Source: Lachnospiraceae bacterium
Lineage (GTDB): Bacteria; Bacillota; Clostridia; Lachnospirales; Lachnospiraceae
Direction: 5' to 3'
Length of the DNA: 64,000 bases
NCBI GenBank assembly: GCA_024696615.1
Contig: JAILGS010000002.1
Span: 33,128 to 97,127, forward strand
A program made the position numbers and the translations under genes. The notes beneath the pieces were generated by a model that did no database searches, was not told the origin of the DNA, and saw only the letters and a list, made by a program, of their open reading frames with translations. Positions within the stretch are counted from its first letter, which is position 1. Each line of letters begins with the position of its first letter. Positions 1-64,000 of this stretch are shown here, piece after piece.

Positions 1-1
1 A

Positions 2-2026
2 GAATTCGAGTCCATCCTGGCAGAACTGGTGGACGAAGGAAAATTAATGATCACCAAGAAGGGCAAGTATCAAAAGAGTAATTCCTTATTACTTCGAGGT
101 ACTTTTATCAGTAATGCCAAGGGCTTTGGCTTTGTGGAAGTGGAGGGGGAAGATTCGGACTTCTTTATTTCTGAAGAGAATACCAATCAGGCCTTCCACT
201 TAGATGTGGTGGATATTCAGGCGGATCGGGGGGCTAAGCCTGGAAAACGTCGGGAAGCGAAAGTGATCCGTGTGGTGGAGCATCAGATCAAAGATCTGGT
301 GGGAACCTTTGAAAAGAGTAAGGGCTTTGGCTTTGTTATTCCGGATAATGGAAAGATTTGCGAAGACATCTTTATTCCTAAGGAAGAGTGTAAGGATGCC
401 ATGACAGGACATAAGGTGGTAGTTCATATTACCCAATATCCTACCAAGAATAAGAATCCGGAAGGTGTCATTACGGAGATTATTGGTCATATTAACGACC
501 CTGGAACGGATATCTTATCCGTGGTAAGAGCCTATGGAATTCCGGAAAGCTTCCCAGAAGAGGAGATGGCTTATCTGGAAAACATCCCGGATCATGTGCT
601 CGAAGAAGAAAAAGTGGGACGATTGGATTTAAGGGATGTATTAACGGTTACCATCGATGGAGAAGATGCCAAGGACTTGGATGATGCGATTTCCATTCGA
701 AAGAACGGGGATGGTACCTATGAACTGGGAGTTCATATTGCGGATGTGTCCCATTATGTAACGGAATATTCTCCACTGGATCAGGAAGCCCTGCATCGTG
801 GTACTTCCGTATATTTGGTGGACCGTGTGATCCCAATGTTACCTCACAAATTAAGTAATGGAATCTGCTCTTTAAATCAGGGAGAGGATCGTCTGGCTTT
901 AAGTTGTATCATGGATATTGATGCTAAGGGAAGCATTGTGGGACATAAGATTGCAGAAACCTTAATTCATGTGGACCGGAGAATGAGTTATACCAATGTA
1001 CAGAAGATTATTGGGGATCATGATCCACAGGTGTGCAAGGAATATGAAGGTTTTGTGGAGATGTTTGAATTAATGGAAGAGTTAGCGGCCAAGCTTCGTG
1101 CGAAGCGTCGGAAACGTGGTTCCATTGATTTTGATTTCCCGGAAAGCAAGATCCTTCTCGATGAGAAGGGACATCCGGTGGATGTGCATCCTTATGAGCG
1201 TAATACGGCAACAAGAATTATTGAGGATTTCATGTTAGCAGCCAATGAAACCGTGGCCGAGGATTACTTCTGGCAGGAACTTCCATTCCTATACCGTGTG
1301 CATGAAAATCCGGATCCGGAGAAGATTGAGCGCCTTGGAATCATGATCAATAATTATGGATATTCCATTCATATTTCCCAGGATGATATTCATCCGAAGG
1401 AAGTACAAAAACTTCTTGATAAGATTGCGGATACGCCGGAAGAGGCCATGATCAGCCGTCTGACCCTACGTTCCTTAAAACGGGCAAGATATGCTACGGA
1501 TTGCCTGGGACATTTTGGTCTGGCAGCCAAGTATTATTGCCACTTTACCTCCCCAATTCGTCGTTATCCGGATCTTCAGATTCACCGAATTATTAAGGAG
1601 AATCTCCATGGAAAGTTAACGGAGAAGAGAATTCATCATTATGATGAAATCCTTTTTGATGTGGCGTCTGCCACTTCCCTTACAGAGCGTCGTGCGGATG
1701 ATGCAGAGCGGGATGTGGATAAGATGAAGAAGGTGGAATATATGCAGGATCATATTGGAGAGGAGTATGAAGGTGCAATCTCCGGTATGAATAATATGGG
1801 AATCTATGTGGAATTAATGAACACCGTGGAAGGAATGGTTCGGGTGTCTTCCATGGAAGATGACCATTATGAATATGATGAACCACATTTTGCCATGGTG
1901 GGAGTTCATACGAGGAAGACCTATCGCCTTGGACAGAAAGTGAAGATTCGTGTGGAAGCGGCGGATAAATTGCTTCGCACCATTGATTTTGTATTTGTAG
2001 AAGAGGACTTAGATGAGCACGAGTAA
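2..2026 (+). CDS. rnr: Ribonuclease R, 5' truncated by window edge
   Basis: Frame stays open to base 2 ([25 protein letters not shown]-terminal winged-helix region); RNB catalytic motifs ([37 protein letters not shown]) and C-terminal S1 domain. The listed GTG start at 29 is artificial. Confidence 0.95.
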
Positions 2027-2480
2027 TTTTAAGCTGGTAGCCAATAACAAGAAGGCTTATTTTGATTATTTTATTGATGAAACCTATGAATGCGGCATTG
2101 AACTGGCAGGAACGGAAGTAAAGTCCGTTCGCATGGGAAAGGTTAGTGTCAAGGAAGCATTTGTACGAATTGAGAAGGGGGAAGTGTATGTGTATGGCAT
2201 GCATATTACGCCTTACGAGAAGGGAAATATTTTTAATCGGGATCCCCTTCGTCCCAAGCGCCTCCTGCTTCATAAAAGTGAAATTCATAAATTATCCGGA
2301 CAGACCACCCAAAAAGGTTTTACCATCGTTCCTTTGGAAGTTTATCTAAAGGGGGGACTGGTGAAGGTGAAGATTGGTCTTGCCCGTGGTAAGAAGAATT
2401 ATGATAAACGTGCAGATATTGCCAAGAAGGATCAGCGCCGAGAGTTGGAGCGGGATTTCAAGGTTTCTAAGATGTATTAA
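2013..2480 (+). CDS. smpB: SsrA-binding protein SmpB
   Basis: [29 protein letters not shown]...[16 protein letters not shown]; overlaps the 3' end of rnr by 14 nt. Confidence 0.97.
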
Positions 2481-2497
2481 AGGATTCATAGAAAGAA

Positions 2498-2534
2498 AAA
2501 ATCCCGCGTGGAAATTACGCGGGATTTCTCTTTG
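2498..2534. terminator. Bidirectional intrinsic terminator between smpB and ssrA
   Basis: Inverted repeat AAATCCCGCGT...ACGCGGGATTT with A-tract before and T-rich tract after. Confidence 0.8.
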
Positions 2535-2537
2535 GCG

Positions 2538-2874
2538 TGGACCTGAGGGGAATCGAACCCCTGTCCAAAGCACATTCCATTGTACTTCTACAAGTTTATT
2601 CTGTTCTTTGACATTCCCTCCGTGGCACGAAAGCAGACATTCTTACCACTTTAGTAGCTTCATGATACGCCCGTGGGTGCAAAGCTTAGCCCATGTCGTT
2701 TCCTACATGTTCGATGCCTGGGTTCTAAAGTGTAGGTGCTCTAGATCAGACAGCTGCCATTAGGCAGCGTATGCTAAATTATCTTCAGCGTTTATATTTA
2801 TTGTGGAATTTAACGCATCACCCTGCGACTTGCTTCTCCAACTTCCTATACCCTGTCGAAACCTGTACAAGCCC
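2538..2874 (-). ncRNA. ssrA: tmRNA (SsrA)
   Basis: Minus strand starts GGGCTTGTACAGGTTTCGACAGGG and ends GACAGGGGTTCGATTCCCCTCAGGTCCA; acceptor stem GGGCUUG/CAGGUCC pairs with wobbles; tag reading frame AEDNLAYAA-stop at 2760-2789; CCA not encoded. Confidence 0.95.
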
Positions 2875-3027
2875 ATAGGATTCATGGATATGAATCAGCA
2901 CTTGAAGTGCTGAATGTATTCTAACGAAAAAAAAGAAATTGTGCAAGTATCCTTCTAGTTTCGGAGCGGAAAAAATGCTATAATCATCTCGCTATTGATT
3001 TTACCTATAACCACAGGGGGAATTCTT

Positions 3028-3939
3028 ATGACATTGAATCAATTACGTTATGCCATTACTGTGGCAGGCAGTAATTCCATGAATGAGGCTGCCAAAGCTT
3101 TATTCGTTTCCCAGCCAAGTCTTTCTGCGGCGATTCGGGAATTGGAAGAGGAAGTGGGTTGTGAAATTTTCTTTCGAACCAACCGAGGAATCTCCGTAAC
3201 ACCGGAGGGAAAGGTATTTTTAGGGTATGCCAGACAGGTGGTAGAGCAGTATGCCCTATTAGAGGACCGGTATATTAGTAAGAATAATATCCGGGGACGA
3301 TTTAGCGTATCCATGCAGCATTATACCTTTGCGGTGAATGCCTTCGTGGAATTAACCCAACAGTATGATTTAGAACAGTATGATTTTTCTGTATCGGAAA
3401 CAAAAACCAGTGAAGTGATCGATCATGTGAAGAATTTTCGAAGTGAGCTGGGAGTTTTATATCGCAGTGATTTTAACCGGGCGGTATTGGATAAGATCTT
3501 TCATGATCAGGGACTGGAATTCCTTCCATTATTTGAATGCAATATTTACGCATATCTTTGTAAGTCCCATCCTTTAGCCAAGAAAAAGAAGGTAACCCTT
3601 GAAGAATTGGCAGAATATCCTTGTCTTGCCTTTGATCAGGGGGAGAATAATTCCTTCTACTATGCGGAGGAGCCATTTAGTACCTATCCATATAAGAAGG
3701 TGATTCATGTCAGTGACCGTGCCACCATCTTAAATCTCTTTGTGGGAGTGAATGGATTTACGCTATGTTCGGGCATTATCTGTGAGGACTTAAATGGTAA
3801 GGATTACTGTGCCATTCGTGTGGATACCAAAGATCGGATGGAAATCGGAGTCATTAAGCGCAAGGATATTCCCCTTTCCACCATGGGAAGTCAGTATATT
3901 GAAGCCCTTTCCAAATACAAGGAAAAGCGCCTAAAATAG
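3028..3939 (+). CDS. LysR-family transcriptional regulator
   Basis: N-terminal MTLNQLRYAITVAGSNSMNEAAKALFVSQPSLSAAIRELEEEVG; start at 3028 preceded by AGGGGG. Confidence 0.92.
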   Translation: MTLNQLRYAITVAGSNSMNEAAKALFVSQPSLSAAIRELEEEVGCEIFFRTNRGISVTPEGKVFLGYARQVVEQYALLEDRYISKNNIRGRFSVSMQHYTFAVNAFVELTQQYDLEQYDFSVSETKTSEVIDHVKNFRSELGVLYRSDFNRAVLDKIFHDQGLEFLPLFECNIYAYLCKSHPLAKKKKVTLEELAEYPCLAFDQGENNSFYYAEEPFSTYPYKKVIHVSDRATILNLFVGVNGFTLCSGIICEDLNGKDYCAIRVDTKDRMEIGVIKRKDIPLSTMGSQYIEALSKYKEKRLK

Positions 3940-4074
3940 GCATATGGGGTTTGATAAAACTTTCACTAATATATTGAATTTGCAGAGGCAAAATAGTAAA
4001 ATATATGCGTTATCAAAGGGGTTTTCGCCAGTGGGAACAATGGATGAAAAGCCCGGGATGGGAGGATGTGCACC

Positions 4075-5133
4075 ATGGGAAATGAACGTTATGTGGCTTA
4101 TGTAAGCAGTTATACCAATAATAGCAAATCGAATGGCGAAGGAATTCATATCTATGATATGGATGTGGAAAAGGGCCGTGTGGAACTTCGCAGTGCGGTG
4201 AAGATTAATAATTCATCCTATGTGATCTTGTCAGCCAAGGGTAATTACCTGTATTCCATCTGTGATGAGGGTGTTATCAGCTATGATATTGATGGGGATG
4301 GCAATCTGATTTTTAAGAATTTGGCTTCCATTAATGGCATGCGAGGGTGTCATCTGTCCACCAATCGGGATAATACCTACCTTTTCGTATCTGGCTATCA
4401 TGACGGAAAGCTGACGGTGCTTCGAATTAACGAAGATGGCTCCGTGGGAGAGATTACGGATGAAATCTTCCATGCGGGTACGGGTAGTATTGCGGATCGT
4501 TCCTTCCGTCCCCATATTTCCTGTGCGGTACTGACTCCGGATGAGAAGTATCTGTGCGTATGTGACCAGGGAATTGATCTTGTGAAGGTCTATAGTTTTA
4601 ATAAGAACAGTGGAAAGCTTCGGTTAGAGGATATTGTCAGAGTGCCACTTGAGTCCGCTCCAAGATCCATGGTTTTTTCTCAGGATGGAAAATATGCCTA
4701 CATATTATGTGAATTAAAGAATTGTATTAATGTATATCATTATGATCCGGAAGCGAAAGAGACTTTTGAATTTATTCAGAATATCTTTACGGTACGAAAG
4801 AAGCATCAGCAGAATACGGCAGCTGCTTCCTTCCGCTTCTCCTTAAATTACAATCATCTGTTTTGTACCAATTCCGGGGATGATACCCTCACCATCTATA
4901 ATGTGGATAAGAAGACGGGGCTTCTTACCATGAATTCCTCTCTGCCGATCAGTGGGGATTTTCCTAAGGATGTGTGTGTCTTCCCAGATGGTAAGCATGT
5001 GATTTCCGTGAATCTGGAGAGTAATTCTTTAACAACTTTCTCCATTAATTACGCGAAGGGATTGATTGTGATGAATGGAAAGGAACAGCATATTATTCAG
5101 CCGAATAATATGATCATCAAAAAATTAGAATAA
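4075..5133 (+). CDS. Lactonase family beta-propeller protein (6-phosphogluconolactonase-like)
   Basis: MGNERYVAYVSSYT...PHISCAVLTPDEKYLCVCDQGIDLVKVYSF...GDFPKDVCVFPDGKHV; GGAGG at 4061-4065 favours ATG 4075. Confidence 0.8.
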   Translation: MGNERYVAYVSSYTNNSKSNGEGIHIYDMDVEKGRVELRSAVKINNSSYVILSAKGNYLYSICDEGVISYDIDGDGNLIFKNLASINGMRGCHLSTNRDNTYLFVSGYHDGKLTVLRINEDGSVGEITDEIFHAGTGSIADRSFRPHISCAVLTPDEKYLCVCDQGIDLVKVYSFNKNSGKLRLEDIVRVPLESAPRSMVFSQDGKYAYILCELKNCINVYHYDPEAKETFEFIQNIFTVRKKHQQNTAAASFRFSLNYNHLFCTNSGDDTLTIYNVDKKTGLLTMNSSLPISGDFPKDVCVFPDGKHVISVNLESNSLTTFSINYAKGLIVMNGKEQHIIQPNNMIIKKLE

Positions 5134-5155
5134 TAGAATAAGATCCGAGGTGAGT

Positions 5156-6493
5156 ATGGAACACTTAAGAGAACTGATTGAGAATAAAAAATATGCGGAT
5201 TTCCGGAAGGAAATCGTTGATTATAATGTACAGGATGTGGCGGATTTTATTGAAGAATATGAGAAGGAGGTACGGAATAAATTATTTCGTATGCTTCCTA
5301 AGTCCCTGGCGGCGGACGTATTCTCCTATGTGGATCCGGAGGTACAGCAGGAAATGCTTTCTTCCATGTCCGAAATTGAAGCAGGTCATCTGATTGATAA
5401 TCTGTTTGCGGATGATGCTACGGACCTTCTGGAAGAGATGCCGGCGGGGGTGGTAAAACGCTTGCTTGCTCAGGCAAGTCCTCAGACGAGAAAAAATATT
5501 AATCATCTGTTAAATTATCCGGAGGATTCCGCAGGCTCCTTAATGACGGTGGAGTTTGTGGATTTAAAGGAAAATCTTACGGTGGCACAGGCCATTGACC
5601 GAATCCGAAAGATTGGAATTGATAAAGAGACCATTAATGTCTGTTATGTCCTGGATGCTAACCGGGTTTTAATTGGTACGGTTGCTTTAAGGTATCTTCT
5701 TCTTTGTGAGCCGGAAGATGTGATTGGGAATATCATGCATGAGAATGTGATTACCATTCACACGTTAGATGACCAGGAAGAAGTTGCCAAAACCTTCCAG
5801 AAATACGACTTTACCGCCATGCCCGTAGTGGATAGCGAAGATCGTCTGGTGGGTATTATTACCGTGGATGATGTTGTGGATATTATGGAGCAGGAGGCCA
5901 CCGAGGATATCGAAATGATGGCGGCGATTACGCCTACGGATAAGCCATATATGCGTACCTCGGTATGGGAAACCTATAAGAAGCGTATCCCTTGGTTGCT
6001 GCTGTTAATGATTTCTGCCACATTTACAGGAAGGATCATTCAAAATTATGAAGAGGCCATTGCGGGAGCGGGGTATTTAGTACTGACGGCATTTATCCCC
6101 ATGTTAATGGATACCGGCGGTAACTGCGGTAGTCAGGCATCCGTATCGGTTATTCGTAGTCTCTCCTTAGATGAGATTGAATTTAAAGATTTATTCAAGG
6201 TTATCTTTAAGGAGATCCGGGTAGCCCTCCTATGTGGACTCACCCTGGCAGCAGCGAATTTCTTAAAATTACTGTTATTAGATCAGGTGAGTTTTTCCGT
6301 GGCAAGCGTAGTATGTATTACTTTATTAGTTACGGTATTTGTGGCGAAGATTGTGGGCTCAAGCCTTCCGCTACTTGCCAAAAAGGTGGGATTTGACCCT
6401 GCAGTCATGGCGAGTCCTTTTATTACAACAATAGTTGACGCATTGTCTTTAATGATTTATTTTAGTATAGCAACCGAATTACTGGGATTATAG
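5156..6493 (+). CDS. mgtE: Magnesium transporter MgtE
   Basis: MgtE N domain, CBS pair, and membrane domain with [15 protein letters not shown]. Confidence 0.96.
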
Positions 6494-6563
6494 ATCTTTG
6501 GAATTGGGTGAAATTTATAAGAAAGGGTCCATGGGCGGCTGCGCCCATATGGAAGATAAGAAG

Positions 6564-8048
6564 ATGAGTAAGGTTAGAACAAGATTTGCACCAAGTCCTA
6601 CAGGCAGAATGCATGTGGGAAATTTAAGAACTGCATTATATGCATATCTGATTGCTAAGCATGAGGATGGAGATTTCCTCCTTCGTATTGAGGATACGGA
6701 TCAGGAACGTCTGGTGGAAGGTGCTGTGGATATTATCTATCGTACCATGGAGAAGACCGGTTTAAAGCATGATGAGGGTCCGGATTGTCCTGGCGATTGT
6801 GGCCCATATGTACAGAGCGAGCGTGTGAATGCTGGAATTTATCGCAAGTATGCACAGATGTTAATTGATAAGGGGGAGGCATATTATTGCTTCTGTGACA
6901 AGGAGCGTTTGGCTTCCTTAACGACCACCGTTGCCGGGGAAGATGAGGAAGAGGGCGAGTCCAAGCAGATTACTGTATATGATAAGCATTGTCTTTCCTT
7001 ATCCAAGGAAGAAGTGGAAGCAAATCTTGCAGCTGGAAAGCCTTATGTGATCCGTCAGAATAATCCTACGGAAGGAACAACCACCTTCCATGATGAATTA
7101 TATGGAGATATCTCCGTGGATAATTCAGAGCTTGATGATATGATCTTAATTAAGTCCGATGGCTTCCCAACTTATAACTTTGCCAATGTGGTGGACGATC
7201 ATCTCATGGGAATTACCCATGTGGTTCGTGGTAATGAGTATCTTTCTTCTTCTCCAAAGTACAACCGTCTTTATGAGGCTTTTGGATGGGAAGTGCCTAA
7301 GTATATTCACTGTCCATTAATTACCAATGAGGAGCATAAGAAGCTTTCTAAGAGAAGTGGACATTCCTCCTATGAGGATTTATTGGAGCAGGGATTTGTA
7401 TCCGAGGCCATTGTGAATTATGTGGCTTTATGCGGATGGAGTCCGGATTCCAATGAGGAGATCTTCTCTTTAGAGGAATTATGCAAGGAATTTGATTTCC
7501 ATCGAATTGGTAAGAGCCCTGCCGTCTTTGATATGGCAAAGCTTCGCTGGATGAATGGAGAATATATTAAGGCCATGGATAATGAGAAGTACTATGCGAT
7601 GGCTCTTCCATACATTCAGGAAGTGGTTCATAAGGATTATGATTTAAAGAAGATTGCGGATCTGGTAAAGACCCGTATTGAAGTATTCCCAGATATTAAG
7701 GAGCATATTGATTTCTTCGAAGAACTTCCAGAGTATGATATTGCTATGTATACTCATAAGAAGATGAAGACCAATACGGAGATTTCCCTGGAGTCCTTAC
7801 AGGGCGTGCTTCCATTGTTAGAGAACTGGAATGATTATTCCATGAATAGCCTGCATGACTTAGTCATGGGTTATATTGAAGGCGTGGGTGTGAAGAATGG
7901 TACCGTTCTTTGGCCACTTCGTACCGCCGTTTCCGGAAAGCAGATGACTCCTGGTGGAGCCTTCGAAATTATGGAGATCCTTGGAAAGGACGAATCTCTT
8001 CGTCGAATCCGTAAGGGTATCGAATTATTACAGGCAGCTTTAGCATAA
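6564..8048 (+). CDS. gltX: Glutamyl-tRNA synthetase (start 6549 or 6564)
   Basis: [33 protein letters not shown] motif. Confidence 0.95.
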
Positions 8049-8068
8049 ATGTGTTACAACTTATTGAC

Positions 8069-8104
8069 AGTAAGGAAGGGCGACCTTCCTTACTGGTTTT
8101 TTTA
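8069..8104 (+). terminator. Intrinsic terminator after gltX
   Basis: AGTAAGGAAGG-GCGA-CCTTCCTTACT then T-run. Confidence 0.85.
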
Positions 8105-8134
8105 CTCTTTTCATCGATCATATAAGGAAAACGA

Positions 8135-9976
8135 ATGAAGTTCAACGAATCTCAGTTGACTGCAATTTCTCACCGGAATGGTCCAGCACTTGTTCTTGCG
8201 GGGCCTGGCTCCGGCAAGACTGCAGTTGTCACCCATCGAGTGAAAGCTCTTATTACCGAGCAGAATGTCAATCCCGGAAATATTCTTGTGATCACCTTTA
8301 CTAAGGCAGCAGCCAAGGAAATGAAGGAACGATTTTTAAAATTGATGCAGGGCAGTGGCCAGGGCGTGATGTTTGGTACATTTCACGGCGTCTTTTTTAC
8401 GATTCTTCGCCATGCCTATCATTACAATGCGGAAAATATTATTCGGGAAGAAGAACAACTGAATATTTTACGACGAATCATTAGCCGGCTGGGAATGGAA
8501 TATGATAATGAGAAGGATTTTTTAACCAATATCCTTGCAGAAATCAGTAGCTGTAAGGGGGAGGGAATGAATCTTTCCAATTATTATGCCACCAATTGTG
8601 CCAGTGAAGCCTTTCGTTCCATCTATCGGGAATATGACCTTGCACTGCGCAGGATGCGAAAGATTGACTTTGACGATATGATTCTCTACACCTACGAACT
8701 GTTAAAGGAGCGAAAGGATCTGCGCAAAGCCTGGCAGGAGAAGTTTCGCTATATTCTTATTGATGAATTCCAGGATATTAATCATATGCAATATGAGGTG
8801 GTAAAGCTCCTTCTTGGTAAGGAGGAGAATTTATTCGTGGTGGGGGATGATGACCAGAGTATCTACTCCTTCCGTGGGGCAAGACCGGAGATTATGTTAA
8901 ATTACCGGAAGGATTTTCCAAAAGCCAGGGTGATTTCCCTTACGGTAAATTACCGCTGTCCACAGCGGGTGGTAAAAGAAGCAGGAGCCTTGATTGCCCA
9001 CAATGAGAAGCGTTATGCCAAGAAGATTACCGCCCATCGAACAGAGGATGCGCCTGTAATCTGGCGAAGGTTTACGGATGTGCATGAAGAAGCCATGGAT
9101 TTTATTGAGCATGTACGATTGCATCATAAAGAAGGTGGCTCCTACAATGATTTCGCCCTGTTAACCCGCACCAATGATGGGGCCAGATATTATTTGGAAA
9201 AGATGATGGAATATAATATTCCCTTTCGGGCCAAGGATACCATTCCAAGTATTTATAATCATTGGATTGCCAAAAATATCATGGCCTATATTAATCTCGC
9301 CCTTGGAAATCGGGATCGGAATGTATTCTTACAGATTATGAATAAACCAAAGCGCTATATCGGTCGAGATGTGTTAATGAGTCCCCTGGTGGATTTTGAT
9401 GAGATCCGGGAAGCCTATCGCAATGATCGGGCCTGGATGTTGGAGCGGATTGACCGGTTCGAAGATGACCTTACGATTTTATCCCGCTTAAATCCCTATG
9501 CAGGAATTAATTATATTCGTCGGGGCATTGGATATGATGAGTATTTGGAAGAATATGCCAGGGAGATGAATTTAAATCCGGAGGAACTCTTCTTAGTATT
9601 GAATGAATTACAGGAGTCCGCCCGGGAATTTAATGATTATCGCCAATGGTTCCAACATATTGAAGCTTATGAGGAAACCATTCAGAAAAAGAATGCTAAA
9701 GGTGGAGAGGTCTTAGAAGAGGCGGTGAATGTGGTTACCATGCATGGGGCCAAAGGCTTAGAATTCCCACTGGTGTATATCTTAGATGCCAATGAGGATG
9801 TGATTCCTTATCGGAAGGCCATCTTAAATGATGAGGTGGAAGAGGAGCGGCGGATGTTTTATGTGGCCATGACCAGAACCACGAAGGAATTACATATTAG
9901 CTGTGTTCGTACTAGATTTAATAAGGCCATGGAGCCTTCCAGATTTATTGAAGAAGCCAGGGGAACGGCCCTTTAG
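8135..9976 (+). CDS. UvrD/PcrA-type ATP-dependent DNA helicase
   Basis: LAGPGSGKTAVVTHRV, LIDEFQDINHMQYEVVKLL, VGDDDQSIYSFRGA, TMHGAKGLEFPLVYI, RRMFYVAMTR. Confidence 0.92.
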   Translation: MKFNESQLTAISHRNGPALVLAGPGSGKTAVVTHRVKALITEQNVNPGNILVITFTKAAAKEMKERFLKLMQGSGQGVMFGTFHGVFFTILRHAYHYNAENIIREEEQLNILRRIISRLGMEYDNEKDFLTNILAEISSCKGEGMNLSNYYATNCASEAFRSIYREYDLALRRMRKIDFDDMILYTYELLKERKDLRKAWQEKFRYILIDEFQDINHMQYEVVKLLLGKEENLFVVGDDDQSIYSFRGARPEIMLNYRKDFPKARVISLTVNYRCPQRVVKEAGALIAHNEKRYAKKITAHRTEDAPVIWRRFTDVHEEAMDFIEHVRLHHKEGGSYNDFALLTRTNDGARYYLEKMMEYNIPFRAKDTIPSIYNHWIAKNIMAYINLALGNRDRNVFLQIMNKPKRYIGRDVLMSPLVDFDEIREAYRNDRAWMLERIDRFEDDLTILSRLNPYAGINYIRRGIGYDEYLEEYAREMNLNPEELFLVLNELQESAREFNDYRQWFQHIEAYEETIQKKNAKGGEVLEEAVNVVTMHGAKGLEFPLVYILDANEDVIPYRKAILNDEVEEERRMFYVAMTRTTKELHISCVRTRFNKAMEPSRFIEEARGTAL

Positions 9977-10009
9977 AAGCGTAGAAAACATCATATTCCA
10001 GATCAACAT

Positions 10010-10069
10010 AAAAAAATCCCCGGGGAATCAAGCGGTATTCATCCGCTTCCTTCCTCGGGGGTTCTTTTA
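10010..10069. terminator. Bidirectional terminator between helicase and DUF1292 gene
   Basis: Long imperfect hairpin AATCCCCGGGGAA...AAGCGG/CCGCTT...TTCCTCGGGGGTT flanked by A- and T-tracts. Confidence 0.7.
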
Positions 10070-10414
10070 TTCTTCGTCTTCTTCGTCCTCTAATAATTCA
10101 TCATATTCTGCAGCATCCAGTACTTCATCAAATGCATCCGAAACAATATCATATTCTTCATCATCATTGATATTATCTAAGGATGGGGAACCATCCTCGC
10201 TTTCACTGTAGCGATAGAGATATACTTCATCTCCGTCCGGATTGTCCAGAGGAAGAAGGGCAATATAACGGCCCTCGCCGAATTTCTTTGGTACCGGTGC
10301 ATCAAAAATAGATACCACCGCACATTCTAATTCTTTTTGATCATCTAAAATGACGGTTACCGTAGTATCAAATCCCTCCGGTAATACGTCTTCTGCGTCC
10401 TTATTCTTACCCAT
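10067..10414 (-). CDS. DUF1292 family acidic protein
   Basis: MGKNKDAEDVLPEGFDTTVTVILDDQKELECAVVSIFD...YIALLPLD...EVYLYRYSE; acidic C-terminus. Confidence 0.75.
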   Translation of the reverse strand: MGKNKDAEDVLPEGFDTTVTVILDDQKELECAVVSIFDAPVPKKFGEGRYIALLPLDNPDGDEVYLYRYSESEDGSPSLDNINDDEEYDIVSDAFDEVLDAAEYDELLEDEEDEE

Positions 10415-10658
10415 ATGTCTCTCCTTTTTCGTGGATATAATAATCATTAGTGATACTTTACCATAGGTGGAGCGGACTTTTCAATATATCCAGTGACGAA
10501 AAATCATAGAAATATTCGAAAGAAAACGAAAAATTGTAAAAAATGTTCTAGAAATCACAAAATTTTCGTATTTTATTTAACAATATGAAACAATATAATG
10601 AATTTATCAGGAAACAGAGAAGGTCTTTGGTTCCATGAATAAAGGGAGGTTTTTATCT

Positions 10659-11699
10659 ATGAAGAGAAAGCTAATTGCAGCAGTATGTTGCGCAACCATG
10701 TTACTTGGTATGACCGCATGTGGCGGCAGTGCACCAAGTACCGCCACCCAGGCCGCTGGAACAGGTGATGTGGCAAATGATCCTAAGGTTACCTTAGTAA
10801 TGGCGGAAGTTAATCCGCTGGATACCATTGTAGGTATGACGGATCAGAAGTTTAAGGAGACCGTGGAGTCCTTATCGGGAGGATCCATTACCATTGATTT
10901 ACAGGCATCCGGTGTACTTGGTGCAGAGCAGGATGTTCTGGATACCATGTTAGCTCCTGGATCAACCATTGATATGTCACGTATTTCAGCATTTGCATTA
11001 ACTAGTTATGGCGGAGAGAAGTCCAAGCTTTTATCCCTCCCATATACATTTGTATCCAGAGAACATTTCTGGAATTTTGCAACGAGTGAATTAGCAACAG
11101 AATTCTTATTAGAGCCACATGAGAATGGTAATGGTGTAAGAGGTCTGTTCTACGGCGAAGAAGGTTTCCGTCATTTCTTTACAGTTAAGGAAATTAAGGG
11201 TATGGAAGATTTAGCAGGTATGAAGCTTCGTGTATCCAACGACCCAATTATGAATGGTCTGGTAGAAGGTCTTGGAGCTTCTCCAACCGTAGTAGCCTTC
11301 ACCGAATTATATTCTGCATTACAGACCGGTGTTGTAGATGGTGCAGAACAGCCAATTGCTAACTATAAGGCTAATTCCTTCCCAGAAGTTGCTAACAACT
11401 TAATCTTAGATGGTCATACCCTTGGTGCAATCCAGGTAATCATCACGGATGAAGCTTGGGATAAGTTAACTCCTGCACAGCAGAATGTATTAACGGAAGC
11501 TGGTAAGGTGGCATCTGAATATAACAGATCGATTTCCGAGCAGAAGGAGAAGGAAGTATTAGATGAATTAAAGGCTTCTGGATGTAATGTAGTTGATGTT
11601 CCTGATAAGAGTGCTTGGCAGGCAGCTGTATCCAGCGTTGTAAGCGAGTACACGAAGGGTAACGAAGAACTTTATCAGAAGATTCTTGATATGCAGTAA
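10659..11699 (+). CDS. dctP: TRAP transporter substrate-binding lipoprotein (DctP family)
   Basis: Lipobox LLGMTACGG; KLRVSNDPIMNGLVEGLGASPTVVAFTELYSALQTGVVDGAEQP. Confidence 0.92.
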   Translation: MKRKLIAAVCCATMLLGMTACGGSAPSTATQAAGTGDVANDPKVTLVMAEVNPLDTIVGMTDQKFKETVESLSGGSITIDLQASGVLGAEQDVLDTMLAPGSTIDMSRISAFALTSYGGEKSKLLSLPYTFVSREHFWNFATSELATEFLLEPHENGNGVRGLFYGEEGFRHFFTVKEIKGMEDLAGMKLRVSNDPIMNGLVEGLGASPTVVAFTELYSALQTGVVDGAEQPIANYKANSFPEVANNLILDGHTLGAIQVIITDEAWDKLTPAQQNVLTEAGKVASEYNRSISEQKEKEVLDELKASGCNVVDVPDKSAWQAAVSSVVSEYTKGNEELYQKILDMQ

Positions 11700-11711
11700 G
11701 ATGGTTTTGTT

Positions 11712-11742
11712 AGAGCGCAGAAAGTCGTCTTTTCTGCGCTCT
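11712..11742 (+). promoter_or_regulatory. Intercistronic hairpin between dctP and dctQ
   Basis: Perfect 12-bp stem AGAGCGCAGAAA/TTTCTGCGCTCT, 7-nt loop, no long T-run after. Confidence 0.6.
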
Positions 11743-11810
11743 TATTGATAAGAGAAAGTATTCATTCGGACAAGGAAGAATTTCCTTGGTCCATTAAGGA
11801 GGTTCACGTA

Positions 11811-12383
11811 ATGCCAAAGATATTTACTACCTTGGATCGAATTAAACCGGTATATGACGTGACTTACAAGATCGTTCTTGTAATCTGTAAATTATTGTTA
11901 ATTGGCGATATTTTAATTACTTCCATGTGTGTATTGGGACGATATGTTTCATTTATCCCAGATCCTGCATGGAGTGAAGAAGTGGTATTAACGTTCATGT
12001 CCTACATGGCTGTGCTTTCTGCAGCACTTGCCATTCGTAGAAATGCCCATATTCGTATGACTGCCTTTGACCGATTCTTACCACCGAAGGTATTAAAAGT
12101 ATTGGATCTTATATCCGATGCGGCAATTTTAGTTCTTTCCGTCATTATGATCACCTATGGTTGGAATTATGCCAGTGTCATTGGTGCGAAAGCAACCTAT
12201 GTTAGCATGCCGGCCCTATCCAAGTTCTGGATGTATTTCCCAGTTCCTTTAGCAGGAATTGCCATGTTAGTATTCGAATTAGAAACTGTATATAACCATA
12301 TTAAAGCATTCTATCAGCCAGGCTATGGGGAAGATGCATTGGTAGTTCCTAAGACGAAAGAAGAGGAGGTGGCAAAGTCATGA
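11811..12383 (+). CDS. dctQ: TRAP transporter small permease (DctQ)
   Basis: About four TM segments; AWSEEVVLTFMSYMAVLSAALAIRRNAHIRM; between DctP and DctM genes. Confidence 0.88.
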   Translation: MPKIFTTLDRIKPVYDVTYKIVLVICKLLLIGDILITSMCVLGRYVSFIPDPAWSEEVVLTFMSYMAVLSAALAIRRNAHIRMTAFDRFLPPKVLKVLDLISDAAILVLSVIMITYGWNYASVIGAKATYVSMPALSKFWMYFPVPLAGIAMLVFELETVYNHIKAFYQPGYGEDALVVPKTKEEEVAKS

Positions 12384-13678
12384 CAGCACAGGGAGCAGCA
12401 ATCGCTGTATTACTTATCTCATTCTTAGTAATGATTTTCTTACGATTCCCAGTGGCCTATGCCGTTGCTTTATCATCCTTACTCTGTATGGCATATCAGG
12501 GAATTAATTTTAGTGTACTGTGTCAATATATGGTAAAGGGAATTAGTTCCTTCAGTTTGATGGCGGTTCCATTCTTTATTACCATGGGTGTATTAATGGG
12601 TGCGGGAGGTATTTCCTCGAAATTAATTGACTTAGCGAATGCCTGTGTGGGTTGGATGACCGGTGGTATGGCTATGGTAAATATTGTAGCATCCTATTTC
12701 TTTGGAGGTATCTCCGGATCTGCTTCTGCAGATACCGCATCCTTAGGTTCCATCTTAATTCCAATGATGGTGGATCAGGGATATGATGATGATTTCTCCA
12801 CTGCAGTAACCATTACTTCCTCCTGTGAGGGATTGTTGGTTCCACCAAGCCATAATATGGTTATTTATGCAACCGCTGCCGGTGGTTTATCCGTAGGTAG
12901 CTTGTTCTTAGCAGGATACCTTCCTGGAGCACTCCTTGCAGTGTCCTTAATGGTGGGTTCCTATATTATCTCCAAGCGAAGAAATTATCCTAAGGGAGAT
13001 AAGTTTAGTCTGAAAGTATTACTGAAGCAGTTATTGATTTCCTTCTGGGCTCTGGCAGCTGTAATCATTGTAGTATTCGGTGTAGTTTTCGGATGGTTCA
13101 CCGCTACAGAATCTGCTGCAATTGCGGTTATTTACAGTTTGATTGTCAGTGTATTTATTTACCGTGGAGTTACCTGGAAGGGTGTATGGAAGATTTTGGA
13201 TACCTGTGTGGATACCTTATCCATCGTATTAATCTTAATTGCAACCTCCAGTGTCTTTGGTTATTGCTTAACCTTATTGCATGTACCAAGCCTGGCAGCT
13301 AATTTTATTACTGGAATTACTTCCAACAAGATCATTATCGCATTGTTATTAAATCTGGTACTGTTAATTCTTGGTTGTATCATGGATATGGCTCCAATTA
13401 TTTTGATTGCTACTCCAATTTTACTTCCAATTGCTACTGGAATTGGAATCCATCCAATTCAGTTCGGTATCATGATGGTATTAAACTGTGGTATTGGTTT
13501 GTTAACTCCACCAGTTGGTGCAGTATTATTCATTGGCTCCGCTGTGGGTCGTTGCAAGATGGAGAAAGTTGTGAAGGCAACCCTTCCATTTTATCTATGT
13601 ATGATCGCAGTATTATTATTACTGACCTTCATACCTGAAATCAGTATGTTACTGCCTAATCTTTTAGGTGGTAAGTAA
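12380..13678 (+). CDS. dctM: TRAP transporter large permease (DctM)
   Basis: Hydrophobic 432 aa; FFGGISGSASADTASLGSILIPMM; PPSHNMVIYA. Confidence 0.93.
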   Translation: MTAQGAAIAVLLISFLVMIFLRFPVAYAVALSSLLCMAYQGINFSVLCQYMVKGISSFSLMAVPFFITMGVLMGAGGISSKLIDLANACVGWMTGGMAMVNIVASYFFGGISGSASADTASLGSILIPMMVDQGYDDDFSTAVTITSSCEGLLVPPSHNMVIYATAAGGLSVGSLFLAGYLPGALLAVSLMVGSYIISKRRNYPKGDKFSLKVLLKQLLISFWALAAVIIVVFGVVFGWFTATESAAIAVIYSLIVSVFIYRGVTWKGVWKILDTCVDTLSIVLILIATSSVFGYCLTLLHVPSLAANFITGITSNKIIIALLLNLVLLILGCIMDMAPIILIATPILLPIATGIGIHPIQFGIMMVLNCGIGLLTPPVGAVLFIGSAVGRCKMEKVVKATLPFYLCMIAVLLLLTFIPEISMLLPNLLGGK

Positions 13679-13802
13679 TAGATAAACTTTCCAAAGGGCA
13701 GGGGTCAATCATGACCTCTGCCAACATTATTTCATGGCGGGTGTATTTGACCGGACTTTTAAAAAACACTATACTTACGAGAGAAACCATGGAGGTGACG
13801 AG

Positions 13803-14285
13803 ATGTTTCGCTATCAGTGTAATATAACAACCAAAGATTTATGGAAGCTTAGTATGTATGAAATTCTGCATTCTCCAGCCATCGTAAGTAATCTGATCTT
13901 TGCTGTGGCCATGGTGATCATGACCGTTAAATTTTTTCCACAGTCCAGTATCTGGATGCGTGGAATCTTGATTTTTCTCTGTCTTTTATTCCCAGTATTT
14001 CAGCCCCTTGCCATCTATTGGAGGGCCAATAAGCAGGTGGAAAAATTACCGGAGGGCTTAAGTCTTCAGGTGGATCCGGCTAAAATTCAGGTAATTACCA
14101 GGGCGGATACCATGGATATTGCCTGGGAGAAGGTGGCAGGTGTGATGGAGCGCTGCAATGTGGTGCTGTTGGTATTAAAGACCAGGGAAGGCTATATGAT
14201 CCCTTCTTCGAATTTCGTTAACGAAGGGGAGAAGGAGCGTTTTAAGAATTTTGTGGCAGAAAAGATCCGGGAGTGGGCGAAATGA
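13803..14285 (+). CDS. YcxB-like membrane protein
   Basis: Two N-terminal TM segments followed by a small soluble domain (YcxB-like layout); ATGA overlap with kinase gene. Confidence 0.5.
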   Translation: MFRYQCNITTKDLWKLSMYEILHSPAIVSNLIFAVAMVIMTVKFFPQSSIWMRGILIFLCLLFPVFQPLAIYWRANKQVEKLPEGLSLQVDPAKIQVITRADTMDIAWEKVAGVMERCNVVLLVLKTREGYMIPSSNFVNEGEKERFKNFVAEKIREWAK

Positions 14286-15787
14286 ATCCGCAAAGCATGT
14301 TAAGACAATATTGGCTACGGTGTAGCATTCATAAAAAATTAGCAGTATTTATATCCGTTATGTCCATCATCATCGTTCTTGCCATTGCATTTGACATATT
14401 AGTGGTAAAGATTTTAGTGAATGATTTTGGCCAGATCTGGGAGAATAATTCCAGAGCCCTGGCCTTTGTGAATGCAGTAAAAGACGAGAACGAAGCCTTT
14501 CATGAATATATGAAATATCAAAATGAGGCAACCAATACCGCTCTCATACATGCCATGGAGGAAACCAAGGTTTCGGTGAATGGGCTGGAGCTTTCCTATG
14601 AAGATGTGGGAAATCGGGAATATGCTCAGATCTGGTCCATTAAGAATATATATGATACCTACTGTACCAAGCGGGATATCATGATGCAGATGACGGACGA
14701 TAATGTAACCTATGTTCCCACCCTTTATGAAGTCTATGAAATTCTAGGATACCTGTCCGAATATGGGGATCGGTTACTGGATTATACGATTGAAGATAGT
14801 AATGAAAAATATCATCGCATTGTACCAACCATGATCTTAATTCCCGTCGTGGTAATTATTATCAATGTGGTACTGATGTTGATTTTACTATATCTTGCCA
14901 ATGTGTTGGCACAGACCTTGATCGCGCCCATCTATCAATTATCCAATGCCGCAAGAAAGATTGCGGATAATGAGAAAGTGGAGAAGATTGTCATCGAAAA
15001 TCAGGATGAGATGGGGGATTTAGTTCAGGTCTTTAATGAGATGAAGGATGCCACGGAGGAGAAATTCCTTGCCATGGAAGAGGCAAGAATTGCTCAGGTT
15101 AAGCTTCATTCCGAAGCCATGGAACGCTTGGAATTGGAAAAGCGACTGGAGAATGCGAAATTGGAATTATTAACCAATCAGATCAATCCGCATTTTCTAT
15201 TTAATACCTTAAATGTCATCGCCGGGATGGCTAATCTAGAGGATGCCAAAGATACGGAGATGATGACAAGGGCCTTAAGTGCCATCTTTCGTTACAATCT
15301 AAAGAATGCAGGAGCCACCGTGCTTTTACGACAGGAATTAAAGATTGTAATGGATTATATGTACCTTCAGCAGATGCGTTTTAGCGACCGGGTGAAATAT
15401 TCCTGGGATTGTCGGGTCAATGCGGATGAAGTGGTAATCCCATCCCATATTTTACAGCCCCTGGTGGAAAATTCCGTCATTCATGGCATCACAGCCAAGG
15501 AGGATGGGGGAAAAGTAAAGCTTCGTGTATACCGCAGGGGGGATGATTTACGAATCCATATCATTGATAGTGGTGTGGGCATGAGTAAAACCGAGGTGGA
15601 AAATCTTCGCAATTCCTTACAACAGGAGGAAGAATCCGGAATTGGACTGGGAAATGTGTATAAAAGGTTAAAAGCCATCTATCACAGGGAATGCCTCTTT
15701 CTTGCCAGTAAGAAGGGGATGGGAACCATAGTGACCTTGGAGATTCCCTGGGAAAAATTAAAGGAGCAAGAATGTACAAAATCTTAG
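14282..15787 (+). CDS. Sensor histidine kinase, YesM/LytS type
   Basis: HAMP region; NQINPHFLFNTLNVIAGMA (His_kinase domain), PLVENSVIHGI, GIGLGNVYKRL. Confidence 0.92.
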   Translation: MNPQSMLRQYWLRCSIHKKLAVFISVMSIIIVLAIAFDILVVKILVNDFGQIWENNSRALAFVNAVKDENEAFHEYMKYQNEATNTALIHAMEETKVSVNGLELSYEDVGNREYAQIWSIKNIYDTYCTKRDIMMQMTDDNVTYVPTLYEVYEILGYLSEYGDRLLDYTIEDSNEKYHRIVPTMILIPVVVIIINVVLMLILLYLANVLAQTLIAPIYQLSNAARKIADNEKVEKIVIENQDEMGDLVQVFNEMKDATEEKFLAMEEARIAQVKLHSEAMERLELEKRLENAKLELLTNQINPHFLFNTLNVIAGMANLEDAKDTEMMTRALSAIFRYNLKNAGATVLLRQELKIVMDYMYLQQMRFSDRVKYSWDCRVNADEVVIPSHILQPLVENSVIHGITAKEDGGKVKLRVYRRGDDLRIHIIDSGVGMSKTEVENLRNSLQQEEESGIGLGNVYKRLKAIYHRECLFLASKKGMGTIVTLEIPWEKLKEQECTKS

Positions 15788-16563
15788 TTGCAGATGATGA
15801 GCCCATCGAACGTATGGTGGTCATCAAGAAGATTCGAAAATATTTTGAAGGTCAATTAGAAGTGGTGAGCGCAGTAAACGGGCGGGAAGCGATTGAAAAA
15901 TTTAACTCCGAAGGCTGTCAGATTGCCCTTTTAGATATTAACATGCCGGGGATTAACGGCTTGGAAGCGGCCAAATGTATTCGAAAGGATCATAAGGATA
16001 GCGTCATCATCTTTTTAACTGCCTATGATGATTTTAATTATGCAAGAACCGCCATTACGGTGAAGGCCTTGGATTATCTGTTAAAACCGGCGGATGATAA
16101 GGATTTAAATGGCTGTATCTATGAAGCCATTCATCAGATTGATACCTATCTTTCCAGACAGGGGGAATCTTCTCTGGAGGAACCTTTCGAAGAAGAGAGC
16201 AAACTACTGGTGGAGGAAGAAAACACCAATACCTTCTGTGCGATCGTTACCGAATATATTCAAAATCATTATGCCCAAGAATTGTCCCTTCAGGATGTAG
16301 CCGGAATTCTTGGATATTCGGAAGCGTATTTTAGCAGAGTGTTTAAACAACATTTTCAACAGACCTTTATTGTATATCTCCAGGAATACCGGGTGGAGAA
16401 AGCCAAGGAACTGTTACTGGATGTGAGCGTGAATATTAAGGATGTGAGTAATAGTGTGGGGTATCCGGACTCCAATTATTTTGCCAAAATCTTTAAAAAG
16501 TCGGTGGGCATGACTCCCAAGGAGTATCGCCAGAAGACATTACATACCATGCTTCAAAGTTAG
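15772..16563 (+). CDS. Response regulator with AraC-type HTH output (YesN-like)
   Basis: ILVADDEPIERMVV...ALLDINMPGINGLEAA...VGYPDSNYFAKIFKKSVGMTPKEYR. Confidence 0.93.
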   Translation: MYKILVADDEPIERMVVIKKIRKYFEGQLEVVSAVNGREAIEKFNSEGCQIALLDINMPGINGLEAAKCIRKDHKDSVIIFLTAYDDFNYARTAITVKALDYLLKPADDKDLNGCIYEAIHQIDTYLSRQGESSLEEPFEEESKLLVEEENTNTFCAIVTEYIQNHYAQELSLQDVAGILGYSEAYFSRVFKQHFQQTFIVYLQEYRVEKAKELLLDVSVNIKDVSNSVGYPDSNYFAKIFKKSVGMTPKEYRQKTLHTMLQS

Positions 16564-16630
16564 GAGTCAGGGGTCAAACCAGTAGTTATGGATTAACCTT
16601 CGTAGCGTGGGAAGCGAATAGAAATGAGGA

Positions 16631-17653
16631 ATGAGGATGAAACGCCAAGGAGTGATTGGGGTTCTTGTAGTTCTTCTTCTGGCAGGAATGCTTTTTTTAG
16701 GCGGCATTCTAATTAGCCAAAATACTGGAAGAAATAAAGAACCATCCTATGTATTTACTTATGCAGAAAATCAGGCTGCGGATTATCCCACCACCCAGGG
16801 CGCTCAGTATTTTGCCCAATTGGTCAAGGAGCGCACGGATGGGGAAGTGGAGATTTTAATATATTCCGGCGGTGTGCTGGGCACGGAAAAAGAAATTATT
16901 AAGCAAATGCGGTACGGAGGGGTGGACTTTGCCAGAATTTCCATATCCCAAATATCGGACTTAGCCCCGGAATTTAATGTGCTACAGATGCCATATCTTT
17001 ATCGGAATGCGGACCATATGTGGAAGGTATTGGATGGAGAGATTGGAAAGGAATATTTAGAGAACTTTGAAAATTATGGTTTAGAGGGACTTTCCTGGTA
17101 TGACGCGGGTTCGAGAAGTTTTTATATGCATGATGCACCCTTAACTTCCCTCAGTGATATGAAGGGAAAGTGGATCCGGGTACAGGAGTCTAGCTTAATG
17201 GCGGATATGGTGACTGCATTGGGGGCAAATCCATATCAGATTGATTATTCGGGAGTATATGCAAGCTTAGAACAGGGAATCGTGGATGGTTCGGAAAATA
17301 ACCTTTCTTCCTATGCCTCCACCGGTCATTATGAGGTGGCCAAATACTATACCCTGGATGAACATACCAGAGTACCGGAGGTACAGATCTGTTCCTTAAA
17401 AGTCTGGGAGCAATTACCGGAAGAATATCAGCAGATCATCCGGGAATGTGCTGAGGAATCCGCTTTATATGAGCGGGAATTATGGACGGTGAATGAAGCC
17501 AATAGCTGGAACCAGGTAGTGGAGCGAGGCGCATATATCTATGCGTTGTCCGATGAGGAGAAGGAGAAGTTTCAGAAGGCCATGGAGCCGGTGTATGAAA
17601 AATATTGTGGTGAGTACATGGATCTTGTTAACAAGATTATGGATATGAAGTAA
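16631..17653 (+). CDS. Second DctP-family solute-binding protein, membrane-anchored without lipobox
   Basis: N-terminal hydrophobic segment GVLVVLLLAGMLFLGGILIS without Cys; GKWIRVQESSLMADMVTALGANPYQIDYSGVYASLEQGIVDGSENN. Confidence 0.85.
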   Translation: MRMKRQGVIGVLVVLLLAGMLFLGGILISQNTGRNKEPSYVFTYAENQAADYPTTQGAQYFAQLVKERTDGEVEILIYSGGVLGTEKEIIKQMRYGGVDFARISISQISDLAPEFNVLQMPYLYRNADHMWKVLDGEIGKEYLENFENYGLEGLSWYDAGSRSFYMHDAPLTSLSDMKGKWIRVQESSLMADMVTALGANPYQIDYSGVYASLEQGIVDGSENNLSSYASTGHYEVAKYYTLDEHTRVPEVQICSLKVWEQLPEEYQQIIRECAEESALYERELWTVNEANSWNQVVERGAYIYALSDEEKEKFQKAMEPVYEKYCGEYMDLVNKIMDMK

Positions 17654-17676
17654 AAGAAAAATGGAGGTTTTTACAG

Positions 17677-18753
17677 ATGGAGATGACATTACGTTGGTAC
17701 GGTTCTAAGCATGATACCGTAACCTTACAGCAGATTCGACAGATTCCAGGAGTGACGGGAGTAATTACCACACTCTACGATACCATGCCGGGAGAAGTGT
17801 GGAAGGAAGAGGATATTCGTGCCATGATCGATGAGGTGGAGGCAGCGGGCCTTCATGTCGCAGGAATTGAAAGTGTGAATATTCATGATTCCATTAAGAT
17901 TGGTGACAAGGACCGGGATCTATATATTGATCATTATATTACGACCTTGGAGCGCTTAGGCAGGGCTGGAATTCATATGGTTTGCTATAATTTCATGCCG
18001 GTATTTGACTGGACTCGTACGGAACTGGCAAGAAAGCGCCCGGATGGCTCCACTGTACTTGCCTATAATCAAAAAGCCATTGATGCCATCGATCCGGAGA
18101 AGATGTTTGACAGTCTTAGTGGAGAGATGAACGGAACGGTGATGCCTGGATGGGAGCCGGAACGTATGGCTAAAATCAAGGAACTCTTTGCGGCCTATCA
18201 GGATGTGGATGAGGAGAAATTATTTGCTAATTTGAAGTATTTCTTAGAGCGGATCATGCCCGTATGTAATCAATATGATATTAAGATGGCGATTCATCCC
18301 GATGATCCTGCCTGGAGTGTTTTTGGTCTCCCTCGTATCATCATTAACAAGGAGAATATCCTGCGCATGATGAAGATGGTGGATGATCCTCATAATGGAG
18401 TGACTTTCTGTTCCGGATCCTATGGAACGAATTTAGAAAATGATCTTCCGGATATGATCCGATCCTTAAAGGGCAGAATTCATTTTGCCCATGTGCGGAA
18501 TCTGAAATTCAATTCCCAGGATGATTTTGAAGAAGCAGCACATCTTTCTAAGGATGGAAGCTTTGATATGTATGAAATTATGAAGGCATTATATGAGATT
18601 GGCTTTGATGGCCCAATTCGTCCAGATCACGGAAGAATGATCTGGGGAGAAGTTGCCATGCCGGGATATGGCCTCTATGACCGTGCTCTTGGAGCAACCT
18701 ACTTAAATGGACTGTGGGAAGCAATTGAGAAATCACATGAGAGAGGAGTATAG
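17677..18753 (+). CDS. uxuA: Mannonate dehydratase
   Basis: MEMTLRWYGSKHDTVTLQQIRQIPGVTGVITTLYD; NGVTFCSGSYG; RPDHGRMIWGE. Confidence 0.95.
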   Translation: MEMTLRWYGSKHDTVTLQQIRQIPGVTGVITTLYDTMPGEVWKEEDIRAMIDEVEAAGLHVAGIESVNIHDSIKIGDKDRDLYIDHYITTLERLGRAGIHMVCYNFMPVFDWTRTELARKRPDGSTVLAYNQKAIDAIDPEKMFDSLSGEMNGTVMPGWEPERMAKIKELFAAYQDVDEEKLFANLKYFLERIMPVCNQYDIKMAIHPDDPAWSVFGLPRIIINKENILRMMKMVDDPHNGVTFCSGSYGTNLENDLPDMIRSLKGRIHFAHVRNLKFNSQDDFEEAAHLSKDGSFDMYEIMKALYEIGFDGPIRPDHGRMIWGEVAMPGYGLYDRALGATYLNGLWEAIEKSHERGV

Positions 18754-18755
18754 TC

Positions 18756-20360
18756 ATGAAATTAGTTCGAATGGATCACTATGAGGAGTGGAAAAAGAAG
18801 GGATATGGAGTTCCTGAATATTCCCTTACGAAGGTATATGAGGAGACGAAGAAGAATCCTTTTTGGATTCATTTTGGCGCAGGCAATATCTTTCGTGCCT
18901 TTCAGGCCAATGTATTACAGAATCTTTTAAACCGGGGCGTCTGTCAGCGTGGTGTGATCGTGGCAGAGGGATATGATTATGAAATCATTGAGAAGGTGTA
19001 TCGTCCCCATGATAATTTAGGCATTGCAGTGACTTTAAAAGCGGATGGCAGTATGGAAAAGAATATTGTGGGAAGCGTTACGGAAAGTCTCTGTCTTGAC
19101 TCCGATCGCAAGCAGGATATGGAGCGATTAAAGGAAATCTTTGTGGCTCCTTCCCTTCAGATGGCAACCTTTACCATTACGGAGAAGGGATATTCCTTAA
19201 AGGGAGCCGATGGTTCTTATATGAAGGATGTGGAAGCAGACTTTAGTGCGGGGCCTTTAAAGCCTAATAGCTACATGGGAAAGGTGGCCTCCTTACTCTA
19301 TACTCGTTTCTTAGCAGGGGAACGTCCGATTGCCATGGTAAGTATGGATAATTGTTCCCATAATGGGGATAAGTTACGTAGTGCCATCGTAACATTTGCT
19401 AAGGAATGGCAGGCCAATGGAGTGATTGAAGGGGACTTTACCGGATATGTAACGAATCCGGAGAAGGTATCCTTCCCATGGACCATGATCGATAAGATTA
19501 CCCCAAGACCGGATGGAATTGTGGAAAAGATTTTAGCGGAAGATTTTGGAAATGAATGTACTCCTATTGTTACGGAAAAGAAAACCTTCGTTGCGCCTTT
19601 TGTGAATGCGGAGGAATGCGAATACCTGGTGATCGAGGATGCCTTCCCCAATGGTCGGGAACCTCTAGAAGAAGGGGGATTTATCTTTACCAAAAGAGAA
19701 GTGGTGGATCAGGTGGAAAAGATGAAGGTCTGCACTTGTTTAAATCCGCTTCATACTACCTTAGCCATCTTTGGTTGTCTTTTAGGATATGAGCGCATTT
19801 CGGAAGAGATGAAAAATCCGGTATTAAAATCTCTTGTGGAGAAGGTTGGCTATGTGGAAGGTCTTCCTGTGGTAGTAAATCCAGGAATTATTGATCCAAA
19901 GCATTTTATCGATGAAGTGGTAAAGAAGCGTATTCCTAATCCATTCATGCCGGATACGCCACAGCGAATTGCTACGGATACTTCCCAGAAACTAGGGATT
20001 CGTTTTGGGGGTACCATTAAGGAGTACATGAAGGCAGCAGATAAGAATGTGGATGATCTAACCTTCATTCCTTTGGTTCTTGCAGGATGGTTACGGTACT
20101 TAATGAAGGTGGATGATGCAGGAAATACGATGGAATTAAGTCCGGATCCTTTATTAGAGAACTTAGTCCCAATCATGGCCGAGGTTCCTTTTGGAAGTGG
20201 AGGTTCTTCTCGTGTTCGTACCATCTTGGAACGGGAGGATATCTTTGGAGTGAATTTATATGAGTCCTCCTTAGGAGAAAAGGTAGAAACTGCATTTGCA
20301 CAGATGAACCGTGGAACGGGAGCAGTGTTAGAAACTCTGATGAAGGCTTTGGAAAGTTAA
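18756..20360 (+). CDS. uxuB: Mannitol dehydrogenase family protein, likely fructuronate reductase (D-mannonate oxidoreductase)
   Basis: IHFGAGNIFRAFQA; TCLNPLHTTLAIFGCLLGY; adjacent to uxuA. Confidence 0.82.
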   Translation: MKLVRMDHYEEWKKKGYGVPEYSLTKVYEETKKNPFWIHFGAGNIFRAFQANVLQNLLNRGVCQRGVIVAEGYDYEIIEKVYRPHDNLGIAVTLKADGSMEKNIVGSVTESLCLDSDRKQDMERLKEIFVAPSLQMATFTITEKGYSLKGADGSYMKDVEADFSAGPLKPNSYMGKVASLLYTRFLAGERPIAMVSMDNCSHNGDKLRSAIVTFAKEWQANGVIEGDFTGYVTNPEKVSFPWTMIDKITPRPDGIVEKILAEDFGNECTPIVTEKKTFVAPFVNAEECEYLVIEDAFPNGREPLEEGGFIFTKREVVDQVEKMKVCTCLNPLHTTLAIFGCLLGYERISEEMKNPVLKSLVEKVGYVEGLPVVVNPGIIDPKHFIDEVVKKRIPNPFMPDTPQRIATDTSQKLGIRFGGTIKEYMKAADKNVDDLTFIPLVLAGWLRYLMKVDDAGNTMELSPDPLLENLVPIMAEVPFGSGGSSRVRTILEREDIFGVNLYESSLGEKVETAFAQMNRGTGAVLETLMKALES

Positions 20361-20387
20361 TTTTTTTAAAAAAAGCATTGTTTGGTC

Positions 20388-20416
20388 TTGAAAAATTAAC
20401 TTTTTTACTCTAAAAT
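20388..20416 (+). promoter_or_regulatory. Candidate promoter of the Lrp/AsnC gene
   Basis: TTGAAA, 17-nt spacer, TAAAAT. Confidence 0.5.
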
Positions 20417-20441
20417 ATTAATAAATTAAGCGCGTCGAAGA

Positions 20442-20478
20442 AGACAATTTCAGCGAAAGGCAGAAATTGTCTTTTTTG
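20442..20478 (+). terminator. Intrinsic-terminator-like hairpin in the Lrp-gene leader
   Basis: AGACAATTTC...GAAATTGTCT then T6, ~30 nt upstream of ATG 20510. Confidence 0.75.
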
Positions 20479-20509
20479 ATAAGGATTGGCCTTATAAAAG
20501 GAGTATGGT

Positions 20510-20965
20510 ATGGATAATATTGATAAGAAGATTATTCGATTATTACAGGAGAATGCTAGAATTCCATTAAAAGCTTTAGCGGAGAAGGTGTTTTTATCCT
20601 CCCCTGCGGTGTCGGCCCGGATTGAGCGTCTTGAGAAGGAGAATGTGATCGTAGGATACGAAGCCAAAGTCAATGAGATCAAGCTTGGTTATCATATTAC
20701 GGCATTTATTAATCTGGAGCTTGCACCGGTTCAGAAGCCGGAATTCTATGAATTTGCTGAGAAGTGTACGAATATTATTGAATGCAACTGTATTACAGGA
20801 AATTATTCCATGTTACTTAAGGTGGTATTCCCAAGTACGGATGATCTGGATAACTTTATTGGTAAACTCCAGAAGTTTGGCCGTACCTATACCCAGATTG
20901 TATTCTCCACCCCAGTGAAATTACGTGGTGTGATTGTGGATGTGGACGAAGACGAGGAGAAATAA
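20510..20965 (+). CDS. Lrp/AsnC family transcriptional regulator
   Basis: MDNIDKKIIRLLQENARIPLKALAEKVFLSSPAVSARIERLEKENVI. Confidence 0.93.
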   Translation: MDNIDKKIIRLLQENARIPLKALAEKVFLSSPAVSARIERLEKENVIVGYEAKVNEIKLGYHITAFINLELAPVQKPEFYEFAEKCTNIIECNCITGNYSMLLKVVFPSTDDLDNFIGKLQKFGRTYTQIVFSTPVKLRGVIVDVDEDEEK

Positions 20966-20968
20966 TTC

Positions 20969-21556
20969 ATGAAATTAATCTTAGCATCCGGCTCTCCTAG
21001 ACGGAAGGAATTACTGTCTAGAGCCGGATTTTTATTGGATATTCACGTAAGTGATTGTAAAGAAGAAAGCGCATGCACCAATCCTGGGTTACTGGTGGAG
21101 GAGCTTTCTCATGAAAAAGCCGTGGCGGTGTGGAAGGAACTGGAAGATCAGATCGCAGATACGGTGGTTTTAGGGGCGGATACCGTGGTTTCCATCTTTG
21201 GAAATGTGCTTGGAAAGCCTTCGGATGAAGAAGATGCCTATCGAAAGCTGCGATTTTTATCCGGAAAGACCCATGAAGTGTATACGGGAGTTACCCTGGT
21301 AAAGCGTGTGAATGAGCAAATGCAGTGCCATACCTTCCACGAATGTACCAAAGTGCATATAGCCCAGTTAAGCGAAGAGGAGATTCGTGCCTATATTGCC
21401 ACCAAGGATCCCATGGATAAGGCGGGAGCCTATGGAATTCAAGGAATCTTTGGAAAATTTGTCTCCGGTATTGAAGGGGATTACAATAATGTGGTGGGCC
21501 TTCCTGTGGCAAGAGTATATGCTGAATTAAAGAAACTTGGATGGTTAGAGGACTAG
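20969..21556 (+). CDS. maf: Maf family nucleotide pyrophosphatase
   Basis: MKLILASGSPRRKELLSRAGF...VLGADTVVS...DKAGAYGIQG. Confidence 0.95.
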   Translation: MKLILASGSPRRKELLSRAGFLLDIHVSDCKEESACTNPGLLVEELSHEKAVAVWKELEDQIADTVVLGADTVVSIFGNVLGKPSDEEDAYRKLRFLSGKTHEVYTGVTLVKRVNEQMQCHTFHECTKVHIAQLSEEEIRAYIATKDPMDKAGAYGIQGIFGKFVSGIEGDYNNVVGLPVARVYAELKKLGWLED

Positions 21557-21616
21557 ACAATGCCCCATGCGAATGGTAATCTATAGGTTAGTGATGATGA
21601 AGGGACGGAGGGTACG

Positions 21617-21877
21617 ATGAAGCATCCAAATATATGTGGACAGGTTTTTTTAGAGCAACAGGGAAAGTTATTTCAGGAGCCGGTGGCCAGTAATCTGACC
21701 GAGGCCATCGAATTTTTAGAAGAAGTATGGGCTCAGGAATTGGATCATATTGATGAAGTGAGAGAATTTCTAGAAGAAGAAGGAATGGATACCGCAGGTC
21801 TTTCGGATGAGGACTTAGAGAAGGAGTTGGAAGTGTTTAAGCTTCCTAATGGCGGATATCTGGTTGTGGAGGCTTAA
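21617..21877 (+). CDS. Hypothetical acidic protein
   Basis: 86-aa ORF, good RBS (GGAGGG), sits between maf and the PpiC gene. Confidence 0.5.
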   Translation: MKHPNICGQVFLEQQGKLFQEPVASNLTEAIEFLEEVWAQELDHIDEVREFLEEEGMDTAGLSDEDLEKELEVFKLPNGGYLVVEA

Positions 21878-21878
21878 G

Positions 21879-22886
21879 ATGAAATTAAAGAAAACATATA
21901 TCATCGCCGGAGTGATTTTTTCAATCTTAGTGGTTTCGCTGGTTTTGATTCACAAGGCCTTCTCCGGAAAGAATATCTATATTTCCTCCGGTTTTGAGCG
22001 TTCTGTGATGATTAAGGTGGATCACACGGAAACCAAACTTTCAGAAGTGGTGGTACATATTTCCTCCATTGCAGCGGAATATGAGAATTTATTCGGTCCT
22101 TCCGTATGGGAGGATGAGATGGATGGTGTGGCTTTTGAAGACTATATCATCAATGAAGTAAAGACCAAGCTCACCCGTATGAAATGTATGGATCAGGTGG
22201 CCATTACCCGGGGAATTGTATTAAGTAATCAGGAAGAAGCGAATATTAAGAAGGCGGCTTCCGAATATCTTGCAGGAGTGGATAAGGAATCCATTCGGAA
22301 ATACAATTTAACTCAGAGTGAGGTGGCGGAAATGTATCGCTCCATGCTCCTTGCGGATAAATTATATCAGTATATGACGGAAAATGTGGACCGGGAATTT
22401 AGTGAGGATGATGCCAGAGTCATCTCCATTCAGTATATTAAGACGGATAGTTTAGGTGCTGCGCAGTTAATTGAAGAGCGTATTAAGGCAGGAACTTCCT
22501 TCTCTTCGTTGATTAAGGAGAATAATTCATATGAATATGAGTATGAATTACGACGTGGAGAAACGGAAGAAGCATTTGAAACGGCGGCTTATCGCTTAGC
22601 AACGGGAGAAGTAAGTGCGCCTGTGGAATGCTCCGATGGAGTGTATATCATTCTCTGCGTGAATGATTATGATAAGGCGAAAACCACGGAAAATAAGCAG
22701 CGAATGATTGATGAATATAAGCTGGCTAATTTCAATGCAGTATTTGATGAATATGAAGCAGGAGTATATGCGGAGTATAATGAAAAACTTTGGGATTCCT
22801 TGGATTCTACCTCAAGACTTACGGTAACCACGGATTTCCAGGGAATTTATGATCGTTATTTTGCTACCACCACGGTGGAAGAATAA
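21879..22886 (+). CDS. PpiC/SurA-type peptidylprolyl isomerase, membrane-anchored
   Basis: Hydrophobic N-terminus; parvulin-like region YIKTDSLGAAQLIEERIKAGTSFSSLIKE...AAYRLATGEVSAPVECSDGVYIILC. Confidence 0.75.
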   Translation: MKLKKTYIIAGVIFSILVVSLVLIHKAFSGKNIYISSGFERSVMIKVDHTETKLSEVVVHISSIAAEYENLFGPSVWEDEMDGVAFEDYIINEVKTKLTRMKCMDQVAITRGIVLSNQEEANIKKAASEYLAGVDKESIRKYNLTQSEVAEMYRSMLLADKLYQYMTENVDREFSEDDARVISIQYIKTDSLGAAQLIEERIKAGTSFSSLIKENNSYEYEYELRRGETEEAFETAAYRLATGEVSAPVECSDGVYIILCVNDYDKAKTTENKQRMIDEYKLANFNAVFDEYEAGVYAEYNEKLWDSLDSTSRLTVTTDFQGIYDRYFATTTVEE

Positions 22887-22900
22887 AACACCCTTTCCCA

Positions 22901-22929
22901 TTGACAAGAATGGGGGAAGTTGCTATTAT
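22901..22929 (+). promoter_or_regulatory. Canonical sigmaA-type promoter of ilvN
   Basis: TTGACA, 17-nt spacer, TATTAT; inverted repeat CCCATT-GACAAG-AATGGG overlaps the -35. Confidence 0.7.
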
Positions 22930-22979
22930 TACTTTGTTTGCGACGATAGTAACTGTCGTAAAAGAAAGAGGATATACTT

Positions 22980-23462
22980 ATGAGACAAATGGTTTTATCA
23001 ATTTTAGTTGAGAATTCGGCTGGTGTTTTAAGTCGTGTTGCTGGTTTATTCAGCCGTAGAGGATACAACATTGAAAGTTTGACCGTAGGTGTTACTACTG
23101 ATCCTGATATTTCACGTATGACCATTGCCTGCTCTGGAAGTGAAGATGTTTTAAACCAGATTAAGAAGCAGGTTGCTAAGTTAGAAGACGTGATTGATAT
23201 TCAGGAACTTCCTAACAATGCAGTACTTCGTGAATTATTATTAGTTCAGGTACATGCAACCACCGAGCAGCGTCAGGAAGTTATCGCAATTGCTGATATT
23301 TATCGTGCGAAGATTGTGGATGTCAGTGAGAACTCTTTAATGCTTGAACTTACCGGTAATGTGGATAAGCTTAAGGCATTCCTGGAATTAATGGAAGGCT
23401 TTGAGATTACATCGATTGCAAGAACTGGTCTTACCGGACTTGCACGTGGCATTGCTGATTAA
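22980..23462 (+). CDS. ilvN: Acetolactate synthase small (regulatory) subunit
   Basis: ACT domain: VLSILVENSAGVLSRVAGLFSRRGYNIESLTVG...DPDISRMTI. Confidence 0.95.
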   Translation: MRQMVLSILVENSAGVLSRVAGLFSRRGYNIESLTVGVTTDPDISRMTIACSGSEDVLNQIKKQVAKLEDVIDIQELPNNAVLRELLLVQVHATTEQRQEVIAIADIYRAKIVDVSENSLMLELTGNVDKLKAFLELMEGFEITSIARTGLTGLARGIAD

Positions 23463-23501
23463 GGATATATTTACTTTTATTTATTTTCAGGAGGAAATTA
23501 A

Positions 23502-24530
<1,029 letters not shown>

Positions 24531-24558
24531 TTTCTTCTTGTGATCCAAGGATATATTC

Positions 24559-24590
24559 ATCCCCGTGGTAAAAGCCACGGGGATTTTTTA
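24559..24590 (+). terminator. Intrinsic terminator after ilvC
   Basis: ATCCCCGTGG-TAAAAG-CCACGGGGAT then T-run. Confidence 0.9.
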
Positions 24591-24855
24591 TGGGATGAAA
24601 TCCGTATGAAAGTGTGATATTCCATATTTCGTTGGACCATGTGGAGGAGGAGTTTTATGTTACGATTCTATGTGGGGGATATATCTTTGTAATAATTTAT
24701 TGAAAATGTAATTTTAACTTACATATATAGGTTTACTTTACGAAACTTTTTTTCCTGGAATCGGAGGTGGATTGTTCACCCTTTTATGTGGGGTGGGAAG
24801 AAGGAAAAAGGTATTGTATTTATTTTGATACATCCATTTTTTCCTGGAAATCATG

Positions 24856-24884
24856 TTGACAAACTACATGGAAATGGTTATTAT
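24856..24884 (+). promoter_or_regulatory. Orphan canonical promoter in the ilvC/helicase intergenic region
   Basis: TTGACA, 17-nt spacer, TATTAT. Confidence 0.65.
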
Positions 24885-24890
24885 TAATTT

Positions 24891-24995
24891 AGTTTTGAAA
24901 TTGCTAAAAAGAATCTGCTTTTAAGATTCTAGTCTATATATTGTTCCCCTCGCATGAAGATGAAGTCCCCCTTAAACTTCATCTTCTTTTTTGTC
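24891..24995 (+). ncRNA. Candidate small RNA (~100 nt)
   Basis: Lies between the orphan promoter and a strong terminator (GAAGATGAAGT...ACTTCATCTTC + T-run); internal hairpin AGAATCT/AGATTCT. Confidence 0.45.
24956..24995 (+). terminator. Intrinsic terminator of candidate sRNA
   Basis: 11-bp perfect stem GAAGATGAAGT/ACTTCATCTTC followed by T-rich tract. Confidence 0.85.
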
Positions 24996-25171
24996 TTTTT
25001 TTATATATTTTCGTAAAATCAATAGAAACTATTTAAAAAAATCCGTTTATTTTCCAAGAAATTGTAATTATTTCTTACATTCAACCATTCCTTCCCAGAA
25101 CCAATGTGTGATATTGTCAGAGAATATGATAGAATGAATCTGTTGAAGAAACCAAGGAGTGTGCATGTTTT

Positions 25172-27535
25172 ATGTTTGAAATTCAGAATGGACAATTGAA
25201 AACTTCGGTACGGGAACTGGTGGAGTTCGTCTATTCTGCTGGAGATATAGATCATCGTCGGGGTACGGGAAGCAATGAGATCAAGGCCATGCAGGCGGGA
25301 ATGAAGATTCATAAGAAACTTCAAAAAAGCGCAGGAAGTGGCTATGCGGCGGAAGTTCCCCTAAAGATGGAATGCTTGATTGGAACAAGGGAGAAGATCA
25401 CCCTGGTGCTAGAAGGAAGAGCGGATGGAATTATTACGGATTCCAAGGGGCAGATCACCATTGATGAAATCAAGGGCATGTACCAGGATGTTCTTGCTAT
25501 GGAGGAGCCACAGTATGTGCACTATGCTCAGGCCATGTGTTATGCCTATATCTATGGCATGGATGAGGGATTGGAAAAGATTTCCCTTCGTTTAACCTAT
25601 GCCAATTTAGATACGGAAGAAGTGAAGTATTTTCCTTATGAATATTCTATGAAGGAAGTATCCAGGTGGTTTGAAGATACCTTAGAAAAATTCCAACCTT
25701 GGGTGGATCTTTTGGTGGATTTACGTAAGAAGCGGGATGAGTCCATTGCCAAGGTGGAATTTCCTTTCCCTTATCGGGAGGGACAGAAGGAATTGGTGGT
25801 GAATGTATTTAAGGTGGAGCGTTTAAAGACCCCCCTGTTTATTCAGGCTCCTACGGGGGTTGGAAAGACCCTGTGTACCATCTTTCCAACCATTAAAGCC
25901 ATGGGAGAGGGACTGGGGAATAAATTATTCTATCTTACCGCCAAGACCATTACCAGAACGGCTGCGAAAAATGGAATGGAGCAACTCTATGCCAAGGGAT
26001 TAGCCTTTAAAACCATTATTTTAACAGCGAAGGAGAAGACCTGTCCCTATGAATTACAATGTGATCCGGAAGGATGTCCTTATGCGGGGGGCCATTATGA
26101 CCGGGTAAATGATGCGGTATTTGATGCCATTCATTCATTGGATGTATTTGACCGGGAGGAGATTTTAAATCTTTCCGAGAAGCATAAGGTCTGTCCTTAT
26201 GAATTTTCCCTGGATCTATCCTATTGGTGCGATGCCATTATATGCGATTATAATTATGTGTTTGACCCAAATGCACATTTGCGCAGATACTTTGGGGACG
26301 GCTCGGGAGGGGACTACCTCTTTCTAGTGGATGAGAGCCATAATCTGGTGGACCGGGCCAGGGGAATGTATAGTGCCTGGTTATCCATCGAGCATATGAA
26401 GAAGTTAAAGAGCTTCTTTCGCGGGAAGGATGTGCGGGTTAGCCGCAGTGTGAACCGGGTAATTAAGAACTTGGAAAGCCTGTGTCAGGGAATGACGGAG
26501 GAATTTGTGGTCTTGGATGATATTACTGCTCTTACGGTTTATGCGGATGATCTGATGACAGAGATTACCCGATTCTTAGAGGTTCATCGGGGAGAAGTCA
26601 GTATGGAGGAAGTGCTGGAAGACTTTTTTGGATTGCGGGATTTTGTGAATATTTCCGGCTTATTAGATGAGCATTACTGCGTATATGCCAGGGATCTTGG
26701 AAAGGATTTTGGGGTGCGACTGTTTTGTGTGGATCCTTCTAAAAATCTGGAATTTTACTTAAATCAGGCGAATTCTACCATCTTCTTTTCCGCCACCCTT
26801 CTTCCCATGCCATATTATAAGAGTTTACTGCGGGGCGGGGAGCATGAGGATTATGCCATCTATGCCAAATCCCCATTTGATCCGAAAAAACGCGGGGTAT
26901 TTATTGCCACGGATGTGACCACCAAGTATTCCATGCGTGGTCCCAAGCAGTATCAGCGGACCTATGATTATATTAAGAGCGTAGCCCAGGCAAAAATCGG
27001 AAATTATATGGTATTCTTCCCATCCTATCGGTATTTGGAGGATGTGAGCGCTTTTTATGTGCAGGAGGATTTTGACATCCTGACTCAGGAAAGCAATATG
27101 AGTGAAGAAGATCGGGAAGTCTTTTTAAACACATTTGCAGTGACTCAGAGGGAAAAATCCTTGGTGGGATTTTGTGTGATGGGTGGAATCTTTTCCGAGG
27201 GAATTGATCTACAGGAGGATTCTTTAATTGGAGCCATCGTTGTGGGAACGGGACTTCCCCAGGTGAATGTGGAGCAAAGCATTATTGAACGGTGGTTTGC
27301 TGCCGAGGGAAAGGGCTTTGATTATGCCTATATGTATCCGGGATTAAATAAGGTGCTGCAGTCTGCAGGACGTGTGATCCGTACGGAAGCGGATGAGGGC
27401 GTTGTGGTTTTATTGGACGAGCGATTCTGCAAAAAGGAGTATCAGGGACTTTTACCAAGGGAGTGGGAATCCATTCAGTATGTGACACAGGATACGGTGG
27501 GGAAAAAGATTGGGGATTTTTGGCATAATCTCTAG
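25172..27535 (+). CDS. PD-(D/E)XK nuclease fused to XPD/DinG-type Fe-S DNA helicase
   Basis: N-terminal GRADGIITDSKGQITIDEIKG...HYAQAMCYAYIY (Cas4-like PD-(D/E)XK); FIQAPTGVGKT; Cys cluster CPYELQCDPEGCPY...CPYEF; DESHN; QSAGRVIRTEADEGVVVLLDERF. Confidence 0.85.
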   Translation: MFEIQNGQLKTSVRELVEFVYSAGDIDHRRGTGSNEIKAMQAGMKIHKKLQKSAGSGYAAEVPLKMECLIGTREKITLVLEGRADGIITDSKGQITIDEIKGMYQDVLAMEEPQYVHYAQAMCYAYIYGMDEGLEKISLRLTYANLDTEEVKYFPYEYSMKEVSRWFEDTLEKFQPWVDLLVDLRKKRDESIAKVEFPFPYREGQKELVVNVFKVERLKTPLFIQAPTGVGKTLCTIFPTIKAMGEGLGNKLFYLTAKTITRTAAKNGMEQLYAKGLAFKTIILTAKEKTCPYELQCDPEGCPYAGGHYDRVNDAVFDAIHSLDVFDREEILNLSEKHKVCPYEFSLDLSYWCDAIICDYNYVFDPNAHLRRYFGDGSGGDYLFLVDESHNLVDRARGMYSAWLSIEHMKKLKSFFRGKDVRVSRSVNRVIKNLESLCQGMTEEFVVLDDITALTVYADDLMTEITRFLEVHRGEVSMEEVLEDFFGLRDFVNISGLLDEHYCVYARDLGKDFGVRLFCVDPSKNLEFYLNQANSTIFFSATLLPMPYYKSLLRGGEHEDYAIYAKSPFDPKKRGVFIATDVTTKYSMRGPKQYQRTYDYIKSVAQAKIGNYMVFFPSYRYLEDVSAFYVQEDFDILTQESNMSEEDREVFLNTFAVTQREKSLVGFCVMGGIFSEGIDLQEDSLIGAIVVGTGLPQVNVEQSIIERWFAAEGKGFDYAYMYPGLNKVLQSAGRVIRTEADEGVVVLLDERFCKKEYQGLLPREWESIQYVTQDTVGKKIGDFWHNL

Positions 27536-27648
27536 GTTTTATCCTGTATTTTGTGTTATAATGAGAGAGATTATAATGCTGTGAATGTTGGGTTTATCAT
27601 GACCCTAGGGATATGGCTTTGACTTGTTCGAGGAAAGGGGACTACTCG

Positions 27649-28641
27649 ATGATGGATGAACTGGAAATGTATCGTGAAATGGGCATTGGTGAATTCGAAT
27701 TAATGGAGATTCAATTTGGTTTAGAAGCCGGAGTGGATGTTTCCTTATATGCGAATCCCATCTATACAGCACCTCAGATGAAGGAGATTCGTCTGGGGTT
27801 AGAAGCACATTTGGACGTATTAAGCTATGCCAGACCGGAATTTGACTGGTGTCAGATGGAAGAAATCCGGAATGGTTTGCTTTCCGGGGTGAATGTGGCA
27901 CAGTATGCCAAACTTAGCTATAACTATGTGATGATGCGAGAGATTCGCCTTTCTTTAGAACATCATGTGGATCTTACCCCTTATATTGGATCCGCCCATG
28001 ATGGATTGGAACTTCGGGAGATCCGTTGTGCCTTAGAAGATGGAATTGATCTTACGGACTTTATTGCAGATCGTTTTTATCCTTCCCAATTACGGGAAAT
28101 TCGAAAAGGCTTAAAGGCCTATGTGGATATTTCCTATTATGCAAGACATGAATTTGATGCGGATCAGATGAAGGAAATTCGAAGAGGTCTCATGGCGGGA
28201 GTGGATGTTTCCTCCTATGCCCATGAAGAGATTTCCCCATATGAGATGAGAGCAATCCGGGAGAGCTTGATTTATAACCAGAAGGAGGAGGAAACTTCTC
28301 TTTACGATCAGCTCTATCCTATGTTATCCGATGCGGAGAAGGAAGCACTGGCGGCCATTGCGGCGCAATCCGCATTAGAGAAGGATACCTATACGGAATT
28401 AGACGAAGGGGAGAAGAAGGACCGACAAAATTACGTTACAAGCCACCAGATGGGTGAGCAGGCAATGGATGAAACGGATGAGGCCTTATATTCTCCAGAA
28501 CAATTAGAACAGATCCGTCTTGGCGAAGCAGCAGGAATTGATATTACGATGTATCGTCACCCAGAGATTTCTGCGGATGAGATGAAGATTATTCGTGAGC
28601 AGATTGAAGCAATCATGAACGCCAATGGCGTGATCGGGTAG
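27649..28641 (+). CDS. Tandem 26-aa repeat protein of unknown function
   Basis: Repeats of QMKEIRxGLExGVDVSxYAxPEFxx; AGGAAAGGGG RBS before 27649. Confidence 0.8.
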   Translation: MMDELEMYREMGIGEFELMEIQFGLEAGVDVSLYANPIYTAPQMKEIRLGLEAHLDVLSYARPEFDWCQMEEIRNGLLSGVNVAQYAKLSYNYVMMREIRLSLEHHVDLTPYIGSAHDGLELREIRCALEDGIDLTDFIADRFYPSQLREIRKGLKAYVDISYYARHEFDADQMKEIRRGLMAGVDVSSYAHEEISPYEMRAIRESLIYNQKEEETSLYDQLYPMLSDAEKEALAAIAAQSALEKDTYTELDEGEKKDRQNYVTSHQMGEQAMDETDEALYSPEQLEQIRLGEAAGIDITMYRHPEISADEMKIIREQIEAIMNANGVIG

Positions 28642-28652
28642 GGGGTGAGCAG

Positions 28653-30038
28653 ATGGCAAACTTTTCCAACCGATTATTTCAACTTAATATTACCGACGAT
28701 TGCATGATGGCTATTATGACTATTGAGCCGGAAAATCCACAGGAAGAGTATACCTTGGCAGATGCTCAGAATTTCCTTCTTACGAGTAATGTGCGAATGG
28801 GCGTGGATAAGGATAAACTAGAACACATGATTACCGAGAAACGTGTGGGAGAGCCATTTACCGTAGCTATGGGAAAGCCATTTAGCGATGGTGTGGATGG
28901 TTCCTATGAATATTTCTTTGATATTAATCCTGGGGTTCATCCGAAGGAAGAAGAAGATGGCTCCGTGGACTTTTTAAATACCACATTATTTGTGGAAGTG
29001 AAGGCTGGAGACATGATTGCCAAATATACCCCGGCCACCGTGGGTGAATTTGGTTTTAATGTGGAAGGAAAATTATTACAGCCAAAGCGTGGTAAGGAAT
29101 TAAAACCATTACATGGTAAGGGCGTGGAAAAGGGCGAAGATGGCGTTACTTACTATGCAGGAATTACCGGTAAGATTGAATATAAGTATGGCAATGTGGA
29201 GATTTCAGAAATCTATGATCATCATGGGGATCTGAATATGTCTTCAAGTAATATCCGCTTCTCCGGTGATGTGCATATTCATGGGGATGTGGCTTCCGGA
29301 ATGCTGATTGATGCCCTTGGATGCGTGGAAATTGACGGACATGTGGGCGGCGCCATGATTAAAGCCGGTAAGGATGTGGTTTTAAAGCGTGGTGTACAGG
29401 GCCGCGGCCGTGCCAAGATTGAAGCAGGCGGGGATGTATTCGGACAGTTCTTTGAAGATGCTATTGTTACCTGCCATGGAAATCTTGATGCCAATTACTT
29501 AATGAATACCAATGCCAATGCCGGTGGCAAGGTAATGATTCATGGTAAGAAGGGCTTAATCGTAGGTGGTCATGTCCATGGAGTCATGGGAGTGGAAGCT
29601 TCCACCATTGGTAATGAAAAGGAATTGTTAACGGAAGTCAGTGCAGGAATTGAAACGAGAATCTTGGTTCAGTATGAAGAGATTTCCAAGGAAGTGAACA
29701 AATTATCCGAGGAGATTGTTATTCTCACCGGTGGAATTGATAAATTGATGAAGATGAAACAGGTTAATCCACAATCCTTCGATTCCGACTCCCTAAGTAA
29801 GATGATGCAGGCGAAGATTTTAAAGACCAATCAGAAGAAGAAGGGTGAGGAACAATTAAGCGACTTGTCCAATCTGATGAATTCTTCGGAGCATGTGTGG
29901 ATTGGTGTTCATAGTGTGGCCAATCCCGGTGTGAAGATTCATATTGGATCCGTTACTAAGAAATTAATGACGCGATATACGAATACGCGTTTTTCCTTAA
30001 ATGCGGAGGAAGAATTCGAGATTGCGCCGCTTGATTAA
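28653..30038 (+). CDS. DUF342/FapA family protein
   Basis: INPGVHPKEEEDGSVDF; GDVHIHGDVASGMLIDALGCVEIDGHVGGAMIKAGKDVVLKRGVQGRGRAKIEAGGDVFGQFFEDAIV. Confidence 0.88.
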   Translation: MANFSNRLFQLNITDDCMMAIMTIEPENPQEEYTLADAQNFLLTSNVRMGVDKDKLEHMITEKRVGEPFTVAMGKPFSDGVDGSYEYFFDINPGVHPKEEEDGSVDFLNTTLFVEVKAGDMIAKYTPATVGEFGFNVEGKLLQPKRGKELKPLHGKGVEKGEDGVTYYAGITGKIEYKYGNVEISEIYDHHGDLNMSSSNIRFSGDVHIHGDVASGMLIDALGCVEIDGHVGGAMIKAGKDVVLKRGVQGRGRAKIEAGGDVFGQFFEDAIVTCHGNLDANYLMNTNANAGGKVMIHGKKGLIVGGHVHGVMGVEASTIGNEKELLTEVSAGIETRILVQYEEISKEVNKLSEEIVILTGGIDKLMKMKQVNPQSFDSDSLSKMMQAKILKTNQKKKGEEQLSDLSNLMNSSEHVWIGVHSVANPGVKIHIGSVTKKLMTRYTNTRFSLNAEEEFEIAPLD

Positions 30039-30069
30039 GTGAATTAACGGAAATAGAAAAGAGATAGTT

Positions 30070-31008
30070 ATGATTAAGGAAATTGCCTCCATAGAATTAC
30101 CAGTGCATGAGAATTTATCCATTCGAAAGACCCATTTGGCGCCTTTCGTGGATGGGGGAGAGCATAAGCGTCTTTCCCTGGTTACCGGAATTCATGGAGA
30201 TGAATTGGATGGACAATATATTGTATATGAAGTGATTCGACGAGTGCAGGAGCATCCGGAATATTTGGCCGGAGAAGTGGACTTATATCCTGCCATCAAC
30301 CCTCTGGGTGTGGATATGGCTATTCGAGCCATTCCCATGTTTGATTTGGATATGAATCGAATCTTTCCTGGATCGGAAAAGGGTGTGATGGCGGAATATT
30401 TTGCCGCAGCTCTTACGGGGGATCTTTATGGAAGTGACTTGGTGATTGATATTCATTCAAGTAATATCTATGTGCAGGAGCTTCCTCAGATCCGTGTGAA
30501 TGAACAATTTGAAGAACGGGTGATGGAGTATGCCAGGGGAATGAATACGGATATTGTATGGGTTTATTCTTCTGCCAATGCTTTAGAAGCAACCTTAGCC
30601 TATACCATGAATACCTTGGGCGTACCTGCTATTGTGGCGGAGATGGGTGTGGGACACCGCATTAATCGTGCCGAATGCAATCAGATGCTTACGGGTATCT
30701 TTCATGTTATGCAGACCATGGGAATCTGGACGGGGCCTGTGGAAGAAGTTCGAACCTCTTTAGTTACCAGGGAGGGAGAAGTGAGTGTGATCCGATGTGA
30801 GAACTCCGGAGTATTCGTATCCCATCGTAGTGGACTTGGTGCAGTAAGTCAGGGGGAACTGATTGGAGAAATCATTCTTCCTATGGAGGGACGAGTAATT
30901 CAGGAAGTGCGTGCTCCTCATGATGGATTTGTATTCACCTTACGGGAACATCCAGTGGTTTATGCGGGAGATTTAATTGCACGGATTCATGGAGGCATGT
31001 ATGAATAA
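30070..31008 (+). CDS. Succinylglutamate desuccinylase/aspartoacylase (AstE/AspA) family protein
   Basis: TGIHGDELDGQY (HxxE Zn site), DLDMNRIFPG, VIDIHSSN (third ligand). Confidence 0.85.
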   Translation: MIKEIASIELPVHENLSIRKTHLAPFVDGGEHKRLSLVTGIHGDELDGQYIVYEVIRRVQEHPEYLAGEVDLYPAINPLGVDMAIRAIPMFDLDMNRIFPGSEKGVMAEYFAAALTGDLYGSDLVIDIHSSNIYVQELPQIRVNEQFEERVMEYARGMNTDIVWVYSSANALEATLAYTMNTLGVPAIVAEMGVGHRINRAECNQMLTGIFHVMQTMGIWTGPVEEVRTSLVTREGEVSVIRCENSGVFVSHRSGLGAVSQGELIGEIILPMEGRVIQEVRAPHDGFVFTLREHPVVYAGDLIARIHGGMYE

Positions 31009-31936
31009 GGAGATTATTTATACGCTGGATGGATTGTATCGGGATCCGTTTCAGGTGGAAGGATTTCGCTTTGGACAGGGAAATCGCTCCGCATGTATTG
31101 TGGGAGCCAGCAGGGGCAATGAAATCCAGCAGATGTATATTTGTTCCCAGATCGTTCAAGCATTAAAGCGCTTGGAAGAACAGGGAGATATTGTAAATGA
31201 GAATGAAATTTTAGTCATTCCTTGTATGAACCCATATTCCATGAATGTGGGAAAGCGGTTTTGGCCATCGGATAATCAGGATTTAAATCGTTCTTTTCCT
31301 GGAAAAGCGGATGGGGAAGTGGTCAGTCGCATTAGTCATGCAGTACTTGAGCGGGTGAAGGGATATAATTACGGAATGCAATTTACTTCCTTCTATATGC
31401 CGGGAGATTTTATTCCCCATGTACGAATGATGGAGACGGGGTATCAAAGTGCCAGTCTTGCCAACTTATTCGGTACTCCATATGTGTTGATCCGGAAACC
31501 AAAACCGATTGATACATTTACATTAAATTATAATTGGCAATTATCTGGAACCAATGCATTTTCCATCTATGCGGGTGGATTGGAAGAAATCGATGAGAAT
31601 GCTGCCAAGCAGGCAGTGTCCAGCGTGCTTCGTTTCTTAACCCGTATGGGAATTATTCGTTATCGAAATCACAGCGGTTATATCGCCAGTGTGATCCATG
31701 ACGAGGATTTGATGTCGGTGCAGGCGAATCTTGCGGGACTTTGGAAGGGTTGCAAAAAGCCTGGGGATGTGGTGGAATATGGAGAAGTTTTGGGACAGAT
31801 TCTCGATCCTTACGAGGGTCATGTGAAAGGAGAGATTGTATCCCCAACACAGGGTATCGTATTCTTTGCCCATAATGATCCGTTGATCATGGAGAATACA
31901 GAGATTTATCGAATTATTCGACGAATGCACGAATAA
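31001..31936 (+). CDS. AstE/AspA-family paralogue lacking canonical zinc ligands
   Basis: Aligns to upstream gene (VGASRGNEIQQMY; DLNRSFPG) but HxxE is RGNE and DIHSSN is QFTSFY; ATGAATAA overlap with previous gene. Confidence 0.7.
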   Translation: MNKEIIYTLDGLYRDPFQVEGFRFGQGNRSACIVGASRGNEIQQMYICSQIVQALKRLEEQGDIVNENEILVIPCMNPYSMNVGKRFWPSDNQDLNRSFPGKADGEVVSRISHAVLERVKGYNYGMQFTSFYMPGDFIPHVRMMETGYQSASLANLFGTPYVLIRKPKPIDTFTLNYNWQLSGTNAFSIYAGGLEEIDENAAKQAVSSVLRFLTRMGIIRYRNHSGYIASVIHDEDLMSVQANLAGLWKGCKKPGDVVEYGEVLGQILDPYEGHVKGEIVSPTQGIVFFAHNDPLIMENTEIYRIIRRMHE

Positions 31937-31959
31937 GATGAGAGAGAGGTTTATGAAAA

Positions 31960-32934
31960 ATGAATGAACTAATTCGATTTCCTCATTTAGGATGGGAATT
32001 CTATGTGGGGAAGGGAATTACCCTTGGCAACTTTACCATTGCCTATTATGGTATTGTGATTGCCGTGGGAATGTTACTCGCAATGTGGATGGCCCAGAGG
32101 GAAGCCAAGCGGACGGGACAGGATCCGGATCACTATACGGATTTAAGTTTTATCGCCATCTTCTTTGGGATTCTGGGGGCTAGAATCTACTATGTGATTT
32201 TTGAATGGGATTATTACAGTAACCACTTAATGGATATTGTGAATCTACGCAAGGGTGGGCTTGCCATCTATGGAGGAATTATTCTGGGGGTAATTGCTGT
32301 TTTGATTTACACCAGAATCAAGCATTTGAATCCATGGTTGGTATTAGATACCGTATTACTTGTGGTTCCGATTGGACAGATTCTTGGTCGATGGGGGAAT
32401 TTCTTCAACCGGGAAGCCTATGGAACATATACGGACAGCCTTTTGGCGATGCAGATTCCGGTATCGGAAGCTCAGGTGGTAACTTCAGAATTAATGGAGC
32501 ATTCCGTCACGATTTTTGGAGAGGCATTTATCCAGGTGCATCCAACCTTTCTTTATGAGAGTGTATGGAATCTGGGGGTCTTTCTCCTGTTGATGCTTTA
32601 CCGAAAGCATCGGAAGGCATATGGTGAGATTACTGCATTATATCTGATTGGTTACGGTCTGGGAAGAACGTGGATCGAAGGACTCCGAATGGACTCCTTA
32701 ATGCTTGGAAATACGGGGATTCGTGTATCCCAAGCACTTTCCATTGCTCTAGTGCTTGCTGGCATAATAATTTTCTTGGCAAGGCGACACTACTGTGCTA
32801 CGATTCAGACAGAGGAAAAGAGAGGGTCCTCTGAGAGCGCATCCATGGGTGCAAAAATTGCATCGAAGGATGTGGACTCCATTGCTGAAAGTATTGTAGC
32901 AGAGCAGGTGGAGAGCGAAGGGAAGGGAGAATAA
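31960..32934 (+). CDS. lgt: Prolipoprotein diacylglyceryl transferase
   Basis: LGNFTIAYYGIVIAVGMLLA; GLAIYGGIILG; GQILGRWGNFFNREAYG; HPTFLYES. Confidence 0.95.
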   Translation: MNELIRFPHLGWEFYVGKGITLGNFTIAYYGIVIAVGMLLAMWMAQREAKRTGQDPDHYTDLSFIAIFFGILGARIYYVIFEWDYYSNHLMDIVNLRKGGLAIYGGIILGVIAVLIYTRIKHLNPWLVLDTVLLVVPIGQILGRWGNFFNREAYGTYTDSLLAMQIPVSEAQVVTSELMEHSVTIFGEAFIQVHPTFLYESVWNLGVFLLLMLYRKHRKAYGEITALYLIGYGLGRTWIEGLRMDSLMLGNTGIRVSQALSIALVLAGIIIFLARRHYCATIQTEEKRGSSESASMGAKIASKDVDSIAESIVAEQVESEGKGE

Positions 32935-32937
32935 GAT

Positions 32938-33414
32938 ATGAGAGATGGAATGAAGAAAAAAATTAGTTTCTGTGAAGGCAATGAGGGTTTTTCCCTGGTG
33001 GAATTAATTGTAGTATTCGCCATTATTGCAGCTTTGGTGGGAGTGCTTGCTCCTTCCGTACTTGGTCAGATGGAGAAGGCCAGACGAGTTGCAGTATGGG
33101 ATACGGCCAATAATATCTATACCAGTGCCCAATATGCCATCGTGAATGCCGGAACCGAACAGGACACTTCCGGATATGCAGCTGCTTTTGCAACTAGTGA
33201 TACGGTTACATTTACCGAAGCGGATGTGTCTAGTACCGGCAATGATTTACAGGGATATATTGGTAAAGCAATTAGTGGTTCCGTTCCTACGGACGGATGT
33301 ACCTTTACCATTGTATTTCATAAAAGTTCAAAAATTTCTAGTTTTCAATTAATCTATAAGGGTTATAAAGTGACTGGAATTAACACGAATTTTACAATTA
33401 CGAAAGTACCTTAG
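32938..33414 (+). CDS. Type IV pilin-like (prepilin N-terminal motif) protein
   Basis: EGFSLVELIVVFAIIAALVGVLAPSVLGQMEKARR. Confidence 0.85.
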   Translation: MRDGMKKKISFCEGNEGFSLVELIVVFAIIAALVGVLAPSVLGQMEKARRVAVWDTANNIYTSAQYAIVNAGTEQDTSGYAAAFATSDTVTFTEADVSSTGNDLQGYIGKAISGSVPTDGCTFTIVFHKSSKISSFQLIYKGYKVTGINTNFTITKVP

Positions 33415-33533
33415 AAAGGGGGAAGACGGAAACAACGGGGAATTCCGAAGTAAGAGGATTTTGATGTACGTGTCATCCAGGGACTTAGCCATCCTGGAAA
33501 TCTATTTTTGAAGAGAAGAGAGGATTTAGGAAT

Positions 33534-34808
33534 ATGGGTTTAATTAGTGCAGCATTAGGTGCAGCAGGTGGAGTATTAGCAGATCAGTGGAAGGAGTACT
33601 TTTATTGTGAAGCTCTTCCAAGCAATGTCATCGTAACGAAGGGTAAGAAGAAGGTTTCCGATCGTTCTTCGAATACCAAGGGAAGCGATAATGTAATTTC
33701 CAATGGTTCCGTGATTGCCGTAGCAGACGGACAGTGCATGATCATCGTAGATCAGGGTGCGATTGTGGATTTATGTGCGGAGCCCGGTGAATATGTATAT
33801 GATATGTCTTCTGAGCCAAGTTTATTTGATGGTGGTAATTTAGGAAGCAATATCAAGGCTGTTTTTGCAGAGTTTGGAAAGCGTTTCACCTTCGGTGGTG
33901 AAGTTCCTAAGGATCAGAGAGTATACTACTTTAATACCAAGGAAATGATGGGGAATAAGTATGGTACTCCTAATTCCGTTCCATTCCGTGTAGTGGATAC
34001 CAATATTGGTCTGGACATGGATGTGAATATTAAGTGTTTTGGTGAATACAGCTACAAGGTTACCAATCCAATGCTGTTCTATAAGAATGTATGTGGTAAT
34101 GTTAGTTCTGATTATACCCGTGGGGATATTGAAGGACAGTTAAAGACCGAGTTTATGACACATTTGCAGGAGGCATTTGCTTTAATCGGAGATAAGGGAA
34201 TTCGTTATTCCTCCCTTCCAGGCCATGCAGTGGAGCTTGCAGATGCTCTGAATGAAGTTCTTTCTGCGAAGTGGAAGGATCAGCGTGGTATTGAAATCGT
34301 ATCCGTGGGTGTTTCTTCTGTAAAGGCGGATGAAGAAGACGAGAAGATGTTAAAGGAACTGCAGCGTAATGCAGTATTCCGTAATGGTGCCATGGCTAAT
34401 GCACAGATGGTGGGCGCAACCAGCCAGGCCATGGTGGATGCAGCCAATAATGCTTCTGGTGCAGCCGTTGGTTTAATGGGAATGAATATGACCCAGAATC
34501 TGGGCGCTGCCAATATGTATGCATATAATCAGGCACAGCCTCAGGCAGCACAGACAGCTCCTGCAGCTGCTGCAGCGGATGGTTGGACTTGTAGTTGTGG
34601 TACGGTAAATACCGGTAAGTTCTGCTCGAACTGCGGTACTCCAAAGCCAGTAGCGGATACCTGGACCTGTTCCTGTGGAACCGTTAATACCGGTAAGTTC
34701 TGCTCTAACTGTGGCACTCCAAAGCCAGCAGCAGATACCTGGACCTGCGAATGCGGCACAGTAAACACTGGTAAGTTCTGTTCCGAATGTGGTAAGCCAC
34801 AGGCTTAA
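33534..34808 (+). CDS. SPFH domain protein with C-terminal triple zinc ribbon (YdjI-like)
   Basis: MGLISAALGAAGGVLADQWKEYFYCEALPSNVIVTKGKKK; three WTCxCGTVNTGKFCSxCGxPKP modules at C-terminus. Confidence 0.85.
   Translation: MGLISAALGAAGGVLADQWKEYFYCEALPSNVIVTKGKKKVSDRSSNTKGSDNVISNGSVIAVADGQCMIIVDQGAIVDLCAEPGEYVYDMSSEPSLFDGGNLGSNIKAVFAEFGKRFTFGGEVPKDQRVYYFNTKEMMGNKYGTPNSVPFRVVDTNIGLDMDVNIKCFGEYSYKVTNPMLFYKNVCGNVSSDYTRGDIEGQLKTEFMTHLQEAFALIGDKGIRYSSLPGHAVELADALNEVLSAKWKDQRGIEIVSVGVSSVKADEEDEKMLKELQRNAVFRNGAMANAQMVGATSQAMVDAANNASGAAVGLMGMNMTQNLGAANMYAYNQAQPQAAQTAPAAAAADGWTCSCGTVNTGKFCSNCGTPKPVADTWTCSCGTVNTGKFCSNCGTPKPAADTWTCECGTVNTGKFCSECGKPQA
34584..34805 (+). repeat. 78-bp tandem coding repeats (3 copies) encoding zinc ribbons
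   Basis: Copies start at 34584, 34662 and 34740; last copy shortened by the stop. Confidence 0.9.
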
Positions 34809-34859
34809 TCCAGACTTTCAAGAGAATTGAGATAAGGATCAAGAAAGGAGAGTAGGCGT

Positions 34860-36278
34860 TTGGCAGAATTATTGGATTACAAATGTCCTTGTTGTGGTGG
34901 TGGTATTCAATTCGACAGTTCCATTCAGAAGATGAAATGCCCTTACTGCGATACGGAATTTGATATGGAGACCTTACAATCCTATGATGCGCAATTGCAA
35001 CAAGATCACGGCGATGATATTTCCTGGGAGCATTCCTCCCAGGAATTTTCACAAGAGGAAACTAATGGGCTTGTAACCTATTCCTGTCAGTCCTGTGGTG
35101 CTGAAATTGTTGCAGAAGCGACCCTGGCAGCTTCCCGTTGTCCATATTGTGATAATCCCATCGTCATGGTGGGACAGTTTTCGGGGGATTTAAAGCCGGA
35201 TTGTATTATTCCTTTTCAATTAGATAAGGAGAAGGCGAAGGCCCAGTACTGGAAACATTTGGAGAAGAAACCATTTCTTCCGAAAGTCTTTAAGGATCAA
35301 AATCATATTGATGAGATTAAGGGGGTCTATGTTCCCTTCTGGCTCTTTGATAGTGATGTGGATGCTTCCCTACGCTTTAAGACCACGAGGGTGAAACGGT
35401 GGGAGGATCAGCAATTTTCCTATACGGAGACTAGTTATTATTCCGTTACCTGTGATGGCACCATTGCTTTTGATCGAATTCCGGTGGATGGTTCCAAAAA
35501 GATGCCCGATGATTTAATGGAATCCGTGGAGCCTTTTGAAGCGGCTGGAGAAAAGAATTTTCAGACGGCTTTTCTTGCAGGGTATCTGGCGGATCGCTAT
35601 GATGTTACCGCAGAGGAAACGCAAGATCGTGCCAATGAACGGTTGAAGCAGAGTACGATTGATGAATTTACGAAGACGGTTACCGGATATAACAGTGTGG
35701 AACTGGAGAAATGTAATATTCGCCAGTCCAATGGCAGGGTACGATATGCCCTCTATCCAACGTGGTTATTAAATACCACATGGAATGATCAAAAATTTAC
35801 CTTTGCTATGAATGGTCAGACGGGAAAATTTGTGGGAAATCTTCCATGTGACAAGAAGGCGGCCACTACTTTTACTGCGATTCTTACAGTGATCTTAACC
35901 GCAATAGTGCTTGCTGGATTTTATTTCTTTACCGACCATGCGGCCAATCAATTTTCCTGGGGAATGTATGGACTTATTTCCCTGGGCATTGGTTTTTTCG
36001 TAGCTTTGTTAGTGATGTTAATACGAAAGAATCAATTAACCTCGGTGGTCATGCAAAGGGCAGCCAGTTCCTATATTCGACCCCATAGTTTTAAGTTGCG
36101 ACATCAACAGGAATTATTCTTATATCGTAGATTAAATAAGGTACAAAAATCACAAAATCAAAATAATCCTCCAAGACAAGGTGGAGGAAATGCTCCTGGC
36201 GGTTTTAATGCTCCCGGTGGTTTTAATGCTCCCGGTGGCTTTAATACTCCTGGTGGCGTTGGTCACCGCCCTAGGTAG
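34860..36278 (+). CDS. TFIIB-type zinc-ribbon membrane protein (YdjG-like)
   Basis: TTG start after AGGAGAG; YKCPCCGGGIQFDSSIQKMKCPYCDTEF; two C-terminal TM segments; PGGFNA-repeat tail. Confidence 0.75.
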   Translation: MAELLDYKCPCCGGGIQFDSSIQKMKCPYCDTEFDMETLQSYDAQLQQDHGDDISWEHSSQEFSQEETNGLVTYSCQSCGAEIVAEATLAASRCPYCDNPIVMVGQFSGDLKPDCIIPFQLDKEKAKAQYWKHLEKKPFLPKVFKDQNHIDEIKGVYVPFWLFDSDVDASLRFKTTRVKRWEDQQFSYTETSYYSVTCDGTIAFDRIPVDGSKKMPDDLMESVEPFEAAGEKNFQTAFLAGYLADRYDVTAEETQDRANERLKQSTIDEFTKTVTGYNSVELEKCNIRQSNGRVRYALYPTWLLNTTWNDQKFTFAMNGQTGKFVGNLPCDKKAATTFTAILTVILTAIVLAGFYFFTDHAANQFSWGMYGLISLGIGFFVALLVMLIRKNQLTSVVMQRAASSYIRPHSFKLRHQQELFLYRRLNKVQKSQNQNNPPRQGGGNAPGGFNAPGGFNAPGGFNTPGGVGHRPR

Positions 36279-36332
36279 GATGTTCTAGTGAAATCCCAAG
36301 TTTTTGGTATGAAACGGAATGATTAAGAACTG

Positions 36333-36368
36333 ACGATGATGGATGAAAATCCATCATCGTTTTTTTTT
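36333..36368 (+). terminator. Intrinsic terminator
   Basis: ACGATGATGGA-TGAAAA-TCCATCATCGT + T8. Confidence 0.9.
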
Positions 36369-36374
36369 AGGGGG

Positions 36375-36424
36375 TTGACAGTTTTGTTACTTGGTGATAT
36401 GGTTAGTTACATAAGTAATGAACC
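36375..36424 (+). promoter_or_regulatory. Promoter with overlapping operator upstream of GntR gene
   Basis: TTGACA-17-TATGGT; imperfect palindrome GGTTAGTTAC-ATAA-GTAATGAACC at 36401-36424. Confidence 0.6.
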
Positions 36425-36473
36425 AATAAAGATAAATTGAATCAATGTTAGATTTAGAAAGGGGGGAAGTTTC

Positions 36474-36833
36474 TTGCAGGAATTATTGAATGATGAGAAA
36501 TCCATCTATCTACAGATCAGTGAAATGATTGAAACGGATATTTTAAGGGATATTTTAGTGGAAGAGGAGAAAGTGCCAAGTACCAATGAACTGGCTAGGC
36601 TTTATACCATCAATCCGGCCACAGCCTTAAAGGGGGTGAATTTGTTAGTGGATCAGGGAATACTTTATAAGAAAAGGGGAATTGGAATGTTTGTAAAATC
36701 CGGAGCGAAGGAGATGATCCTTAACAAGCGCCGGGAAGACTTTTATGATACATTTGTCAAAAAATTCCTAGAAGAAGCCAAGCAACTGGGAATTAGCAAG
36801 AAGGAATTGGTAAAGATGATTGAGCGTGAGTAA
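36474..36833 (+). CDS. GntR family (YtrA subfamily) regulator
   Basis: SIYLQISEMIETDILRDILVEEEKVPSTNELARLYTINPATALKGVNLLVDQGILYKKRGIGMFV; TTG start after GGGGGG. Confidence 0.9.
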   Translation: MQELLNDEKSIYLQISEMIETDILRDILVEEEKVPSTNELARLYTINPATALKGVNLLVDQGILYKKRGIGMFVKSGAKEMILNKRREDFYDTFVKKFLEEAKQLGISKKELVKMIERE

Positions 36834-36867
36834 GTTTTCGCACAAATGTGGGATAAAGGAGAAAACT

Positions 36868-37737
36868 ATGGGAAATTTAATCTGTGAAAATATTCGAAAA
36901 CAATTTAAGAAACATGTGGTATTAGAGGATGTGAATCTTACCTTAGAACGGGGAAAAATCTATGGACTGTTGGGAAGAAATGGTGCAGGAAAGACCACTC
37001 TCATGTCCATTATAACTGCACAGCTTCCTTCTAGCGGGGGAAGGGTGAGTTTAGATGGGGAAGATGTCTGGGAGAATCCCAAGGCCCTGTCTAAAATAGC
37101 TTTTGCCAGGGAGTTTCAGGGAAATACAGGGTCCCTTATTGGGAATCTTTCGGTGCAGGAATTATTAAAAATGGGTCGCATTTATTATGCGAACTGGGAT
37201 GAAGAATATGCAAGAAAACTTATGGAGCAGTGGAAGATTGATAAAAAGGCTATCATGAGCACACTTTCCCAGGGAATGCGTTCCATGGTATCAATCATCC
37301 TAGGACTTGCAAGTAAAGCGGAATTTACTTTTTTTGATGAACCAGTAGCAGGATTGGATGCAGTGGCCAGGGAGGAATTTTACCGGATGATCATCGAAGA
37401 GAATGCCAATACTGGTAGAACATTGGTAATTTCCAGCCATATTTTAGAAGAAGCTTCAGGAATATTCGAAGAAGTGATTTTCTTACATGGGGGAAAGATT
37501 TTATACCATGAGAATGTGGAAGAATTACTGGCAAGATCCTATCGAATTACAGGAAGATCGGATGTGGTGGATGAAATGGTGCAGGGGCATAGAGTTTACC
37601 ATCCACAGACCATAGGACGGAGCAAGTCCGTAACTGTGATTTTAGAGGGGGACGAAACCTTCAACGAACAGGGGGAGGTTTCCATTCAACCAGAAACCTT
37701 ACAAAGTCTTTTTGTAGCATTATGTCAGAATGAGTAG
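36868..37737 (+). CDS. ABC transporter ATP-binding protein
   Basis: YGLLGRNGAGKTTLMSII; LSQGMRSMVSIILGLASKAEFTFFDEPVAGLD. Confidence 0.93.
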   Translation: MGNLICENIRKQFKKHVVLEDVNLTLERGKIYGLLGRNGAGKTTLMSIITAQLPSSGGRVSLDGEDVWENPKALSKIAFAREFQGNTGSLIGNLSVQELLKMGRIYYANWDEEYARKLMEQWKIDKKAIMSTLSQGMRSMVSIILGLASKAEFTFFDEPVAGLDAVAREEFYRMIIEENANTGRTLVISSHILEEASGIFEEVIFLHGGKILYHENVEELLARSYRITGRSDVVDEMVQGHRVYHPQTIGRSKSVTVILEGDETFNEQGEVSIQPETLQSLFVALCQNE

Positions 37738-37749
37738 GAGGGAATGTTC

Positions 37750-38403
37750 ATGCGATATGGAGTATTATGGCAGGATGCCATCCGCAGGAGTTGGAGTAAT
37801 ATCCTACAATGGCTGGAAATTGGAATACTGATCTTGGTAATTACTTCCTTTATCAATCATCCCAATCTATTTACATTTGGTGGATATATGGGGGAATTGG
37901 TTTTGGAACAATATCCGTTTTTACTAATGGGGTTGTTTTTATATGGAACATTCTTTCAATGCGGAATAGAAATTATGGGACGACAAGAGGCGAAGCGGAT
38001 GTTTGGAGCTTGCCGCAGGGAAAGCCGTATGGAATTTTTGATGGAACAGAGTTTATGGATGGGATTTCATCTTTTATTGTTCTTAGGACTTGGAGTTTTT
38101 GGAAAAATTTTGGGAAGTACTGAGTTCTTACAGGGTAGAATGGTTCTTGCCATGATATTTTTCCTCTTTATGATGGAGGGAATTTTGTTACTTCTATTTT
38201 CCATTTTTTCTGTTTTTAAGAAAAAGTTAAATCGTTTTTTTGAAATAACCATCGTTTTACTTACCATGTTTTCCATAGTGATTAGTAGTTTTTCTAGTTT
38301 TTTTCAATTACAGTTTTTTAGCCAATGTGGTTGGGGAATTATAATCTATGGAATCGGGTGTTTCGTATGGATGAAATCCTATGTAGGGGAGGTGGAAGTA
38401 TGA
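37750..38403 (+). CDS. ABC transporter-associated membrane protein
   Basis: About six TM segments; directly downstream of the ABC ATPase. Confidence 0.65.
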   Translation: MRYGVLWQDAIRRSWSNILQWLEIGILILVITSFINHPNLFTFGGYMGELVLEQYPFLLMGLFLYGTFFQCGIEIMGRQEAKRMFGACRRESRMEFLMEQSLWMGFHLLLFLGLGVFGKILGSTEFLQGRMVLAMIFFLFMMEGILLLLFSIFSVFKKKLNRFFEITIVLLTMFSIVISSFSSFFQLQFFSQCGWGIIIYGIGCFVWMKSYVGEVEV

Positions 38404-39119
38404 AAGGATGGAAGGAATGGCCACTCTATCAAAAAAGCGGAGTAAAAGGGGTGGTTTTTTTAATTATTTGCTGGTTTTTAGGCATTGGACTGATGGCCTT
38501 GTTAGCACTAGCGATTAATTCGGATGGAAGTCTAACGAGGTTTCCCATTGCTAGTTTTTTGGTAATGTTTTGCGGATATTGTCAGGTGATTCTTTTAGGC
38601 CCAATACATATGAGAAATGCCTTTGGGCTTAGTATGAGTGTGGGAAATACCAGGAAACACTTTTTCCTTCAATCCCTGCAGTATTATAGTCTTTATTTGA
38701 TCGGCTGTTGGGGACTGTCGGTTCTTGGATATTATGTGGAAGGGTGGTATCAGGAGTTTTTCTTTGGACAAATTCCTGTGGATGCAGATAGCTTTACCAT
38801 CTCTACCACTGCTTGTTCCTCGCTTGGAGTATTTTTCTTATCCCTTGGCATCTGGATGTTTGTGGGGGCAATAATCATCGGCCATATCAAGGCATTTAGT
38901 TTTATTATGGTGATTGGCAGTATGCTTATTGGAATTACTCCTTCCCTATTAAAAAATTTTGGAGTGCTTCCTATGGAATGGGGGGAGAATATGCCAGGAT
39001 TAAATTTTTTTGGTGGACTCGATTCCATTCCCATGGTAGGATTATGTATCATCATCTGTGGAGTTTTACTGGGTTGTTCTTATGGACTCCTACGGAAAGA
39101 AAGTGTTTCGCTCCTATAG
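38400..39119 (+). CDS. ABC transporter-associated membrane protein
   Basis: Start overlaps previous stop (ATGA); multiple TM segments. Confidence 0.65.
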   Translation: MKGWKEWPLYQKSGVKGVVFLIICWFLGIGLMALLALAINSDGSLTRFPIASFLVMFCGYCQVILLGPIHMRNAFGLSMSVGNTRKHFFLQSLQYYSLYLIGCWGLSVLGYYVEGWYQEFFFGQIPVDADSFTISTTACSSLGVFFLSLGIWMFVGAIIIGHIKAFSFIMVIGSMLIGITPSLLKNFGVLPMEWGENMPGLNFFGGLDSIPMVGLCIIICGVLLGCSYGLLRKESVSLL

Positions 39120-39137
39120 GGGAATGAAGGGGAAAGA

Positions 39138-39614
39138 ATGATGGAAATTACAACGCTTGCTTATTTAGAACGGGATGGGAAGTATCTCATGCTTCATCGG
39201 ACGAAAAAGCAGGGGGATCTTAATCATGATAAATACATTGGTGTGGGGGGACATGTGGAACATGGGGAGTCCCCGGAGGATTGTATCAAGCGGGAAATCC
39301 TGGAAGAAACCGGATTACGGGCCCAAAAGCTTACCCTTCGAGGAATCCTTACCTTTGTTATGGATGAAGTGGATGAATATACCTTCCTATTTACCTGTTC
39401 GGATTTTTCTGGAACCATGCACCCTTGCGATGAGGGAGAATTAGAGTGGATTCCCAAAGAAGAAATAAAAAAACTTCCCCTCTGGGCGGGGGATCATGTA
39501 TTTCTTCGGCTTTTAGAAGAACGGGAGGATGTATTTTCCTGTAAATTAACCTATGAGCAGGATGTGCTTGTGGGAGTACAGGTGGACGGAGTGGATGATA
39601 GGCATTACCTATAA
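39138..39614 (+). CDS. NUDIX hydrolase (8-oxo-dGTP diphosphatase-like)
   Basis: GGHVEHGESPEDCIKREILEETGL (Nudix box). Confidence 0.92.
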   Translation: MMEITTLAYLERDGKYLMLHRTKKQGDLNHDKYIGVGGHVEHGESPEDCIKREILEETGLRAQKLTLRGILTFVMDEVDEYTFLFTCSDFSGTMHPCDEGELEWIPKEEIKKLPLWAGDHVFLRLLEEREDVFSCKLTYEQDVLVGVQVDGVDDRHYL

Positions 39615-39630
39615 CGGGTAATGCCTTTTT
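39600..39630 (+). terminator. Intrinsic terminator after NUDIX gene
   Basis: AGGCATTACC...GGGTAATGCCT + T-run. Confidence 0.8.
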
Positions 39631-39717
39631 AATATGACAAAATCAAGGGAAAGAGGGCTCTCTTAGTTGTTTTTTGACTCTTAATATGATAAAATCCCTA
39701 TTTGGAAAAGTGAATAG

Positions 39718-39925
39718 AAGCTTTGGGTGCCTTTGACCGGATCAGAGTGTTTTGCTGCGAATGCCGGGGCCAAAGGGTAAAAGGGAAACAGGTGAAAGTC
39801 CTGTACGATCTCGTCACTGTAATTGCTTAGAAGGATGCAAGAGGCCACTGAAGAAGGATGATATTCCTCTTTGGGAAGGCGCATCTTTTGTTATGGCATA
39901 AGCCAGGAAACCTGCCGAAATGCTT
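39718..39925 (+). promoter_or_regulatory. Cobalamin (B12) riboswitch
   Basis: GGGTGCCTTT...AAAGGGTAAAAGGGAAACAGGTGAAAGTCCTGTACGATCTCGTCACTGTAA...GCCACTG...GGGAAGGCG...AAGCCAGGAAACCTGCC. Confidence 0.93.
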
Positions 39926-40073
39926 GGTACATTAGATCACGAGGAATTGGTCGTGCCGTAAGGAAAGGGGAGAACCCTTTATTTATTGTGCCTATAATCT
40001 TTGTGATATGGGCTTTTTTTATATCCAAAAACCAAAAGAGCCTGTATGAATATATGTTTATAGGAGAGTAATT

Positions 40074-41291
40074 ATGAAAAAGAAGAATGTAACCGTAGGA
40101 ATGCTTGCTATGGCAAGTATGTGTGCTTTGGCAGCTTGTGGAAGCGCCAAGGAAGTAGAAACCCAGGCCACCAGTGCGGTAGCTACAACAGAAGCAACTC
40201 CCGCACAGACAGAAAGCACAACATCCAAGGAGGAGGCTGACAAGAAAGTGGCAGAAGAGATGGATGCGTTAATTGAAGCAATTTATGTTCAGGAACGTAC
40301 AGAAGATACGGATGCACAGATTGCAGCTGCTAAGGCTGCCTGGGATGCATTAACCGAGGAACAGAAGGCACTGGTAGAAGAGGCAGATTATTTTGCTTTG
40401 GATACGGGGGATGCTTCCCTGGATGATGCTTTAAATGGGGATGAAATCGGTGAGAAGGAAATCTTAGTAGTTAGCTTTGGTACTTCCTTCAATGATAGTC
40501 GTGTAAATGATATCGGTGGTATTGAGAAGGCCATTGCCGAAAGCTTCCCAGAGTATTCTGTAAGACGTGCTTTTACCTCCCAGATCATTATCAATCATAT
40601 TCAGGCTCGTGATGGGGAAGTGATTGATAATATGGAGCAGGCTTTAGAGCGTGCTGTAGCAAATGGTGTTAAGGAATTAGTAATTCAGCCAACGCATTTA
40701 ATGCATGGTGCGGAATATGATGAGATGGTAAGCCAGGTGGAAGCTTATAAGGATCAGTTTACCAAGGTTGTAATTTCTGAACCACTTCTTGGAGAAGTTG
40801 GTGCGGATGCTACTACTGTGAATGAGGATAAGAAGGTGGTATGTGAGAAGGCCCTTGCAGATACCGTTAAGGCTGCTGGTTTTGATAGTGTAGCTGCTTG
40901 TAAGGATGGCAATGTAGCCATCGTTGTGGTTGGTCATGGAACCTCTCATACTGCTAAGGTTACCTATAGCCAGTTACAGGCACAGGTGGATGAACTTGGT
41001 TATGAGAATGTATTCGTTGGAACTGTAGAAGGTGAGCCAGAGGGTACTTCTTGTGAAGATATTGTTGCGAAGGTAAAGGAAGCAGGTTATACCAAGGTTG
41101 TTCTTCGTCCTTTCATGGTAGTTGCTGGAGATCATGCACATAATGATATTGCCGGAGAAGAGGAAGATTCTTGGGCAAGTCAGTTTAAGAGTAATGGTCT
41201 TTCCTCTGTGGAGTGCCAGTTCAATGGTTTAGGAAGCATTGCAGAGGTTCAGGAAGTATATATTGCACATTTAAAGGATGCATTAAAGTAA
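40074..41291 (+). CDS. cbiK: Sirohydrochlorin cobaltochelatase CbiK, predicted lipoprotein
   Basis: Lipobox MCALAACGS; ILVVSFGTSFNDSR; HLMHGAEYDEM; VVGHGTSHTAKVTYSQLQ; VFVGTVEGEPEG; PFMVVAGDHAHNDIAGEEEDSW. Confidence 0.88.
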   Translation: MKKKNVTVGMLAMASMCALAACGSAKEVETQATSAVATTEATPAQTESTTSKEEADKKVAEEMDALIEAIYVQERTEDTDAQIAAAKAAWDALTEEQKALVEEADYFALDTGDASLDDALNGDEIGEKEILVVSFGTSFNDSRVNDIGGIEKAIAESFPEYSVRRAFTSQIIINHIQARDGEVIDNMEQALERAVANGVKELVIQPTHLMHGAEYDEMVSQVEAYKDQFTKVVISEPLLGEVGADATTVNEDKKVVCEKALADTVKAAGFDSVAACKDGNVAIVVVGHGTSHTAKVTYSQLQAQVDELGYENVFVGTVEGEPEGTSCEDIVAKVKEAGYTKVVLRPFMVVAGDHAHNDIAGEEEDSWASQFKSNGLSSVECQFNGLGSIAEVQEVYIAHLKDALK

Positions 41292-41339
41292 TCGAAGAAA
41301 CGTATTTTGATTCGATGGATGTAGACTAAACTTAGGAGA

Positions 41340-42281
41340 ATGAATATGCGTAGAAAGTTAGTTCAATTCATGGTTTCCATGATGGTTGTGGGAAGTCTTG
41401 TGGCGTGTGGGAACGCTTCCGGGGCTAAGGAAACAGACGGGGTTGTTTCTTCCACAACGGTAGCTAGTGGGGAGAGCCAAAGCAGTGAAACTGCAGAAAC
41501 ACTTCATGTAGGGGAAGACCGTACCAAAGCCGGAGAAGATGCTAGTGCGAAGGCTTCTTTAGGGCTGGAAGATGGTGTGTATTTGGCGGAATTTCACACG
41601 GATAGTTCCATGTTCCATGTGAATGAAACCAAGAATGGTCAGGGTGTCTTAACTGTTGTGGATGGTGTGGGAACCATTCATCTTTTGATGCCTTCTAAGA
41701 ATACGGTGGGATTATACTTAGGTCTTGCAGAAGATGCTAGTAAGCCGGAAGCTGCAGTTATTGAGCCAAGCCTAGAGCAGGTTACCTATGGGGACGGATC
41801 AACAGAAGAAGTGAATGCTTTTGATCTTCCTGTTCCTGTATTAGATGAGGAATTTGACTGTGCTTTAGTGGGAACCAAGGGAAAATGGTATGATCACAAG
41901 GTATCCGTAACCAATGCGGTTCCTTATGAGGAAAGCCAGGTATGCGCCATCCTTGCGGAGGGTAGCTATGAAATTCCTGTAGAATTACAGGGAGGATCTG
42001 GAAAAGCCACCATTACTTCCCCGGCAAAAGTGGAAGTGACTGCGGATGGTGCAGTGGCTACCATTGTATGGAGTAGTAAGAACTATGATTATATGATCGT
42101 TGGTGGCGAAAAGTATCTTCCTGTAACGGTGGATCCAACTTCCGTATTTGAAATTCCAGTGGAGAATCTTTGTGGAGAGAATCCGGTGATTGCAGATACG
42201 GTGGCTATGAGTAAGCCACATGAAGTAGAATATGTACTGTATTTTCATGGGGATCAGGCGAAAGCTCTCGAAGCCAAGTAA
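41340..42281 (+). CDS. Surface lipoprotein with two related domains (NEAT-like by eye, tentative)
   Basis: Lipobox GSLVACGN; duplicated pattern (LEDGVYLAEF...KWYDHKVSVTN and LAEGSYEIPVEL...YDYMIVGGEKYLPV...IADTVAMSKPHEVEYVLYF). Confidence 0.6.
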   Translation: MNMRRKLVQFMVSMMVVGSLVACGNASGAKETDGVVSSTTVASGESQSSETAETLHVGEDRTKAGEDASAKASLGLEDGVYLAEFHTDSSMFHVNETKNGQGVLTVVDGVGTIHLLMPSKNTVGLYLGLAEDASKPEAAVIEPSLEQVTYGDGSTEEVNAFDLPVPVLDEEFDCALVGTKGKWYDHKVSVTNAVPYEESQVCAILAEGSYEIPVELQGGSGKATITSPAKVEVTADGAVATIVWSSKNYDYMIVGGEKYLPVTVDPTSVFEIPVENLCGENPVIADTVAMSKPHEVEYVLYFHGDQAKALEAK

Positions 42282-42414
42282 TATAGTACTACAGTTACAA
42301 TCCCTCCCCGTTGGAAGAGCGATATTGCATCAAAGCAGGGAGGATGGATATGATGGTGGTAAAGCCCGTGGCGAGTTTCGCCTCGGGCTTAAACTGTTCT
42401 TATAGGAGAAGGTT

Positions 42415-43578
42415 ATGAATAGACGAGGAAACCTGGTGGAAAGAAAAAAGAAAAGAAATTATGCCATGTTAAAAACCCTCTTTGGACTGTGGATTCTGGT
42501 GATTTTAATGGGCTGTGGCAAGCAAACAGTTTCTTCTTCCCATGCAAAGACAGGTTCCATGGAATTATCCCATGCCACCCAGTTTCAAGTGGATTATTAT
42601 GAAGGGGGCTATGCCCATATCCATGTGGAAGATGGGTACGATTACGTGCTGGTTCCTAAGGGAAAAGAAGCAGTGGACCTTGGAATATCCGGTGCCATCA
42701 TCCTTCCGAAGGAGCCGGAAAGCGTGTATTTAGCGGCTTCCGCCTCCATGGATTTAATTCGCCAGTTAAACCAATTGTCCGTCATCACTTCCTGTTCCAC
42801 CAAGGAAGAGGACTATTGCATGGAAGAGGTGAAGGAGCGGATCCAACAGGGACTTATGACCTATGTGGGAAAATATTCGGCTCCGGACTATGAAATGTTA
42901 CTTTCTAAGTCCACGGACCTTGTCATTGAAAATTCTATGATTTATCATAATCCTAAGGTGAAGGAACAGTTAGAACGTCTTGGAATGCCTGTGTTCGTGG
43001 AACGCAGTAGCTATGAAGAAGACCCCTTAGGAAGATTGGAATGGATCCGCTTATACGGATTACTCCTTGGCTGTGAAGAAGAGGCGGATGCCTTTTTTTC
43101 TGAGCAAATGCAACGTATGAGTGAACTTGGTAATCCTACGAATCTGGAGAATGCGCCAACCGTGGTAGTATTCTATGTATCTGCCAATGGAACGGTGAAT
43201 GTGCGAAAGCCTGGAGATTACCTTACCAAGATGATTGCCATGGCGGGAGGAAGCTATGGACTTGCAGGGCTTTCCCTATCGGAAGAGAATGCCCTTTCCA
43301 CGATCAATATTACCTGGGAAGATTTCTATCGGGAGGCTGTGGACTGCGATTATTTGATTTATAATGGAACCATCGATGGGGGAATGACCACCATGGAAGA
43401 GTTCTTACAGCTTAGCCCCCTGCTTTCGGATTTTCGGGGAGTCAAAGAGGGGCATGTATATTGTACCAATTTAAATATTTATCAGGAAAGTAGTAAGATT
43501 GTAGCAATTATTGAAGATTTTTCCAAGCTCTTACAGGGGCGGGATGATCTTACATATCTGCATCAACTTGAAAATTAG
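42415..43578 (+). CDS. ABC transporter substrate-binding lipoprotein (BtuF/FepB-like)
   Basis: LMGCGK lipobox; ESVYLAASASMDLIRQLNQLSVITSCS...YEMLLSKSTDLVIENS...KVKEQLERLGMPVFVERSSYEEDPLGRLEWIRLYGLLLG. Confidence 0.85.
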   Translation: MNRRGNLVERKKKRNYAMLKTLFGLWILVILMGCGKQTVSSSHAKTGSMELSHATQFQVDYYEGGYAHIHVEDGYDYVLVPKGKEAVDLGISGAIILPKEPESVYLAASASMDLIRQLNQLSVITSCSTKEEDYCMEEVKERIQQGLMTYVGKYSAPDYEMLLSKSTDLVIENSMIYHNPKVKEQLERLGMPVFVERSSYEEDPLGRLEWIRLYGLLLGCEEEADAFFSEQMQRMSELGNPTNLENAPTVVVFYVSANGTVNVRKPGDYLTKMIAMAGGSYGLAGLSLSEENALSTINITWEDFYREAVDCDYLIYNGTIDGGMTTMEEFLQLSPLLSDFRGVKEGHVYCTNLNIYQESSKIVAIIEDFSKLLQGRDDLTYLHQLEN

Positions 43579-43621
43579 AAAACTAGAAGATTAAAAAAAA
43601 CAGAAGGAAAGGAGGACCTCC

Positions 43622-44650
43622 ATGAAAGAAAAGAAAGAATCCTCATGTTATCGAATCATGATCTTATATGTGCTATTACTTGGACTATTAGGAATTCTCA
43701 TGGGGGTTAATCTCTGTGTGGGAAGCACCATGATTTCTCCTGGTAAGTGCCTTGTATTACTTTTTGGGGAAAGTGGGGATTTCGTGGAACGAACGATTCT
43801 TTTTCAGATTCGTCTCCCTAGAATTCTTGCAGCCCTCTTTTTAGGAGGGGCTCTATCTTTAGCAGGATATTTATTACAGACCTTCTTTTCCAATCCCATT
43901 GCAGGGCCATTCGTTCTTGGAATCTCCTCCGGCGCGAAGTGTATGGTGGCGGTCTTAATGGTGATTTCCTGTCGGGTGGGATGGGTATTAAATTCTCTGG
44001 AAATGATTTTAGCTTCCCTGGCAGGTTCCCTTCTTGCCACAGGAGTGGTGTTACTTGCCTCAAAGAAGGTAAAGAATATGGCCATTCTCATAGTCTGTGG
44101 CGTGATGATTGGTTATATTGGATCTGCAATTACGGAACTTTTGGTAACATTTGCAGAGGATTCGAATATTGTCAATCTTCATAACTGGTCCATGGGTAGT
44201 TTTTCTGGAATTACCTGGTCCAATGTATCCTATGTGATTCCCGTGGTGATGATGGGACTTCTTAGCTCCATGTGGATTTCGAAGGAGATGGAAGCCTATC
44301 TTTATGGGGAGGATTATGCGAAAAGTATTGGAATCGGGATTGGAACCTTTCGACTGATATTGATTCTTTTATCCAGTATTCTTTCGGCCACGGTAACCGC
44401 ATTTGCAGGACCGGTGTCCTTTGTGGGAATTGCCGTTCCCCATGTGATTCGGCGCATGTTTCGCTCTGCCAAACCGAAGATTTTAATTCCTGCCTGCTTT
44501 TTAGGGGGTGGAGTGTTCTGTCTGTGGAGTGATCTTCTGGCTCGAAGTCTTTTTGCTCCCATGGAGATCAGTATTAGTACCATTACAGCAATCTTTGGTG
44601 CACCCGTGGTGCTTTCCATGCTATTTCATCGAAAGGAGAAAAGTGAATGA
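43622..44650 (+). CDS. FecCD/BtuC family ABC transporter permease
   Basis: RLPRILAALFLGGALSLAGYLLQTFFSNPIAGPFVLGISSGA; GPVSFVGIAVPHVIRRM. Confidence 0.93.
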   Translation: MKEKKESSCYRIMILYVLLLGLLGILMGVNLCVGSTMISPGKCLVLLFGESGDFVERTILFQIRLPRILAALFLGGALSLAGYLLQTFFSNPIAGPFVLGISSGAKCMVAVLMVISCRVGWVLNSLEMILASLAGSLLATGVVLLASKKVKNMAILIVCGVMIGYIGSAITELLVTFAEDSNIVNLHNWSMGSFSGITWSNVSYVIPVVMMGLLSSMWISKEMEAYLYGEDYAKSIGIGIGTFRLILILLSSILSATVTAFAGPVSFVGIAVPHVIRRMFRSAKPKILIPACFLGGGVFCLWSDLLARSLFAPMEISISTITAIFGAPVVLSMLFHRKEKSE

Positions 44651-46965
44651 TTCAGGGAAAGAATTTATCCGTAGGATATGGAACGGATGTGGTCATTGAA
44701 GATTTCTCCTTCCATGTGGAAGCAGGCTGTATTACTGCCCTTATTGGGCCAAATGGTGCCGGTAAGTCAACTTTGTTAAAGACCTTGGGGGGATATTTAG
44801 CACCCCTTTCCGGTTCCATTCTTCTTGGTGGACGGGATGCACTTTCGATTTCGCCGACGGAGCGGGCTAAATTCATGGCGGTGATGTTAACCAGTCGCAA
44901 GCCCGTGGAATATATGACCTGTTTTGATGTGGTAAGTGTGGGACGATATCAGTACACGGGACGAATGGGAAATTTAACTTCTAAAGATGAAGAAAAGATT
45001 GAAGAAACCCTTGCTTTCGTAGGAGCGGCTCATTTAGCAAAGAGGGAGTATGATACCCTCAGTGATGGTCAAAAACAGCGAGTGTTATTAGCAAGAGCCT
45101 TAGTACAGGAACCGAAAGTCCTATTATTGGATGAACCCACGAGTTTTTTAGATATTGGTGTGAAATTAGAATTTGTAGAAACCTTAAAAAAATTGGCTAA
45201 AAAAGAGCAAATTGCCATTGTGGTTTCCATGCATGAGTTGGAATTCGTAAAGCAATTAGCGGATTATGTGGTGGGAATTGATAGTCACGGTACCGTGAAA
45301 TATACTGGGAAGGCAGATCAGATTTTGATTCCTTCCATCTTAGAAGACCTCTATGAGATGAAGCCGGGTTCATTTTTAAAGCTTTATCAGGATTTTACCA
45401 AAGAGCCTGTGGCAAGTACCCATCAGGAATTTTCTTCTCATAGTTTTCCTTGTAAGTTTTTAATGGTGCAGGGAACCATGTCCAGTGCCGGAAAGAGCAT
45501 GGTGGTAGCGGCTCTTTGTCGAATCTTTGCCCAGGATGGGTACCGCGTGAGACCTTTTAAATCCCAGAATATGGCCCTTAATTCCTATATTACGGAGGAC
45601 GGGTTGGAGATGGGACGGGCCCAGGTGTTACAGGCGGAAGCGGCGGGAGTAAAGCCCAGTGTATATATGAATCCGATTCTTTTAAAACCGACTTCCGATG
45701 CGGGCTCCCAGGTGATCGTCAATGGTAAGGTAAGGGGAAATATGTCTGCCAGGGACTATTTTGCTTATAAGAAGGAATTAGTTCCGGACATCCTTCATGC
45801 GGTGGAGGAACTTTCCAAGGATGCGGATCTGATCGTGATTGAGGGAGCGGGTTCCCCTGCAGAAATCAATCTAAAAAAGGACGATATCGTGAATATGGGA
45901 ATGGCAAAACTGGTGGATGCCCCGGTACTTTTAGTGGGGGATATTGACCGTGGTGGCGTCTTTGCCCAGCTCCTTGGTACCTTGGAACTTCTAGAACCGG
46001 AGGAAAAGGAGCGGGTCTTTGGCCTCTTAGTGAACAAATTCCGTGGAGATGCCTCCATCCTGGATCCAGGCATTGCCATGTTAGAAAAGCGCAGTAAAGT
46101 TCCGGTATTGGGGGTATTACCGTATCTACATCATCATCTGGAAGATGAGGATTCCCTTACGGAAAAATTTACCAACCGTAGTAGGAATCAGATTTCCATA
46201 GGTGTGGTAAAATTGCCCCATATTTCTAATTTTACGGATTTTGATGTGTTCTCCACGATGGAAGGCGTGGGAGTCACCTATCTGACAAATCCCAAGGAGG
46301 TCTGTTCTGACTATGACTGCATCATTCTTCCTGGAAGTAAGAATACGATTCGGGATATGCAATGGCTTCGGGAAAGTGGTATGGAAGCGGCCCTTCTTCG
46401 CTATCATCATGAGGAGGGACTGATGATCGGAATCTGCGGCGGTTATCAGATGCTTGGTCATTCCATCGAAGATCCGGATGGAGTGGAAGAAGGGGGCAGT
46501 ATTTTGGGACTTTCCCTGCTTCCGGTAAAAACCATTCTTGCTTCTAAGAAGGTGCGAAAGCAGACCAAGGGTCAGGTGGAGGAACTTCCGGAAAACTTCC
46601 TTCTTAGCAAATGTAGTCATAGTCCTTATACGGGATATGAAATTCATATGGGGGAAACCACCCTGGATGCTACCCTTTGTGAGGGGGCAGAATGTGTGGC
46701 TTTCACGGAACAAGGAACGGGGTATTGTACCCCAAGGGTATATGGAACCTATATTCATGGCTTCTTTGATGGGGGCCAATTAAGTCATAACCTTCTTTAC
46801 GCCTTAGGAGAGAGAAAGCATCTGGCGGTGGAAAGTCTTGAAGTTCGGGACTATGCCATGATTAAGGAAGAAGAATTAAATCAACTAGCGGATACGTTCC
46901 GCCAGTATTTATCCATGGATGCAATCTATGAAAAAATCGGATTACATCCTAGAAAGTCCAGTTGA
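44647..46965 (+). CDS. cobQ: Fusion: ABC transporter ATP-binding protein (BtuD-like) and cobyric acid synthase (CobQ/CbiP)
   Basis: N-terminus ALIGPNGAGKSTLLKTL, LSDGQKQRVLLARALVQEPKVLLLDEPTSFLD; C-terminus MVQGTMSSAGKSMVVAALCRIFAQDGYRVRPFKSQNMALNSYITEDGLEMGRAQVLQA, GSKNTIRDMQWL, GICGGYQMLG. One uninterrupted 772-codon ORF. Confidence 0.93.
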   Translation: MIQGKNLSVGYGTDVVIEDFSFHVEAGCITALIGPNGAGKSTLLKTLGGYLAPLSGSILLGGRDALSISPTERAKFMAVMLTSRKPVEYMTCFDVVSVGRYQYTGRMGNLTSKDEEKIEETLAFVGAAHLAKREYDTLSDGQKQRVLLARALVQEPKVLLLDEPTSFLDIGVKLEFVETLKKLAKKEQIAIVVSMHELEFVKQLADYVVGIDSHGTVKYTGKADQILIPSILEDLYEMKPGSFLKLYQDFTKEPVASTHQEFSSHSFPCKFLMVQGTMSSAGKSMVVAALCRIFAQDGYRVRPFKSQNMALNSYITEDGLEMGRAQVLQAEAAGVKPSVYMNPILLKPTSDAGSQVIVNGKVRGNMSARDYFAYKKELVPDILHAVEELSKDADLIVIEGAGSPAEINLKKDDIVNMGMAKLVDAPVLLVGDIDRGGVFAQLLGTLELLEPEEKERVFGLLVNKFRGDASILDPGIAMLEKRSKVPVLGVLPYLHHHLEDEDSLTEKFTNRSRNQISIGVVKLPHISNFTDFDVFSTMEGVGVTYLTNPKEVCSDYDCIILPGSKNTIRDMQWLRESGMEAALLRYHHEEGLMIGICGGYQMLGHSIEDPDGVEEGGSILGLSLLPVKTILASKKVRKQTKGQVEELPENFLLSKCSHSPYTGYEIHMGETTLDATLCEGAECVAFTEQGTGYCTPRVYGTYIHGFFDGGQLSHNLLYALGERKHLAVESLEVRDYAMIKEEELNQLADTFRQYLSMDAIYEKIGLHPRKSS

Positions 46966-48113
46966 TCTTGGATTTCATAGAATTAGTGAGTCTTGACAAG
47001 TCATGGAAGGAACATCGTATGTATGAGGTAACACAAAGAAATTCCTATGATACCATTTATCAGGAAATCAAATCCATCTTCGATCATAAATCCAAGCCCA
47101 TTGATGGGTTTGGGGATTTTGAAGAGGTCATCTGTAAAATTGGTGCAATTCAAAAAACTCTCCATCCTTCCATAAAAAAAAGAGTGGCCCTGATTGCCTG
47201 TGGGGATCATGGCATCGTGGAGGAAGGCGTATCCCAGAGTGATTGTAAGGTGACAAGACTGGTGGCAGAAAGCCTTGGAAAGGGACAAAGTACGGCTTCC
47301 ACCCTGGGAAAAGCCATTCACTGCGACATTCTTCCCGTGGATGTGGGAATATATGGGAAAGAAGAAATCCCAGGGGTGGTATCTTGCAAAATTGCGGAAG
47401 GAACGAAGAATTTTAAAATCTCCCAAGCCATGACCATGTCCCAGTGTAGGGAAGCGATCGACCTTGGAAAGAGCCTTGCTCGAGACGCTTCTAAAAAAGG
47501 ATATGAACTGATTGTTACGGGGGAGATGGGGATTGGAAATACCACCGCTTCCACGGCTATTTTATTATCCCTTCTAGATGTACCTAAAACCCAGTGGTCT
47601 CAGTATATTGGACGGGGAGCGGGATTGGATGATCAGCGGTTTATCAAAAAACAACAGGTGATCGAAGAAGGATTAAGATTACATCAACCTCTGATCCAAT
47701 CCCAAGAGTCCCAAAGCCAGAAAGCCCTTATGGCGCTTTGCTGTTTTGGTGGACTTGAGATTGCCTGTATGGTGGGCATGTTTCTTGGGGGAAAAGAGAT
47801 GGGGATTCCTGTGGTGCTGGATGGACTCATTAGTGCCACCGCAGCTTTGGTGGCAAGCAGGTTGGAGACGGATTTGACTCGTTATATCCTTCCTTCCCAC
47901 CAAGGACGGGAAGGTGGCTGTATGCTGGCATTAAAGGCCCTGGGACTTACTCCGCTGTTACGAGGAAATATGGCACTGGGGGAAGGCACGGGAGGATTAT
48001 TACTTCTTCCCCTGCTGGATTCCATGATTTCGTATTATGAGCAGGGAGCATCGTTTTTCGACAATCATATTGAGGATTATATGCGGTATGAATCCGGAAA
48101 GGGGCAGGAATGA
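46962..48113 (+). CDS. cobT: Nicotinate-nucleotide:dimethylbenzimidazole phosphoribosyltransferase (start possibly 47019)
   Basis: RVALIACGDHGIVEEGVSQ; GEMGIGNTTASTAIL; GRGAGLDD; EGTGGLLLLPLLD. Confidence 0.93.
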   Translation: MILDFIELVSLDKSWKEHRMYEVTQRNSYDTIYQEIKSIFDHKSKPIDGFGDFEEVICKIGAIQKTLHPSIKKRVALIACGDHGIVEEGVSQSDCKVTRLVAESLGKGQSTASTLGKAIHCDILPVDVGIYGKEEIPGVVSCKIAEGTKNFKISQAMTMSQCREAIDLGKSLARDASKKGYELIVTGEMGIGNTTASTAILLSLLDVPKTQWSQYIGRGAGLDDQRFIKKQQVIEEGLRLHQPLIQSQESQSQKALMALCCFGGLEIACMVGMFLGGKEMGIPVVLDGLISATAALVASRLETDLTRYILPSHQGREGGCMLALKALGLTPLLRGNMALGEGTGGLLLLPLLDSMISYYEQGASFFDNHIEDYMRYESGKGQE

Positions 48114-48685
48114 TTACTATACTTGGAACTCCTAAAGGGGGAAAGTCAGCATTTGCAGAGGAACTTTTTCTAAAGACTCCTGGAATTCATCTCTATCTTG
48201 CCACCATGATTCCGATTGGCCAGGTGGGAAGAAACCGGGTTTTATACCATCAAAGGATGCGGGAAGGAAAGGATTTTGTGACGGTGGAGGCTCCCACCAA
48301 TGTCTATATTGCGGCGGCCGAAAAAGCAATCACCCTGGTTCCGGAAGGGATTTTGGGGTGTAGTTGCCTGGTGGAATGCATGTCCAATTGGCTTGCCAAT
48401 GAGCTTTTTTCCTATCATAAAACCAAGGAGGAGGCCATTCGTCGAATTTTGGCCCAATTAGAACAGCTTGACCGCAAAGCCATGGAAGTGATTTTGGTTA
48501 CGAATACATTTGCTCTGGAAGAGCAGATGGATGAGGAAACCAGACAGTATGTGAAAGCCATGGATGAATTAAATGAGAAGTTAGTGGAGAGGTCCAGGGG
48601 GACCTATCGAAAAGAGGAAGGGGAGTGGAAATTCTATGCTCACATGGATTCGGGCTCTGGCAGTGGCCATGGGACGGTATTCTAG
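48110..48685 (+). CDS. cobU: Adenosylcobinamide kinase/guanylyltransferase (CobU-like, divergent)
   Basis: MITILGTPKGGKSAFAE P-loop; LYLATMIPIG; RNRVLYHQRMREGKDFVTVEAP; LVECMSNWLANELF. Confidence 0.78.
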   Translation: MITILGTPKGGKSAFAEELFLKTPGIHLYLATMIPIGQVGRNRVLYHQRMREGKDFVTVEAPTNVYIAAAEKAITLVPEGILGCSCLVECMSNWLANELFSYHKTKEEAIRRILAQLEQLDRKAMEVILVTNTFALEEQMDEETRQYVKAMDELNEKLVERSRGTYRKEEGEWKFYAHMDSGSGSGHGTVF

Positions 48686-49421
48686 AATTCCCATGCCGGG
48701 ATTTGGCTGGAATGAGAAGGATATGCAATATCATATGATGTTTTTTCCCTGGGTGGGAGGCGTGATCAGCCTATGTTCTCTTGGGGGATACTTTGGACTA
48801 AAAACCTTCCTTCCGGGGCTTTCCTCTTTCGTGGTAGCAAGTCTATTAACGGTAATTCCGCTAATGATTACCGGTGGTTTTCATCTGGATGGCTTTTTAG
48901 ATGTGCAGGATGCGAGAAATTCCTTTCAAAGTCGGGAGAAGAAATTAGAGATTTTAAAAGATCCCCATATTGGATCCTTTGCAGTGATTTCCCTGGCAAT
49001 CTACGGATTATTGTGGATGGGAGGACTGGTGGAATTACTGGAAACTAAGGAGTTTTGGGCTCTTGGTGGATTTTTTTTAAGTTATCCTTTCGTACGGGCG
49101 ATTGCCGGAATTCTTGCAATAGTTGGAAAAAAGGCAAGAACTTCCGGAATGCTTGTGGAGGAAGTGAATCAGACGCCAAGGGTTGTTTTAGTCGTCCTGG
49201 GATGCACGATTCTTGCCATCGTTTTAGGGGAATGTGTTTTTCTTTCTCCCATGGTGATTCTTTTTGAAATCCTCCTCATACTTTGCTTTATTTGGTATTA
49301 TAATAGAATGTGTAAGAGGGAATTTGGAGGCGTTAGCGGGGATACCTCCGGTTATTTTGTAGTACAGTTAGAATTATTATTGTTATGGTTATTTTTTCTT
49401 AGTACCAGGATGTGTTCGTAG
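48636..49421 (+). CDS. cobS: Adenosylcobinamide-GDP ribazoletransferase
   Basis: RALAVAMGRYSRIPMP; GGFHLDGFLDVQDA; GSFAVISLAIYGLLWMG; GVSGDTSGYFVVQLE. Confidence 0.93.
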   Translation: MLTWIRALAVAMGRYSRIPMPGFGWNEKDMQYHMMFFPWVGGVISLCSLGGYFGLKTFLPGLSSFVVASLLTVIPLMITGGFHLDGFLDVQDARNSFQSREKKLEILKDPHIGSFAVISLAIYGLLWMGGLVELLETKEFWALGGFFLSYPFVRAIAGILAIVGKKARTSGMLVEEVNQTPRVVLVVLGCTILAIVLGECVFLSPMVILFEILLILCFIWYYNRMCKREFGGVSGDTSGYFVVQLELLLLWLFFLSTRMCS

Positions 49422-49436
49422 GAAGGGGGAAGGAAC

Positions 49437-50060
49437 ATGGGTCAAAGTTATGAAGTACAATGTCTTTTAATCCGTCACGGAAAAACACAGGGAAATGTGG
49501 AACGTAGATATGTGGGATGTCGTACGGACGAGCACTTATGTGATGAAGGCATCGCACAGATGCAGTGGCTGAAAAAACATTTGCCAGAATGCACAAGCCG
49601 ATGTCATCTCTTCACCAGTCCCTTAGTAAGAGCCAGGGAGAGCGCAGCCATCGCTTTTGGAGGATTTATTCCGGAAGTGATTGAGGAGATGAAGGAAATC
49701 GATTTTGGTGAATTCGAAGGAAAGAATTATCAACAATTAGCGGAGGATCGAAGCTATCTGACCTGGCTTGCCTCCCGGGGAATTCTTCCCTTCCCCCATG
49801 GGGAACCAAGGGACATCTTTGTGAAGCGGAATGTGGAAGCTTTTCGAAAGGTGGTTCTTGCCCATAAAACTTCCCAGGATCCATTAATTTTTATGGTGCA
49901 TGGAGGAAGTATCATGGCGGTGTTAAGTGAGCTTACCGGAAAGGATTATTATGATTTTCAGGTGGCTAACGGCAATGGCTATGAAGTGATTATACATATT
50001 AAAGGAGATACCATTGATGGTGTATCATATCATATCCTTTTTGATGGGGATACTCCTTGA
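49437..50060 (+). CDS. cobC: Histidine phosphatase family protein (alpha-ribazole phosphatase CobC-like)
   Basis: LLIRHGKTQGNVERRYVGCRTDEHLCDEG; EIDFGEFEGKNYQQL; FMVHGGSIMAVL. Confidence 0.85.
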   Translation: MGQSYEVQCLLIRHGKTQGNVERRYVGCRTDEHLCDEGIAQMQWLKKHLPECTSRCHLFTSPLVRARESAAIAFGGFIPEVIEEMKEIDFGEFEGKNYQQLAEDRSYLTWLASRGILPFPHGEPRDIFVKRNVEAFRKVVLAHKTSQDPLIFMVHGGSIMAVLSELTGKDYYDFQVANGNGYEVIIHIKGDTIDGVSYHILFDGDTP

Positions 50061-50991
50061 TTTTATTCTAGGAGATCCGGAATGTGCTCCCCATCCCATT
50101 CGGCTGATTGGAGGCATGATCGCAAGACTGGATGGATTGTTGTATCAAAAAGAACATTCCCACAAGCGTCTTATATGCTCCGGAGCATTGCTTGTGGGAA
50201 TGGTTCTATGTAGTACCATTCTGGTTACGGGAGGAATGATATGGCTTTCCTATAGCTTTTCTCCCATTCTTGGAATCCTGGTGGAAACCATTCTTACTTA
50301 CTATATTCTTGCGGCCAAGAGTTTATCCGTGGAAAGTAAAAAAGTATATGAGGCTTTAGAACAGCGGGGACTTGCAGCAGGACGGTATGCGGTTTCTCGG
50401 ATTGTTGGCCGGGATACCGAGTCCTTAACGGAAGAGGGAGTGATTCGTGCTGCGGTGGAGACGGTGGCAGAAAATACCTCCGATGGTGTGATTGCCCCAC
50501 TTCTTTATACATTTTTTGGTGGCCCCATCCTTGGAATGGCTTATAAAGCTATCAATACCATGGATTCCATGTTGGGGTATCATAATCAAAAATATGAATA
50601 TTTTGGAAAAGTAGCAGCCCGTCTGGATGATGTGGCGAATTACCTTCCTGCCAGGCTTAGTGCCCTGTTTATGATTCTTGCCACCCTTGTTCTTGGAAGG
50701 AAATTTTCCACCAAGGGTGCCATTACCATCTATGGTCGGGACCGGAACAATCATAAAAGTCCCAATTCCGCCCATACGGAAAGTGTTCTTGCTGGAGCAC
50801 TGGGAGTAGAGCTTGCGGGGGATGCCTATTATTTTGGAAAAAAGGTGTCAAAACCCACCATTGGGGATGCACTTCGTCCCATAAAGCGGGAGGACATTCT
50901 TCTTGCGGCAGATTGCATGTTTATGACGGAGGGAGTGGCCTTAGTGTTGCTTCTTGGAATCGCAGCAGGATGGATGAAATATTTTTCTTAA
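50014..50991 (+). CDS. cbiB: Adenosylcobinamide-phosphate synthase CbiB
   Basis: GILLDFILGDPECAPHPIRLIGGMI; GRDTESLTEEGVIRAAVETVAENTSDGVIAPLLY; AYKAINTMDSMLGYHN. Confidence 0.94.
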   Translation: MMVYHIISFLMGILLDFILGDPECAPHPIRLIGGMIARLDGLLYQKEHSHKRLICSGALLVGMVLCSTILVTGGMIWLSYSFSPILGILVETILTYYILAAKSLSVESKKVYEALEQRGLAAGRYAVSRIVGRDTESLTEEGVIRAAVETVAENTSDGVIAPLLYTFFGGPILGMAYKAINTMDSMLGYHNQKYEYFGKVAARLDDVANYLPARLSALFMILATLVLGRKFSTKGAITIYGRDRNNHKSPNSAHTESVLAGALGVELAGDAYYFGKKVSKPTIGDALRPIKREDILLAADCMFMTEGVALVLLLGIAAGWMKYFS

Positions 50992-52061
50992 TGGAGGAAG
51001 AACGCTTTATGAAGCATGGCGGGGAGCGGGATGGCAGCGCCATTTCCCATGATTTTTCTGTCAATTTAAATCCACTTGGTATGCCGGAAGGTTTGCGAAA
51101 ATCCCTGATTTGCGGGATGGATGGGGTGGAAGAATATCCGGATTATGATCAGACGAAGATGCGCAAGGCCATTGCAGACCTTGAGGGCGTATCCCCGGAG
51201 GAAGTGCTTGGGGGGAATGGTGCCAGTGAACTGCTTCTTGGGATTGTACATGCGATTTCTCCTAAAAAGGTGCTCTTAGTAAGGCCTTGTTTTATGGGGT
51301 ATGATCATGTCCTTCAAGCCCTGGAGGACTGTGAAATTCTTACCTATGAAACCAAAGCCGATCATCATTTTATCCTGCAGCAGGACTTTTTATCCGCCAT
51401 TACGCCGGAGGTGGACCTATGCATTCTAACAAGTCCCAATAATCCCAATGGTGCCTGCATTGCGCCATCATTAATGGAAGGGATTGTTTCACGCGCGGAG
51501 CAAATGCATTGTAAGCTCTTAGTGGATGAAACCTTTTTTCCTCTTTCCCTTGGTGGAGAAAGTTTCATCCCCCATATAAAGAATCACAACCATGTGATCG
51601 TACTTCGTGCTCTTACTAAAACCCTTGCGATTCCTGGACTTCGGGTGGGATATATGCTTGCTTGCCCTGAGTGGATTGGCCGGGTGCAAAGAAAACTTCC
51701 TGAATGGAATATGTCTTCTCTTGCCCAGCTTGCCTGTGTGGAAGGGGCGAAGATTTTAACTACCACGGATTATGGGAAGCGAACCCTGGAATGTATGGTA
51801 GAGGAACGTAAAGATTTTTTAGAAGTGTTAGAACGCCTGGGATTTTCTACCTTTCCAAGCGATACCATCTATGTGTTAGCAAGACATCCAAGGGGCCAGG
51901 AAATCTTTGAACAATTAAAAGAACGAGGAATTTTAGTGCGTTCCTGCAAGTCCATTACCGGACTGGATGGAACCTATTTACGGTTTGCCATCAAAAAAAA
52001 GGAGTGTCAGAAGTTTTTAGTAGAAGCGTTGGAGGAGATTGTGGATGGGCTTAAGAAGTGA
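50991..52061 (+). CDS. cobD: L-threonine-O-3-phosphate decarboxylase-like PLP aminotransferase
   Basis: KHGGERDGSAISHDFSVNLNPLGMPEGL; GGNGASELLLGIVHA; LTSPNNPNGACI; LRALTKTLAIPGLRVGY. Confidence 0.9.
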   Translation: MEEERFMKHGGERDGSAISHDFSVNLNPLGMPEGLRKSLICGMDGVEEYPDYDQTKMRKAIADLEGVSPEEVLGGNGASELLLGIVHAISPKKVLLVRPCFMGYDHVLQALEDCEILTYETKADHHFILQQDFLSAITPEVDLCILTSPNNPNGACIAPSLMEGIVSRAEQMHCKLLVDETFFPLSLGGESFIPHIKNHNHVIVLRALTKTLAIPGLRVGYMLACPEWIGRVQRKLPEWNMSSLAQLACVEGAKILTTTDYGKRTLECMVEERKDFLEVLERLGFSTFPSDTIYVLARHPRGQEIFEQLKERGILVRSCKSITGLDGTYLRFAIKKKECQKFLVEALEEIVDGLKK

Positions 52062-52716
52062 TTCAAGAATTGATCCAAGAATTGAAGTGATTGCACCCAT
52101 GGAAATTGAAGCAAGGAGCTTTGCCATCATTACGGAAGAATTAGAGAAGAAAGAGATTGTAATTCCTAAGGAGGCTGGCTTTTTTATTAAACGAGCGATT
52201 CATACCACGGCGGATTTTGATTATGCCACCACCTTAACCTATTCCAAGGGAGCCATAGAAACCCTCGCATCCCTTTTAAAAAATGGTGCTGATATCGTGA
52301 CAGATACCAATATGGGACTTTCCGGAATTAATAAGAAGGTGTTAGCAGAATACGGGGGAAGTGTGCATTGTTTTATGGCGGATGAGGATGTGGCTAAGGA
52401 AGCTAAGGAGCGGGGCGTTACCAGAGCGGTGGTGAGTATGGAACGAGCTTCGAAGTTATCCAAGGATGTGGTATTTGCCATCGGAAATGCTCCTACTGCC
52501 TTACTTGAACTTCATCGCATGTATCAGGAGCAGAGCTTTCTTCCGAAATTTATTATTGGAGTTCCTGTGGGATTTGTGAATGTGGAAATTGCTAAGGAAC
52601 TGATTATGGAAACTAAAATCCCCTATCTCATTAACCGGGGGCGTAAGGGGGGGAGTAATGTGGCCGCCGCCCTATGTAACGCATTCCTTTATGAGATAAA
52701 AAAGGGAAATTTATAA
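52045..52716 (+). CDS. cbiC: Precorrin-8X methylmutase (cobalt-precorrin-8 methylmutase)
   Basis: PMEIEARSFAIITEEL; IKRAIHTTADFDYATTLTYS; GNAPTALLEL; GVPVGFVNVEIAKE. Confidence 0.94.
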   Translation: MGLRSDSRIDPRIEVIAPMEIEARSFAIITEELEKKEIVIPKEAGFFIKRAIHTTADFDYATTLTYSKGAIETLASLLKNGADIVTDTNMGLSGINKKVLAEYGGSVHCFMADEDVAKEAKERGVTRAVVSMERASKLSKDVVFAIGNAPTALLELHRMYQEQSFLPKFIIGVPVGFVNVEIAKELIMETKIPYLINRGRKGGSNVAAALCNAFLYEIKKGNL

Positions 52717-52749
52717 TCATAACCTCATGTTTTAGAAAGGAGGCGGCAT

Positions 52750-53880
52750 ATGGAACTTCGCCATGGATTTACCACAGGAAGTTGTAGTGCAGCGGCAGCA
52801 AAGGCAGCAACCTATATGCTGCTTACGAAAAAAAATATAGAAACCATTCGAATTTTAACTCCAAAAAAAATTCCCTATGAGGCACAGCTCCTGGATCTTA
52901 CCCGGGGAGAGGATTTCGTATCCTGTGGAGTTAGGAAGGACGGGGGAGATGACGTGGATGTTACCACGGGAGCCGTGGTGTATGCGAAAGTGCGCCTCCT
53001 TTCTGATTTTCAAGGAAAAGTTTGGATTGATGGTGGAGAAGGCGTGGGAAGAGTTACTAAGCCTGGATTAAATCAACCCGTGGGAAGTGCCGCGATTAAT
53101 AGCACTCCCCGAGCCATGATTGAAGAAAATGTGCGGGAAATTTTAGATCTTTTTGAGGAAGAACGGAGTGTGGAAGTGATCATTTCCGTTCCCGGCGGGG
53201 AGGAAATTGCTAAGAAAACCTATAATCCCCGGTTTGGAGTGATGGGAGGAATCTCCATCCTTGGAACTACGGGAATTGTGATGCCCATGAGTAATGACGC
53301 GCTTTTAGAGACCATCGAAGTGGAATTAAAACAGCTACATACCTTAGGAGTTTGCGACCTTGTGATCGCTCCTGGAAATTATGGCATGGATTTTATGAAG
53401 GAAACCTATGGTTATTCCTTGGATCATGCAGTAAAATGCTCGAATTTTATCGGGGATACCCTGGAGATGGCAGCAAGTATCGGCTTTTCGCGGGTGCTTT
53501 TATGTGGGCATATTGGAAAACTCATTAAACTGTCCGGCGGCATGTGGAACACCCATTCCAAATGCGGGGATTGCCGCATGGAATTAATGGTGGCGGCAGG
53601 ACTTTCCGCCGGCATGTCCCCCGAACACTTAAAGCAAATGTTAAACTGTGTATCCACGGTGGCGGCCTATGATCTGGTAAAAGAAGCGGGCGTGGAAAAA
53701 GAGTTTATGGAATATGTGATGAAAAAAATCGCTTCCTTCTTAGAACGAAAAGTGGGGGGAAGATATGAAATTGAATGCATGGTCTATTCTAATGAAGAGG
53801 GACTTCTTGGTTGTACGAAGGGGGCCATTGCCTTATTAGAAGAAATCCGGGCCAAGGAAGCGAAAGAAGAACTTCCCTAG
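52750..53880 (+). CDS. cbiD: Cobalt-precorrin-5B C1-methyltransferase
   Basis: LRHGFTTGSCSAAAAKAA; VRKDGGDDVDVTTGA; GILGTTGIVMPMS-type segment (GISILGTTGIVMPMSNDAL). Confidence 0.95.
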   Translation: MELRHGFTTGSCSAAAAKAATYMLLTKKNIETIRILTPKKIPYEAQLLDLTRGEDFVSCGVRKDGGDDVDVTTGAVVYAKVRLLSDFQGKVWIDGGEGVGRVTKPGLNQPVGSAAINSTPRAMIEENVREILDLFEEERSVEVIISVPGGEEIAKKTYNPRFGVMGGISILGTTGIVMPMSNDALLETIEVELKQLHTLGVCDLVIAPGNYGMDFMKETYGYSLDHAVKCSNFIGDTLEMAASIGFSRVLLCGHIGKLIKLSGGMWNTHSKCGDCRMELMVAAGLSAGMSPEHLKQMLNCVSTVAAYDLVKEAGVEKEFMEYVMKKIASFLERKVGGRYEIECMVYSNEEGLLGCTKGAIALLEEIRAKEAKEELP

Positions 53881-53921
53881 AGGAAGTTTCATGGAAAATC
53901 AGGATGGAGGGGAAAGTGCGG

Positions 53922-54737
53922 ATGAAAAATCAAAGAAATGAAGGGATGAAAGAACCAAAAAATACCGGATGCGTTCATTTTGTGGGGGCGGGGCCGGGAG
54001 CTGTAGATCTAATCACCCTTCGTGGAAAGAGCTATTTAGAAGAAGCGGATGTAATTATCTATGCCGGTTCCTTAGTAAATCCAGAATTACTTTCCTTTGC
54101 AAAGAAGGATGCCAGGATACATAATAGCGCCACCATGACCTTGGAAGAAGTCCTTGGGGTGATGGAAGAAGCCTGTAAAAAAGGGGAAAGGGTGGTGCGT
54201 CTGCACACGGGGGATCCAAGTATTTATGGTGCCATCAAAGAACAGATGGATGCTTTAGATCAGATGTCCATTCCCTATGATTGTTGTCCGGGGGTCTCTG
54301 CAGCCTTTGGTGCAGCAAGTTCCCTGTGTTTAGAATATACCCTTCCTGGAATTTCCCAGTCCTTAGTTCTTACCCGCATGGCGGGAAAAACCAAAGTTCC
54401 ACCTAAAGAGGAGATTCGCCTGTGGGCCAAGCATCAAAGTACCATGGCCATCTATCTTAGTACCTCCCTGTTAGAAGAATTGTGTGAACAGTTAGTAGAG
54501 GGTGGGTATTCCAAAGATACTCCTGCAGCCATTGTCTATAAAGCCACCTGGCCGGAAGAAGAGGCCTATGTGGGAACCATTGGGAACTTAGTGAGTTTAG
54601 CCAGGGAACATGGAATAAAAAAAACAGCACTGATTTTAGTGGGGGAGGTAATTTCCACCTCCCATTATGAAAAATCCAAATTATATGATGCCACCTTTTC
54701 TACAGAATACCGGATGGCTAAAACGGAGGACATATGA
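53922..54737 (+). CDS. cbiF: Cobalt-precorrin-4 methyltransferase
   Basis: VHFVGAGPGAVDLITLRGKSYLEEADVIIYAGSLVNPELL; HTGDPSIYGAIKEQMD; LTRMAGKTKVP. Confidence 0.95.
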   Translation: MKNQRNEGMKEPKNTGCVHFVGAGPGAVDLITLRGKSYLEEADVIIYAGSLVNPELLSFAKKDARIHNSATMTLEEVLGVMEEACKKGERVVRLHTGDPSIYGAIKEQMDALDQMSIPYDCCPGVSAAFGAASSLCLEYTLPGISQSLVLTRMAGKTKVPPKEEIRLWAKHQSTMAIYLSTSLLEELCEQLVEGGYSKDTPAAIVYKATWPEEEAYVGTIGNLVSLAREHGIKKTALILVGEVISTSHYEKSKLYDATFSTEYRMAKTEDI

Positions 54738-55777
54738 TTATACGGATTATGGCATTTACTAACGAAGGGAAAAAACTTGCAAGCCGCATGAAAGATTTAT
54801 GGACGAATCATGTGGTGGAAGTTTTTGATGGAACAATCCCAAGAACGGAATGGGTGAAAGAAGGATTTGACCTTAGAATTCCCATGGTATTTATCGGGGC
54901 CTGTGGTATTGCAGTGCGAACCATTGCTCCCTTTTTACAGGATAAATTAACGGATCCAGCCATCCTTGTAATGGATGAAGCGGGGGAATATGTGATTCCA
55001 ATTCTCTCCGGTCATGTGGGGGGCGCCAATGCTCTTTCTAGGGAAGTGGAAGCTCTTATGGGGGCAAAGCCGGTGATTACCACGGCCACGGATGTGCAGA
55101 AGAAATGTGCGATGGATGTGATTGCAAGAAAGAATGGTTTTCGCATTGTGAATCGCAGTCAGATTGCGGTGGTGGCTAAAAAAGCATTGGAAGGATATCC
55201 TATCAAACTCCTTTTATGCGATGGGATTACTGTAAAAGAACCTGTGCCGGAGGGGATTATGTGTTTCTTAGAACAGGACCATGCAGGGGGCTGTAAGGAT
55301 ATGGATGTGATCCTGTGTCAAACGATTCCTGAGGGGGATTTTTTAGCAGGAAAGAATGCTCCTTTGGTATTACAACATCAGGAGCTGATTCTTGGCATTG
55401 GCTGTAAGAAGGGCACGGTGCGGGAAGCAATCGATACCCTGGTTTTGGAAGCATTAAGTAATATTTCTTCTTCCATGGATGCGGTGGCGGGGATTGCCAC
55501 CATTGATTTAAAGAAAAGGGAATATGGACTCTTAGCCTTTGGTCAGTCTTATGGGAAGGATATTTATACATATGATGCCGAGACGTTAAAAGCGGTTTCT
55601 GGCACATTTGCAGAGTCCAAGTTCGTGGAAGAAATTACCGGGGTTGGCAATGTGTGCGAGCGTGCGGCGCTAAAAGCTGCGGGTGAGGGTGCCATGCTAA
55701 TAAGTCCAAAACTTGCTAAGAATGGAGTTACCGTAGCAATTGCAAGAAGAAAGGGTAGGATTGAAACATGGGAGTAA
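54734..55777 (+). CDS. cbiG: Cobalamin biosynthesis protein CbiG
   Basis: PMVFIGACGIAVRTIAPFLQDKLTDPAILVMDEAGEYVIPILSGHVGGANALSREV; GIGCKKGT. Confidence 0.94.
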   Translation: MIIRIMAFTNEGKKLASRMKDLWTNHVVEVFDGTIPRTEWVKEGFDLRIPMVFIGACGIAVRTIAPFLQDKLTDPAILVMDEAGEYVIPILSGHVGGANALSREVEALMGAKPVITTATDVQKKCAMDVIARKNGFRIVNRSQIAVVAKKALEGYPIKLLLCDGITVKEPVPEGIMCFLEQDHAGGCKDMDVILCQTIPEGDFLAGKNAPLVLQHQELILGIGCKKGTVREAIDTLVLEALSNISSSMDAVAGIATIDLKKREYGLLAFGQSYGKDIYTYDAETLKAVSGTFAESKFVEEITGVGNVCERAALKAAGEGAMLISPKLAKNGVTVAIARRKGRIETWE

Positions 55778-56499
55778 TCTATATTCTTGGTATGGGGCCG
55801 GGAAGTGCGGAGTATTTTACGGAGCAAATGAAGCGAGCCGTGGATGATAGTGACCTAATCATCGGATATACCGTCTATGTGGATTTATTAAAGAAGGCCT
55901 ATCCGGACAAAATCTATGAAAGTACGGGAATGAAGCAGGAATTAAATCGCTGCCGTCTGGCATATGAGCGGGCGCTGGAAGGAAAAAATGTAGCCTTGAT
56001 CTGCAGTGGGGATGCGGGAGTGTATGGCATGGCAAGTCCCATGTATGAGCTTTTACCGGAGTATCCGGGGGTGGAACTCGTGGTGATCCCTGGCATTACA
56101 GCGGCGCTAAGTGGGGCTGCGATTCTTGGGGCACCGGTGAATCATGATTTTTGTCTGATTAGTTTAAGTGATCTATTAACTCCCTTAGAACAGATTAAAA
56201 AGCGGCTTAAAGCGGCAGTGTTTGGGAATTTTGTGGTGGTATTATATAATCCGGCCTCCCATCATCGAAAGGATTATTTAAAACGTGCAGTGGAATATAT
56301 GATGGAAGAGGGTGCAAGTCCGGACCTTGCCTGCGGTTATGTGGAACGCATTGGGCGAGAAGGGGAGCATGGTGTCATCTGTACCTTGGAGGAATTAAAG
56401 GATGCACCGGTGAATATGTTTACCACAGTATTTATTGGAAATTCGGAAAGTTATCATAGCCAGGGAAAATTAATTACCAAGAGAGGGTATCATGAGTGA
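55768..56499 (+). CDS. cbiH: Precorrin-3B C17-methyltransferase CbiH
   Basis: IYILGMGPGSAEYFTEQMKRAVDDSDLIIGYTVYVDLL; CSGDAGVYGMASPMYEL; ALSGAAILGAPVNHDF. Confidence 0.94.
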   Translation: MGVIYILGMGPGSAEYFTEQMKRAVDDSDLIIGYTVYVDLLKKAYPDKIYESTGMKQELNRCRLAYERALEGKNVALICSGDAGVYGMASPMYELLPEYPGVELVVIPGITAALSGAAILGAPVNHDFCLISLSDLLTPLEQIKKRLKAAVFGNFVVVLYNPASHHRKDYLKRAVEYMMEEGASPDLACGYVERIGREGEHGVICTLEELKDAPVNMFTTVFIGNSESYHSQGKLITKRGYHE

Positions 56500-58582
56500 G
56501 ATTCTAATCTTTGCAGGAACCACGGAGGGACGGGAAATTGCCAAATTTCTAAGTGATCGAAGGGTTCCCTGTGATGTATGTGTGGCAACAGAATATGGGG
56601 AACAGGTGATGGAGCATCTTCCTTTCGTTACCCTTCATCAGGGACGATTGGATTGTGGTGGCATGGAGGAATTGTATCAAAACTGTGGAACCAAACTGGT
56701 GATTGATGCCACCCATCCCTATGCCAGCGTGGTAACAAAGACGATTCTTGACAGTGTAACAAGGACTGATATTTCCTATCTTCGTCTTCTTCGGAAAGCC
56801 GAGGAGGATTTTTGCTATGAGCAAATGAGCTATTATCAGGATGTTTCTGCCTGTGTGATGGCCCTGTCCCAGTGTGAGGGAAATATTCTTCTTACTACGG
56901 GAAGTAAGGATTTATCCCAGTTTACCAAGCTGGAAGAAGTAAAGAAGCGAATCTATGCAAGAATTCTTCCAGGGATGGAAAGTCTGGAACTTGCCTATGG
57001 GGCGGGACTTTCTGGAAAGCAGATTTTAGCGCTTCAGGGGCCGTTTTCTAAGGATATGAACCTTGCCATGTTACGTCAATATCATATTGCACATTTGGTA
57101 ACGAAGGACAGTGGGAAAGAAGGCGGCGTGGATGAAAAAATCCTTGCTGCTAAGGAACTTGGAATTCGGGTGCATTGCATCCGTAGACCGAAGGAAGGGG
57201 CACAGTGCACCTATTCTTTGGAAGAAGTGAAGGAATATCTGGAACATTGGTACTTGGCGAGGGAAGGGGAGCGTATGGAATTAACCAAGGAACAGGAAGG
57301 AATAAAGCGGATTTCTTTGATAGGAATCGGCTGCGGAAATCCAAGTCTTCTTACCTTAGAAGCCAAGCAATGTATCGAAGAAGCGGATGTGGTGATTGGA
57401 GCAAGACGAATGCTGGATTCCATGCGCCCATATCTACGGGGAAGCATGAGGGTTGCATATATTGCCAAGGACATTGTTAAGGCCTTGATGGAAGAAAAAG
57501 GAAAGATTGCGATTCTTTTTTCCGGGGATTCTGGCTTTTATAGTGGTTGTTTTTTGGCTTCCCAAGGGATTCAGGAAGCCATGGAAGAGGGAAAAATTCC
57601 CCCATGTAAGGTGGAGATTTTGCCAGGAATTTCTTCTTTGTCCTATTTTTCCGCAAAGCTTGGAATTCCTTATCAGGATGCTCTCATTCTAAGTCTTCAT
57701 GGCACGGAGCCTGAAGTATGGAGAAGGAAGTTAGAAGAAGGAATTGCTTCCTGGAAGATGGGGGAGGAGAGCTTTCATAAAATCTTTTTCCTTACTTCCT
57801 CCGGGGAGGATGTGACCAATATTCAAGTTGCCCTCAGGGAACTTGGCATGGAAGAGGATGCCAAAGTCCATGTGGGATATCAATTATCCTATCCGGAAGA
57901 GGAGATTACCTGCCATCCCTTAAAGGAGGACTGGATCCCTCATTCCACAGGACTCTATGTGGGAATGATTGTGGGAAGAATGAAAGCCTCTTGCAGGGAC
58001 AAAGGCGTTTTGGTTCCTTCCCTGGAAGATCATCAACTGTTACGGGACAAGGTTCCCATGACCAAGGAAGAAATTCGAATGATTTCTGTCAGTCGCCTGG
58101 GGGTAAAGAAGGGGGATGTGGTCTATGATATCGGTTCTGGAACCGGTTCCATCTCCGTGCAACTGGGACTTTTATCCTCATCCCTTACCATCTATGCCAT
58201 GGAAGGTAAGAAGGAAGCGGTTTCTTTAACGAAAGAGAATGTGAAGAAATTTGGCTTAACCAATGTGCATGTGGTGGAAGGAATGGCACCGGAGGCTTTC
58301 GCTGACTTACCGGTGGCGGATGCAGCTTTTATTGGAGGAAGTCGCGGAAAATTAGGAGAAATTCTAAGTGCTTTACGAAGTCAAAATCCTCATATGCGTA
58401 TTGTTGTGAATGCAGTGAGTTTAGAAACCATGGGCAAGATGCAGGAATTATTAAAAACTCTACCCCACAAAGATTTATCCATATCCCAGGTGGCAGTTAC
58501 GGGAATCCGTTCCCTGGGGGAACATCAACTTTTAGATGCCAATAATCCAGTGTGGATCTATGCCTTTACTTTGGCAGGATAA
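56492..58582 (+). CDS. Triple fusion CbiJ-CbiE-CbiT
   Basis: LIFAGTTEGREIAKFL (CbiJ); ISLIGIGCGNPSLLTLEAKQCIEEADVVIGARRML (CbiE); DKVPMTKEEIRMISVSRLGVKKGDVVYDIGSGTGSISVQLG (CbiT). Confidence 0.93.
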   Translation: MSEILIFAGTTEGREIAKFLSDRRVPCDVCVATEYGEQVMEHLPFVTLHQGRLDCGGMEELYQNCGTKLVIDATHPYASVVTKTILDSVTRTDISYLRLLRKAEEDFCYEQMSYYQDVSACVMALSQCEGNILLTTGSKDLSQFTKLEEVKKRIYARILPGMESLELAYGAGLSGKQILALQGPFSKDMNLAMLRQYHIAHLVTKDSGKEGGVDEKILAAKELGIRVHCIRRPKEGAQCTYSLEEVKEYLEHWYLAREGERMELTKEQEGIKRISLIGIGCGNPSLLTLEAKQCIEEADVVIGARRMLDSMRPYLRGSMRVAYIAKDIVKALMEEKGKIAILFSGDSGFYSGCFLASQGIQEAMEEGKIPPCKVEILPGISSLSYFSAKLGIPYQDALILSLHGTEPEVWRRKLEEGIASWKMGEESFHKIFFLTSSGEDVTNIQVALRELGMEEDAKVHVGYQLSYPEEEITCHPLKEDWIPHSTGLYVGMIVGRMKASCRDKGVLVPSLEDHQLLRDKVPMTKEEIRMISVSRLGVKKGDVVYDIGSGTGSISVQLGLLSSSLTIYAMEGKKEAVSLTKENVKKFGLTNVHVVEGMAPEAFADLPVADAAFIGGSRGKLGEILSALRSQNPHMRIVVNAVSLETMGKMQELLKTLPHKDLSISQVAVTGIRSLGEHQLLDANNPVWIYAFTLAG

Positions 58583-58599
58583 GAATAAGGGAGGATGCA

Positions 58600-60009
58600 A
58601 TGTCGAAGGACTTTATGATTGCAGCTACGGGAAGTGGCTGTGGGAAAACCACCATAACCTGTGCCCTGTTAGGAGCCATACAAGAACTTGGATATTCGGT
58701 TCGCTCCTTTAAATGTGGCCCGGACTATATTGATCCCATGTTCCATACCAAGGTTCTTGGGATTCCTTCGAGAAATTTAGATCTCTTCTTTACGGATGAG
58801 AAGGGTGTCAGGGCTCTCTATGAGCGGGATGCTTCGAAGTATGAGGTGAGTGTGGTGGAAGGAGTAATGGGATTATATGATGGAATGCATCCATCCTCCC
58901 CGCAGGCTTCCTCCTATGACCTTGCAAGAAGCCTGGATCTTCCCATACTTCTTGTGGTGGATTGTAAGGGCATGGGGCGTTCCCTTCTTTCCGTAATCAA
59001 AGGTTTTTTAGCAGATGATTTGGATGGTCGCATTGGGGGAGTCTTTTTAAATCGAATTTCTCCGAACTATTATGAAACCATTGCACCCATTATTACCAAA
59101 GAACTCTCCCTCCCTGTGCTTGGATACCTTCCGGTCCTTAAGGATTATGATTGTCAGAGCCGCTACCTTGGTTTAAAACTACCGGAAGAAATTCCGGGGA
59201 TTCGTTGGAAATTCCAGGATCTTTCCAGGAAACTGATGGAATATACGGATGTTTCCAGAATGCTTAACATACTAGAAGCACATAGCGACAAGAAGGGGAA
59301 GGAGTCACTAGAATCCAAGGAAATACTTGAATCCAAGGAAGTCCCCTTCGTAAATCCATCCTTTCCTCCAGTTTTGATTGGAGTAGCCAGGGATGAGGCT
59401 TTTTGTTTTTATTACGAAGATAACCTTCGCTTGCTAGAAGAAGCGGGAGCAAAACTTGTGGAATTTTCCCCACTGCGGGATGATAAGCTCCCTTCTGGTA
59501 TTTCCGGTCTTCTTCTTGGAGGCGGGTATCCGGAACTGCATGCCAGCGCTTTAGCTTCTAACACCTCCATGAAACAGGAGATTTTTTCCCTTCTTCAACA
59601 GGGCCTTCCTTCCTTAGCAGAATGCGGGGGATACATGTATCTTCATGAGGCCATGGAAGATGAGCATGGGGAAAGTTATCCCATGGTTTCCATCCTTCCT
59701 GGCAAATGTGTGAACCGGGGAAAATTAGTTCGCTTTGGATATGTAACATTGGAAGAGAAGGAGAAACGTTTCTTAACAGCGGGAGAACATTCCTGTATGA
59801 AGGGGCATGAATTTCATTATTATGATGATACAATTCCCGGAGAGGATGTACTTAGTACGAAGCCGGTAACGTTAAAATCCTGGTCTTCTTCCTATGTGAA
59901 CGAGAATCACTGGTGGGGGTGGACACATTTGTACTATCCATCCAATCCGGAGTTTGTCACAGCATTCATCCAGGCCTGTAGGAGGTGGCGCGATGGAGAA
60001 TTCTCATAA
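58600..60009 (+). CDS. cbiA: Cobyrinate a,c-diamide synthase
   Basis: MIAATGSGCGKTTITCALLGAI; SFKCGPDYIDPMFH; GLLLGGGYPELHA; AECGGYMYLHEAM. Confidence 0.95.
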   Translation: MSKDFMIAATGSGCGKTTITCALLGAIQELGYSVRSFKCGPDYIDPMFHTKVLGIPSRNLDLFFTDEKGVRALYERDASKYEVSVVEGVMGLYDGMHPSSPQASSYDLARSLDLPILLVVDCKGMGRSLLSVIKGFLADDLDGRIGGVFLNRISPNYYETIAPIITKELSLPVLGYLPVLKDYDCQSRYLGLKLPEEIPGIRWKFQDLSRKLMEYTDVSRMLNILEAHSDKKGKESLESKEILESKEVPFVNPSFPPVLIGVARDEAFCFYYEDNLRLLEEAGAKLVEFSPLRDDKLPSGISGLLLGGGYPELHASALASNTSMKQEIFSLLQQGLPSLAECGGYMYLHEAMEDEHGESYPMVSILPGKCVNRGKLVRFGYVTLEEKEKRFLTAGEHSCMKGHEFHYYDDTIPGEDVLSTKPVTLKSWSSSYVNENHWWGWTHLYYPSNPEFVTAFIQACRRWRDGEFS

Positions 60010-60229
60010 ATATTTTGAAAATAGGGACTGTAAGTACTATCCCTGTCATAAGGGAATGGAACATATGAATTGTATGTTTTGCTATTGTCCGTTGTATCAT
60101 TTGGAGCATTGTCCGGGAAATCCTAAGTGGATCGAAAAGGGGGAGAAAAAGATTAAAAGCTGTGTCAATTGCACTTTTCCCCATGATCCGGCCAATTATG
60201 ACAAGGTGATGGAAGCATTAAAAAAATAG
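59993..60229 (+). CDS. Cysteine-rich small domain protein associated with cobalamin genes
   Basis: MENSHKYFENRDCKYYPCHKGMEHMNCMFCYCPLYHLEHCPGNPKW...KSCVNCTFPHDPANYD; nine Cys. Confidence 0.8.
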   Translation: MENSHKYFENRDCKYYPCHKGMEHMNCMFCYCPLYHLEHCPGNPKWIEKGEKKIKSCVNCTFPHDPANYDKVMEALKK

Positions 60230-60247
60230 TATTTATCAATGAATTCC

Positions 60248-60279
60248 GGGGAACTTCCAAAAAAGAAGTTCCCTTTTTG
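60248..60279 (+). terminator. Intrinsic terminator ending the cobalamin cluster
   Basis: GGGAACTTC...GAAGTTCCC + T5. Confidence 0.85.
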
Positions 60280-60383
60280 ATGTTTTTATTAAATTTTTCT
60301 TGACCTTTTAAAAAAAACAGTTATTCTATTAGATGTACGTAAATGCGAGATTTAAGTTAATTATAACTAACGGAGAAAGAACT

Positions 60384-60599
60384 ATGACACTCAATGATGC
60401 AGAATTAGGAAAAGAATATCTAATCAAAGATCTAAAGTTAGATGGAGATGAAGATCTTCAGTCTTTTTTATTTTCTTTAGGATGCTATAGCGGAGAGAAG
60501 ATTACTGTAGTGGATAAGCACAAGAATTTAGTGGTATCCATTAAGGACGCTCGCTATAACATTGATCCGGATTTGGCAGACGTGATTGTAATCGAATAA
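60384..60599 (+). CDS. feoA: FeoA domain protein
   Basis: MTLNDAELGKEYLIKDLKLDGDEDLQSFLFSLGCYSGEKITVVDKHKNLVVSIKDARYNIDPDLADVIVIE. Confidence 0.88.
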   Translation: MTLNDAELGKEYLIKDLKLDGDEDLQSFLFSLGCYSGEKITVVDKHKNLVVSIKDARYNIDPDLADVIVIE

Positions 60600-60688
60600 T
60601 CACATCGTCATGTGAATTTCACCAATAAGAAAAGTATTCAAAGAACTATGTGTCGATTATAGAATGCGCAAGCATTTTTATAATACAT

Positions 60689-60732
60689 CCCCCTAAAAGT
60701 ACATCATGCGAGATGACTTTTAAAAAAGGGGG
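60689..60732 (+). promoter_or_regulatory. Nested hairpin in feoA-feoB intergenic leader
   Basis: CCCCCT-AAAAGT-a-CATC-ATGCGA-GATG-ACTTTT-aaaaa-AGGGGG; TATAAT at 60679-60684. Confidence 0.6.
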
Positions 60733-60766
60733 TAAAATTACGCGTTAAAAGTTAGGAGGAACGAAC

Positions 60767-62767
60767 ATGCGAATTGCGTTGACGGGTAATCCCAATAGTG
60801 GAAAAACGACAATGTATAATCGTCTCACTGGACGCAGTGAAAAGATTGGTAACTGGGCTGGTGTAACAGTCGACAAGAAGGAAAGTCCAATCAAGAAGAA
60901 TTATTATGATGGAGAGCAGGAGTTAATCGCGGTAGATTTACCAGGTGCTTATTCCATGTCTCCCTTTACTTCAGAGGAGAGTATCACTAGCGGCTATGTA
61001 AAGAATGAACATCCGGATGTTATTATTAACATTGTGGATGCTAGTAATTTAAGCCGAAGTCTCTTTTTTACCACACAGTTATTGGAACTTGGAATTCCAG
61101 TGGTTGTGGCATTAAATAAGACGGATGTGAATGGTAAGAAGGGCAATAAGATCGATGTTGCTAAACTTTCTGAAAAATTAGGTTGTCCAATTGTTGAAAC
61201 GGTTGCAACGGATGGAGATGGCTTAAAGGAAGTAGTTAAGAAGGCTACAGAAATCGCAGGAAAGGGCCAGAAAGCGCCTTATGATGAAGGTGCTGTGGAT
61301 CTCACCAAGAAGGATGAAGTAGAGGCTTCTGACCGTAAGCGTTTTGATTTCGTGAATGGAATTGTGAAGGATGTAGAAGATCGTAAGGTAATGACCAAGG
61401 AAAAGACCAAGGGTGATGCTTTGGATCGTGTATTAACACATCCTGTATGGGGATTACTTATCTTCGCAGCCATTATGTTTGTTGTATTTTATGTATCACA
61501 GACCACGGTGGGAACCTGGCTTGCTAATCTGTTAGTTGGATGGATTGAAGCATTCCAGGGCTATGTGGGTGAACTCATGGCGGATGCTAACCCTTTATTA
61601 TATGCACTGTTAGTTGACGGTATTATCGGTGGTGTAGGTGCTGTTGTTGGTTTCCTTCCACTGGTAATGGTAATGTATTTCTTAATTGCATTATTAGAAG
61701 ATTGTGGTTATATGGCTCGTGCAACCGTTGTCTTAGATCCAATCTTTAAGCGTGTAGGTCTTTCCGGTAAGTCCGTAATCCCTATGGTAATCGGTACCGG
61801 TTGTGGTATTCCAGCTATTATGGCATGCCGTACCATTCGTAATGAACGTGAAAGACGTGCCACTGCAATGCTTGCTACTTTTATGCCATGTGGAGCAAAG
61901 CTTCCCGTCATTGCATTATTCGCAGGAGCATTCTTCCCAGATGCTAAGTGGATTAGTTTTGTATGCTACATGACTGGTATTGTATTAGTTCTTTTAGGGG
62001 CGTTATTAATTAAGGCAATTACTGGCTCCAAATTCCGTAAGAGCTTCTTTATTATCGAGTTGCCAGAATATAAGGTTCCAAGTCTTCTTTTTGCTTTCAA
62101 GTCCATGTTAGAGCGTGGTAAGGCATATATTATTAAGGCCGGAACCATTATCTTAGTATGTAATACCGTAGTACAGATCATGCAGGCATTTAATTGGAAC
62201 TTTGAGCTTGTGGAAGAGGGCATGGAAGATACCTCCATTCTTGCATCCGTTGCAGGTCCTTTCGCTGTGTTATTAGTTCCAATCGTAGGTGTTGCCGCTT
62301 GGCAGCTTGCTGCTGCAGCAATTACCGGCTTTATTGCTAAGGAAAATGTTGTAGGTACCATTGCTACCGTATATGCAATTACCAATCTGGTGGATCCGGA
62401 TGAATTAGAATTAGTAGGTTCTGGTAACGAAGTAGCTACAGTTCTTGGAATTACCAAGGTGGCAGCACTTGCTTATCTGATGTTCAATCTCTATACACCT
62501 CCTTGCTTTGCTGCTCTTGGTGCGATGAATTCCGAGATGAAGTCTGCTAAGTGGTTATGGGGTGCGATTGGTTTACAGCTTGCAACTGGATATACTATTG
62601 GATTCTTGGTATATCAGATCGGTACCCTGATTGTTACGGGTAGTTTTGGTGCTGGTTTTGTTGGCGGTCTCATTGCAGTATTGGTATTTGCTGCAATTAT
62701 CGCAGGCATCATTATTCATAATCAGAAGCAGTTTGCAAAGGAATATGCCTTAAAGGCAAATGCTTAA
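60767..62767 (+). CDS. feoB: Ferrous iron transport protein B
   Basis: MRIALTGNPNSGKTTMYNRLTG; VDLPGAYSM; NKTD; TGCGIPAIMACRT. Confidence 0.96.
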   Translation: MRIALTGNPNSGKTTMYNRLTGRSEKIGNWAGVTVDKKESPIKKNYYDGEQELIAVDLPGAYSMSPFTSEESITSGYVKNEHPDVIINIVDASNLSRSLFFTTQLLELGIPVVVALNKTDVNGKKGNKIDVAKLSEKLGCPIVETVATDGDGLKEVVKKATEIAGKGQKAPYDEGAVDLTKKDEVEASDRKRFDFVNGIVKDVEDRKVMTKEKTKGDALDRVLTHPVWGLLIFAAIMFVVFYVSQTTVGTWLANLLVGWIEAFQGYVGELMADANPLLYALLVDGIIGGVGAVVGFLPLVMVMYFLIALLEDCGYMARATVVLDPIFKRVGLSGKSVIPMVIGTGCGIPAIMACRTIRNERERRATAMLATFMPCGAKLPVIALFAGAFFPDAKWISFVCYMTGIVLVLLGALLIKAITGSKFRKSFFIIELPEYKVPSLLFAFKSMLERGKAYIIKAGTIILVCNTVVQIMQAFNWNFELVEEGMEDTSILASVAGPFAVLLVPIVGVAAWQLAAAAITGFIAKENVVGTIATVYAITNLVDPDELELVGSGNEVATVLGITKVAALAYLMFNLYTPPCFAALGAMNSEMKSAKWLWGAIGLQLATGYTIGFLVYQIGTLIVTGSFGAGFVGGLIAVLVFAAIIAGIIIHNQKQFAKEYALKANA

Positions 62768-62796
62768 ACCGAACTTAGGAAATAGGAGGTGAGCAT

Positions 62797-62967
62797 ATGG
62801 TTGATGTCATTGCAACCCTGGTAATCCTTTCCCTGGTATTTGGTGCTTCTTATTATATTTATCGTGCAAAGAGAAAGGGAAGACAGTGTATTGGTTGCCC
62901 GGTGTCCGGGGAATGCCAAAAACAACGAGCAGCGAAAGAATGCTGTCATTGCCATTCCAAAGATTAA
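62797..62967 (+). CDS. FeoB-associated Cys-rich membrane protein (56 aa, absent from ORF track)
   Basis: GGAGGT RBS; MVDVIATLVILSLVFGASYYIYRAKRKGRQCIGCPVSGECQKQRAAKECCHCHSKD. Confidence 0.85.
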   Translation: MVDVIATLVILSLVFGASYYIYRAKRKGRQCIGCPVSGECQKQRAAKECCHCHSKD

Positions 62968-63002
62968 TAAAACTTGTATTATTTTTTAGAATCAATTAAA
63001 GA

Positions 63003-63038
63003 AAGCCTACCGATTAATATCGGCAGGCTTTTTTCTTT
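63003..63038 (+). terminator. Intrinsic terminator of feo operon
   Basis: AAGCCTACCGAT-TAAT-ATCGGCAGGCTT + T-run. Confidence 0.88.
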
Positions 63039-63108
63039 ACTTCGGCATATACATTCCCATTTTAAATGTTAAGAATAATAGGTGTTATGGACATTGTTTT
63101 TCTTTCCC

Positions 63109-63592
63109 AAGCCACCCGAAATTTTTTCACACATAGTTTGACATAAAAATCGGGTGGCTTAGATTTGCTTTTTCATCATCTAGCCACCCAACCCATATTT
63201 TAAAACATCTTCAAACTAACTTTGGGTGGCTTAATCAAAAATTTTCGATTCTAAGCCACCCATTTTCTCAATCGCAACAACGCACCAAATTTTTTGGGGT
63301 GGCTTAATCTTTATTTTTACTTTCCAAGCCACACAAAGTCCCTACACTTTTGCGACCCACTTGCTTTCAAAAAGCTTCCGATCGCGTAGTTGTATGTTTT
63401 CGGGTGGCCTGAGACTTGTTTTTCTTTCCCAAGCCACCCGAATTTTTTTTTCACACATCGTTTGGCATAAAAATCGGGTGGCTTAATCTTTATTTTTACC
63501 TTCCAAGCCACACAAAGTCCCTACACTTTCGCAACCCACTTGCTTTCAAAAAGCTTCCGAGCGCGAAGTTGTACGTTTTCGGGTGGCCTGAG
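63109..63592. repeat. Array of six imperfect palindromic units (AAGCCACCC...GGGTGGCTT)
   Basis: Units at 63109-63160, 63181-63232, 63252-63306, 63326-63410, 63431-63484, 63505-63589; units 1/5 and 4/6 are near-identical pairs; AT-rich 17-20 nt spacers. Confidence 0.85.
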
Positions 63593-63762
63593 AATTGTTT
63601 TATATATGCTGTTAAAAATACGGGTAGATGCGTTACGGCGTGGCTATCCGTTATTTGCTTTGGTGGGAATTTAAAAATTCGCATTACGACCAAGAAAAAC
63701 ATATCAACATTATTTCATTTTGCAACAAGCTATATTGAGCCCCAGGTTAGCAGATATATTAC

Positions 63763-63799
63763 ACAGCATCGGATAGTCAAATGTCCGGTGCTGTTTTTA
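63763..63799 (+). terminator. Terminator-like hairpin
   Basis: ACAGCATCGGA...TCCGGTGCTGT + T5. Confidence 0.7.
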
Positions 63800-63886
63800 T
63801 TGAAGATTTAAGCCTACCATATTATAATCGAAGGATGCATGTATGGAATGGATCATGAACCATCATTGCAGCAAGGAGGTAGCAGG

Positions 63887-64000
63887 ATGACAAAGGTATT
63901 AGAAGTAGAAAATATCAGTAAAAGATACCAGGACTTTTATTTGCAGAATGTTTCATTTGCTTTGGAAAAAGGTACGATAACTGGTTTCATAGGTGAGAAC
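63887..64000 (+). CDS. ABC transporter ATP-binding protein, truncated by window end
   Basis: AAGGAGG RBS; MTKVLEVENISKRYQDFYLQNVSFALEKGTITGFIGEN. Confidence 0.8.
   Translation, partial: MTKVLEVENISKRYQDFYLQNVSFALEKGTITGFIGEN

Follow-up and report, generated by a model that had tools for sequence, protein, structure and literature searches.

The usual view of palindrome arrays between genes is that they are selfish REPs or RNA hairpins, and the array found near the end of the window (the whole stretch of 64,000 nucleotides of Lachnospiraceae bacterium DNA analysed here) raises the question of which part of such an array is actually repeated, and for what. The host genome is a 2.0-Mb assembly, 81% complete, in 105 contigs, and the last base of the window is the end of contig C18. 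The array sits 3' of feoA, feoB and a gene for a FeoB-associated Cys-rich protein (Pfam score under the cutoff), with a terminator-like hairpin at 63002-63031 between these genes and the array. The next gene, from about 63839-63888, runs off the contig; its reading resembles an ABC-transporter ATPase, and the Pfam search of its 39-residue fragment gave no match. In the gap between the array and this gene, a strong terminator-like hairpin was observed on the plus strand (63763-63794) with no evident gene directly upstream, and a small transcript or leader may lie at about 63620-63795. Elsewhere in the window, a tmRNA (2535-2874, minus strand) and a cobalamin riboswitch (39709-39933, plus strand) were detected with scores above the Rfam gathering threshold.

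The preliminary description had divided the array into six palindromic units with conserved ends, and six units bounded by AAGCCACMC and GGGTGGCYT are indeed present at 63109-63589 (Table 1). Units 4 and 6 are near copies as reported, 179 bp apart and 85 nt each within a 126-nt pair that is 94% identical, and so are units 1 and 5 (52 and 54 nt), 322 bp apart; the small ORFs over the array had rightly been taken for by-products of the repeat. The length of the unit, however, varies from 52 to 85 nt, whereas all five inter-unit spacers measure exactly 20 nt. In the arm listing of the window array, each GGGTGGCYT is followed by ARGCCACMC 29 bases on, start to start, and therefore the constant element is a 38-nt module and not the unit. 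The repeating part is the 20-nt "spacer" together with its two flanking arms, GGGTGGCYT-N20-ARGCCACMC, and both edges of the array, at 63080 and 63581, are decayed or half modules. The only other host locus with these arms is on contig C82, where it is flanked by an oppA-like gene and by the C-terminus of an Fe-dependent alcohol dehydrogenase; the arm pattern gave nine matches across the whole host genome, every one in the window array or in C82, and a reversed control pattern gave zero. Module length is exactly 38 nt in the five intact modules of the window and in the six of C82. These 11 modules align without gaps, their minimum spanning tree counts at least 85 substitutions and zero indels, and the central AAA is unvarying in all of them. 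The strand that carries the A-tract is identical for all five intact window modules and for the C82 modules.

Table 1. Coordinates of the units and modules of the window array, and of other host arrays and the G001 composite considered with it
Feature	Position	Strand	Remark
Unit 1	63109..63160		52 nt, near copy of unit 5
Unit 2	63181..63232		52 nt
Unit 3	63253..63305		53 nt
Unit 4	63326..63410		85 nt; carries CGACCCACTTGCTTTCA, nearly common to the 52-bp grid family
Unit 5	63431..63484		54 nt
Unit 6	63505..63589		85 nt, near copy of unit 4, 179 bp off
Decayed first module	63080..63117	-	right arm AAGCCACCC intact, left degenerate; interior matches module 63402-63439
Module 1	63152..63189	-	38 nt, A-tract strand reads GGGTGGCTAGATGATGAAAAAGCAAATCTAAGCCACCC
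Module 2	63224..63261	-	38 nt
Module 3	63297..63334	-	38 nt
Module 4	63402..63439	-	38 nt
Module 5	63476..63513	-	38 nt, near copy of module 3
Terminal half module	63581..63618	-	one arm retained, other half gone
Grid arrays	L188:1290-2440 and 7132-7960; L025:1345-2345 and 3400-4330		
Grid arrays	L258:340-1870; L259:1-450; L223:5331-5760		
G001 four-module composite	L338:1903-2148, L343:1628-1873, L353:1276-1521		
Host tandem arrays, periods 48 and 89 bp	L227:5804-5987 and 7149-7473		neither fits whole turns; arms of the 89-bp array CTGAAGCA/TGCTTCAG

Among 396 other family members, the window arms were not found, with the exception of one match in G027. Modules with other arms were found in two congeners and one other genus, laid out as TGGCATAG-N22-CTATGCCA, that is 38 nt when the outer T/A pair is counted. 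In the congener G001, two arrays carry the arms GGCATAG/CTATGCC in tandem, one with a period of 63 and one of 74; a search for this module with at most one mismatch gave 102 forward matches in G001, 21 in G002 and none in G003 or the host, and in G001 the 102 matches are spread over more than 20 contigs (strand-symmetric search). When gaps of 8-37 nt were permitted, only 22-nt gaps occurred among the matches listed. In the stretches retrieved from relatives, 111 of 114 arm pairs stand at one length (36 nt, or 38 nt counting the outer pair), and the central AA is retained in 84 of the 89 distinct GGCATAG modules. The other genus, represented by G009, has six exact modules, with arrays at 61-63, 73-74 and 105 bp. 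In G001, a four-module composite with the spacing 63-84-63 occurs at three loci, which have about 340 bp in common and differ in their flanks; its outer ends appear loosely complementary within each copy. Viral contigs hold no arrays, only single matches per contig, and the plasmid search was empty. A pattern scan of genome contigs returned 116 stretches from unrelated taxa, each with a single palindrome that is apparently there by chance; these were set aside. In G001, a TwoAYGGAY RNA motif (L346:492-658) and a GGCATAG array are about 200 bp apart. Two congeners also carry a repeated terminator-like hairpin, GGGCTGTCGCYT..ARGCGACAGCCC, often near gene ends (L047:7709-7742 and 8262-8295; L048:4265-4298); the GTCGCTT hairpins of congeners resemble ordinary terminator-like elements and were rejected as family members.

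The distances between modules are quantised as well. Start to start, they measure 72, 72, 73, 105, 74 and 105 bp in the window and 94, 83, 73, 115, 73 and 82 bp in C82, and the resulting groups (72-74, 82-83, 94, 105 and 115 bp) are near whole helical turns. The host classes 73, 82.5, 94, 105 and 115 fit 10.3-10.7 bp (R=0.96, p about 0.002); since the window arms occupy only two host loci, the base of this result is about five length classes and, taken alone, the host phasing is suggestive only. In the relatives, where the spacing is 61-63, 73-74, 84-85 or 105 bp, R reaches 0.87 at 10.5 bp (Rayleigh about 1e-10) for 30 non-redundant inter-module sequences (<70% identity) from three non-host genomes and two genera, including a doubtful one of 58 bp that involves a three-mismatch module; as spacers are related, the phasing p-values are approximate. 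When the length classes of all families are pooled, their residues modulo 10.5 fall in seven bins as 12, 0, 0, 0, 0, 2 and 12, and drift would hardly leave the classes between whole turns empty in two genera. As a control, the unrelated 48- and 89-bp tandem arrays of the host, the latter likewise palindromic, are unphased. The phasing of A/T-tracts was not significant in the window array, for which A-tract curvature was rejected (p=0.74), and reached p=0.05 in C82. The anatomy of the module, with its fixed length, its helical quantisation and its recurrence in relatives with other arms, is well supported.

Constant length, a central A-tract and whole-turn spacing together are what same-face binding requires, and a protein-bound DNA platform is therefore favoured. 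We propose, with a confidence that comes close to an even chance without reaching it, that these are BIME-like arrays in which same-face DNA sites serve a putative protein that bends or bridges DNA, the arms being specific to the lineage. The function that we infer would be the following. The 38-bp module would present two inverted half-sites at a fixed distance around an invariant A-tract, in tandem copies of one orientation placed whole turns apart; each module would be bound by a putative protein, probably dimeric, touching both half-sites and the narrow groove of the A-tract, and the whole-turn spacing would bring successive complexes onto one face of the DNA. The array could then nucleate a nucleoprotein structure in which the DNA is bent, looped or bridged, and serve as an architectural element, an insulator or a supercoil sink; most of the gaps concerned have genes in tandem or convergent order on their two sides. 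The neighbour genes are tandem in 18 array gaps, convergent in 5 and divergent in 3 (some of the ORF calls are dubious), with 13 further gaps that have no neighbour orientation, chiefly owing to contig ends. An array would grow when segments of whole-turn length are duplicated (179 bp, as in the duplication seen here, would equal 17 turns) and would be re-seeded by recombination, and each lineage would have its arms altered in step with the specificity of the protein. A more specific proposal, which we consider rather unlikely as it stands, would make the arrays dedicated helically phased platforms for a fast-evolving putative Lachnospiraceae-like architectural protein, the arms and the protein co-evolving and the complexes forming same-face stacks. 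Fixed length and helix-quantised spacing in four genomes and two genera, with changing arms, point to a lattice of protein on DNA, and make the role of intergenic palindrome arrays, long an open question, directly testable. The signature is independent of sequence, consisting of inverted arms at constant length, an A-tract in the centre and spacing in whole turns, and helps to find more arrays.

A serious rival is a selfish, non-autonomous REP/MITE-like element, spread by a putative transposase or recombinase that would recognise the module, in which case the whole-turn spacing would reflect the copying geometry of the enzyme complex and not a host function. The 102 module matches of G001, the 63-84-63 composite in its different flanks, the fast turnover of arms between species and the location of many arrays at contig ends are in agreement with it, and since the dispersed composite shows that arrays can move or be copied, a selfish origin has to be kept in consideration, even if we hold it to be on the unlikely side. 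Against it, Y1_Tnp (PF01797) gave hits in none of four genomes (the host and three congeners, 78-88% complete), with controls positive in 5 of 14, so that the RAYT/IS200-type transposase suggested for a search by the preliminary description did not appear. The window arms stand at only two host loci, the viral contigs are without arrays, no target-site duplication was seen and no insertion footprint was found at the window array.

The likeness to REP/BIME or MITE elements suggested earlier holds in that the arrays are intergenic, palindromic, mosaic and dispersed in relatives, and breaks down at the transposase. In the available text of two studies (PMC2817692, PMC3733652), REP/BIME elements are intergenic palindromes of 20-40 bp forming composite, species-specific mosaic arrays, to which gyrase, IHF and similar proteins are proposed to bind. 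The 38-nt modules of our array are intergenic and fall within the 20-40 bp of extragenic imperfect palindromes, with a copy number, for the window arms, of 11 intact modules spread over two loci of the host, against 102 matches with other arms in G001. The array resembles a BIME and would work like one, but it departs from REPs in three defining points: it has no GTAG/CGTC tag, its ends being GGGTGGCYT and ARGCCACMC; its modules keep one orientation whereas REPs alternate; and its genome has no cognate RAYT. The fixed 38-nt length, the invariant central A-tract and the whole-turn spacing are further differences. As for MITEs, the dispersed G001 composite has a common core and varying flanks, with no target-site duplication identified, whereas at the window array no clear terminal inverted repeat with target-site duplication was seen. 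The BOX element of Streptococcus pneumoniae is, in the available text of its description (PMC3049150), likewise from a Firmicute, modular, intergenic, variable in internal unit number and structured if transcribed; that description sets it apart as a boxA-boxB-boxC composite of unlike parts, whereas our array has one module type on a helical grid. The palindromic motif pairs of Bradyrhizobium japonicum, such as GAATCCAT-N23-ATGGATTC, whose function is given as unknown, share intergenic inverted arms at an exactly constant distance, a variable interior and a position near gene 3' ends, but the available text (PMC5217627) does not describe them as helix-phased arrays or with a central A-tract. 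In the part of the literature searched, whose coverage excludes most subscription journals, no description of the phased module arrangement was found.

Transcription of the array into a multi-hairpin 3' UTR or terminator cluster, which would protect or end the feo operon transcript, is improbable in our judgement. The array lies downstream of feoB, with hairpins followed by T-rich spacers on the feoB strand, and its RNA folds better than shuffled sequences on both strands (z -6.0 and -9.0), but palindromic arrays fold well on either strand, whatever their role. The preliminary description had leaned on covarying inner stems, and this claim fails: the units do not pair better with their own 3' arms than permutation of the arms predicts (observed 122 of 168, expected 122.5, p=0.62), and the inner five pairs show no excess either (permutation p=0.80). 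Between units, the modules are 82.5% paired against 82.1% when shuffled, and in the relatives (67 oriented, 72 distinct modules) no covariation was found, the weak single-pair signals disappearing after clustering at 80% identity. An array without covariation and confined to this locus had been named as the outcome that would speak against the original proposal; covariation is indeed absent, but there is a second host locus and the same architecture in relatives. The Rfam search gave no family at the gathering threshold, only weak sub-threshold matches. The terminator cluster was set aside: the array has only a few, weak terminator-like matches, and upstream of it there is already an ordinary hairpin. 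Helical register is irrelevant to linked RNA hairpins, which have no length or spacing constraint of that sort, and a structured RNA leaves the helical spacing unexplained.

Functionless local amplification, in which a quasi-palindrome would have grown by slippage and unequal recombination and would owe its uniform length to recency, is already disfavoured and slightly more improbable still: recent duplications exist (the 126-nt copies) and the same genome has other, unphased tandem arrays, but the modules, free of indels, are tens of substitutions apart, their length recurs with other arms and in another genus, and non-integer spacings are empty. A degenerate CRISPR or integron-like recombination array, suggested by the alternation of near-constant and variable segments, is hardly credible, since CRISPR has near-identical repeats, unique spacers and other length and spacing rules, whereas here the repeats are strongly diverged and the variable segments duplicated.

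The protein-bound platform reading brings in a second host family, built on a 52-bp grid and present at no fewer than seven loci (contigs C102 and C31 with two arrays each, C12, C30 and C88). The host survey is a sample of 547,385 bases, roughly 30% of the host, in which C82 and C31 were chosen beforehand and C30 and C88 added later; arrays outside it were reached only via the motifs searched. Half-sites RYCAC alternate with their complement, 22 bp apart in 42 of 50 forward-to-reverse gaps and 30 bp apart in 39 of 48 reverse-to-forward gaps, nearly without register shift though the rows differ. The A/T-tracts of this family (class B) are phased at 10.4 bp, a signal that follows in part from the 52-bp period. 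The arrays flank hpf, pfkA, dnaE and other genes, and both unit orientations share one register. A tentative kinship with the window arms is suggested by a similar half-site and one shared stretch; as only the CRACCCACTTGCTTTCA-like stretch exceeds chance (window p<0.01 at 11-12-mers; C82 not significant), common ancestry is no more than tentative. Beside one 52-bp array, at L188:1078-1225, blocks of ACATGCTTTT/TCATCCTTCA follow one another at an exact period of 10/20 bp.
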